Of a DNA stretch of 33,268 nucleotides, positions 1 through 33,268 are shown in pieces (within the stretch, counting starts at the first letter, position 1; every line of letters begins with the position of its first letter). Position numbers and translations under genes: made by a program. This DNA comes from an uncultured Oscillospiraceae bacterium (GTDB lineage Bacteria; Bacillota; Clostridia; Oscillospirales; Oscillospiraceae): positions 1-33,268 of the forward strand of contig CALXDU010000017.1 in NCBI GenBank assembly GCA_944387145.1, written 5' to 3'. The notes under the pieces are model-generated. The model did no database searches, had not been told where the DNA came from, and saw nothing but the letters and a program-made list of their open reading frames with translations.

Positions 1-1
1 T

Positions 2-76
2 GGCCCGTTGGTCAAGTGGTTAAGACAGAGGCCTCTCACGCCTTTAACATCGGTTCGAATCCGGTACGGGTCACCA
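2..76 (+). tRNA. tRNA-Glu (anticodon CTC)
   Basis: This is a complete cloverleaf with the CCA end encoded in the DNA. The acceptor arms GGCCCGT (2-8) and ACGGGTC (66-72) pair with one G-T wobble. The anticodon stem GAGGC/GCCTT encloses the loop CTCTCAC, so the anticodon is CTC, reading GAG for glutamate. The T arm carries the usual GGTTCGAATCC. The gene lies at the window edge, so whether it belongs to a longer tRNA or rRNA cluster cannot be seen. A small inverted repeat (CACCTT-AAA-AAGGTG, 82-96) follows and may be a weak end of the transcript. The 5S gene that follows has its own promoter. Confidence 0.95.
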
Positions 77-96
77 AGATCCACCTTAAAAAGGTG

Positions 97-125
97 TTGA
101 CAGGGCACGGAAAGTGTGCTAGAAT
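97..125 (+). promoter_or_regulatory. Promoter of the 5S rRNA unit
   Basis: A perfect -35 box TTGACA (97-102) lies 17 bp from TAGAAT (120-125). Transcription should start near 132, about 54 nt before the mature 5S. The leader holds a perfect 7-bp hairpin (AAAGCGC-AAA-GCGCTTT, 135-151) and a second 5-bp one (161-177), both plausible precursor-processing structures. Confidence 0.75.
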
Positions 126-185
126 GAAGAAGTTAAAGCGCAAAGCGCTTTGACATAAAAGATGGTGAAGAGCCATCCAAACGAG

Positions 186-298
186 TTGGTATTGATTGCT
201 GTGAGGGTCCACCTGTTCCCATCCCGAACACAGAAGTTAAGCTCACATGCGCCGACAATACTTGGCGGGCGACTGCCCGGGAAGATAGGTAATGCCAA
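186..298 (+). rRNA. rrf: 5S ribosomal RNA
   Basis: The sequence contains the highly conserved 5S core CCCATCCCGAACACAGAAGT and the following TTAAGC. The ends TTGGTATT (186-193) and AATGCCAA (291-298) pair as helix I. The length of about 113 nt is normal for a bacterial 5S. No 16S or 23S sequence is visible upstream. A strong promoter sits between the tRNA and this gene, so it seems to be its own transcription unit rather than the tail of an rrn operon, although the window edge prevents certainty. The exact mature ends are approximate. Confidence 0.93.
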
Positions 299-304
299 CA
301 CAAG

Positions 305-338
305 AAAGAGTCAAGCTTTTGCTTGGCTCTTTTTCTTT
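305..338 (+). terminator. Rho-independent terminator of 5S rRNA
   Basis: A 12-bp stem (AAAGAGTCAAGC with GCTTGGCTCTTT, one G-T wobble) with a TTTT loop runs straight into a T-rich tract. Confidence 0.88.
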
Positions 339-342
339 TGCC

Positions 343-372
343 TTGACAATAGGGATTGGCCTTTCGTATAAT
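343..372 (+). promoter_or_regulatory. Promoter of the DUF6020-like gene
   Basis: Consensus boxes TTGACA (343-348) and TATAAT (367-372) are separated by 18 bp. Both hexamers are perfect, so a strong housekeeping promoter is expected. The start is about 25 nt upstream of the coding region. Confidence 0.8.
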
Positions 373-404
373 GGGCCTATATTTATGGTAATAGGGTTGA
401 TTTC

Positions 405-2135
405 ATGAAGATACAATTTATCACAAACACAAAATTCCTGGCGCTTCTGTATGCATTGGGGGCTTACCTCTGGCTGGTGAACCTGATGCCCCTGGCTGCG
501 GGGGATACCTACTGCAGCGTGTACCTTCTGTGCACACTGGTTGGGATGCTGTGCCTGGCTTCCTGGAGTCCTGCAGCGCTGAGGAGGTGGGAAGCAGGGT
601 GGATTCTGGCAGCAGCCAGCCTGTTTTCCTGCGCTGTGGCGCTGGCAAATTATGACCTGTTTCAGCCTATTTCTGCCCTGGAAAACCTGTTCCATCTTGC
701 CTGTACGCTGTTCGGCGGTGTATTGGTTGGCGGGGCAATTCTGCTGTGGATGTATCAGAAGCTTCCTGCTTCTGGTAAGACAGATGGTAGCATTCATCCG
801 GTCAGGGTATTTTTCTTGAGCTTCTGCTCCATTACGGCAATTCAGCTGGGGTATTTGCTCTTTGCCCGGTATCCCGGGGTGCTGACCACCGATTCCGTAA
901 CCACGGTTGCCCAGCTTTTGGGGCAGCAGCCCTATGACAATACCATGCCTTTCTGGCACACGGTGACGGTGAAGGTGTTTGTGGATCTGGGAATGGCGCT
1001 GCTTGGTGGTATCAACGCCGGCGTGGCCATGTTCCACGGAGCGCAGATTTTGTTTTTGTCTGCCTGTTTTGCCTTTGCGCTGATGACACTGTATCAGCGG
1101 GGAGTGCCAAGGCTTATCCTGATTGGAGTATGTGGGCTGTATGCCCTGTTGCCTTTTAATCTTGCATACAGCGTAACCTTATGGAAAGATATCCCCTTCG
1201 CGGGAGCGGTGCTGCTGTTTACAACGGCGCTGTATCGATGGTTTGTGGGACTGGGAAGAAAACAGGTCACGGGAAGCATTTTGATGTTGGGAGGCCTTGG
1301 GATGTGCCTGTGGCGTACCAACGGCTGGTATGCCTTTGCCGTTGCCTTGGCGGTGCTGGCCTTGCTGCTGGGGAAAAAGCAGAAAAAGCTGCTGCTGATT
1401 CTGTTGGCAGTGCTGCTGTTTACCTGGGCGCTCCTGAATCCGGTGCTGAATGCCCTGGGCGTAAAGGAAGGCAACCTGGTGGAGGCTTTTGCTGTGCCTT
1501 TCCAGCAGATTGCCCGGGTGGTTGCCAACCAGCGGCCCCTGACCCAGGAGCAGCAAGCGCTGCTGGAGCGGATTTTTGATTTGGAGAAAATGGCCCAGCT
1601 TTACGACCCGCTGACGGTGGACCCGGTAAAATTTGAAACCTTCCGTTATGACCAAGTGGACTACGTCGGTCAGCACTTGGGGCAGTACCTAAAAGTGTAT
1701 ATTCAGCTGGGTCTGCGGTATCCCGGGGATTATCTGAAAGCCTGGGTGGAGGAAACCAAGGGCTATTGGAACGCCGGCTATCGGTTCTGGATTTATACAT
1801 CGGGGGTAGCGGACAACCCCTACGGTGTAGCGGCCGCATATGGGGAGGGGCTTTTTGCCTCGCTGTATGCCGCTTGGTTCCGATTCTTTGAAAAACTGGA
1901 CATTTTGCAGCCCCTGGTGAGCATTGGTCTGCATGTGTGGGGATTGGTTGCCTGTATGCTGGTGAACTTCCTGAAAAAGCGAAAGGAAGCCTTGCTGGGC
2001 CTTCCGGTGCTGGTGCTGCTGATTGGGCTGTGGCTGGGAACGCCGGTGTATGCCGAATTCCGGTATGCCTATCCGCTGTTTCTGACCATGCCTTTGATCG
2101 GCTGTGCAACTGCCTTTGCACCAAATGAAGAATAA
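405..2135 (+). CDS. Polytopic membrane protein, DUF6020-like (possible GT-C glycosyltransferase)
   Basis: A 576-residue protein with about twelve or more hydrophobic segments spread over its whole length. It is mainly transmembrane, with a soluble segment around residues 350-450. A conserved-looking stretch with YPGVLTTDS near residues 160-168, followed by MPFWHT, and then LWKDIPFAG near residue 265, resembles what I remember of the DUF6020 family. That family is thought to be related to membrane GT-C glycosyltransferases, whose catalytic acid sits in the first outer loop; here the Asp of TTDS is a candidate. No substrate can be assigned. The gene is monocistronic, with its own perfect promoter and a strong terminator. 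It faces a convergent lipoprotein gene. The family call is from memory of the motif pattern, so function is inference. Confidence 0.6.
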   Translation: MKIQFITNTKFLALLYALGAYLWLVNLMPLAAGDTYCSVYLLCTLVGMLCLASWSPAALRRWEAGWILAAASLFSCAVALANYDLFQPISALENLFHLACTLFGGVLVGGAILLWMYQKLPASGKTDGSIHPVRVFFLSFCSITAIQLGYLLFARYPGVLTTDSVTTVAQLLGQQPYDNTMPFWHTVTVKVFVDLGMALLGGINAGVAMFHGAQILFLSACFAFALMTLYQRGVPRLILIGVCGLYALLPFNLAYSVTLWKDIPFAGAVLLFTTALYRWFVGLGRKQVTGSILMLGGLGMCLWRTNGWYAFAVALAVLALLLGKKQKKLLLILLAVLLFTWALLNPVLNALGVKEGNLVEAFAVPFQQIARVVANQRPLTQEQQALLERIFDLEKMAQLYDPLTVDPVKFETFRYDQVDYVGQHLGQYLKVYIQLGLRYPGDYLKAWVEETKGYWNAGYRFWIYTSGVADNPYGVAAAYGEGLFASLYAAWFRFFEKLDILQPLVSIGLHVWGLVACMLVNFLKKRKEALLGLPVLVLLIGLWLGTPVYAEFRYAYPLFLTMPLIGCATAFAPNEE

Positions 2136-2139
2136 AGTA

Positions 2140-2177
2140 CCCCCGCTGCCGGTTCATAGGCAGCGGGGGCGTTTTTT
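2140..2177 (+). terminator. Terminator between convergent genes
   Basis: An 11-bp perfect stem (CCCCCGCTGCC / GGCAGCGGGGG) with an 8-nt loop is followed by GCGTTTTTT, a strong terminator for the plus-strand gene. The stop codon of the facing lipoprotein gene lies in the T-run, so the stem may also end that transcript. Confidence 0.88.
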
Positions 2178-3099
2178 ATTCTTTCGCTTCGGCGGGGGGA
2201 TTGGGTTTCTTGTTCTTGCGTCTGCGGCGGATGAGTACAACTACCAGGGCAATGCCGGCGCCCAGTACAATCAGATAGGGGGAACTGACGATGATCCATA
2301 CGACCAAATCCAGAGCACCATTGCCCAGACCCTTCAGGCTGCCTACAAAACCATCCCGGATTCGTTCCCACAGATTCGGCTCTTCCACTGGGGTGTATTC
2401 CTGAACTTCTTCGATGGATAAGTAGATGGTAGCGTAATCCACCTGGTTGTCGTACAGCCGCAGCTGGGAGGCGGCACTTTCCAGCTGGTAGCGAACTTCC
2501 GACAGCCGGGCCTCAATTTCCAGCAGGTCGGCGGTGGTTTCCGCCTGTTCCAGCAGTTCCAGCAGCCGGGCCTGCTCTGTTTCCAGAGCGGTCAGGCGGC
2601 TTTCCGTGTCCACATACTGCAAGGTGATGTCTTCCAGGTTCTTCTGCTGGGAAACCACGTTGGAGATACCGGCCACTTCTTCCGTAAATTTGTCCACATC
2701 TTCCGCAGGAATCCGCACCGTCATGCTGGCGCTGCGGTAGCGGCGGTTGGCGTAGGCGCTGCCGTTGTACACGGTCTGATCCTCCACATAACCGCCCAGG
2801 TAGGTAATCTTTTCCTCCAGGGCCTGGGTCATGGCGTCCAGATCTTCCGTTTCTGCGGAGAGGTTGACGGTGACGATCCATTTGCGGTTTTCCGGCAGGA
2901 CCATTGTGGTATCGCTGCCGCTGTCCGACAGGCTGTTCCCGGCCGCCATGGCTTCTGGCGCTGCTTCCTGCATGGCGGCATCATAGGAAACGGCCCCATT
3001 GGCTGAGGCTGCAGTTTTGCTGGCAGCGCCGCAGCCGGTAAGGATTCCGGTCAGAAGCAGCAAGGTCAGCAGCATACACAGTAGTTTGTTCTTTTTCAT
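2176..3099 (-). CDS. DUF4349 domain lipoprotein
   Basis: A 307-residue predicted lipoprotein. The N-terminal signal peptide ends in a lipobox LTGC with the lipidated Cys at residue 23. After a low-complexity linker comes a DUF4349-type region (about 70-240). It has a beta-rich start (KWIVTVNLSAETEDLD), the typical GGYVEDQTVYN stretch, and a long helical, probably coiled-coil middle rich in Glu and Leu (about 155-215). A transmembrane helix near 262-285 is followed by the basic tail RRRRKNKK, so the protein is probably anchored at both ends with the DUF4349 part outside. The family is common in Firmicutes and its role is not established. The start is supported by a strong AGGAGGG site. The gene is alone, divergent from queH. 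Confidence 0.85.
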   Translation of the reverse strand: MKKNKLLCMLLTLLLLTGILTGCGAASKTAASANGAVSYDAAMQEAAPEAMAAGNSLSDSGSDTTMVLPENRKWIVTVNLSAETEDLDAMTQALEEKITYLGGYVEDQTVYNGSAYANRRYRSASMTVRIPAEDVDKFTEEVAGISNVVSQQKNLEDITLQYVDTESRLTALETEQARLLELLEQAETTADLLEIEARLSEVRYQLESAASQLRLYDNQVDYATIYLSIEEVQEYTPVEEPNLWERIRDGFVGSLKGLGNGALDLVVWIIVSSPYLIVLGAGIALVVVLIRRRRKNKKPNPPAEAKE

Positions 3100-3172
3100 G
3101 GAAATTCCCTCCTTCTACTTAAGTACTCGATGTTTTTTCCGGTTGGTTGTGAAAAAGCGATTTTTTCTTTTC

Positions 3173-3201
3173 ACTATAACAAATTCTCCGAAAAAGTGCA
3201 A
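3173..3201 (-). promoter_or_regulatory. Promoter of the DUF4349 lipoprotein gene
   Basis: On the minus strand, TTGCAC (3196-3201) and TATAGT (3173-3178) are 17 bp apart. It lies back to back with the queH promoter, about 20 bp away, so the divergent genes share a short control region. Confidence 0.65.
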
Positions 3202-3221
3202 CAATTCCGGGGAAACTTTCC

Positions 3222-3250
3222 TTGCATTGAACCCATGGCCATGGTATAAT
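3222..3250 (+). promoter_or_regulatory. Promoter of the queH operon
   Basis: TTGCAT (3222-3227), a 17-bp spacer and a perfect TATAAT (3245-3250). The -10 box lies 32 bp upstream of the queH start, leaving room for only a short leader and an AGGAGG ribosome site. No preQ1 riboswitch fits in this leader. Confidence 0.75.
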
Positions 3251-3282
3251 ACCAGGAAAGTCCTTTTTTCAGGAGGAAGCAT

Positions 3283-3828
3283 ATGAATACCCTGCTTCAC
3301 ATCTGCTGTGCACCCTGCGCCAACCGACCCATTGATATCTTGAGAACCGATGGCTATAAGGTCACCGGATTTTGGTATAATCCCAATATCCACCCCTTCA
3401 CCGAGTACCGGGCCCGGCGCAACTGCGTCCGAGAGTATGCCCAGGAAATTGACCTGAAGCTCATTGAACGCAACGACTACGGCCTGCGACCTTTCGTCCG
3501 GACGGTAGCAGAGGATATTGCCCACCGGTGTGTCAAATGCTACGAGATGCGGCTGTTTGAAACTGCCCGGCAGGCCGCCGAAGGGGGATTTGACAGCTTT
3601 ACTTCCTCCTTGTTTATCAGTCCCTATCAGAATCACGAACTGATGCGCCAGGTGGCAGAGCAGGCGGCGGCGCAGTACGGTGTGGAATTTCTCTACCGGG
3701 ACTTCCGCCCCTATTTCCGGGAGGGACAGACCTTTGCCCGGGAACATGGCTTTTACATCCAGAAATACTGCGGCTGTGTGTTTTCCGAAGAAGAACGGTA
3801 CCTGAAAGCCAGCAAAATCATTCCCTGA
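3283..3828 (+). CDS. queH: Epoxyqueuosine reductase QueH
   Basis: A 181-residue protein matching QueH (formerly DUF208), which carries out the last step of queuosine synthesis by reducing epoxyqueuosine in tRNA to queuosine. It is the non-orthologous replacement of cobalamin-dependent QueG. Signatures in order are the N-terminal HICCAPCANRP with Cys9, Cys10 and Cys13, the central RCVKCYEMRL, the FTSSLFISPYQNH segment, and the C-terminal QKYCGCVFS. These cysteines are the expected ligands of the 4Fe-4S cluster and extra metal site. Length is normal. The start follows an AGGAGGAA site by 6 nt. It is the first gene of a three-gene operon with an RNA methyltransferase and a lipid kinase, which pairs tRNA with rRNA modification. 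Confidence 0.93.
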   Translation: MNTLLHICCAPCANRPIDILRTDGYKVTGFWYNPNIHPFTEYRARRNCVREYAQEIDLKLIERNDYGLRPFVRTVAEDIAHRCVKCYEMRLFETARQAAEGGFDSFTSSLFISPYQNHELMRQVAEQAAAQYGVEFLYRDFRPYFREGQTFAREHGFYIQKYCGCVFSEEERYLKASKIIP

Positions 3829-3847
3829 GAGAGAAAACGGAGGAACT

Positions 3848-4999
3848 ATGAACCAATTTGAATTTTCCGTGCCCTGCCTGTTCGGCCTGGAGGGCATTGC
3901 CGGCGAGGAACTTCGCAGAATGGGCCTGGACAATGTCCGGGTGGAAAACGGCCGGGTGCTGTTTTCCGGAGATACCGCCGCCATGGCCAAGGCCAACATC
4001 CGGCTGCGCACCGGCGAGCGGGTGTTGATTGTGCTGGCGGATTTTAAGGCCACCACCTTTGAACAGCTGTTTCAGGGGATTTACAAAGCCAATCTGGAGA
4101 ATTTCATTCCCAAAGACGGCAATTTCCCGGTAAAGGGCCACTGCCTGAACAGCCAGCTGATGTCTGTACCGGACTGCCAGGCCATTATCAAAAAAGCCGC
4201 CTCCCGGCGGCTGGGAGAAAAATACGGCCTGTCCTGGCTGCCGGAAAACGGGGCCAAGTACCAGCTGCAATTTTCCATCATGAATGACCGGGTACAGCTG
4301 TACCTGGATACCTCCGGCCCGGGACTGCACAAGCGGGGCTACCGTCCGGTGGGAAATGACGCTCCCCTGCGGGAGACGCTGGCCGCTGCCATGGTGCAGC
4401 TGACCCATTACCGGGGCCGGGACTTTGTGTGGGACCCCTTCTGCGGCTCCGGCACCATTCCCATTGAAGCGGCCCTGATTGCCCGGAACAAGGCTCCCGG
4501 CATGTACCGCCGGTTCTCCGGTGAGGCCTTTGCCTGGGCAGACCCCAAGGTCTGGGGCCAGGTCCGCACCGAAGCCAAGGATCTGGAGTACCACGGCAAT
4601 TATCGGATTCTGGGTTCGGACAACGACCCCAAGTGCGTCAGCCTGTCCATGGCCAACGCCCGGAAAGCCGGGGTGGGGGATATCATCCAGTTCCGGGATG
4701 GGGACGCCACGAAAATGTCCCTGCCCTCTGACAGCGGCATTCTCATTGCCAATCCTCCCTACGGTCAGCGGATGATGGAGCAGCAAAGCGCCCAGCGGCT
4801 CTACAGCGCTCTGGGACGGCACCTGAAATTTGCCGATGGCTGGAACTTCTACATCATCACCTCCGAGCCGGAGTTTGAGCATTATTTCGGCAGACGTGCT
4901 ACCAAGAAGCGCAAGCTGTATAACGGCATGATTCAGTGCAACTATTTTATGTATACCGAACAAGCCCGGAAGAAGCAGGGGGCAAGAAAGCAAGGATGA
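3848..4999 (+). CDS. THUMP-domain class I SAM-dependent rRNA methyltransferase (RlmL/YpsC type)
   Basis: A 383-residue RNA methyltransferase. The N-terminal part (about 1-160) fits a ferredoxin-like plus THUMP RNA-binding module, beginning with FSVPCLFGLEGIAGEEL. The C-terminal Rossmann domain has the SAM-binding motif DPFCGSGTIPIEAAL (about 195-209) and the catalytic NPPYG (302-306), as in N2-guanine methyltransferases. The best match is the YpsC/RlmL-N family acting on 23S rRNA m2G2445. The RlmK half of the E. coli fusion is absent, as usual in Firmicutes. The start is 19 bp after queH with a GGAGG site, and the stop overlaps the lipid kinase start (ATGA). The last residues (KKQGARKQG) are basic and may help RNA binding. 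The exact target base is inferred. Confidence 0.9.
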   Translation: MNQFEFSVPCLFGLEGIAGEELRRMGLDNVRVENGRVLFSGDTAAMAKANIRLRTGERVLIVLADFKATTFEQLFQGIYKANLENFIPKDGNFPVKGHCLNSQLMSVPDCQAIIKKAASRRLGEKYGLSWLPENGAKYQLQFSIMNDRVQLYLDTSGPGLHKRGYRPVGNDAPLRETLAAAMVQLTHYRGRDFVWDPFCGSGTIPIEAALIARNKAPGMYRRFSGEAFAWADPKVWGQVRTEAKDLEYHGNYRILGSDNDPKCVSLSMANARKAGVGDIIQFRDGDATKMSLPSDSGILIANPPYGQRMMEQQSAQRLYSALGRHLKFADGWNFYIITSEPEFEHYFGRRATKKRKLYNGMIQCNYFMYTEQARKKQGARKQG

Positions 5000-5904
5000 A
5001 GCACCTGTTTATCATCAACCCTGCAGCAGGCAGCCGGGACAGAACCGCTGCCTATACCGCTGCCATTACCGAAATCTGCGGAAAACGGGGGCTGGATTAC
5101 CGGATTGCAGTTTCTTCCGCTCCCGGAGAGTGCCGCCGTTTGGCCCGGGAGGCGGCCGAAACTGGGGAAGCCTACCGGATTTATGCCTGCGGCGGGGACG
5201 GAACCCTGAACGAGGTGGCTTCCGGCGCTGCGGGCTGGGACAATGCCGCAGTTACTGCCTATTCCGGCGGCAGCGGCAACGACTTTGTGAAAATTTTTGA
5301 CCAGCCCAAGGCGTTTTTTGACCTGGAGCGGCTGCTGGATGCCAAGGAAGCCGTTTTCGACCTGATTCGCTGCAATGATGATCTTTCCCTAAATATCTGC
5401 TCCGTGGGACTGGATGCCCGCATCGGCACCGACGTATCCCGGTATAAGCGGATTCCCCTGCTGCAAGGCTTCCGGGCCTATGCCGCCTCCACCTTGGTCA
5501 ACATCATCCGGGGCATCAGCGAGCATTATGTGGTGGAAATTAACGGGGAAACCATCGACGACGAGCAGACCTTCGTCTGCGTCTGTAACGGCCGGTTCTA
5601 CGGCGGCGGCTTCAATCCGGTGCCAGACGCAGACCCCACAGACGGCCTGCTGGACGTGCTGCTGGTGCGGAAAGTTCACCGCCTGGAGATTCCCGCCGTC
5701 ATCGGCAAGTATAAAAACGGCTGCTATGCCCAGCTGCCGGATTTTGTTCGGCATTTCCGGACGGATCACATCACCATCCGCTGCGACAAGCCCACCCCCA
5801 TCAACTTAGACGGAGAGCTGCGGACGGCTCAGGTGGTGGATATGTCCATTGCCAAGGAAAAGGTTCGCTTTTTCTACCCAAAAGAATTGACCTGGCACAA
5901 ATAA
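4996..5904 (+). CDS. Diacylglycerol kinase family lipid kinase (DgkB/YegS type)
   Basis: A 302-residue member of the DAGK catalytic family. It has the N-terminal IINPAAG, the nucleotide-binding GGDGTLNEV (Asp68 in GGDGT) and the SGGSGNDF motif that precedes the second domain. Such enzymes phosphorylate diacylglycerol or related lipids at the inner face of the membrane and recycle diacylglycerol from envelope synthesis. A longer frame opens at 4936, but the ATG at 4996 gives the correct family N terminus and overlaps the upstream stop as ATGA, implying translational coupling. The C-terminal YegS-like beta domain includes GRFYGGGFNPVPDADPTDG. Whether the substrate is diacylglycerol or another lipid cannot be told from sequence. 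Confidence 0.9.
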   Translation: MKHLFIINPAAGSRDRTAAYTAAITEICGKRGLDYRIAVSSAPGECRRLAREAAETGEAYRIYACGGDGTLNEVASGAAGWDNAAVTAYSGGSGNDFVKIFDQPKAFFDLERLLDAKEAVFDLIRCNDDLSLNICSVGLDARIGTDVSRYKRIPLLQGFRAYAASTLVNIIRGISEHYVVEINGETIDDEQTFVCVCNGRFYGGGFNPVPDADPTDGLLDVLLVRKVHRLEIPAVIGKYKNGCYAQLPDFVRHFRTDHITIRCDKPTPINLDGELRTAQVVDMSIAKEKVRFFYPKELTWHK

Positions 5905-5908
5905 GAAC

Positions 5909-5934
5909 ATCCCGGACGGTTTTCCGTCCGGGAT
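5909..5934. terminator. Hairpin between convergent genes
   Basis: A perfect 11-bp stem (ATCCCGGACGG / CCGTCCGGGAT) closed by TTTT. Neither side has a strong T-tract, but its position between convergent stops suggests a shared terminator. Confidence 0.65.
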
Positions 5935-5942
5935 AACTGCAT

Positions 5943-7136
5943 TTAGTAGGGCATGTACACATTCAGGTCCACCGGGCCATTGATGCCGGGGACGGAGCCT
6001 TTGTCGGAGTACTGCCACATTTCCACCTTCCAGGGATAGGTCATCCGATCCTGGTACAGGGCCAGCCAGAAGGAATATTCTTCCAACTCGCTCAGGTAGT
6101 ACAGATTTTCCGACTGGTGCCAGTTGAAGTAGACCATGGGGGTGTAGCCTTTTTCCTTCATGACGCTGCAGAAATGCAGCTGAATGTCCGTCAGGGTTCT
6201 GGCGTCCATTTTTCCGGCGGTTCGGGCATCGTCGGCGGGGATTTCCCAGTCCAGAATAATGGGCATATCCAGATGCTGCTCTCCCAGAATCTCCAGCATG
6301 AAGGCGATTTCCTCATCGGCTTCGGCGATGTTCAGGGCCTGGGAGAAGAAGTAGGCGCCAATGCGCAGCCCTGCTTCCGTTGCGCCGGTGAGATTCTGCC
6401 GGGCGTATTCGTCTTCCACCAGCTTGCCGGAGCCGTAACCCCGGTAGCCCAGGCGGATCATGGCAAAGTCAATGCCCGAGGCTTTTACGGATTTCCAGTT
6501 GATGCTGCCCTGGTGGGCGGAAACATCCACGCCGGGATAGCTGGTCACGTTTTGCAGCACCAGATAGTTGTCGGAATTATACTGAAAGTCGTGACGACCG
6601 TAGGGGTTGGGGTCAGGGGGGATGGTGGGATTTTCCGGCTCAGTTTCCACAATCTGGGTTTCTTCCTGGGTAGGTTCCGGCTCCTGGGCCTCTTGGTGAA
6701 AGTCCGGCAAAGACTCCGGATCTTCGTCATCCACAGAAAAATGGGGCAGACACAGCACCACAAGGACAATCAGAAGCAGCGCTGCCACACCGGCCACAAT
6801 GCCCATAATGGCCTCCGGACGCACTTTCCGGGACTTGGCAGATTCCGGATTTTCGGATTCCTCCGGTTCTGCCTCCGTCTGGGGCAGCTGGGGAGCAGGC
6901 AGGGGATCTGACAGGGCAGGAACAGATGCTGGATCTTCAGATTCTTCTGCTTCCGTCTGGGGCAGCTGAGGAACGGGCAGGACATCTGCAAGAGAGGGAG
7001 CTTCCGGGGCGCAGTCCGGCGTTTCCTGGGTGCCCTCAGCCGGCTCCTGAGGGGGAGTTTCCGAAACCACCGGGGTTTCGGGAAGATCGGTTTGGGAAAG
7101 CGGTTGCTTTTCCTGGGCCTGCTGGATGGTTTCCAC
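5943..7136 (-). CDS. Membrane-anchored GH25 lysozyme-family protein
   Basis: A 397-residue protein starting at a GTG (7134-7136) that follows an AGGAGG site by 7 nt. A longer frame opens at 7259, but that region overlaps the predicted promoter. Domain order: an acidic, Pro/Glu-rich N-terminal part with an internal near-duplicate (LPVPQLPQTEAE and LPAPQLPQTEAE), a single transmembrane helix (AIMGIVAGVAALLLIVLVVL, about 155-175), an acidic linker, then a GH25 domain of about 200 residues. GH25 signs are the start GVDVSAHQG, the middle IILDWE with the catalytic acids, and the end MWQYSDKG. GH25 enzymes cut the MurNAc-GlcNAc bond of peptidoglycan. The catalytic domain should face outside with about 155 residues in the cytoplasm, an uncommon layout for a lysozyme. 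It may be a cell-wall remodelling enzyme rather than a toxin. Confidence 0.87.
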   Translation of the reverse strand: METIQQAQEKQPLSQTDLPETPVVSETPPQEPAEGTQETPDCAPEAPSLADVLPVPQLPQTEAEESEDPASVPALSDPLPAPQLPQTEAEPEESENPESAKSRKVRPEAIMGIVAGVAALLLIVLVVLCLPHFSVDDEDPESLPDFHQEAQEPEPTQEETQIVETEPENPTIPPDPNPYGRHDFQYNSDNYLVLQNVTSYPGVDVSAHQGSINWKSVKASGIDFAMIRLGYRGYGSGKLVEDEYARQNLTGATEAGLRIGAYFFSQALNIAEADEEIAFMLEILGEQHLDMPIILDWEIPADDARTAGKMDARTLTDIQLHFCSVMKEKGYTPMVYFNWHQSENLYYLSELEEYSFWLALYQDRMTYPWKVEMWQYSDKGSVPGINGPVDLNVYMPY

Positions 7137-7198
7137 AGCCTCGCCTCCTTTCCTTTCCCGCCAAAAATGCTGTGGCAGAAAGGGTATACTTTCGACAT

Positions 7199-7227
7199 AG
7201 TATATCATATTTTCCCTGTTTCGCCAA
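7199..7227 (-). promoter_or_regulatory. Promoter of the GH25 gene
   Basis: On the minus strand, TTGGCG (7222-7227) and TATACT (7199-7204) are 17 bp apart. Its position supports the downstream GTG start rather than the upstream ATGs. Confidence 0.55.
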
Positions 7228-7294
7228 GAGGAAAGCCCTGGAATTTTTTCCTTAAACAATTCTTAAACAATCCGTTAATTTTCCCCCTATCCAG

Positions 7295-7322
7295 TTGCAA
7301 TCGGCGCTTTTTGCAATATAAT
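7295..7322 (+). promoter_or_regulatory. Promoter of the zinc-ribbon membrane protein gene
   Basis: TTGCAA (7295-7300) and a perfect TATAAT (7317-7322) with a 16-bp spacer. TTGCAA also occurs within the spacer (7311-7316). It lies divergent from the GH25 promoter. Confidence 0.6.
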
Positions 7323-7358
7323 AAAGAAAAACATTTCTCTTCCCAAAGGTGATTATCT

Positions 7359-7772
7359 ATGAATGGCATCAGTAGCTGGTTGCGGCAGTTCTCCTCAAAA
7401 CTGTCGGCGCTTCTCCGGGGATTTATGGCGGGGCGATACGGTACAGACCGGCTGAATATGGTGATTCTCTGCGCCGGATTGGTAGCCAGCCTGCTGTCGG
7501 TGTGGACTCAGTCCCGGGGGCTGAATCTGATCTTTTTCCTGTTGAGCTACGGTCTGATGATCTGGGCTATTTTCCGCAGCCTGTCCCGGAACACCTACAA
7601 GCGGTATCTGGAAAACCGGAAGTTTTTGCAGCTGATTAACCGGGTAAAGGATCGGCAGAACCGATACTTTGACTGCCCCAAGTGCCGTCAGGTGGTGCGG
7701 GTTCCCCGGGGTAAGGGGAAAATCTCCATTACCTGCCCCCGGTGCAAGGAAAAATTTGTCCGGAAAACGTAA
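7359..7772 (+). CDS. Small membrane protein with C-terminal zinc ribbon
   Basis: A 137-residue protein with two hydrophobic segments (about 28-48 and 55-70) joined by a short turn. A basic stretch then leads to a C-terminal four-cysteine zinc ribbon: CPKC, about 18 residues, then CPRC. The ribbon should face the cytoplasm. I do not recognise a named family; similar short zinc-ribbon membrane proteins are widespread in Clostridia without a known role. An AAAGGTGAT site precedes the ATG by 6 nt. It is monocistronic and sits between the divergent GH25 gene and a convergent pair whose larger member also carries a zinc ribbon and a membrane helix. Confidence 0.8.
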   Translation: MNGISSWLRQFSSKLSALLRGFMAGRYGTDRLNMVILCAGLVASLLSVWTQSRGLNLIFFLLSYGLMIWAIFRSLSRNTYKRYLENRKFLQLINRVKDRQNRYFDCPKCRQVVRVPRGKGKISITCPRCKEKFVRKT

Positions 7773-7802
7773 AAAATAAGTCCCCCGATAGCCGGGGGAC
7801 TT
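7771..7802. terminator. Bidirectional terminator
   Basis: A 10-bp perfect stem (AAGTCCCCCG / CGGGGGACTT) with a 5-nt loop. On the minus strand it is followed by ATTTTTT, ending the YegP-like transcript. On the plus strand the downstream T content is lower. Confidence 0.8.
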
Positions 7803-7804
7803 GC

Positions 7805-8173
7805 TTATTCTGCAGGTGCTGCCTCTTCGGCAGCGCTTTTTTTCACGCTGTCAATGCCGCTGAGGCATCCGGCTTTGGAGGCGTAAGCATCGGATAGACC
7901 GATGATTTCTCCGTTTCTGGCCTTCAGCCGGAAGCGAAATTCCCCGGCCTTGTCCTGATACAGCTCAAATTTGGGGTTGGTAAGAGATTTGAAGTCTTCC
8001 TGGGTCTGGTTTTCCACCTTAGCGATGGGGGCGTTTTTCACAACGCTTTCCATACCCTTGCGGCAGGCGGCTTCGCAGGCATAGACCCCGGAGGTGAGAA
8101 CCACCTGACCGTTGGGGGCTTTCAGGTCAAATTTGACCCCGGAAGAAACGGTGCGGATCACAAACCGGCTCAT
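7805..8173 (-). CDS. YegP-family protein (two DUF1508 repeats)
   Basis: A 122-residue protein made of two tandem DUF1508 modules. The first runs over about residues 2-48 (FVIRTVSSGVKFDLKAPNGQ) and the second over about 66-113 (FELYQDKAGEFRFRLKARNG). Each ends in a cysteine-containing helix start (YACEAACRKGMESV and YASKAGCLSGIDSV). E. coli YegP has the same two-repeat build; the function is unknown. A short Glu/Ala tail follows. The gene begins 3 bp after the stop of the zinc-ribbon membrane protein gene, so they share a transcript. Confidence 0.88.
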   Translation of the reverse strand: MSRFVIRTVSSGVKFDLKAPNGQVVLTSGVYACEAACRKGMESVVKNAPIAKVENQTQEDFKSLTNPKFELYQDKAGEFRFRLKARNGEIIGLSDAYASKAGCLSGIDSVKKSAAEEAAPAE

Positions 8174-8176
8174 GGC

Positions 8177-9319
8177 TCATTCCTCGCTGACTGGAACGGA
8201 CAGGGTTCCGGTGGTGATGATATAATCTTCCACTTCAGGAGCGTAGGCTTCCAGGGAAATCTCCATCTGGGTAATCTCTTCCAGGCTGGTAATGCCCAAA
8301 TCCTCCAAAGGATACAGATACACCGTGCTCACGGCCCGGGTATCTTTGGGAAGGCTGCTCCACAGGGTGATCTCAGTACTTTCACCGTTGATGCTGGAAT
8401 CGATGGTGTACACTTCCAAATCCTTACCGGTGCTGTTTTCCAGATAGAATAACAAATTTCCCTCGGAAACGGTCTCCGGGTCATAGGAAGCAGGTACATA
8501 TCCCCGGTACACAATCCGCAGACCATCCTGGTTAAATAGCTCCGTACCCTGGTCGGCATCGGGCTGCACATAGTCCGGGTCATCTGCTATCAGGGTAACG
8601 GGGTCGGTGAGATGGTAGGTCTCGTAGGTGTCGGTGTTGTAGATTTCCAGCCGGAAGGAGAGCTGCTGGACGCTGTCAATTCCGGCATTGTCCAGATCTT
8701 CCTGATACAGGTAGAAATCGTCTTGAGCGGTATGGCCTGGGGCCACCTCACAGTACAAAGAAGCAGGCATAACGTAGCCGTTGACGATCACATCGTCCAC
8801 GGAAACACACAGGGGTTCTCCGGTGTCATTCCGGACAACCACGGGAAAATCCTGAAGGGAAACCTGCCCATCCTGCAAGTCTGCCACCACCCACACCAAG
8901 CCGTCGCTGTAGAGCCCCTTGCCATTTTCCGGCAGGGTGGCATCCGGCTTCGTTTCCGGCTGGGGAGCAAATACAGAGCTGGATGAGGAAAAAGAGTCCA
9001 TAATTTGTTCGATTCCGCCCAAAATCGGCTCTGCAAGCCACAGTATGGCCAGAACCGCCAGGGCAATGGACAGACCGGATTTTTTCTTCCGGGGCTTCTG
9101 CTTTGGCGGCGTCCAGGTTTTGGCGGGCTGCTTGGGAGGGCAGGCAAAGGGATTTTGCCGGGGGATGGGCTTGCGCACTGGCTCGTCGATTACCAGCGGC
9201 TCTCCTTCGTGGGTGTGCATGCCGTGGGCAATTTCTTCGGAAAAGTTTTCGTAAAAGCAGCTTTTGCAGCGTTTTCCATTGTATGGTGCGCCGCAGCTGG
9301 GGCAGCGGTATCTGGCCAT
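8177..9319 (-). CDS. Zinc-ribbon membrane protein with two extracellular beta-type repeats
   Basis: A 380-residue protein of no family I can name. It opens with a four-cysteine zinc ribbon (CPSC near residue 6, CKSC near 18), followed by a basic, Pro-rich cytoplasmic linker and a transmembrane helix (about 84-104, LSIALAVLAILWL). The outer part appears to hold two related modules of roughly 115 residues (about 135-250 and 262-375). Each starts with a DGL strand, has a stretch like VRNDTGEPLCV or LENSTGKDLEV, an NG turn, and a YLYQEDLDNAGI or YLYPLEDLGI segment. This looks like tandem immunoglobulin-like domains. The start has a purine-rich ribosome site (AAGGAAGGGA). It is cotranscribed with the YegP-like gene. 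Confidence 0.78.
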   Translation of the reverse strand: MARYRCPSCGAPYNGKRCKSCFYENFSEEIAHGMHTHEGEPLVIDEPVRKPIPRQNPFACPPKQPAKTWTPPKQKPRKKKSGLSIALAVLAILWLAEPILGGIEQIMDSFSSSSSVFAPQPETKPDATLPENGKGLYSDGLVWVVADLQDGQVSLQDFPVVVRNDTGEPLCVSVDDVIVNGYVMPASLYCEVAPGHTAQDDFYLYQEDLDNAGIDSVQQLSFRLEIYNTDTYETYHLTDPVTLIADDPDYVQPDADQGTELFNQDGLRIVYRGYVPASYDPETVSEGNLLFYLENSTGKDLEVYTIDSSINGESTEITLWSSLPKDTRAVSTVYLYPLEDLGITSLEEITQMEISLEAYAPEVEDYIITTGTLSVPVSEE

Positions 9320-9351
9320 AGACGTCCCTTCCTTCCTCTTTTTATAAAAGC

Positions 9352-9380
9352 ATTATACCAAGCGCTCAGTCAATGCGCAA
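9352..9380 (-). promoter_or_regulatory. Promoter of the zinc-ribbon protein / YegP operon
   Basis: On the minus strand, TTGCGC (9375-9380), a 17-bp spacer and a perfect TATAAT (9352-9357). Confidence 0.65.
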
Positions 9381-9382
9381 GG

Positions 9383-9416
9383 AAAAAATGCCGCCCCGGC
9401 ACTTCACCGGAGCGGC
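9383..9416 (-). terminator. Terminator of thiT
   Basis: A 10-bp stem (GCCGCTCCGG / CCGGGGCGGC with one wobble) with a 7-nt loop runs into ATTTTTT on the minus strand, directly after the thiT stop. Confidence 0.88.
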
Positions 9417-9423
9417 AAGGAAC

Positions 9424-10077
9424 TTAGTTTACCTTGACGGCGATTTTGGGGACTCTTGCCACCAGAACGGCAGCGATGGCAGTCAGAATGATTTCGGGAA
9501 TCATGTACATTCCGTTGTAGACGATGGAATATACCAGAGCCAGCATAGTGGGATTCAGGGAAGCAACCAGGCTTGCGCCCCAGGCGGGGAAGCCTTCCTG
9601 GGTGAAGAACCACTCGGAGTAGCTGCCGAAGAGGATGTAGCCGGAGAAGATGTGGCACAGATACCGGCAGCCCAGAGCCACCAGAGAACCGGCCATCAGG
9701 GCAGTGCCGGAAGAACCAATCTTATCCCGGAACAGACCGCCCAGACCCAGCAGGGTGTAGGCCAGCACATAGTCCAGCAGGCACATCAGCACGGCGTTGA
9801 AGAGCATCAGGCCGTCACCGAAGTAACCGGGCTGGAAGGCGGCAGTGACCACATCGGCACCCATGGCCATCTGCACCAGGGAGTAGCCGAAACCGGCAAT
9901 CAGGCCCCACTTCACGCCGTGGCGGTAGGAGATCAGCACGATGGGCAGCATGCTCACCAGGGTCAGCTGGCCGCCGAAGGGCATGGGGGGAATGACGGTT
10001 CTGCCCACAAATTCCAGCACAACGGCCAGGGCGATGAGCATGGCGCTTTCGGTCAGACGTTTGGTTTTGTTGTTCAT
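9424..10077 (-). CDS. thiT: Energy-coupled thiamine transporter S component ThiT
   Basis: A 217-residue integral membrane protein with about six transmembrane helices, matching ThiT, the thiamine-binding S subunit of an ECF transporter. It must borrow the shared EcfA/A'/T module, which is not in this window. Supporting features are the N-terminal LTESAMLIALA, the GQLTLVSMLPI region, and the C-terminal YNGMYMIPE, which matches the thiamine-site Tyr/Asn region near the end of ThiT. The TPP riboswitch directly upstream independently supports thiamine as substrate. A longer frame runs through the riboswitch to 10296, but the ATG at 10077 has an AGGAGGT site and sits after the riboswitch terminator, so it is the start. 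Confidence 0.93.
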   Translation of the reverse strand: MNNKTKRLTESAMLIALAVVLEFVGRTVIPPMPFGGQLTLVSMLPIVLISYRHGVKWGLIAGFGYSLVQMAMGADVVTAAFQPGYFGDGLMLFNAVLMCLLDYVLAYTLLGLGGLFRDKIGSSGTALMAGSLVALGCRYLCHIFSGYILFGSYSEWFFTQEGFPAWGASLVASLNPTMLALVYSIVYNGMYMIPEIILTAIAAVLVARVPKIAVKVN

Positions 10078-10095
10078 TGGGATTTCTACCTCCTG

Positions 10096-10135
10096 AAAAA
10101 AATGCCGCATTGCAAACCCGTCCAGGTGCAATGCG
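10096..10135 (-). terminator. Expression-platform terminator of the TPP riboswitch
   Basis: A perfect 9-bp stem (CGCATTGCA / TGCAATGCG, 12-nt loop) followed on the minus strand by GCATTTTTTT lies between the aptamer and the thiT ribosome site. Thiamine pyrophosphate binding should favour this terminator. The stretch ATGCACA just after aptamer P1 is partly complementary to TGTGTCGCAT at the foot of the stem and could form the antiterminator. Confidence 0.82.
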
Positions 10136-10158
10136 ACACAAAGGCGTCCCATATGTGC

Positions 10159-10250
10159 ATCTTTCCCTCCGACGGTACTAGCCGTATCAGGTTCACGGGT
10201 CAGGGCCACCAAGCCCAATCTCAGCCGGATGCATCCGGCCCCCCGAAGAC
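10159..10250 (-). promoter_or_regulatory. TPP riboswitch (THI element)
   Basis: Read on the minus strand, the conserved blocks appear in order: GTCTT (P1) and CGGGG, then GGCTGAGAT, GACCCGTGAACCTGAT, CGGCTAGTACCGTCGGAGGGA, and AAGAT closing P1. These are the hallmark THI-box segments, including CTGAGA for pyrimidine recognition and ACCTGAT/GAGGGA for the pyrophosphate side. A small GC hairpin (GGCCGGATGCATCCGGC) fills the P3-like position. It controls thiT through the terminator that follows. Confidence 0.96.
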
Positions 10251-10275
10251 TTAATTTGCGGTGCGAACTGTAGAC

Positions 10276-10303
10276 ATTATAGCGCAAATGCGACATTTGT
10301 CAA
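10276..10303 (-). promoter_or_regulatory. Promoter of the thiT riboswitch transcript
   Basis: A perfect TTGACA (10298-10303) and a perfect TATAAT (10276-10281) with a 16-bp spacer on the minus strand. The spacer contains a 6-bp inverted repeat CAAATG-CGA-CATTTG (10285-10299) that could be an operator. Confidence 0.8.
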
Positions 10304-10343
10304 GAAAATACTGGGCAGAGTCGGTCCTTTCGACTCTGCCCAG
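10304..10343 (-). terminator. Terminator of the HIT operon
   Basis: A perfect 13-bp stem (CTGGGCAGAGTCG / CGACTCTGCCCAG, 7-nt loop) followed by TATTTTCT on the minus strand, just upstream of the thiT promoter. Confidence 0.85.
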
Positions 10344-10349
10344 AGGGGA

Positions 10350-10691
10350 TTATGCCATTTCCAGCGCCAGGGGCTTGCCGCCCAGAATGTGAAAATGCAG
10401 ATGCTGAACGGTCTGACCGGCATCGGCGCCGCAGTTGCTCACCACCCGGTATCCGCCATCCAGCCCTTCGGCCTTGGCGATGGCGGGGACGACCTCAAAA
10501 ATATGGGCCACCACCTGGCTATTGTCCGCCGTCACAGCGTTGCAGCTGTCCAGATGGGCCTTGGGCACCACCAGAATGTGGGTCGGCGCCTGGGGAGCGA
10601 TATCCCGGAAGGCAAAGACCAGATCGTCCTCGTAGACCCGGTTGGAGGGGATTTCCCCGGCGATGATTTTACAGAACAAACAATCAGACAT
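10350..10691 (-). CDS. HIT family nucleotide-binding protein
   Basis: A 113-residue histidine-triad protein of the HinT branch. It starts with CLFCKIIAGEIPS, has HILVVPKAH in the middle and ends with the triad HLHFHIL near residues 98-104, whose central histidine attacks the phosphoramidate. HinT enzymes hydrolyse AMP-lysine-type nucleoside phosphoramidates. The two N-terminal cysteines (residues 4 and 7) together with downstream histidines can form the zinc site seen in many HIT proteins. It starts 17 bp after the membrane-protein gene stop with an AGGAGGAA site, so the two are one operon. The natural substrate is unknown. Confidence 0.93.
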   Translation of the reverse strand: MSDCLFCKIIAGEIPSNRVYEDDLVFAFRDIAPQAPTHILVVPKAHLDSCNAVTADNSQVVAHIFEVVPAIAKAEGLDGGYRVVSNCGADAGQTVQHLHFHILGGKPLALEMA

Positions 10692-10708
10692 GGTACATTC
10701 CTCCTGAT

Positions 10709-11182
10709 TTATAATCCAAAAATGTGAACACCCGTCAAGCTGACGATGCCCATGATGATTCCCGCCAGCACAACGCCCAGGCAGACGGACAAGGTGGTGG
10801 ACTTAAAGCCCATATCCAGAAAGGAAGCGGCCAGAGTGCCGGTCCAGGCACCGGTGCCGGGAAGGGGGATGCCCACAAAGAGCATCAGGGCCAGAAACAA
10901 TCCGCCCCGGCCTGCCTGCTGGGTCAGTTTGTGCCCGGCTTTTTCTCCTTTTTCCACGCAGAAGGTGAAAAACTTCCCGATATATTTCTTGTCCGTACCC
11001 CAGTGCAGAACCTTTCGGGCAAACAGGTAAATGATTGGCACCGGGAGCATGTTGCCCACAACGCAGATGCCCAGGGCTGTAAAGTAGTCCAGTCCCATGC
11101 CTACGGCGTAGGGGATGGCACCCCGCAGTTCAATCAGCGGCACCATGGACACCAGAAAGCATAGAAAATAATGTAGCAGCAT
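10709..11182 (-). CDS. Small multidrug-export family membrane protein (COG2426 type)
   Basis: A 157-residue membrane protein with about four hydrophobic segments. It matches the Sm_multidrug_ex family: an N-terminal PLIELRGAIPYAVGMG segment, then GNMLPVPIIYLFARKVL, a basic cytoplasmic loop (about 65-90) and FVGIPLPGTGAWTGTLAA. Despite the family name, transport activity is poorly documented and the substrate is unknown. The sequence is also distantly like DedA-type proteins, with the PLPGTG re-entrant-like motif. A longer frame opens at 11251, but the ATG at 11182 follows an AGGAG site and the upstream part overlaps the promoter. It is the first gene of an operon with the HIT protein. Confidence 0.83.
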   Translation of the reverse strand: MLLHYFLCFLVSMVPLIELRGAIPYAVGMGLDYFTALGICVVGNMLPVPIIYLFARKVLHWGTDKKYIGKFFTFCVEKGEKAGHKLTQQAGRGGLFLALMLFVGIPLPGTGAWTGTLAASFLDMGFKSTTLSVCLGVVLAGIIMGIVSLTGVHIFGL

Positions 11183-11210
11183 GATTCTCTCCTCAAAACA
11201 AATTTCGTTG

Positions 11211-11239
11211 ATTATACCATAGCCTAACCCGATTTGCAA
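11211..11239 (-). promoter_or_regulatory. Promoter of the COG2426-HIT operon
   Basis: On the minus strand, TTGCAA (11234-11239), a 17-bp spacer and a perfect TATAAT (11211-11216). Confidence 0.68.
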
Positions 11240-11273
11240 CGAAAAAACCAATCATTTAACAATTCTTAAAGGC

Positions 11274-11807
11274 TTAGCGGTTCAGTACCTGCACCTGAAT
11301 GCCTGCCAGCACGTCCAGAACCTTCTCATGCAGCCCCGGGTCAAAGGAGGCGGTGCAGGCAGCATCCACCGTAATGGTGGCCTGGGGATACCGGCTTTGC
11401 AGCACCACTGCGTTGCTCAGAACACAGATATTGCTCACCAAGCCCACCAGCTCAATTTCGTCGGCGCTTTCCGGCAGCACCGAAGCAACAGCAGGGTCAG
11501 AAAGGTCCATGCCGAAAGACAGCTTGTCAATGGCCGGGGCCTGCACTTGCGCCAGCGCCTGGGCAGTCTGGCCGTAGATCTGCCAGCCGGGGGTGCCTTG
11601 GACGCAGTGCACTACCGGCAGATTTTTTCCTTCCCGGGTGTCCAGATAGTTTTCGTGGTGGGTGTCCCGGGTGAAAAAGACGTGGTCTTTTCCGTAGGTG
11701 CGGACTTTGGCGGCGATTTTTTCATCCAGGGTTTCCGCACCAGGAAAGCCCAGAGCGCCGTCCACAAAGTCATTTTGATAGTCGATAACGAACAGATACC
11801 GGTTCAT
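11274..11807 (-). CDS. Nicotinamidase-like cysteine hydrolase (isochorismatase superfamily)
   Basis: A 177-residue hydrolase. The catalytic triad is visible as Asp9 (VIDYQNDF), Lys95 (DKLSFG) and Cys128 (VSNICVLSNA). A probable metal site Asp48-x-His50 (TRDTH) and His67 (VVHCVQGTPGW) has the layout of the zinc site of PncA-type nicotinamidases. This favours nicotinamide deamidation to nicotinate for NAD salvage over isochorismate hydrolysis. It is a little shorter than typical PncA (about 180-215). The frame extends upstream to 11867, but the ATG at 11807 fits the family N terminus and follows a purine-rich AAGGAAAGGGCGG stretch. It is divergent from murI with its own promoter. Confidence 0.85.
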   Translation of the reverse strand: MNRYLFVIDYQNDFVDGALGFPGAETLDEKIAAKVRTYGKDHVFFTRDTHHENYLDTREGKNLPVVHCVQGTPGWQIYGQTAQALAQVQAPAIDKLSFGMDLSDPAVASVLPESADEIELVGLVSNICVLSNAVVLQSRYPQATITVDAACTASFDPGLHEKVLDVLAGIQVQVLNR

Positions 11808-11838
11808 AACAACCGCCCTTTCCTGATGAAGTAAGCTC

Positions 11839-11867
11839 ACCATAGCAAAATTCCGGGAAAAAGTCAA
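11839..11867 (-). promoter_or_regulatory. Promoter of the nicotinamidase-like gene
   Basis: On the minus strand, TTGACT (11862-11867), a 17-bp spacer and TATGGT (11839-11844). It lies almost back to back with the murI promoter. Confidence 0.6.
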
Positions 11868-11874
11868 CGAAGCA

Positions 11875-11903
11875 TTGCATCATCCGTCAGAATTTGCTAA
11901 AAT
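11875..11903 (+). promoter_or_regulatory. Promoter of the murI operon
   Basis: TTGCAT (11875-11880), a 17-bp spacer and TAAAAT (11898-11903). It covers the first ATG of the longer murI frame, which excludes that start. Confidence 0.65.
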
Positions 11904-11961
11904 AACCGGGAAAGAAAGGGTTCCTTCCTTTGAAGATTCTGATCCGCGGGAGATTGTGCAC

Positions 11962-12768
11962 ATGGCAAGCAGAGAAGATTGGATTGGGGTGTTTGACTCC
12001 GGCGTCGGCGGCATCAGCGTGCTGCGGCACCTGCGTCGGCTGATGCCCTGGGAGCGGTATCTGTATTTTGGGGATTCCGCCAACGCCCCCTACGGCAGCC
12101 GCAGCACCCAGCAGGTGCGGAAGCTGACCCTGGACGCAGCGGAGCGTCTGTTCCGGGAAAACAGAATCAAGGCTCTGGTGCTTGCCTGCAATACAGCCAC
12201 TGCGGCGGCGGTGGAGCAGCTGCGGCAGCAGTACCCGGAACGGATCATCATCGGCATTGAGCCGGCCTTAAAGGTGGCGGCGGATCACTTCCCCGGCGGA
12301 CGGGTGGGCGTGATGGCCACGGAGGTGACCCTTCGGGAGGAAAAATTCGACCATCTGCTCCATCGCTTTGACGAAAACTGCACCGTGGCCAAAATTCCGG
12401 CTCCAGGGCTGGTGGAACTGGTGGAAGGGGGCAAGGCAGATTCTCCAGAGGCGGAAGCCCTGCTGACACAGATTTTGTCCCCCCATCTGGGAAAACTGGA
12501 TGCCCTGGTGCTGGGGTGCACCCACTACCCCTTTGCGGCAAAGGCCATTTCCCGGGTGCTGGGAGAAGCGGTCACCTTGCTGGACGGAGGAGAAGGCACC
12601 GCCCGGGAAACCCGGCGGCGGCTGGAAGAACGGGGACTGCTGGCAGCGCCTGACCAGCAGGGCCAGGTGGAGATTCAAAACAGCGCCAATAATCCCCGGC
12701 TGATTGCCCTTTGCCGGCAGCTTTTGGGGGAAGAAAACAGGGACGGAGGCAACATGTATGGAAAATAA
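11962..12768 (+). CDS. murI: Glutamate racemase
   Basis: A 268-residue enzyme that makes D-glutamate for peptidoglycan. The family motifs are GVFDSGVGGISVL at the N terminus, YFGDSANAPYG, the first catalytic cysteine Cys76 in LACNTATAAA and the second Cys186 in LGCTHYPF. Length is typical. The frame opens at 11875, but that ATG lies in the promoter -35 box; the ATG at 11962 begins the conserved domain. The ribosome site is weak (GGGAGA). It is the first gene of a five-gene run; its 3' end overlaps udk by 11 bp. Confidence 0.94.
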   Translation: MASREDWIGVFDSGVGGISVLRHLRRLMPWERYLYFGDSANAPYGSRSTQQVRKLTLDAAERLFRENRIKALVLACNTATAAAVEQLRQQYPERIIIGIEPALKVAADHFPGGRVGVMATEVTLREEKFDHLLHRFDENCTVAKIPAPGLVELVEGGKADSPEAEALLTQILSPHLGKLDALVLGCTHYPFAAKAISRVLGEAVTLLDGGEGTARETRRRLEERGLLAAPDQQGQVEIQNSANNPRLIALCRQLLGEENRDGGNMYGK

Positions 12769-13381
12769 CATTCTGGTCATCGGCATCGCCGGCGGCACCG
12801 GCAGCGGCAAAACTACGCTGATGAATAATCTGATCGCCAAATTTTCGGATGTGGTGACCATTTTGAGCCATGATAACTACTACAAGCGCCACGACGAACT
12901 GACCTACGAGCAGCGCTGCCAGCTCAACTACGACGAGCCGGACGCTTTGGAAACGGACCTGATGGCCCGGCACCTGGACCAGCTGCGCCAGGGACAGGCC
13001 ATCGACTGCCCGGTGTACGACTTTACCCTGCACAACCGCTCCGACGAAACGGTGCATATTGTGCCGAAAAAGGTGATTATTGTGGAGGGCATTCTGATTT
13101 TTGAGGACGAAGCCCTGCGCAACCTCATGGACATCCGGATTTTCGTGGATACCGACGCAGACGTGCGGCTGTGCCGCCGGATCAAGCGGGATGTAAACAA
13201 GCGGGGCAGAACCCTGGAAAGCGTGCTGAGCCAGTATCTGGAAACCGTGAAGCCCATGCACGAAAAGTACGTCGAACCCAGCAAGAAGTACGCCGACCTG
13301 GTGGTGCCCGAAGGAGGCAAGAACCTGGTGGCGCTGGATATGATTATGGGCCGCATTCAGCGGCACCTGGAGGAAGCATGA
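12758..13381 (+). CDS. udk: Uridine kinase
   Basis: A 207-residue P-loop kinase that phosphorylates uridine and cytidine in pyrimidine salvage. It shows the Walker A motif GGTGSGKTT near residues 11-19, the DNYYK motif, the NYDEPDALE segment and the RRIKRDVNKRGR lid region, all typical of Udk. The start ATG at 12758 lies inside the end of murI, with GGAGG 8 nt upstream; the frame's earlier ATG at 12704 is within murI. The stop overlaps the next ATG (ATGA), so the HAD gene is coupled. Confidence 0.93.
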   Translation: MENNILVIGIAGGTGSGKTTLMNNLIAKFSDVVTILSHDNYYKRHDELTYEQRCQLNYDEPDALETDLMARHLDQLRQGQAIDCPVYDFTLHNRSDETVHIVPKKVIIVEGILIFEDEALRNLMDIRIFVDTDADVRLCRRIKRDVNKRGRTLESVLSQYLETVKPMHEKYVEPSKKYADLVVPEGGKNLVALDMIMGRIQRHLEEA

Positions 13382-14004
13382 GCTACGAAAGCCTGATTTT
13401 TGACATTGACGGTACCCTGTGGGATTCCCGGGCCCTGGTGGCGGAGGGGTACAACATTCAGCTGAAGCAGGAGGGGCTGGAACACCTGGCCGTGAATGCC
13501 GAGATGTTCAAACCCCTGTTCGGCAAGGTGATGACGGAAATTGCCGACGTGATTTTCGCCACCATTCCCGCCCCGGAGCGCTACGCCCTGATGGACCGGT
13601 GCATGGATACGGAAAACCGGTACCTTCAGGAAAATCCCTGCCGCATCGGCTACCCCGGAGTAAAGGAAACTCTGGAAAAACTGGCTCAGAATCACCGCCT
13701 GTTCATCGTCAGCAACAGCCAGAAGGGCTACCCGGAGCTGTGCATGGAAAAGCTGGGCTTGACCCCTTATATTACCGGGCACCTGTGCTTCGGTGATACC
13801 GGCACCAGCAAGGGAAAAACCATCCGTGCCCTGATGGAGAAATACGATATTCAAAACTGTGCCTATGTGGGAGACACCCAGGGCGATTACGAAGCTACAG
13901 TGGAAGCGGGGATTCCCTTCCTTTGGGCTGCCTACGGTTTCGGCACCCCTGAGCGCTATGACGGAAAACTGCAGCAGATGGAAGATCTGCTGACATTGGT
14001 CTGA
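13378..14004 (+). CDS. HAD-superfamily hydrolase (phosphoglycolate phosphatase-like)
   Basis: A 208-residue HAD hydrolase with motif I DIDGTLWD (nucleophile Asp9, acid Asp11), motif II IVSNS, a lysine in GTSKGKTI and the acidic motif IV GDTQGDYEA. A helical cap lies between motifs I and II (about 15-95). This subfamily includes phosphoglycolate phosphatases and other small phosphate-ester hydrolases, so the substrate is open. The start overlaps udk's stop by four bases. It may clean up a phosphorylated sugar or nucleotide by-product, which would match the DUF89 gene in the same run. Confidence 0.9.
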   Translation: MSYESLIFDIDGTLWDSRALVAEGYNIQLKQEGLEHLAVNAEMFKPLFGKVMTEIADVIFATIPAPERYALMDRCMDTENRYLQENPCRIGYPGVKETLEKLAQNHRLFIVSNSQKGYPELCMEKLGLTPYITGHLCFGDTGTSKGKTIRALMEKYDIQNCAYVGDTQGDYEATVEAGIPFLWAAYGFGTPERYDGKLQQMEDLLTLV

Positions 14005-14046
14005 GGAGCCGGCGGCAAAGCCGCCGAGAAGGAAAGGACGTTTTTT

Positions 14047-14487
14047 ATGATCGTATGCCCGTATAAGGATTTGCACCGTTACGCTGCCATCATCCCCGGA
14101 CTGGAGGAAGCCATGCAGGTCATCGACCGGCAGACAAACTGGACTCCCGGCGTGACCCAGCTGTCCGGCGGCAACCGGATTGTGGCTTCGGAAGGCACCA
14201 CCACTCCTGCCGGCAGCAAGCTCTGCGAAGCCCACCGGCAGTATCTGGATGTGCAGTACATCGTGGAAGGGGAGGAAACCGTAGGCTGGGCCCCCTTGGA
14301 TACCCTGACTCTGGACGGGGAATTCAACGAGCAGGGCGACATCGGCATGTATGCCGGAGCGGTGGACTATATGCGCATTGGGGAAGGCTACTGCTATGTG
14401 GTATTCCCGGAGGATGCCCATATGCCGGCGGTGCATCTGGACAGCCCCAAGAATTTCAAGAAAATGGTGCTGAAGCTGAAAGTATGA
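14047..14487 (+). CDS. YhcH/YjgK/YiaL family protein
   Basis: A 146-residue cupin-like protein of the DUF386 family. It carries the HRQYLDVQYIVEGEE segment with the metal-binding His and Glu, and the later GYCYVVFPEDAHMP segment with a further His. Relatives are linked to sialic acid and other sugar catabolism (E. coli NanQ acts as an anomerase), so a sugar-anomer or sugar-processing role is likely but not proved. A 42-bp gap after the HAD gene contains a perfect GGCGGC-AAA-GCCGCC hairpin and an AAGGAAAGGA ribosome site. The end overlaps the DUF89 gene by four bases. Confidence 0.88.
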   Translation: MIVCPYKDLHRYAAIIPGLEEAMQVIDRQTNWTPGVTQLSGGNRIVASEGTTTPAGSKLCEAHRQYLDVQYIVEGEETVGWAPLDTLTLDGEFNEQGDIGMYAGAVDYMRIGEGYCYVVFPEDAHMPAVHLDSPKNFKKMVLKLKV

Positions 14488-15356
14488 GTATTGCTCTGGA
14501 TTCTTATTGCCTGCTGTGTCATCTCAGGCGAAACATCGAACTGGTGCGTCCCCTGGGCACGGAAGAGCAGACCATGGCCTTTGCCCGGGAGATGATGCGC
14601 ATGTATCTGTCCGCCCCGGAGGGGGTCAGCGCCCCCTGGTTCGGCCCCAAGGTGGCGGACATGCTCCAGCAGTACTATGGACTGGAAATTGACCGCTACC
14701 GCCAGGAAAAGCAGGATTCCAACCGCTTCATCCTGGAGCATATGGAGCAGGTCCGCCAGCGGATCCGCGCAGCCCAGGACCCGGTGTTTGCGGGGCTGCA
14801 GTTTGCCATTTTGGGCAATTACCTGGATTTTTCCGCCCTGCGGGGACAGGTCAGCTTTGAAACCATGAGCCAGATGCTGGAAAAGGCGGAGGAAATGGAG
14901 CTGAATCCGGAAATCTACCGGGATTTTTGCAGCCAGCTTTCCCAGGGAAAGAAATTGCTGTATCTGACGGACAACGCCGGAGAAATCGGCTTTGACCGGC
15001 TGTTTGCCGAGGAAATTTCCCGGAAATTCCCCCACCTGGAAATCACCTTCTGCGTCCGGGGCGGCATTGCCCAGAACGATGCCACCCGGGAAGATGCCGC
15101 CGCTGTGGGCATTCCCTTCCCGGTCATCGACAACGGCAACCGGGTGGCGGGCACCCAGCTGAACCAGCTGAGCCAGGAAGCCCGGCAGGCCCTGGAAACT
15201 GCGGATGTGATTCTGGCCAAGGGCATGGCCAACGTGGAGACCATGCTGGGCTGCGGCTATAATATCTTCTACGCCTTTTTGATCAAGTGCCAGCGGTTTG
15301 TGGACCGGTTTGGCGCGCCCATGTTCACCCCCATGCTGGTGAAAGAGAGAACATAA
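14484..15356 (+). CDS. DUF89 / ARMT1-like metal-dependent phosphatase
   Basis: A 290-residue protein matching the DUF89 family. The N-terminal SYCLLCHLRR resembles the cysteine pair of the bacterial/archaeal subgroup. The metal-site motif is LYLTDNAGEIGFDRL, and the partner stretches are VRGGIAQNDATREDA and AKGMANVETM. DUF89 proteins are metabolite damage-control phosphatases that remove phosphate from harmful sugar phosphates and similar compounds. Translation is coupled to the YhcH gene through an ATGA overlap, suggesting joint work on a sugar or sugar phosphate. A strong terminator follows, so this is the end of the murI operon. Confidence 0.87.
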   Translation: MSIALDSYCLLCHLRRNIELVRPLGTEEQTMAFAREMMRMYLSAPEGVSAPWFGPKVADMLQQYYGLEIDRYRQEKQDSNRFILEHMEQVRQRIRAAQDPVFAGLQFAILGNYLDFSALRGQVSFETMSQMLEKAEEMELNPEIYRDFCSQLSQGKKLLYLTDNAGEIGFDRLFAEEISRKFPHLEITFCVRGGIAQNDATREDAAAVGIPFPVIDNGNRVAGTQLNQLSQEARQALETADVILAKGMANVETMLGCGYNIFYAFLIKCQRFVDRFGAPMFTPMLVKERT

Positions 15357-15364
15357 ATTCCTTG

Positions 15365-15396
15365 GCGGCTCCCAATCCTGGGAGCCGCAATTTTCG
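15365..15396 (+). terminator. Terminator of the murI-DUF89 operon
   Basis: A perfect 10-bp stem (GCGGCTCCCA / TGGGAGCCGC, 4-nt loop) followed by AATTTTCGTCT. Confidence 0.85.
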
Positions 15397-15470
15397 TCTG
15401 TGGAAATCGACAAAATGGGTTCGGCGGTTTTGTGGGGAACGTGGAAAAATTTTTCCTTCTGGTTCCCATA

Positions 15471-15499
15471 TTGACGCAAGGGGAAAAAAGCACTATACT
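15471..15499 (+). promoter_or_regulatory. Promoter of malQ
   Basis: TTGACG (15471-15476), a 17-bp spacer and TATACT (15494-15499). Transcription should start near 15506, at the edge of the palindrome described next. Confidence 0.75.
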
Positions 15500-15506
15500 G
15501 AGGGAA

Positions 15507-15521
15507 ATGAAACGTTTCCAT
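15507..15521 (+). promoter_or_regulatory. LacI-family operator-like palindrome at the malQ start
   Basis: ATGAAACGTTTCCAT contains the perfect 10-bp palindrome GAAACGTTTC with a central CG, the pattern bound by LacI/GalR-type repressors including MalR-like proteins and CcpA. It is shorter than a full cre consensus. Its position from about +1 to +16 suits repression. Confidence 0.6.
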
Positions 15522-15553
15522 TTGCACAAAATAACAAAAGGAGTGCTGTTTTT

Positions 15554-17125
15554 ATGAAGCGATACGCAGGCGTGCTGCTGTCCGTCACCAGCTTGCCCTC
15601 CCGGTATGGCATCGGCTGTTTTGACCAGGCGGCCTATGATTTTGTGGACTGGCTGGAGAAGGCCGGTCAGCGCTACTGGCAGATTCTGCCCCTGGGCGCA
15701 ACATCCCACGGCGGTTCCGACGATTCTCCCTACCAGGCCTATTCCGCCTTCGCCGGAAACCCTTACATGATCAGTCTGGAAGACCTGGTGGAAGAGGGGG
15801 TCCTGACCCGGGAAGAATGCGACGAGGTGGACTTTGGCACCAATCCCGGCAAGGTGGACTTTGACAAGCTCCACGAAAACCGGTTCCGGCTGCTGCGGCT
15901 GGCCTACCAGCGCAGTCAGATCAGCTACAATCCGGCCTTTACCGAGTTCTGCCGGAACAACTACTGGTGGCTCAATGACTATGCCCTGTTTATGGCCCTG
16001 AAGGGCTTTTTCAAGGAAGCGCCGTTCCGCAGCTGGCCGGAAGATATCCGGATGCACTGGGATTTCGCGGTGGATTATTACAACCGGGTGCTGTATTTTG
16101 ACATTGAGTTCCACAAGTACATGCAGTTTCAGTTCATGCAGCAGTGGCGCAAGCTGAAGGACTACGCCAACGAGAGGCATATCCAGATTGTGGGCGACAT
16201 TCCCATCTACGTCTCCCCCGACGGCGCCGACGTGTGGGCCCATCCAGAACTGTTCCAGCTGGACGAGCACAACGCCCCCACCGCCATTGCCGGCTGCCCG
16301 CCGGACAGTTTTGCTGCCGACGGTCAGGTCTGGGGCAACCCCCTGTACCGCTGGGATTATCACCGCAGCACCGGATATCAGTGGTGGGTCACCCGGATGT
16401 GGCACAGCTTCCAGCTGTATGATGTAGTGCGGATTGACCATTTCCGGGGCTTTGACCAGTATTTCTCCATCCCCGCCGGGGAAACTACCGCCAAAAACGG
16501 ACACTGGGAAGACGGCCCCGGCATGGAGCTGTTCGACACCATCCGCCAGCGGCTGGGGGATGTGAACGTGATTGCTGAGGATCTGGGCCTGATGACCGAG
16601 GGCGTGCGCCAGCTGGTGCGCCAGAGCGGCTATCCCAACATGAAGGTGCTGCAGTTTGCGGTGAACCCGGAGGATGTGTCGGCGTCCAATGACTATTGGC
16701 CCCATAATTACAACGCCAACTGCGTGGTCTATACCGGCACCCACGACAATGAGACCCTGTTCGGCTGGTATGAAGGGCTGTCCCCGGAGGCAAAGAAGCA
16801 GGTGCGCAGCTACCTGTACAATTTCCATACCCCCGACCAGGAGATGTACAAGGCCCTGATCCAGCTGACCATGGCCAGCGTTGCCAAGGACTGTATCATC
16901 CCCATCCAGGACTACCTGGGTCTGGACAACCAGTCCCGGATGAACCAGCCCGGCACCGTGGGCTTCAACTGGCGCTGGCGGCTGAAGCCGGGCCTGCTCA
17001 CCGAAGAACTTGCCCAGCAGGTGCTGTCCGTAACCATGTGCACCAACCGGGCAAACTGGGACAGCTTAAACGCCGCCGAAAAGGCACGGCTGGCAGCGGA
17101 AGAAGCGGAACAAACCCTATCCTGA
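15554..17125 (+). CDS. malQ: 4-alpha-glucanotransferase (amylomaltase, GH77)
   Basis: A 523-residue GH77 enzyme that transfers maltosyl and longer glucan units between malto-oligosaccharides, in cytoplasmic maltose or glycogen use. Motifs in order are SRYGIGCFD at the N terminus, SPYQAYSAFAGNP, GDIPIYVSPDGADVWA, RIDHFRGF with the nucleophile Asp295, VIAEDLG with the acid/base Glu342, and GTHDNET with Asp398. Length is right for the family. A longer frame opens at 15287, but the ATG at 15554 matches the family start and follows AAAGGAG by 10 nt; the upstream part crosses the terminator and promoter. It is alone, without neighbouring transporters or glycogen genes, and appears controlled by a LacI-type site. 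Confidence 0.95.
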   Translation: MKRYAGVLLSVTSLPSRYGIGCFDQAAYDFVDWLEKAGQRYWQILPLGATSHGGSDDSPYQAYSAFAGNPYMISLEDLVEEGVLTREECDEVDFGTNPGKVDFDKLHENRFRLLRLAYQRSQISYNPAFTEFCRNNYWWLNDYALFMALKGFFKEAPFRSWPEDIRMHWDFAVDYYNRVLYFDIEFHKYMQFQFMQQWRKLKDYANERHIQIVGDIPIYVSPDGADVWAHPELFQLDEHNAPTAIAGCPPDSFAADGQVWGNPLYRWDYHRSTGYQWWVTRMWHSFQLYDVVRIDHFRGFDQYFSIPAGETTAKNGHWEDGPGMELFDTIRQRLGDVNVIAEDLGLMTEGVRQLVRQSGYPNMKVLQFAVNPEDVSASNDYWPHNYNANCVVYTGTHDNETLFGWYEGLSPEAKKQVRSYLYNFHTPDQEMYKALIQLTMASVAKDCIIPIQDYLGLDNQSRMNQPGTVGFNWRWRLKPGLLTEELAQQVLSVTMCTNRANWDSLNAAEKARLAAEEAEQTLS

Positions 17126-17137
17126 GGCGCAATTTGG

Positions 17138-17200
17138 GGGATTTCCCAGAGAAATATCCGGAGAAAATCCGGCTTTTTGGCAAATTTTCTGAGAAATCCC
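17138..17200 (+). repeat. Long imperfect inverted repeat with internal hairpin (possible malQ terminator)
   Basis: An outer arm GGGATTTCCCAGAGAAAT (17138-17155) pairs with ATTTTCTGAGAAATCCC (17184-17200), with one mismatch and one bulged base. Inside lies a smaller hairpin CCGGA-GAAAA-TCCGG (17158-17172) followed by CTTTTT. The inner hairpin may end the malQ transcript. The whole structure ends 2 bp before the -35 box of the rimP operon. Confidence 0.6.
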
Positions 17201-17202
17201 TC

Positions 17203-17231
17203 TTGCCAAACGGGGGAAGTGGTGATATAAT
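17203..17231 (+). promoter_or_regulatory. Promoter of the rimP-nusA-infB operon
   Basis: TTGCCA (17203-17208), a 17-bp spacer and a perfect TATAAT (17226-17231). A small CTACC/GGTAG hairpin (17233-17248) covers the predicted start of transcription. Confidence 0.75.
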
Positions 17232-17257
17232 ACTACCGTAAATGGTAGAGTGTAGGC

Positions 17258-17289
17258 AAAGAGAGGCGCGAGCGCCTCTCTTTCTTGTT
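17258..17289 (+). terminator. Leader attenuator upstream of rimP
   Basis: AAAGAGAGGCG (17258-17268) pairs perfectly with CGCCTCTCTTT (17273-17283) around a CGAG loop, and the stem is followed by CTTGTTG. This has the form of a weak intrinsic terminator in the untranslated leader, 20-50 nt after the promoter. In B. subtilis I recall that NusA represses its own operon by stimulating termination in such a leader; the same is inferred here. Confidence 0.6.
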
Positions 17290-17308
17290 GATTTATAGGA
17301 AAGGGATG

Positions 17309-17770
17309 ATGTTTGCAATGAAAGTAACCGATCTGGTGGCAAGCTATGCAAAACCCGTGGTGGAACAGTTTGGCTGCGAACTTTGGGACGTGGAGTACGT
17401 CCGGGAGGGCAGCGAATACTTCCTGCGGCTGTACCTGGACAAGGAAGGCGGCGTGGACATCAACGACTGCGAAGCGGTATCCCGGGCCATGGACCCCATC
17501 CTGGACGAAAAGGACCCGATTTCCGGCTCTTACCATTTTGAAGTTTGCTCTGCCGGCCTGGAGCGGGTGCTCAAGCGCCCTTCGGATTTTGAGCGGTTCC
17601 TGGGCAGCGCCATTACGGTCAAGCTCTACCGACCCAGAAACGGCATGAAGGAAATCCCCTGTGTTCTGCGCGGCTACGAAGAGGGCAGAATCACCGTGGA
17701 GGCAGGCAAAGAAACCATTACCTTTGAAAAATCGGAAGTCGCCCAGGTGCGGCTTCGTGTGGAATTCTGA
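17309..17770 (+). CDS. rimP: Ribosome maturation factor RimP
   Basis: A protein of about 153 residues that binds the free 30S subunit and aids its maturation. The family pattern is clear: CELWDVEYVREG near the N terminus, LRLYLDKEGGVDINDCEAVS, then EVCSAGLERVLKRPSDFERF and the C-terminal small barrel ending VAQVRLRVEF. Start choice is uncertain. Three in-frame ATGs stand at 17306, 17309 and 17318; the AGGA of AGGAAAGGG is 8 nt from 17309, while 17318 would fit the homologues' MKVT start. It is the first gene of the classic Firmicute nusA operon; nusA follows after 17 bp. Confidence 0.93.
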   Translation: MFAMKVTDLVASYAKPVVEQFGCELWDVEYVREGSEYFLRLYLDKEGGVDINDCEAVSRAMDPILDEKDPISGSYHFEVCSAGLERVLKRPSDFERFLGSAITVKLYRPRNGMKEIPCVLRGYEEGRITVEAGKETITFEKSEVAQVRLRVEF

Positions 17771-17787
17771 CAAGGAGGAAACAATCA

Positions 17788-18948
17788 ATGGCTAGAAATA
17801 CCAGAGCCAAGAAGCAGGCCGAAGCACCCAAGGTGGACATCGGTGCGGAAATTTTCGCTTCCCTGCGGGAGTTGGAAAAAGTAAAGGGCATTCCTGTGGA
17901 TTATATGGTGGAGCGTCTGAAGCAGGCGCTGACCAACGCATACCGCAAAGACCGGGAAGATCGCCGGGACGTTCCGGCGGACAATGTGGTGGTGGAGCTG
18001 AGCGAGAAAGGCCTGAGCATGCACATTGTCAAGACCGCCGTGGAAGAGCTGGAGGATACCGCCCTGGAAATCCTGGTGGATGCTGCCAGACTGATTAACC
18101 CCGACGTTCAGGTGGGTGACCCGGTGTGTATTCCGGTGGACATCCAGCGTTTCGGCCGGATTGCCGCCCAGACTGCCAAGCAGGTGGTGATTCAGGGCAT
18201 CCGGGAAGCCGAGCGGGGTGTGGCTTACGAAAGCTATTCTTCCAAGGCTCAGGAGCTGATGACCGGCACTGTGCTGCGGATTGACCCCACCAGCGGCGAC
18301 ATGTTCGTCCGCATCGGCCAGGGCAACGACGCATCCGATGCCGTGCTCCGTGCCAGCGAGCAGATTCCCGGCGAGAAGCATGCCGAGGGCGATCTGATCC
18401 GGGTGTACGTTCTGGAAGTGCACAAGGCAGGCCGTGGCCCCCTGGTCCATGTGTCCCGTACCCATCCCAACCTGGTGCGCCGGCTGTTTGAGCTGGAGAC
18501 CCCGGAAATTGCCGAGGGCCAGGTGGAGATCCGCAACATCGCCCGGGAAGCCGGTTCCCGTTCCAAGATGGCCGTTCGGGCTACTATGGAGGGCATCGAT
18601 CCCGTGGGCGCCTGTGTTGGTCCCCGGGGCGGCCGTGTGGGCGCCGTGGTGGAAGAACTGGGCGGCGAGAAAATCGATATCGTGGTCTGGAGCGAAGATC
18701 CCTGCGAGTATGTCCGGGCAGCGCTCAGCCCTGCTGACGTGATTTCCGTCAGCCTGATTCCCGGCCAGAAGGCCTGCCGGGTGATCGTTCCCGACGATCA
18801 GCTGTCTCTGGCCATCGGCAAGGAAGGCCAGAATGCCCGTCTGGCAGCCCGGCTCACCGGCTACAAGGTGGACATCAAGCCCGCTTCCCAGGCTGAGCCC
18901 GAGGAGCAGAGCGCTGAGCAGCCGGAAGAAGAAACCGAGGAGCTGTAA
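17788..18948 (+). CDS. nusA: Transcription termination/antitermination factor NusA
   Basis: A 386-residue NusA that binds RNA polymerase and nascent RNA to control pausing, termination and antitermination. An N-terminal RNA-polymerase-binding domain (about 15-135) is followed by an S1 domain (about 150-220, GTVLRIDPTSGDMFVRIG). Two KH domains come next, with GACVGPRGGRVGAVVEEL near 274 and LAIGKEGQNARLAARLTG near 341. The C terminus is a short acidic tail, and the acidic repeats of E. coli NusA are missing, as normal in Firmicutes. An AAGGAGG site precedes the ATG. Its position in the operon allows autoregulation through the leader hairpin. Confidence 0.96.
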   Translation: MARNTRAKKQAEAPKVDIGAEIFASLRELEKVKGIPVDYMVERLKQALTNAYRKDREDRRDVPADNVVVELSEKGLSMHIVKTAVEELEDTALEILVDAARLINPDVQVGDPVCIPVDIQRFGRIAAQTAKQVVIQGIREAERGVAYESYSSKAQELMTGTVLRIDPTSGDMFVRIGQGNDASDAVLRASEQIPGEKHAEGDLIRVYVLEVHKAGRGPLVHVSRTHPNLVRRLFELETPEIAEGQVEIRNIAREAGSRSKMAVRATMEGIDPVGACVGPRGGRVGAVVEELGGEKIDIVVWSEDPCEYVRAALSPADVISVSLIPGQKACRVIVPDDQLSLAIGKEGQNARLAARLTGYKVDIKPASQAEPEEQSAEQPEEETEEL

Positions 18949-18986
18949 TCTCGCTCCTTACCTTTAGAAACGGAGGGATTTGGATT

Positions 18987-19250
18987 ATGCAGAAAAAGAT
19001 CCCCCAGCGGCAGTGTATGGGCTGCCGGGAACGGAAGGCCAAGAAAGAGCTGATCCGGGTGGTTCGTACCCCGGAAGGCAATGTACAGGTGGACTTCAGC
19101 GGCAAGGTCAATGGTCGGGGCGCATACCTGTGCCCCAATCCGGAATGCCTGCGCAAGGCCCAGCGGATCAAGTCTTTGGAGCGGAGCCTGGAAATTGCCA
19201 TTCCGGAGGAGGTTTACGCCCGGCTGGAAAAGGAGATCGAGCGTGGATAA
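18987..19250 (+). CDS. rnpM: YlxR/RnpM family protein
   Basis: An 87-residue basic protein of the YlxR family. It has the RQCMGCRERK motif with Cys10 and Cys13, then the ELIRVVRTPEG strand and the GRGAYLCPNPECLRKA segment with two more cysteines. B. subtilis YlxR has been renamed RnpM, a modulator of RNase P; that role is applied here by family. It stands in its normal place between nusA and the L7Ae-like gene and has a GGAGGG site 9 nt before the ATG. The end overlaps the next gene by 8 bp. Confidence 0.9.
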   Translation: MQKKIPQRQCMGCRERKAKKELIRVVRTPEGNVQVDFSGKVNGRGAYLCPNPECLRKAQRIKSLERSLEIAIPEEVYARLEKEIERG

Positions 19251-19659
19251 AGCCCTGAATTATCTGGCCCTGGCCCGGAAGGGCGGCATGGCGGAACTGG
19301 GGGAAGAGCCGGTAGGCGCTGCCGCCCGGGCAGGAAAGGCCCACCTGATTGTGGTGGCCTCCGACGCTTCCGACCATACCTGGCGGCGGGCAAAGAGCTT
19401 TGCCGCCGGTACCGACCAGCAGTGCCTGCGGCTGGATGCCACCAAGGACGACATGGGCTTTGCCATCGGCAGAACCAGTCTGGCCATTGCCGCCATCACC
19501 GATGCGGCCCTGGCCCTGGCTCTGGTGCAGTCTCTGGGTCAGCCGGAGCGCTGCGCCGAAGTTTTGGAGGTACTCACCGCCAAAACCCAGAAGGCAAAGC
19601 AGCGCCGCCGGGAAGCCAGCGCCCACCTGCGCAACAAACGCAGGGGAAAGAAGAAGTAA
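19243..19659 (+). CDS. L7Ae/L30e-family RNA-binding protein (YlxQ type)
   Basis: A 138-residue protein of the ribosomal L7Ae/L30e family, corresponding to YlxQ in the nusA operon. The sequence starts (V/M)DKALNYLALARKGG, then has the nucleotide-contact region AHLIVVASDASDH and the helix-rich IGRTSLAIAAITDAAL. A very basic C-terminal tail (about 113-138, KAKQRRREAS and NKRRGKKK) should bind RNA. The start is a GTG at 19243, 7 nt after AGGAG inside the end of rnpM, so the two genes overlap by 8 bp; no ATG fits the family start. L7Ae proteins bind kink-turn RNA. Its target here is unknown. Confidence 0.87.
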   Translation: MDKALNYLALARKGGMAELGEEPVGAAARAGKAHLIVVASDASDHTWRRAKSFAAGTDQQCLRLDATKDDMGFAIGRTSLAIAAITDAALALALVQSLGQPERCAEVLEVLTAKTQKAKQRRREASAHLRNKRRGKKK

Positions 19660-19685
19660 GTTGTTATGACAACCAATAGGAGCCT

Positions 19686-19771
19686 GTCGGATACGGACAA
19701 TGCAGAATGCAAAATGCACAGTGGGGGATAAAACCGCATTTTGCCTTTTGCACTCTGCATTTCCAACCGAC
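19686..19771 (+). repeat. Intergenic inverted repeat with AATGCA units before infB
   Basis: Arms AATGCAGAATGCAAAA (19699-19714) and TTTTGCACTCTGCATT (19746-19761) pair over 16 bp with one mismatch. GTCGG (19686) and CCGAC (19767) can extend the stem. A second possible pairing is GCAAAATGC with GCATTTTGC. The sequence is AT-richer than the flanking genes. I recall similar AATGCAAAATGCAG-type repeats scattered between genes in gut Clostridia. It could be a small mobile repeat or an RNA structure controlling infB. Confidence 0.7.
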
Positions 19772-19799
19772 TGTCACATTTTGGAGGTGCGTGTATAGA

Positions 19800-22160
19800 A
19801 TGAGTTTTGTTAAGTATCGCGTCAAGGAGGTCGCCGCGGATTTCGGTGTGGCACCGAAGGTAATCGCGGAGATTGTGGGACAGTTTTTTGAAAAGCCCAA
19901 GTCCAACACCCAGGTCCTCACCGAAGAGGAGCTGAATGTGGTGTTTGATTACATGACCCAGAAGAATCAGGTCAAATCCATGGAGGAAATTTTTGCAGTG
20001 AAGCCTGCCGCACCCAAAGAAGAACCCAAGCAGGAAGCTAAGGCCGCACCGGCCCAGCGTCCCCAGCAGAATCAGCAGCCCAAGCAGGGCCAGAATCGCC
20101 CCCAGCAGCCCCAGAACACCCAGCCTGCCCAGCAGGCTCCCAAGGCCGAGGCTCCCAAGGAGCCGGAGCGCAAGCGAGAGCGCCGGGTGGTGGACACCTC
20201 TGCCGTCCAGGTCAATGCCAACCGGTTCGCCGATGTGGATAACCTGGTTTCCGAGCGGGTGCAGAACTACCAGGGCGGTAAGCAGCGCATTGGCGGCGGC
20301 AAGGGCAAGCAGCAGAACAAGCAGCAGCAAGGTAAGTTCAAGGGCAACAAGTCCCGCAACGAAGAGCAGGAGAAGATGCGCCGCCTGCAGATGGAGGTTG
20401 CCCGGAAGGCTCCCGTCACCGTGAAGATCCCCGAGGAGATCACCGTTGGCGAACTGGCTTCCCGGATGAAGAAAACCGCCGGCGAAGTCATCAAGTGCCT
20501 GATGAAGAACGGTGTTCTGGCTGCCATCAACCAGACCATCGACTTTGATACCGCCGAGTTTGTGGCCACGGAAATGGGCTGCAAGGTGGAAAAGGAAGTT
20601 ACCGTCACCATTGAAGAGCGGATCATCGACGACCATGTGGACACCGCTGAAGAGCTGGAGACCCGCGCCCCCGTTGTGGTGGTTATGGGTCACGTTGACC
20701 ACGGCAAGACTTCTACTCTGGACGCCATCCGCAAGACTTCCGTCACCGCCGGAGAGGCCGGCGGCATTACCCAGCACATCGGCGCCTATACCGTGGACGT
20801 CAATGGCAATATGATCACCTTCCTGGATACCCCTGGCCATGCGGCATTTACTTCCATGCGTGCCCGTGGCGCCAAGTCTACGGACATCGCCATTCTGGTG
20901 GTGGCTGCCGACGACGGCATCATGCCCCAGACCGTGGAGTCCATCAACCACGCCAAGGCCGCCAATGTGCCCATCATCGTGGCCATCAACAAGATGGATA
21001 AGCCCACCGCCAACCCCGATAAGATCAAAGAGCAGCTGACCAAGTACGACCTGATCCCCGAAGAGTGGGGCGGCGATACCATCATCGTGCCCATCTCCGC
21101 CAAGACCGGCATGGGCCTGGATGAGCTGCTGGAAATGGTCATTCTGACCGCCGAAGTCCAGGAACTGAAGGCCAACCCCAACCGCCGTGCCAAGGGTACC
21201 GTTATCGAAGCCCGTCTGGATAAGAACCGGGGCCCCGTGGCAACCCTGCTGGTGCAGAACGGTACGCTGCATCAGGGCGACATCGTCATTGCCGGTACTG
21301 CCGTGGGCCGTGTCCGTGTGATGACCAACGACAAGGGCCGCACCGTCAAGTCCGCCGGTCCTTCCGTGCCTGTGGAGATTACCGGCCTTGCGGAAGTTCC
21401 CGCTCCCGGCGATGAATTCAACGCCGTTACCGACGAGCGTATGGCCCGGGAACTGGTGGAACAGCGCCGTCAGGCTCAGAAGGATGCTGCTGCCAAGCTG
21501 ACCCAGAAGGTCACTCTGGATAACCTGTTTGCCAAGATGCAGGAAGGCGAAATGAAGGAACTGCCCCTGATCGTCAAGGCCGACGTCCAGGGCTCCGCAG
21601 AAGCCATCAAGGCATCTTTGGAGAAGCTGAGCAACGAGGAAGTTCGGGTTCGGGTGATTCACGCCGGTGTCGGCGCCATCAACGAAAGCGATATCCTGCT
21701 GGCTTCCACCGCAGGTGCCATCATTGTCGGCTTCAACGTCCGTCCCGATGCCGCTGCCCAGGCCTCCGGCCAGCGGGCGAACGTAGACATGCGGTTCTAC
21801 CGGGTGATCTACGATGCCATCGACGAGATCGAAGCTGCCATGAAGGGCATGCTGGCACCCAAGTTTGAAGAAGTGGTCATCGGCCACGCGGAAGTGCGCA
21901 TGACCTACAAGGTCAGCGCCATCGGCACCATTGCCGGCTGTATGGTCAAGGACGGCAAGGTTACCCGGGATGCCCAGGTTCGGATTCTCCGGGACAACAT
22001 TGTCATCCACGAAGGCGAGATCGGCTCTCTGCAGCGGTTCAAGGACGCTGTCAAGGAAGTCTCTGCCGGCTACGAATGCGGCATGAGCGTGGTCAAGTAC
22101 AATGACATCAAGGAAGGCGACATTTTCGAATGCTTCGCCATGCAGGAAGTCAAGCGCTGA
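19800..22160 (+). CDS. infB: Translation initiation factor IF-2
   Basis: A 786-residue GTPase that places initiator tRNA on the ribosome. Domain order: an N-terminal IF2_N module starting [19 protein letters not shown], a Gln/Pro/Ala-rich linker (about 60-145) and a basic Gly/Gln/Lys linker, then the second IF2_N-like module ([19 protein letters not shown]). The GTPase domain has GHVDHGKT (about 297-304), DTPGH and NKMD, followed by the barrel domains to the C-terminal initiator-tRNA-binding part ([18 protein letters not shown]). The start is the ATG at 19800, with GGAGG 12 nt upstream, a slightly long spacing. The frame remains open upstream through the AATGCA repeat. Length is typical for Firmicutes. 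Confidence 0.96.
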
Positions 22161-22168
22161 TATAGGTT

Positions 22169-22206
22169 CCCGCCGCACCGCTTTTGCGGCGCGGCGGGTT
22201 GTTTTT
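22169..22206 (+). terminator. Terminator-like hairpin between infB and rbfA
   Basis: An 8-bp outer stem CCCGCCGC / GCGGCGGG is joined to an inner CCGC-TTTT-GCGG by an A-C mismatch. It is followed by TTGTTTTTG. It should stop part of the transcription into rbfA and the genes after it; no clear new promoter lies before rbfA. Confidence 0.75.
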
Positions 22207-22228
22207 GCAATAGAAAGGAGGCAAAATC

Positions 22229-22597
22229 ATGGCTTCAAACCGTATTTTGCTGATTAACGAAGAAATTCAGAAAGAACTGTCCGCCCTGCTGCGTACCGTC
22301 AAGGACCCCAGAGTGCAGGACGTGATGATCTCCATTACCCGGGTGGAAACCACCCCGGATCTGCGTTATACCAAGGTTTATGTGAGCTTTCTCCAGGAGG
22401 ATAAGGCAGCCGCTGCTCTGGCGGGGCTGAAATCCGCCGGTGGTTATCTGCGCCGGGAGCTGGGACGGAATCTGCGGCTGCGCTACAGCCCGGAAATCGT
22501 CTGGGCCGCCGATGATTCCATTGTCTACGGCGCAAAAATGCTGAAACTGATCAACTCTCTTGAGGTAAAACACGATGAAGAAACTGAACAGGACTGA
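22229..22597 (+). CDS. rbfA: Ribosome-binding factor A
   Basis: A 122-residue KH-fold protein that binds the 30S subunit late in assembly and helps 16S rRNA 5'-end processing. The family pattern is visible as NEEIQKELSALLRTVKDPR, then TTPDLRYTKVYVSFL and GYLRRELGRNLRLRYSPEI. Length is normal. A strong AAAGGAGG site precedes the ATG. The last 23 bp overlap the start of nrnA, so those two products are probably translated together. The acidic tail (EVKHDEETEQD) contrasts with the basic core. Confidence 0.94.
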   Translation: MASNRILLINEEIQKELSALLRTVKDPRVQDVMISITRVETTPDLRYTKVYVSFLQEDKAAAALAGLKSAGGYLRRELGRNLRLRYSPEIVWAADDSIVYGAKMLKLINSLEVKHDEETEQD

Positions 22598-23531
22598 AAC
22601 TGCTCAATATCTGCTGGAGAAGGATAACTTTGCCATCCTGACCCACCGCCGCCCCGACGGTGATACCACCGGCTCTGCCGCTGCACTGTGCTTAGGACTG
22701 CGGCAGTTGGGGAAAACTGCCCATGTTCTGACCAATCCCGATCTGTCCGCCCGGTTTGCCTGGCTCCATGAGGGACTGACCAAGCCCGAAGTGGAGCCGG
22801 GAGATACGGTGGTCAGCGTGGACGTGGCTTCTCCGGAGCTGGTGCCCAATGTGTTCAGCCACTTGCTGGGGCAGATTGATCTGCGGATTGACCACCACGC
22901 CAGCGCCACCTCCTTTACCGAGCGGGAGCTGGTGGACGCCTCCAGCGCCTCCTGCGCCGAGGTGATCTGGGACGTTTTGATGGAAATGGGGGTCAAACCG
23001 GAAAAGAATCTGGCAGAAGCGGTGTATGTGGGTCTGTCCACCGACACCGGCTGTTTCCGTTATGCCAATACCACCGCCCACACCTTCCAGGTGGCGGCCC
23101 AGTGCGCCCAGGCCAATGCCCGGATTTACGAGCTGAACCAGGATCTGTTTGAAACCAACACCCTGGGACGGCTGCGGATGCAGGCCTGGATTGTGGATCA
23201 CATGCAGCTGCTGCGCGACGGTAAGCTGGCAGTTTGCGCCATCCCCAAGGCCATGGAACAGGAGCTGGGGGTCAATGAGGACGATATGGACAACATTTCT
23301 TCCTTCCCCAGAACCGTTGCCGGTGTGCAGATGGCGGCAACACTGCGGGAAACCAGCGACGGCAATACCAAGATTTCTGTCCGGGCGGTACCAGGCTGTG
23401 ATGCCACCAGAGTGACCGTAAAATTCGGCGGCGGCGGACATAAGGGGGCGGCTGGTGCCTTCCTGAAAATGCCCCTGCAGGAGGCTGCCATTGCAGTGGC
23501 CAATGCCATGCTGGAATTGGAGACGGAATGA
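22575..23531 (+). CDS. nrnA: DHH-family nanoRNase / pAp phosphatase NrnA
   Basis: A 318-residue DHH/DHHA1 phosphoesterase. NrnA degrades 2-5 nt RNAs and can dephosphorylate 3'-phosphoadenosine 5'-phosphate. The DHH metal motifs are ILTHRRPDGDTTGSA near residue 22, SVDVASPE, DHHAS near 103 and STDTGCFRY. The DHHA1 substrate domain has the C-terminal GGGGHKGAAG. It is in the usual Firmicute position between rbfA and truB. The start lies 23 bp inside rbfA with GAGGT 8 nt before; the stop overlaps the truB ATG. Confidence 0.93.
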   Translation: MKKLNRTETAQYLLEKDNFAILTHRRPDGDTTGSAAALCLGLRQLGKTAHVLTNPDLSARFAWLHEGLTKPEVEPGDTVVSVDVASPELVPNVFSHLLGQIDLRIDHHASATSFTERELVDASSASCAEVIWDVLMEMGVKPEKNLAEAVYVGLSTDTGCFRYANTTAHTFQVAAQCAQANARIYELNQDLFETNTLGRLRMQAWIVDHMQLLRDGKLAVCAIPKAMEQELGVNEDDMDNISSFPRTVAGVQMAATLRETSDGNTKISVRAVPGCDATRVTVKFGGGGHKGAAGAFLKMPLQEAAIAVANAMLELETE

Positions 23532-24391
23532 ACGGAATCGTAATTGTGGACAAGCCCCAGGACTGGACCAGCCAGGACGTCACCGCCCGGCTGCGCCGGG
23601 TGTTCCAGACCCGGCGGATCGGCCACGGTGGAACCCTGGACCCCATGGCCACTGGCGTGCTGCCGGTGTTTGTGGGACGGGCCACCCGGGCGGTGGAGTT
23701 TTTTGAACACGCGGCAAAAACCTATGAAACGGTGCTTCGGCTGGGCATCACCACCGATACCGAGGATATTTCCGGCACTGTGCTGACAGAGCAGGAAGTT
23801 TGCGTTACCGAAGCGCAGATTCAGCAGGTGCTGAATGCCTTTCGGGGAGAGATTCTCCAGGTTCCGCCCATGTACTCGGCCCTGAAGGTTAACGGGCAGA
23901 AGTTATGTAACCTTGCCAGAAAGGGCAGGGAGGTAGAGCGCCAGCCCCGGCCCATTACCATCCATCAGCTGAAGCTTCTGAAGCAGGAAGGAGACGAGCT
24001 GCACCTGTATGTGGCCTGCTCCAAGGGAACCTATATCCGCACGCTCTGCAAGGATATCGGCCAGGCCTTGGGCTGCGGCGGCTGCATGGCCCAGCTGCGC
24101 CGGGTCCAGGCGGGAGCATATACCATTGAAGAAGCGGTGCCGCTGCAGCAGCTGCTGGAAATGGAGCATCCGGAAACCTGCCTGCGGGGAATTGACACCC
24201 TGTTTGCCTCCCATCCGGCGGTGACCCTGACGGAAAACCAGGAAAAGCGCTGCCGCAACGGCAATAGCTTCTCCATTTCGCTGGCAGAGGGAACCTACCG
24301 GGCCTACAGCGCCTCGGGAGAATTTCTCATGCTGGCGAAGGTGGAAAATGGTGTTATGTCTACTGTCAAGAGCTTTTTTGACCCCCAATGA
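23528..24391 (+). CDS. truB: tRNA pseudouridine(55) synthase TruB
   Basis: A 287-residue pseudouridine synthase that makes pseudouridine 55 in the T loop of tRNAs. The N terminus GIVIVDKPQDWTSQDV and the catalytic motif GHGGTLDPMATGVL with Asp38 are characteristic. The motifs VPPMYSALKVNGQKL and SKGTYIRTLCKDIG follow. A C-terminal region of about 75 residues is the usual extra RNA-binding part. The start overlaps the nrnA stop as ATGA. The stop also overlaps an ATG of the ribF frame. Confidence 0.95.
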   Translation: MNGIVIVDKPQDWTSQDVTARLRRVFQTRRIGHGGTLDPMATGVLPVFVGRATRAVEFFEHAAKTYETVLRLGITTDTEDISGTVLTEQEVCVTEAQIQQVLNAFRGEILQVPPMYSALKVNGQKLCNLARKGREVERQPRPITIHQLKLLKQEGDELHLYVACSKGTYIRTLCKDIGQALGCGGCMAQLRRVQAGAYTIEEAVPLQQLLEMEHPETCLRGIDTLFASHPAVTLTENQEKRCRNGNSFSISLAEGTYRAYSASGEFLMLAKVENGVMSTVKSFFDPQ

Positions 24392-24423
24392 CGAAAACCG
24401 TCACATGCAGACGAGAGGAATCT

Positions 24424-25314
24424 ATGACAAAAACAGTTTATGCCCTGGGATTTTTTGACGGGGTGCACATCGGTCATGCCGCCTTGCTTTCTGCCTGCCG
24501 CCGACTGGCCCGGGAAGGAAGCCTTCGCCCCGGGGTGGTGACCTTTTCCCATCATCCCGATACCCTGGTGCTGGGCAATACCCCGCCGCTGATCAATTCC
24601 CCTCAGGACCGGCAGCGGCTTCTGGAGGGCTTTGGTATGGAAAAGGTGATTTCCCTGCCCTTTGACCAGCAGATGCGCACTATGGACTGGCGGGATTTTC
24701 TGGACATGCTCCGGAAAAACTACGACGCCGCAGGCTTCGTCTGCGGGGAGGACTTCCGGTTCGGCAACCGGGGGGCCGGAACCGCCGAGAGCGTCAGCCG
24801 GTACTGCGCCGAAATGGGCTTGCCCTGGGAGGTGGTGCCGGAGCAGACCCTGGACGGCATCCGGGTATCCAGCACCTATATCCGCCGCCAGCTGGAAACA
24901 GGAGACATGGCAACGGCGGTGAAATTCCTGGGTCATCCTCACATTCTCACCGGCAAGGTGATTCACGGCCACGCCCTGGGCCGGACCCTGGGCATCCCCA
25001 CAGCCAACCTGCGCCTGCCGGAAGGCCTGGCAATCCCCAAATTCGGGGTTTATGCCTGTCGGGTGCGGCTGAATGGGAAATCTTACCCGGCGGTGACCAA
25101 TGTGGGCACCCGTCCCACGGTGGACGGTCATAGCGTCACGGTGGAGCCCTGGATTCTGGACTATGCCGGGGATCTGTACGACCGGGAGATTACCCTGGAA
25201 TTTTACTACTTCATCCGCCCGGAGCGGAAGTTCCCCAATTTGGAACAGCTGCAGGCGGAAATCCGGCGCAATGCAGAAGAAACCCGGCAATTTCTGGAGA
25301 AACTGCCGGAATAA
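24424..25314 (+). CDS. ribF: Bifunctional riboflavin kinase / FAD synthetase
   Basis: A 296-residue RibF that turns riboflavin into FMN and then FAD. The N-terminal adenylyltransferase has the HxGH-like GFFDGVHIGH (about 9-18), EDFRFGNRGAG and SSTYIRRQL. The C-terminal riboflavin kinase part has GKVIHGHALGRTLGIPTANL, GVYACRVRL and NVGTRPTVDG. Two ATGs are possible. The one at 24388 overlaps truB's stop and adds 12 residues. The one at 24424 has AGAGGAA 3 nt before it and starts the conserved domain, so I chose it. Both starts encode MTKTV, a curious local duplication. Confidence 0.94.
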   Translation: MTKTVYALGFFDGVHIGHAALLSACRRLAREGSLRPGVVTFSHHPDTLVLGNTPPLINSPQDRQRLLEGFGMEKVISLPFDQQMRTMDWRDFLDMLRKNYDAAGFVCGEDFRFGNRGAGTAESVSRYCAEMGLPWEVVPEQTLDGIRVSSTYIRRQLETGDMATAVKFLGHPHILTGKVIHGHALGRTLGIPTANLRLPEGLAIPKFGVYACRVRLNGKSYPAVTNVGTRPTVDGHSVTVEPWILDYAGDLYDREITLEFYYFIRPERKFPNLEQLQAEIRRNAEETRQFLEKLPE

Positions 25315-25350
25315 TCCCCAGCCATTCAAATAAGCTTAACATTCTGCCCC

Positions 25351-25379
25351 TTGTTTTATGGGGGAAAATGCGGTATAAT
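25351..25379 (+). promoter_or_regulatory. Promoter of the CapA-family gene
   Basis: TTGTTT (25351-25356), a 17-bp spacer and a perfect TATAAT (25374-25379). No clear terminator hairpin was seen between ribF and this promoter. Confidence 0.6.
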
Positions 25380-25411
25380 AAGCCATCAAAGTATCACCGG
25401 GAGGGAAGCCT

Positions 25412-26731
25412 ATGCCCAATCACGACGAGCAAATGAATAGACGCCGTGAGAAACGGGAGGCTCTGCGCAAGCGTCAGCAGGCCCAGGCCAGACGGCTTCG
25501 GCTGACGGCTTTTGCGGCGGTGCTGGTGCTGGCGGCCTGCGGCGGCCTGATCTGGTATCTGACCAAGGGCACCCAGGAGCCGGAAGCCCAGACCCAGGCA
25601 GCGGTGGAACAGACCACAGCCCCCACGGAAACCGAAGCTCCGGACCCCCGGATTCAGAAGGATCCCCTGACCACCATTCACATCCGGGCAGCGGGAGACC
25701 TGAACATTACCGACAGTGTGATTTCTTCCGGCGTTTCCGTAGGCGGCTATGACTTCGGTACGGTGTTCAAGGACGTTTCCGCCCTGCTGTCTGACGCGGA
25801 TCTGACGGTGATGAATTTTGAAGGCAACACCTACGGCGAGCCCTACGGCACTGCCAGCAGCTCCGCACCCAACAAGATTCTGGAAGACCTTCGGGGCTGC
25901 GGCGTGGACTTGCTGCAGATGGCCAACAGCTGTTCCATCAACAACGGCCTGAACGGCCTGAGTGCCACCTTGCAGAGCATCCGGGCGGCTGGGATTGAGC
26001 CGGTGGGCGCCTATGCCAGCCAGGCGGAATTGGCTGCGGGCAAAGGCTACACCATTGCCGAGGCTCAGGGAATTAAGATTGCCTTTGTGGCCTTTACCAA
26101 AGGCATGGGCGGCCGTGGCCTGCCTGCCGGCAGCGAAGGCCTGGTAAACGTGCTCTACGAGGACTACGACTCCGAATATCAGAAGATCAACACCAAGGGC
26201 ATTGAGACCATTCTGAAGAATGTCCAGGCGGAAGAGCCGGATTTGGTGGTTGCGCTGGTGCATTGGGGCAGCGAATATAACGAAGATATCAGCAGCTCTC
26301 AGGAAAGCATCATTACCCTGATGCAGAAACGGGGCGTGGATGTGATTCTGGGCACCCATCCCCATACCTTGCAGCCCATTGTATATGACCCGGTGAAGGG
26401 AACTCTGGTTGCCTACTCCCTGGGAGACTTCTTTGGGGATGCCAACCGGGCGGCTACCAACTATTCCATCATTCTGGACTTGGAGATTACCAAGGATGCC
26501 ACCACTGGCAACACCAAGGTGACGGACTATTCCTACTTCCCCATCTATACCGTTACGGAAACGGAATCCGCCGACCAGAAGCGCCGGGTGGTTCGGATTG
26601 ACAAGGCTTTGGAAGCCTATGACGGAAACTACCTGGATAAGGTTACCAAAGCCTGTCAGGAAAGCATGGCCTACGCTCAGGTCAGAATTGAGGAGCGTCT
26701 GGTTCTGCAAACCGAAGAGGATAAAGATTGA
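25412..26731 (+). CDS. CapA-family protein (poly-gamma-glutamate synthesis-like)
   Basis: A 439-residue predicted membrane-anchored protein. A basic N-terminal 28 residues precede a transmembrane helix (about 29-51, LTAFAAVLVLAACGGLIWYL). A Thr/Glu/Pro linker and a PGA_cap metallophosphoesterase-like domain (about 88-400) follow. Family signs are the AAGDLNI strand, NFEGNT, MANSCSINNGLNGL (typical is NH.D.G), VVALVHWGSEYN and GTHPHTLQPI. Such proteins are named after the B. subtilis/B. anthracis poly-gamma-glutamate system but also occur alone, as here, with no capB, capC or capE neighbours. The metal-binding histidine of the usual NNH motif appears to be Ser-Cys in this protein, which would be worth checking. 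Actual substrate unknown. Confidence 0.87.
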   Translation: MPNHDEQMNRRREKREALRKRQQAQARRLRLTAFAAVLVLAACGGLIWYLTKGTQEPEAQTQAAVEQTTAPTETEAPDPRIQKDPLTTIHIRAAGDLNITDSVISSGVSVGGYDFGTVFKDVSALLSDADLTVMNFEGNTYGEPYGTASSSAPNKILEDLRGCGVDLLQMANSCSINNGLNGLSATLQSIRAAGIEPVGAYASQAELAAGKGYTIAEAQGIKIAFVAFTKGMGGRGLPAGSEGLVNVLYEDYDSEYQKINTKGIETILKNVQAEEPDLVVALVHWGSEYNEDISSSQESIITLMQKRGVDVILGTHPHTLQPIVYDPVKGTLVAYSLGDFFGDANRAATNYSIILDLEITKDATTGNTKVTDYSYFPIYTVTETESADQKRRVVRIDKALEAYDGNYLDKVTKACQESMAYAQVRIEERLVLQTEEDKD

Positions 26732-26734
26732 TAC

Positions 26735-26768
26735 AAGGACAGCAGAAAAGTTTTCTGCTGTCCTTTTT
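26735..26768 (+). terminator. Terminator of the CapA-family gene
   Basis: A perfect 12-bp stem (AAGGACAGCAGA / TCTGCTGTCCTT, 7-nt loop) continues into TTTTTCT. Confidence 0.92.
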
Positions 26769-26837
26769 CTGTACGGAAGCGAAAATCCGGCTGCCGCCTT
26801 GGAGACGGAGAGTTTACACAGATTTTACATGGGGCGG

Positions 26838-26866
26838 TTGGGAATTTTACATCTTAACAGTACAAT
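26838..26866 (+). promoter_or_regulatory. Promoter of the ppx-ppk operon
   Basis: TTGGGA (26838-26843), a 17-bp spacer and TACAAT (26861-26866). The leader of about 90 nt carries a short CCCC-AAAA-CGGGG hairpin. A Pho-type or other operator was not recognised. Confidence 0.5.
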
Positions 26867-26960
26867 AAAGTAGAGAGGTTATAGCCCCAAAACGGGGAAT
26901 GACCGCCGCAAAGCGGGCATACTCTAAGATAGAGAGGGCAGAAGGAAGGAGAAACAACCA

Positions 26961-27884
26961 ATGAAGTATGCAATTGTGGATTTGGGTTCCAATACCGTGC
27001 GGCTGTCGCTGTACAACATTCTCAGCGACGGCAGTTTTTCCCTGCTGTTTTCTGAGAAGGAAATGGTGGGACTGAATAACTATATTGTGGATCGCACCTT
27101 GTCTAAGGCCGGCATTCAGCGGGCCTGCCAGGTGCTGTCGCATTTCCAGGGACTGCTGCTGCAGTTCGGCATTTCCCAGATGCAGGTGTTCGCCACCGCA
27201 TCCCTGCGCAATATCCGCAACACCGAAGAGGCGGTAGCCGCCATCAAACGCACCGTGGGTGTGGATGTGGAAGTGATTTCCGGCGCCATGGAAGCGGAAC
27301 TGGGCTATTACGGCGCCATCCGGGATCTGAACATGGAAAACGGCGTGGTTTTTGATATCGGCGGCGGCAGTATGGAGCTGACGGAAATTCAGGGCGGCGC
27401 CGTAGCCAAGGCCCAGAGCATCCCCATCGGCAGCCTGGAACTGTTCAACCGCCATGTGAAGAAAATCTGGCCGAAGAAGCAGGAACTGGAGGAAATCCAT
27501 GCCGACGTGGAGCAGACCATGGAGAAACTGAAGCTTCCCAAGGAGGAAACGCCTCTGGTCTGCGGCGTGGGCGGTACCGCCCGGGCGGTGCTGAAAATCG
27601 CCAACACCCTGCTGGGCAAGCTGGAGACCAACCGGAGCCTGACCATGGAGGAATTTTCCGGGGTCTGCCAGTGCCTGCTGGCCCGGAAGGCGGCAGCCCG
27701 GGATGTGATTTTGAAGGTGTGCCCGGACCGGCTGCACACCATTTTGCCCGGTGTGGTGCTGATGGAGCAGGTGTGCACCGCTCTGAACTGCAAGGTGCTG
27801 TATATCAGCCCCTACGGCGTCCGGGAAGGTTATGTCTACCGGAACCTTCCCAAGCAGAAACAGCCAGGTGATGGTCAGGCATGA
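26961..27884 (+). CDS. ppx: Ppx/GppA-family exopolyphosphatase
   Basis: A 307-residue protein of the ASKHA fold. It has the phosphate-binding motifs VDLGSNTVRLS at the N terminus, ATASLRNIRN near residue 75, and VFDIGGGSMELTEIQGG near 132-148. It is a short Ppx/GppA type, lacking the C-terminal HD-like domain of E. coli Ppx, and hydrolyses terminal phosphates of polyphosphate or of pppGpp. Placement directly before ppk, with an ATGA overlap, favours polyphosphate. AAGGAAGGAG precedes the ATG. The coupled pair lets one transcript make both polyphosphate synthesis and breakdown enzymes. Confidence 0.9.
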   Translation: MKYAIVDLGSNTVRLSLYNILSDGSFSLLFSEKEMVGLNNYIVDRTLSKAGIQRACQVLSHFQGLLLQFGISQMQVFATASLRNIRNTEEAVAAIKRTVGVDVEVISGAMEAELGYYGAIRDLNMENGVVFDIGGGSMELTEIQGGAVAKAQSIPIGSLELFNRHVKKIWPKKQELEEIHADVEQTMEKLKLPKEETPLVCGVGGTARAVLKIANTLLGKLETNRSLTMEEFSGVCQCLLARKAAARDVILKVCPDRLHTILPGVVLMEQVCTALNCKVLYISPYGVREGYVYRNLPKQKQPGDGQA

Positions 27885-30043
27885 ACAGCATGAGAAGATT
27901 CGCCGCCTTCTGGCGGCAGCTGGGTCTGGGAAACAGAGCCGGCTACATAGCGCAGACCCCCGTCAAACAAGAGGAGTTGGAAACGGATATGAAACCCCAG
28001 GAACGAAAAAGATGTTATGTAAACAGAGAGCTGTCCTGGCTGAAATTCAATGAACGGGTGCTGGAAGAAGCGGAGCGGGAGGATGTCCCGCTGTGCGAAC
28101 GGCTGAGCTTTGCCTCTATCTACCAGAGCAACCTGGACGAATTTTTCATGGTGCGCATCGGCTCGCTGAAAGATCAGATTCAGCTGGGAGAAAAGGGCCG
28201 GGACACCAAAACCGGCATGATGCCCCAGCAGCAGATTGATGCGGCTTTGGAGCAGGTGCGGCTTCTGAACCAGCGCAAGGACGAGACGTATCGGCAGCTG
28301 CTGGCCCGGCTGGAGGATGCCGGGGTGCGGCTGGTGGATTTTCATACCATCTCCCAGGAGGACAGCCGCCGTCTGGAAGGGTATTTCACCCGGGAGGTGC
28401 TGCCCCTGCTTTCGCCCATGATTATCGGCAAGCGCCAGCCCTTTCCCTTCCTGCGCAATAAGGAAATCTACGCCGTGGCGGTGCTGGACCGGAAAAACGG
28501 CAAGCGGAAGGTGGGTATCATCTCCTGCGCCACCGGAGTATTCCCCCGGCTGATTACCATTTCCCAGGGCGAGTATATGCTCTCGGAGGAACTGATTCTG
28601 CACTTTTTGCCCCTGGCCTTCAAGGGCTATCAGATTCGGGGGAAGTCTTTGATGCGCCTGACCCGCAGCGCCGATATTGACGCCGACGCGGTCTATGACG
28701 AAGACCTGGACTACCGGGAATTTATGGCGGATCTGGTAAAGCAGCGGAAAAAACTGGAGCCGGTGCGGCTGGAACTGAGCCGCCAGCTCAGCCAGGAGAC
28801 GGTGGAAGAACTGTGCAAAACCCTGGATATGGAGAAAAAAGCGGTATTTGAAAGCGGAACGCCCCTGGATCTGTCCTTCTTCTTCCAGATTCAGGATATT
28901 CTGCGGCAGAATCCCGACTATTTCTACCCCCGCTACACCCCCCAGAAATCCGCCCAGTTCCGGGGCAAGGACCCCTTCCTGCCCCAGATTGTGGAAAAGG
29001 ATAAGCTGCTTGCCTACCCCTTTGACCGGATGGACCCCTTCCTGAAGGTGCTGCGGGAAGCGGCGGCGGACGAAAGCGTGGTTTCCATTAAAGTCACATT
29101 GTACCGGGTAGCCAAGCACAGCCAGGTGGTCAGCGCCCTGATGGAAGCGGCGGAAAACGGCAAGGAAGTGCTGGTGCTGGTGGAACTGAAGGCCCGCTTT
29201 GATGAGGCAAACAACATCGAGTGGTCCCGGCAGCTGGAAGCGGCGGGGTGCAACGTGATCTACGGCCTGCCCGGGTATAAGGTGCACTCCAAGCTGTGCC
29301 TGATTTCCCGGATGGTGGACGGACAGCCCCAGTATATCACCCAGATCGGCACCGGAAACTACAACGAAAAAACCGCCCGGCTGTATACGGACTTTTCCTT
29401 CCTCACCGCAGACCCGGCGATTGGCCAGAATGCTTCGGCGGTGTTCCAGGCCCTGGCAAAGGGAGAAACGGTGCAAAGCAGTGACGTACTGCTGGTGGCG
29501 CCCCACTGTATGCAGAGTCGGATTCTGGAAAAAATCGACCAGCAGATTGCCCGGGCCAAAGGGGGAGAACCGGCCTATATCGGCGTGAAGGTCAACTCCC
29601 TGACGGATAAGACCATTATGGAGCGGCTGATCCAGGCAAGTCAGGCTGGTGTGAAGATTGATATGGTGGTTCGGGGAATCTGCTGCCTGCTGCCCGGCGT
29701 ACCGGGGATGACGGAGAATATCCGCATCATCAGTATTGTGGGCCGGTTCCTGGAACACTCCCGGATTTATATTTTCGGTCAGGGAGAGACGGAAGAGATC
29801 TATATCGCTTCGGCAGACTGGATGACCCGGAATATGCTGCGCCGGGTGGAGATTGGCGTGCCCATTTCCGACCCGGACATCCGCCGGCAGATCCGGCAGA
29901 TGTTTGACACCATGCTCCGGGACAACTGCCAGGCCCGTCAGCTGCACAGCGACGGTTCCTATACCCGAGTGTCACAACAGGGGCAGGCAGTGGATTCTCA
30001 GGAACTGTTCTGCCAGTGGGCCAAGGAGCAGGCACCGGAATAA
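27881..30043 (+). CDS. ppk1: Polyphosphate kinase 1
   Basis: A 720-residue Ppk1 that reversibly makes polyphosphate from ATP. The N-terminal domain starts YVNRELSWLKFN, the head domain follows, and two phospholipase-D-like domains carry the catalytic histidines: His469 in GYKVHSKLCLI (autophosphorylated) and His626 in RFLEHSRIYIF. The C terminus has ASADWMTRNMLRR and GVPISDP. The start at 27881 overlaps the ppx stop but adds 36 residues of Arg-rich sequence that known family members usually lack. An ATG at 27989, with AGGAG 12 nt before it, would give 684 residues, close to E. coli's 688. The true start is uncertain; the rest of the gene is intact. Confidence 0.95.
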   Translation: MNSMRRFAAFWRQLGLGNRAGYIAQTPVKQEELETDMKPQERKRCYVNRELSWLKFNERVLEEAEREDVPLCERLSFASIYQSNLDEFFMVRIGSLKDQIQLGEKGRDTKTGMMPQQQIDAALEQVRLLNQRKDETYRQLLARLEDAGVRLVDFHTISQEDSRRLEGYFTREVLPLLSPMIIGKRQPFPFLRNKEIYAVAVLDRKNGKRKVGIISCATGVFPRLITISQGEYMLSEELILHFLPLAFKGYQIRGKSLMRLTRSADIDADAVYDEDLDYREFMADLVKQRKKLEPVRLELSRQLSQETVEELCKTLDMEKKAVFESGTPLDLSFFFQIQDILRQNPDYFYPRYTPQKSAQFRGKDPFLPQIVEKDKLLAYPFDRMDPFLKVLREAAADESVVSIKVTLYRVAKHSQVVSALMEAAENGKEVLVLVELKARFDEANNIEWSRQLEAAGCNVIYGLPGYKVHSKLCLISRMVDGQPQYITQIGTGNYNEKTARLYTDFSFLTADPAIGQNASAVFQALAKGETVQSSDVLLVAPHCMQSRILEKIDQQIARAKGGEPAYIGVKVNSLTDKTIMERLIQASQAGVKIDMVVRGICCLLPGVPGMTENIRIISIVGRFLEHSRIYIFGQGETEEIYIASADWMTRNMLRRVEIGVPISDPDIRRQIRQMFDTMLRDNCQARQLHSDGSYTRVSQQGQAVDSQELFCQWAKEQAPE

Positions 30044-30062
30044 TTCACCCCCTGGGACAAAG

Positions 30063-30122
30063 TGAACTGCACCCCAGCTGTTGACAGCATAAAATACTAT
30101 CTAACAAGTGGGGTGCAGTTTC
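30063..30122 (+). repeat. Small element with IS3-like terminal inverted repeats
   Basis: The left end AACTGCACCCCAGCTGTT (30065-30082) and the right end, read on the minus strand, AACTGCACCCCACTTGTT (30120-30103), match at 16 of 18 positions. Both are preceded by TGA or TGAA. The centre is only about 20 bp (TTGACAGCATAAAATACTAT). The ends resemble what I remember of IS3/IS150-type termini in Firmicutes (TG..CTGCACCCCA). It may be a miniature element or the leftover ends of a deleted insertion sequence, and it can also act as a hairpin ending the ppk transcript. No target-site duplication is obvious. Confidence 0.65.
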
Positions 30123-30152
30123 AAAACAAAATCGGCTGTTTTGTATTTCGTA

Positions 30153-31478
30153 TCAGATACTTTCTTTCACCACGGCAAGGCAGTGGATGCCATATCGGGC
30201 CAAAACCGCAAGGGCGTCGCCGGAGATTCGCTCTCCGCTGACCACCACCGGAACCGCTGGGGGGCAGGAGACTGTGGGAGCGCCGCAGATGCGCCCAAGG
30301 GCCTGGGACAGGGGAACTTCTTCCCAGGGGGAAAGCAGCGCCTGTCGGATGGACAGGACACGCTCCGGAGGGGCCATGGTGGATACAGTCATGGGCTGAG
30401 CCGGGCAGGGACACTGGGAAAGACCCTGGGCCGCCCGGAGAAAGTCTTCCTTTCGATTTCCCGGAGAAGCCATCAGCACCAGATAGTCCGGGTCTGCATA
30501 CTCCCATTCCACTCCCGCTTGCTTGACCCGCCGGGCAAGCTCCGTGCCCGGATACTCAGGGGAGGGAGAACAGACCACAATTTTCAGCGGCTCGCTCTTT
30601 GCCACCGTCCAGCCCTGACGGGAAAGCTGCTGCTTCAGCTCCGTGGCCCGGGTGACAGTCAAGGCAAACTGCTGCCTGGCATCCTGGGATAAAAACCGGT
30701 TGCAAAGATCCAGCGACTGCAAAATCAGGTAAGAAGGACTGGTGGAACCGAACAGCGCCAGGGCCTGCCGGGCTGCCAGATCTCCCACAAAATCCCCGGC
30801 AAGATGCAGATAAGCGCCGCCGGTGAGGACAGGGAGGGTCTTGTGGGCGGAGTCGCAGCAAAGGTCGGCGCCCAAATCCATGGGATGCTGGGGCGTGGGC
30901 AAAAAGTGCAGGTAAGCCCCATGGGCATTGTCCACCAGAAGCAGTACCCCATGCCGGTGACAAACTTCGGAAAGTTCGGCAATGGGCTGAATGTGCCCCA
31001 GGTAGTCCGGGGAGGTCAGATACACTCCCGCAGGCGGCGGGTCCATTTGAGACAGGGCCTGCTCCAGCATCTCCGGGGTTACGTCACAGCGCAGCAGCTG
31101 ATAGGGCTGGGGCCACAGCCACTGCACAGATAAGTCCAGCAGCGCCGCTGCGTGGACAAAGGCCTTGTGGGCATTCCGGGCTGCCAGAATGGTTTTCCGG
31201 CCTGTGGCCTGGAGGGCCAGGTGCAGCATGGCCTTCAGGCACTGGGAAGAGCCGCCGGCGCAGTAGTAGGTGTGCCGCGTCCCGAACAGGGACGCGGCAT
31301 TGCGTTCGCTCTGGGCAATAATTCCGTCAGCTTCATACAGAGAATCCGCACCCTGGATTTCCGTAATGTCCAGATTTTCACAGCCCAAAGGGCCTGCACC
31401 CTTGTGACCGGGCATGTGGAACCGGACAGGGTCTGCGGCGGCGTAGCGGCTGACAAAATCGAAAATCGGTGTGTTCAT
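30153..31478 (-). CDS. Orn/Lys/Arg decarboxylase-like PLP enzyme
   Basis: A 441-residue fold-type I PLP enzyme related to Orn/Lys/Arg decarboxylases. The N-terminal RFHMPGHKG is the family entry motif, IQGADSLYEADG follows, then YYCAGGSSQC near 71-80 for cofactor phosphate binding, LVDNAHGAYLHF with Asp183, and CDSAHKTLP with the PLP lysine Lys213. A short C-terminal domain (about 330-441) is present. It is at the short end for the family, whose members usually exceed 450 residues. In many Clostridia a gene of this type stands near tmk and holB. Here it is downstream of the SCIFF maturase, whose stop overlaps its ATG (ATGA), so the two are cotranslated. Substrate not assignable. Confidence 0.87.
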   Translation of the reverse strand: MNTPIFDFVSRYAAADPVRFHMPGHKGAGPLGCENLDITEIQGADSLYEADGIIAQSERNAASLFGTRHTYYCAGGSSQCLKAMLHLALQATGRKTILAARNAHKAFVHAAALLDLSVQWLWPQPYQLLRCDVTPEMLEQALSQMDPPPAGVYLTSPDYLGHIQPIAELSEVCHRHGVLLLVDNAHGAYLHFLPTPQHPMDLGADLCCDSAHKTLPVLTGGAYLHLAGDFVGDLAARQALALFGSTSPSYLILQSLDLCNRFLSQDARQQFALTVTRATELKQQLSRQGWTVAKSEPLKIVVCSPSPEYPGTELARRVKQAGVEWEYADPDYLVLMASPGNRKEDFLRAAQGLSQCPCPAQPMTVSTMAPPERVLSIRQALLSPWEEVPLSQALGRICGAPTVSCPPAVPVVVSGERISGDALAVLARYGIHCLAVVKESI

Positions 31479-32851
31479 CCCAGCTCTTTCTGGGCAATCT
31501 GGAGCATGATGGCGCACTCAATGCGCTTTTTGAACAGCTCACAGCCCTGGTGGTAAACACCGCTGATGCTGCCGGTGGCGTGGTAAGCGTTGGCAGCACA
31601 GCCGCCGGAGCAGTACAGCCGTGCCCAACAGTCCCGGCAATCCGGGCGGGAGTAGGCATTGCAGCTGCGGAATTCCTGACGGATGGCCTCGTTGGTGATG
31701 CCGTTCCAGATATCGCCCAGCTTGTACTTCTCTTCGCCCACGAACTGATGGCAGGGGTACAGATCGCCCCAGGGGGTCACAGCCACATATTCCGTGCCGC
31801 TGCCGCAGCCGGACAGACGCTTGTAGATGCACGGGCCGCCGCTCAGATCCAGCATGTAGTGGTAGAAGGTGAAGGGACGGCCTTCCTTGCGCCGCTTGAG
31901 CATTTCCTCGGCCAGAAGTTCATACTGCTCCTTGACCACCTGGATATCCTCGTCGGTCAGGGCAGCCGGGTCACCGGGGGCGCAGACCACCGGCTCCATG
32001 CTCAGCCGGTCAAAGCCCAGATCCGCCATGTGCAGCAGATCTTTGGTAAAGTCCGGATTGGCATGGGTGAAGGTGCCGCGCATGTAATATTCCTTGTCTC
32101 CACGACGCTTCACAAATTCCTGGAACTTGGGAACAATCCGGTCATAGCTTCCCTTGCCGGCATAGTCCACCCGCAGACGGTCATGAATCTCCTTGCGGCC
32201 GTCCAGACTCAGAACCACGTTGTGCATTTCCTTGTTGCAGAAATCGATTACATCGTCGTCCACCAGCATGCCGTTGGTGGTGAGGGTGAAGCGGAAGTTC
32301 TTGTTGTAAATCTTCTCCTGCTCCCGGGCGTAGGCCACCAACTGCTTGACCACGTCCCAGTTCATCAGAGGCTCGCCGCCGAAGAAGTCCACCTCCAGAT
32401 TCCGGCGGCTGCCGGAATTGGCGATGAGAAAATCAAAGGCCTGCTTTCCTACCTCGTAGGACATCAGCGCCCGATCGCCATGGTATTTTCCCTGGCTGGC
32501 GAAGCAGTAAGAGCAGTTGAGGTTGCAGGTATGGGCCACATGCAGACACATGGCTTTGATGACCTGGGGGCTGTGTTCCTTGTGGGTGGCGAGATCTTCA
32601 AAGGAATCCGGGCTGAAGAGCTTGCCCTGGGCTTCCAGAGCCTGAATATCTTCCAGACAGGCCCGGATTTCTGCTTCGTTGACCCCTTCCAGGTGACCAT
32701 ACTGCGCAAGCGTCTGGGCAATGAGGGCATCGGTGGGGGTGGTTTTGTATCCGGCAATCAGGTCGTATGCCACCTCATCCACCACATGGATGGAGCCGGA
32801 GCAGGAATCCAAAACAATGTTATATCCATTAAGCTTGTACTGATGTATCAT
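31475..32851 (-). CDS. SCIFF peptide thioether maturase (radical SAM/SPASM)
   Basis: A 458-residue radical SAM enzyme that installs a thioether link in the SCIFF peptide. An N-terminal peptide-binding (RRE-like) region (about 1-95) starts MIHQYKLNGYNIVLDSCSGS. The radical SAM cluster motif is Cys109-x3-Cys113-x2-Cys116 (CNLNCSYC), followed by DFFGGEPL and TLTTNGM. The C-terminal SPASM part has the cysteines expected to hold two extra 4Fe-4S clusters (YPCHQF, CNAYSRPDCRDCWARLYCSGGC). Length and motifs match CteB-type maturases. The strong AGGAGG site is 4 nt before the ATG. The precursor gene is directly upstream across a terminator-like hairpin. Confidence 0.95.
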   Translation of the reverse strand: MIHQYKLNGYNIVLDSCSGSIHVVDEVAYDLIAGYKTTPTDALIAQTLAQYGHLEGVNEAEIRACLEDIQALEAQGKLFSPDSFEDLATHKEHSPQVIKAMCLHVAHTCNLNCSYCFASQGKYHGDRALMSYEVGKQAFDFLIANSGSRRNLEVDFFGGEPLMNWDVVKQLVAYAREQEKIYNKNFRFTLTTNGMLVDDDVIDFCNKEMHNVVLSLDGRKEIHDRLRVDYAGKGSYDRIVPKFQEFVKRRGDKEYYMRGTFTHANPDFTKDLLHMADLGFDRLSMEPVVCAPGDPAALTDEDIQVVKEQYELLAEEMLKRRKEGRPFTFYHYMLDLSGGPCIYKRLSGCGSGTEYVAVTPWGDLYPCHQFVGEEKYKLGDIWNGITNEAIRQEFRSCNAYSRPDCRDCWARLYCSGGCAANAYHATGSISGVYHQGCELFKKRIECAIMLQIAQKELG

Positions 32852-32874
32852 GCGTTCCTCCTGTTATGCGCATA

Positions 32875-32902
32875 CAAAAAGCCGCCTGACTGCGACGGCT
32901 TT
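32875..32902 (-). terminator. Leaky terminator between SCIFF precursor and maturase
   Basis: On the minus strand, AAAGCCG pairs with CGGCTTT (11-nt loop) followed by TTTG. It lies 8 bp after the precursor stop and 21 bp before the maturase ribosome-site region. It may lower maturase output relative to the peptide. Confidence 0.75.
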
Positions 32903-32910
32903 CTGTGTAT

Positions 32911-33060
32911 TTACTTGTTTGCGTCCTTCTCGCACTGCTGGTTGACAACACCGCAGGAAGTCTTGCAGGCGGACTGGCAGGAAGTCTGGCACTCACCGCA
33001 GCCGCCGGTCTTGGCGCTCTGGCACAGGTTGCGGGTCTCGATCGTCTTGATTCTTTCCAT
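32911..33060 (-). CDS. SCIFF ribosomal peptide precursor
   Basis: A 49-residue peptide of the SCIFF family (six cysteines in forty-five residues), a near-universal RiPP of Clostridia. The leader MERIKTIETRNL matches the usual (M)KHIKT-type start. The core has Cys21, Cys24, Cys28, Cys32, Cys36 and Cys43 in the CGECQTSCQSACKTSC and NQQCEKD blocks, plus an extra Cys13. In the studied CteA peptide I recall the thioether joins Cys32 to Thr37; here the residue after KTSC is Gly37, not Thr. A GGAG site lies 8 nt before the ATG at 33060. The frame opens earlier at 33141, but those 27 codons contain a hydrophobic stretch unrelated to SCIFF and overlap the promoter. The function of SCIFF is unknown. 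Confidence 0.92.
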   Translation of the reverse strand: MERIKTIETRNLCQSAKTGGCGECQTSCQSACKTSCGVVNQQCEKDANK

Positions 33061-33131
33061 GAGAACATCTCCATTTTTCAAGATAGCATGCCCTCCGATA
33101 CACAGTAACAGAAAGCAAATAATCCATAAAA

Positions 33132-33160
33132 AGAGTATCATATTTCAGTCGTTTTGTCAA
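33132..33160 (-). promoter_or_regulatory. Promoter of the SCIFF operon
   Basis: A perfect TTGACA (33155-33160) on the minus strand, a 17-bp spacer and the extended -10 TGATACTCT (hexamer 33132-33137). The leader is about 65 nt and shows no clear riboswitch. Confidence 0.6.
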
Positions 33161-33268
33161 TCCAATTCCAGGCCCGGCAAAACGCTGGCGGTGTAGGTGT
33201 TACAATATGGCAATAGTAAACCCACTCTTTTGAAAGAGAGCTTCAGCGTCTGGGGATTCGGCACAAAC
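33161..33268. other. Unassigned intergenic sequence at the window edge
   Basis: I see no gene here. The plus strand has an extended -10-like TGTTACAAT (33198-33206). An ACGCTG/CAGCGT pair (33182-33187, 33244-33249) encloses a CTCTTT-TG-AAAGAG hairpin (33225-33238), so a structured leader or small RNA starting towards the right is possible. The only ATG (33208) reads eight codons. I could not match it to a riboswitch class I know. Confidence 0.35.

Follow-up and report, generated by a model that had tools for sequence, protein, structure and literature searches.

How a SCIFF (six-cysteine) peptide is cross-linked when it carries glycine at a position reported to hold the acceptor threonine is the question raised by a locus at the end of a 33,268-nucleotide stretch of DNA from an uncultured Oscillospiraceae bacterium (the window). 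As summarized in two reviews, the thioether was assigned to Cys32 and Thr37 in vitro, for both Tte1186a and CteA, whereas co-expression of CteA and CteB in Escherichia coli (Hudson 2019) gave a link from Cys32 to the gamma carbon of Thr34. Threonine deuterated at the alpha and beta positions alone was used for CteA, a 2-Da loss in place of one of 3 Da indicating the gamma carbon. One of the two reviews calls this discrepancy between the acceptors unclear, and a further review gives the thermocellin link only as Cys-Thr, from sulfur to gamma carbon. The original prediction took Thr37 as the known acceptor, which agrees with the two in vitro studies but, going by the reviews, not with the co-expression study. 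Its numbering of CteA was right: a structural paper describes an 18-residue leader and a core whose Cys3 binds auxiliary cluster I and whose Cys14 is the reactive cysteine; the two correspond to Cys21 and Cys32, the latter being the fourth cysteine.

The minus-strand open reading frame at 33060..32911 translates as MERIKTIETRNLCQSAKTGGCGECQTSCQSACKTSCGVVNQQCEKDANK, in which residues 32 to 37 are C32-K-T34-S-C36-G37, followed by valine. This confirms the glycine noted earlier after CKTSC, which is shared by 105 peptides. In the CteA register, the window peptide has Cys21, Cys32, Thr34, Cys36, and Gly37. It scores 76.4 bits against the SCIFF model TIGR03973 (cutoff, 50) and 76 bits against PF13165 (cutoff, 27), and its six core cysteines (Cys21, 24, 28, 32, 36, and 43) lie within about 45 residues. 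Cys21 is the first and Cys32 the fourth core cysteine; with an additional leader cysteine, Cys13, Cys32 is the fifth of seven overall. The maturase gene adjoins the peptide gene on the same strand and starts 59 bases past the peptide stop. Peptides of the T37 type carry threonine at 37; the window peptide has Gly37 instead, and its maturase lies inside a separate G37 clade. The contig (G000:C17, locus L001) ends at 33268, just upstream of the peptide gene, and the readable neighborhood is the downstream side. As judged from the sequence, the locus holds a genuine pair of genes, one for a SCIFF peptide and one for the enzyme that matures it (Table 1).

Table 1. Positions of the SCIFF gene pair, its key residues, and neighboring features in the window
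Feature	Position	Strand	Evidence
SCIFF (six-cysteine) precursor peptide, 49 aa, G37 subtype	32911..33060	-	TIGR03973 76.4 bits, PF13165 76 bits; ORF reading
Extra leader Cys13, common in G37 subtype	33022..33024	-	Present in 71 G37 peptides; at that register none in 149 T37 pairs compared
Cys32 codon TGC, thioether donor by homology with CteA	32965..32967	-	Invariant in 287/287 peptides; donor role from reviews
Thr34 codon ACT, most likely thioether acceptor (gamma carbon)	32959..32961	-	Invariant in 287/287; SCIFFs with another residue here absent from 391 genomes; reviews of Hudson 2019 give Cys32-Thr34 for CteA
Gly37 codon GGT, Thr-to-Gly subtype position	32950..32952	-	Thr 182, Gly 105, no others; single change on maturase tree
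Intergenic hairpin then U run (attenuator-like), between peptide and maturase	32874..32906	-	MFE -19.8 kcal/mol, z -3.47; terminator-like scan match
SCIFF maturase, RRE + radical SAM + SPASM domains, 458 aa, CteB/ScfB family	31475..32851	-	TIGR03974 766 bits; 5wgg E 3.7e-164
Maturase Tyr330-His-Tyr332; most T37-type enzymes have Phe/Phe	31856..31864	-	Residues specific to G37 clade stem branch
Orn/Lys/Arg-decarboxylase-like ORF	30153..31517	-	Sequence reading
ORFs like exopolyphosphatase (Ppx/GppA) and polyphosphate kinase	26961..30043	+	Sequence reading

The maturase far exceeds the TIGR03974 cutoff of 425 bits, and its fold is settled by its best structural match, a full-length alignment with CteB (5wgg). 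The SCIFF maturase family is the best model, ahead of the sactisynthase RumMC model (117 bits), and the PapB family is third (274 bits). The CX3CX2C motif (Cys109, 113, and 116) and the SPASM cysteines (Cys341, 349, 367, 405, 408, 414, 418, and 437) are invariant in all eight aligned relatives, and the earlier statement that the enzyme has the expected cluster cysteines holds. At its 3' end the maturase gene overlaps the decarboxylase-like open reading frame, and the two polyphosphate-related open reading frames overlap each other by 4 bases.

SCIFF loci were collected by three routes: by profile from 60 relatives, by profile from 398 evenly drawn genomes of the phylum with the lowest scorers included, and as 80 loci found through the maturase alone, which are those of the closest maturases and involved no selection on the peptide. 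Among the 287 peptides collected, C32-K33-T34-S35 is invariant (287/287). Position 37 is threonine in 182 and glycine in 105, with no third residue, totals that are weighted toward near relatives. Gly37, whose frequency the original prediction had proposed to score by alignment, makes up 8/180 of the even phylum sample, 20/30 of the relatives, and 77/77 of the maturase-first loci. It was found under ten family codes out of 113, and both types occur in two of the ten, the window's own family being one of these. Genomes without the peptide were also without a maturase above the cutoff, the one exception (G137) having a maturase match from base 3 of a contig. Within the window's genus (G001-G036), SCIFF is patchy, occurring in 21 of 36 congeners, and some nearly complete genomes (G002, G011, G013, and G018) have neither the peptide nor an over-cutoff maturase. 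The loci L071 and L074 encode a double precursor with two leader-core modules in one open reading frame (e.g., MNRIQSIETRDLRNAEGGCGECQTSCQSACKTSCGVANQPCESTGRIRTITTRGLRNAEGGCGECQTSCQSACKTSCGVANQPCERN).

A profile-free scan of the DNA of 391 genomes of the class found the CQSACKTS pattern (Thr codons at x of CQSACK-x-S) in 319. Non-Thr codons at this site gave nine matches in the 391 genomes, none of them in a SCIFF-encoding frame; by this pattern, no SCIFF peptide without Thr34 had been missed by the profile search. Selection acts on the amino acid at positions 34 and 37, since the G37 clade draws on all four codons for Thr and all four for Gly. Over its 23-codon core, the window peptide shows a mean of 7.3 synonymous and 3.4 nonsynonymous differences from the clade, against about 14 and about 55 sites, respectively; the core of the G37 clade is under strong purifying selection. 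That Gly37 is a local oddity, an error, or the mark of a decaying gene is ruled out by the 105 peptides, the four Gly codons, and this selection. Because Thr34 never varies, it is a likelier partner for Cys32 than Gly37. Its invariance fits an acceptor at 34 and is not proof of one, because conservation is as high, or almost so, at Lys33, Ser35, Gln29, and Ala31. Cys36 was lost (to Ser, Leu, or Ile) with CKTS kept in eight peptides (L030, L165, L171, L179, L195, L200, L218, and L281) and is thus dispensable.

The conservation of the core also bears on whether other or additional links are made, for example, from Cys24 to Thr26 or from Cys28 to a nearby residue. The C-Q-T at 24 to 26 mirrors the C-K-T at 32 to 34, Thr26 is present in 105/105 G37 peptides versus 99/182 T37 peptides, and the use of other donor cysteines is left open by a review. 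However, Thr26 is not specially marked, because the core sequences of the G37 clade barely vary along their whole length (15 distinct cores), and the characterized SCIFF members are reported to give single-link products; we regard such links as unlikely.

The change at position 37 is mirrored in the enzymes. In a tree of 196 maturases that made no use of the peptide, there is exactly one change between Thr and Gly, and all G37 enzymes fall into a single clade (support, 100), which answers the earlier question of whether the maturases of Gly37 peptides are a distinct group. IQ-TREE with the LG+C20 mixture model on 70 rows recovered the same single change and the same clade, and free exchange of glycine and threonine at 37 is ruled out by the two analyses. 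The G37 clade is spread over ten families and nested among T37 enzymes, which makes Thr to Gly the likely direction; CteB is placed on the T37 side. By descent of the sequences, then, the G37 peptides form a natural subtype, of single origin, within a known family. The core motif strings had no match in the literature searched, some key papers lying outside that search, and the subtype is apparently undescribed as far as that literature goes. The locus L280 (genome G079, 6.8 Mb, of a distant family) holds a G37 pair and L252 (G124, of the window's own family) a T37 pair, a pattern that suggests transfer of the gene pair; the G37 pairs in distant families likewise suggest that peptide and enzyme move together. 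At L092 (L092:1-1453), a G37-clade-like maturase is directly preceded by an unrelated open reading frame, with no SCIFF peptide in the 1,453 upstream bases, and is possibly an orphan.

Maturase changes confined to the stem branch of the G37 clade include those to Asn112, which is flanked by two radical SAM cysteines, to Tyr330 and Tyr332 (both from Phe), and to His424 and Phe440. Of the 18 positions fixed in the clade, nine are no more than 6 residues away from a cluster cysteine (hypergeometric p 0.02), although the T37 sister clade has several of the 18 as well and the clades used as controls are too small. That sister group (L111, L227, L233, and L239) already carries several of the G37-clade residues, and the case for co-adaptation limited to the active site is weak, the enrichment being modest.

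A one-time switch, paralleled by a clade of maturases that carry fixed differences beside cluster cysteines, is consistent with an acceptor that differs by subtype, being Thr37 in T37 peptides and Thr34 in G37 peptides, with a change in ring size when Thr37 was lost. Thr37 is strictly conserved in T37 peptides (182/182), and the in vitro Cys32-Thr37 reports for Tte1186a and CteA, as the reviews give them, point in the same direction. Such a division nevertheless seems rather unlikely: co-expressed CteA, itself a T37 peptide, is reported by the reviews to be linked at Thr34, and the presence of several of the maturase differences in the T37 sister clade means that they do not closely track the switch. 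Thr37 as the acceptor rule for the whole family is also unlikely.

The original prediction raised the possibility that the Cys32 sulfur bonds to the Gly37 alpha carbon, forming a sactionine. The spacing would equal that of the reported Cys32-Thr37 ring, glycine is strictly kept at this position (105/105), and glycine serves as an alpha-carbon acceptor in streptosactin (Cys31-Gly34), a precedent for such an acceptor. Against this, the characterized SCIFF maturases make non-alpha links, the maturase of the window is best described by TIGR03974 rather than by the sactisynthase RumMC model, and an invariant threonine is available two residues from the donor, so that a link at Gly37 appears very improbable. 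The earlier argument that the peptide must be linked at glycine, at Thr34, or in a different pattern stands in part, since a side-chain link at Gly37 is impossible and Thr34 is both invariant and, per the reviews, the published acceptor in co-expression; it does not force unusual chemistry, and a shift to the glycine alpha carbon is unsupported. That the G37-clade maturases react differently from CteB by either route, through a Cys32-Gly37 alpha-carbon link or through replacement of Thr37 by Thr34 as the acceptor, coinciding with the switch, is doubtful. If true, it would be a change of reaction outcome within the SCIFF family, recorded in both peptide and enzyme.

The reading we prefer, with a probability of about 0.65, is that the window encodes an ordinary SCIFF ranthipeptide of the G37 subtype, cross-linked between Cys32 and Thr34, with residue 37 as a site co-adapted with the maturase. 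Leader residues 1 to 18 would be bound by the N-terminal RRE domain of the maturase, as shown for CteB, and a 5'-deoxyadenosyl radical would be generated at the CX3CX2C cluster. The enzyme would then bond the gamma carbon of Thr34 to the Cys32 sulfur, which is probably held by auxiliary cluster I. In the G37 subtype, residue 37 would not be an acceptor; it would be a substrate-fit position at which a single switch from threonine to glycine accompanied changes in the enzyme. Observed here are the gene pair, its conservation, the one-time switch, and the clade of G37 maturases, whereas the Cys32-Thr34 gamma-carbon link of CteA comes from the literature; by analogy, the same link would be made in the window peptide. 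This link is supported by the invariant CKTS motif, by intact maturases across the whole Gly37 clade, and by the co-expression result. The absolute conservation of Thr37 in T37 peptides, where it must be important, counts against this link, and because of it a link at 34 in T37 members is not proven. The in vitro mapping to Thr37 also stands against Cys32-Thr34, as does the possibility of different chemistry in a G37 clade with its own fixed residues. Linkage at Thr34 is the simplest account, agreeing with every peptide collected and needing no new chemistry.

Two further features were seen in the gene pair. Leader Cys13 and Cys17 of the maturase RRE domain (32801..32803) co-occur in 64 of 68 Cys13-bearing G37 pairs (Fisher p 1e-8), and a thiol contact between leader and RRE domain through these residues is possible. 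A functional pairing is not separable from shared descent, with Cys13 changing only about twice on the tree. An element comparable to the intergenic hairpin and U run is found at 93/100 G37 loci and 92/155 T37 loci (93% versus 59%) and in 11% of shuffled gaps; it probably lowers expression of the maturase relative to that of the peptide.

G37 peptides are natural substrates without Thr37 and could separate the published Thr34 and Thr37 assignments, and a single switch tied to one maturase clade provides a short list of enzyme residues for substrate specificity. The closest known system is CteA/CteB (thermocellin, Clostridium thermocellum; PDB 5wgg and 5why), which shares with the window the donor Cys32, the core numbering (Cys21 and Cys32), the candidate acceptor Thr34, and a maturase alignable over its full length (5wgg, E 3.7e-164). 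It differs in that CteA has Thr37 whereas the window peptide has Gly37, and the window and most G37 peptides carry the leader Cys13. Tte1186a/Tte1186, the SCIFF system of Caldanaerobacter subterraneus, likewise combines a precursor and maturase with donor Cys32, but its link is reported, per the reviews, at Thr37, which the window peptide does not have. Streptosactin (GggA/GggB) is also a radical SAM thioether peptide, and its Cys-to-Gly alpha-carbon link is the precedent for the Gly37 proposal; it is, however, a sactipeptide from streptococci made by a different maturase family. Freyrasin (PapA/PapB) is a ranthipeptide whose maturase is an RRE/SPASM radical SAM enzyme of the PapB family, but the peptide contains six Cys-X3-Asp beta-carbon links, whereas the core of the window peptide has no aspartate.
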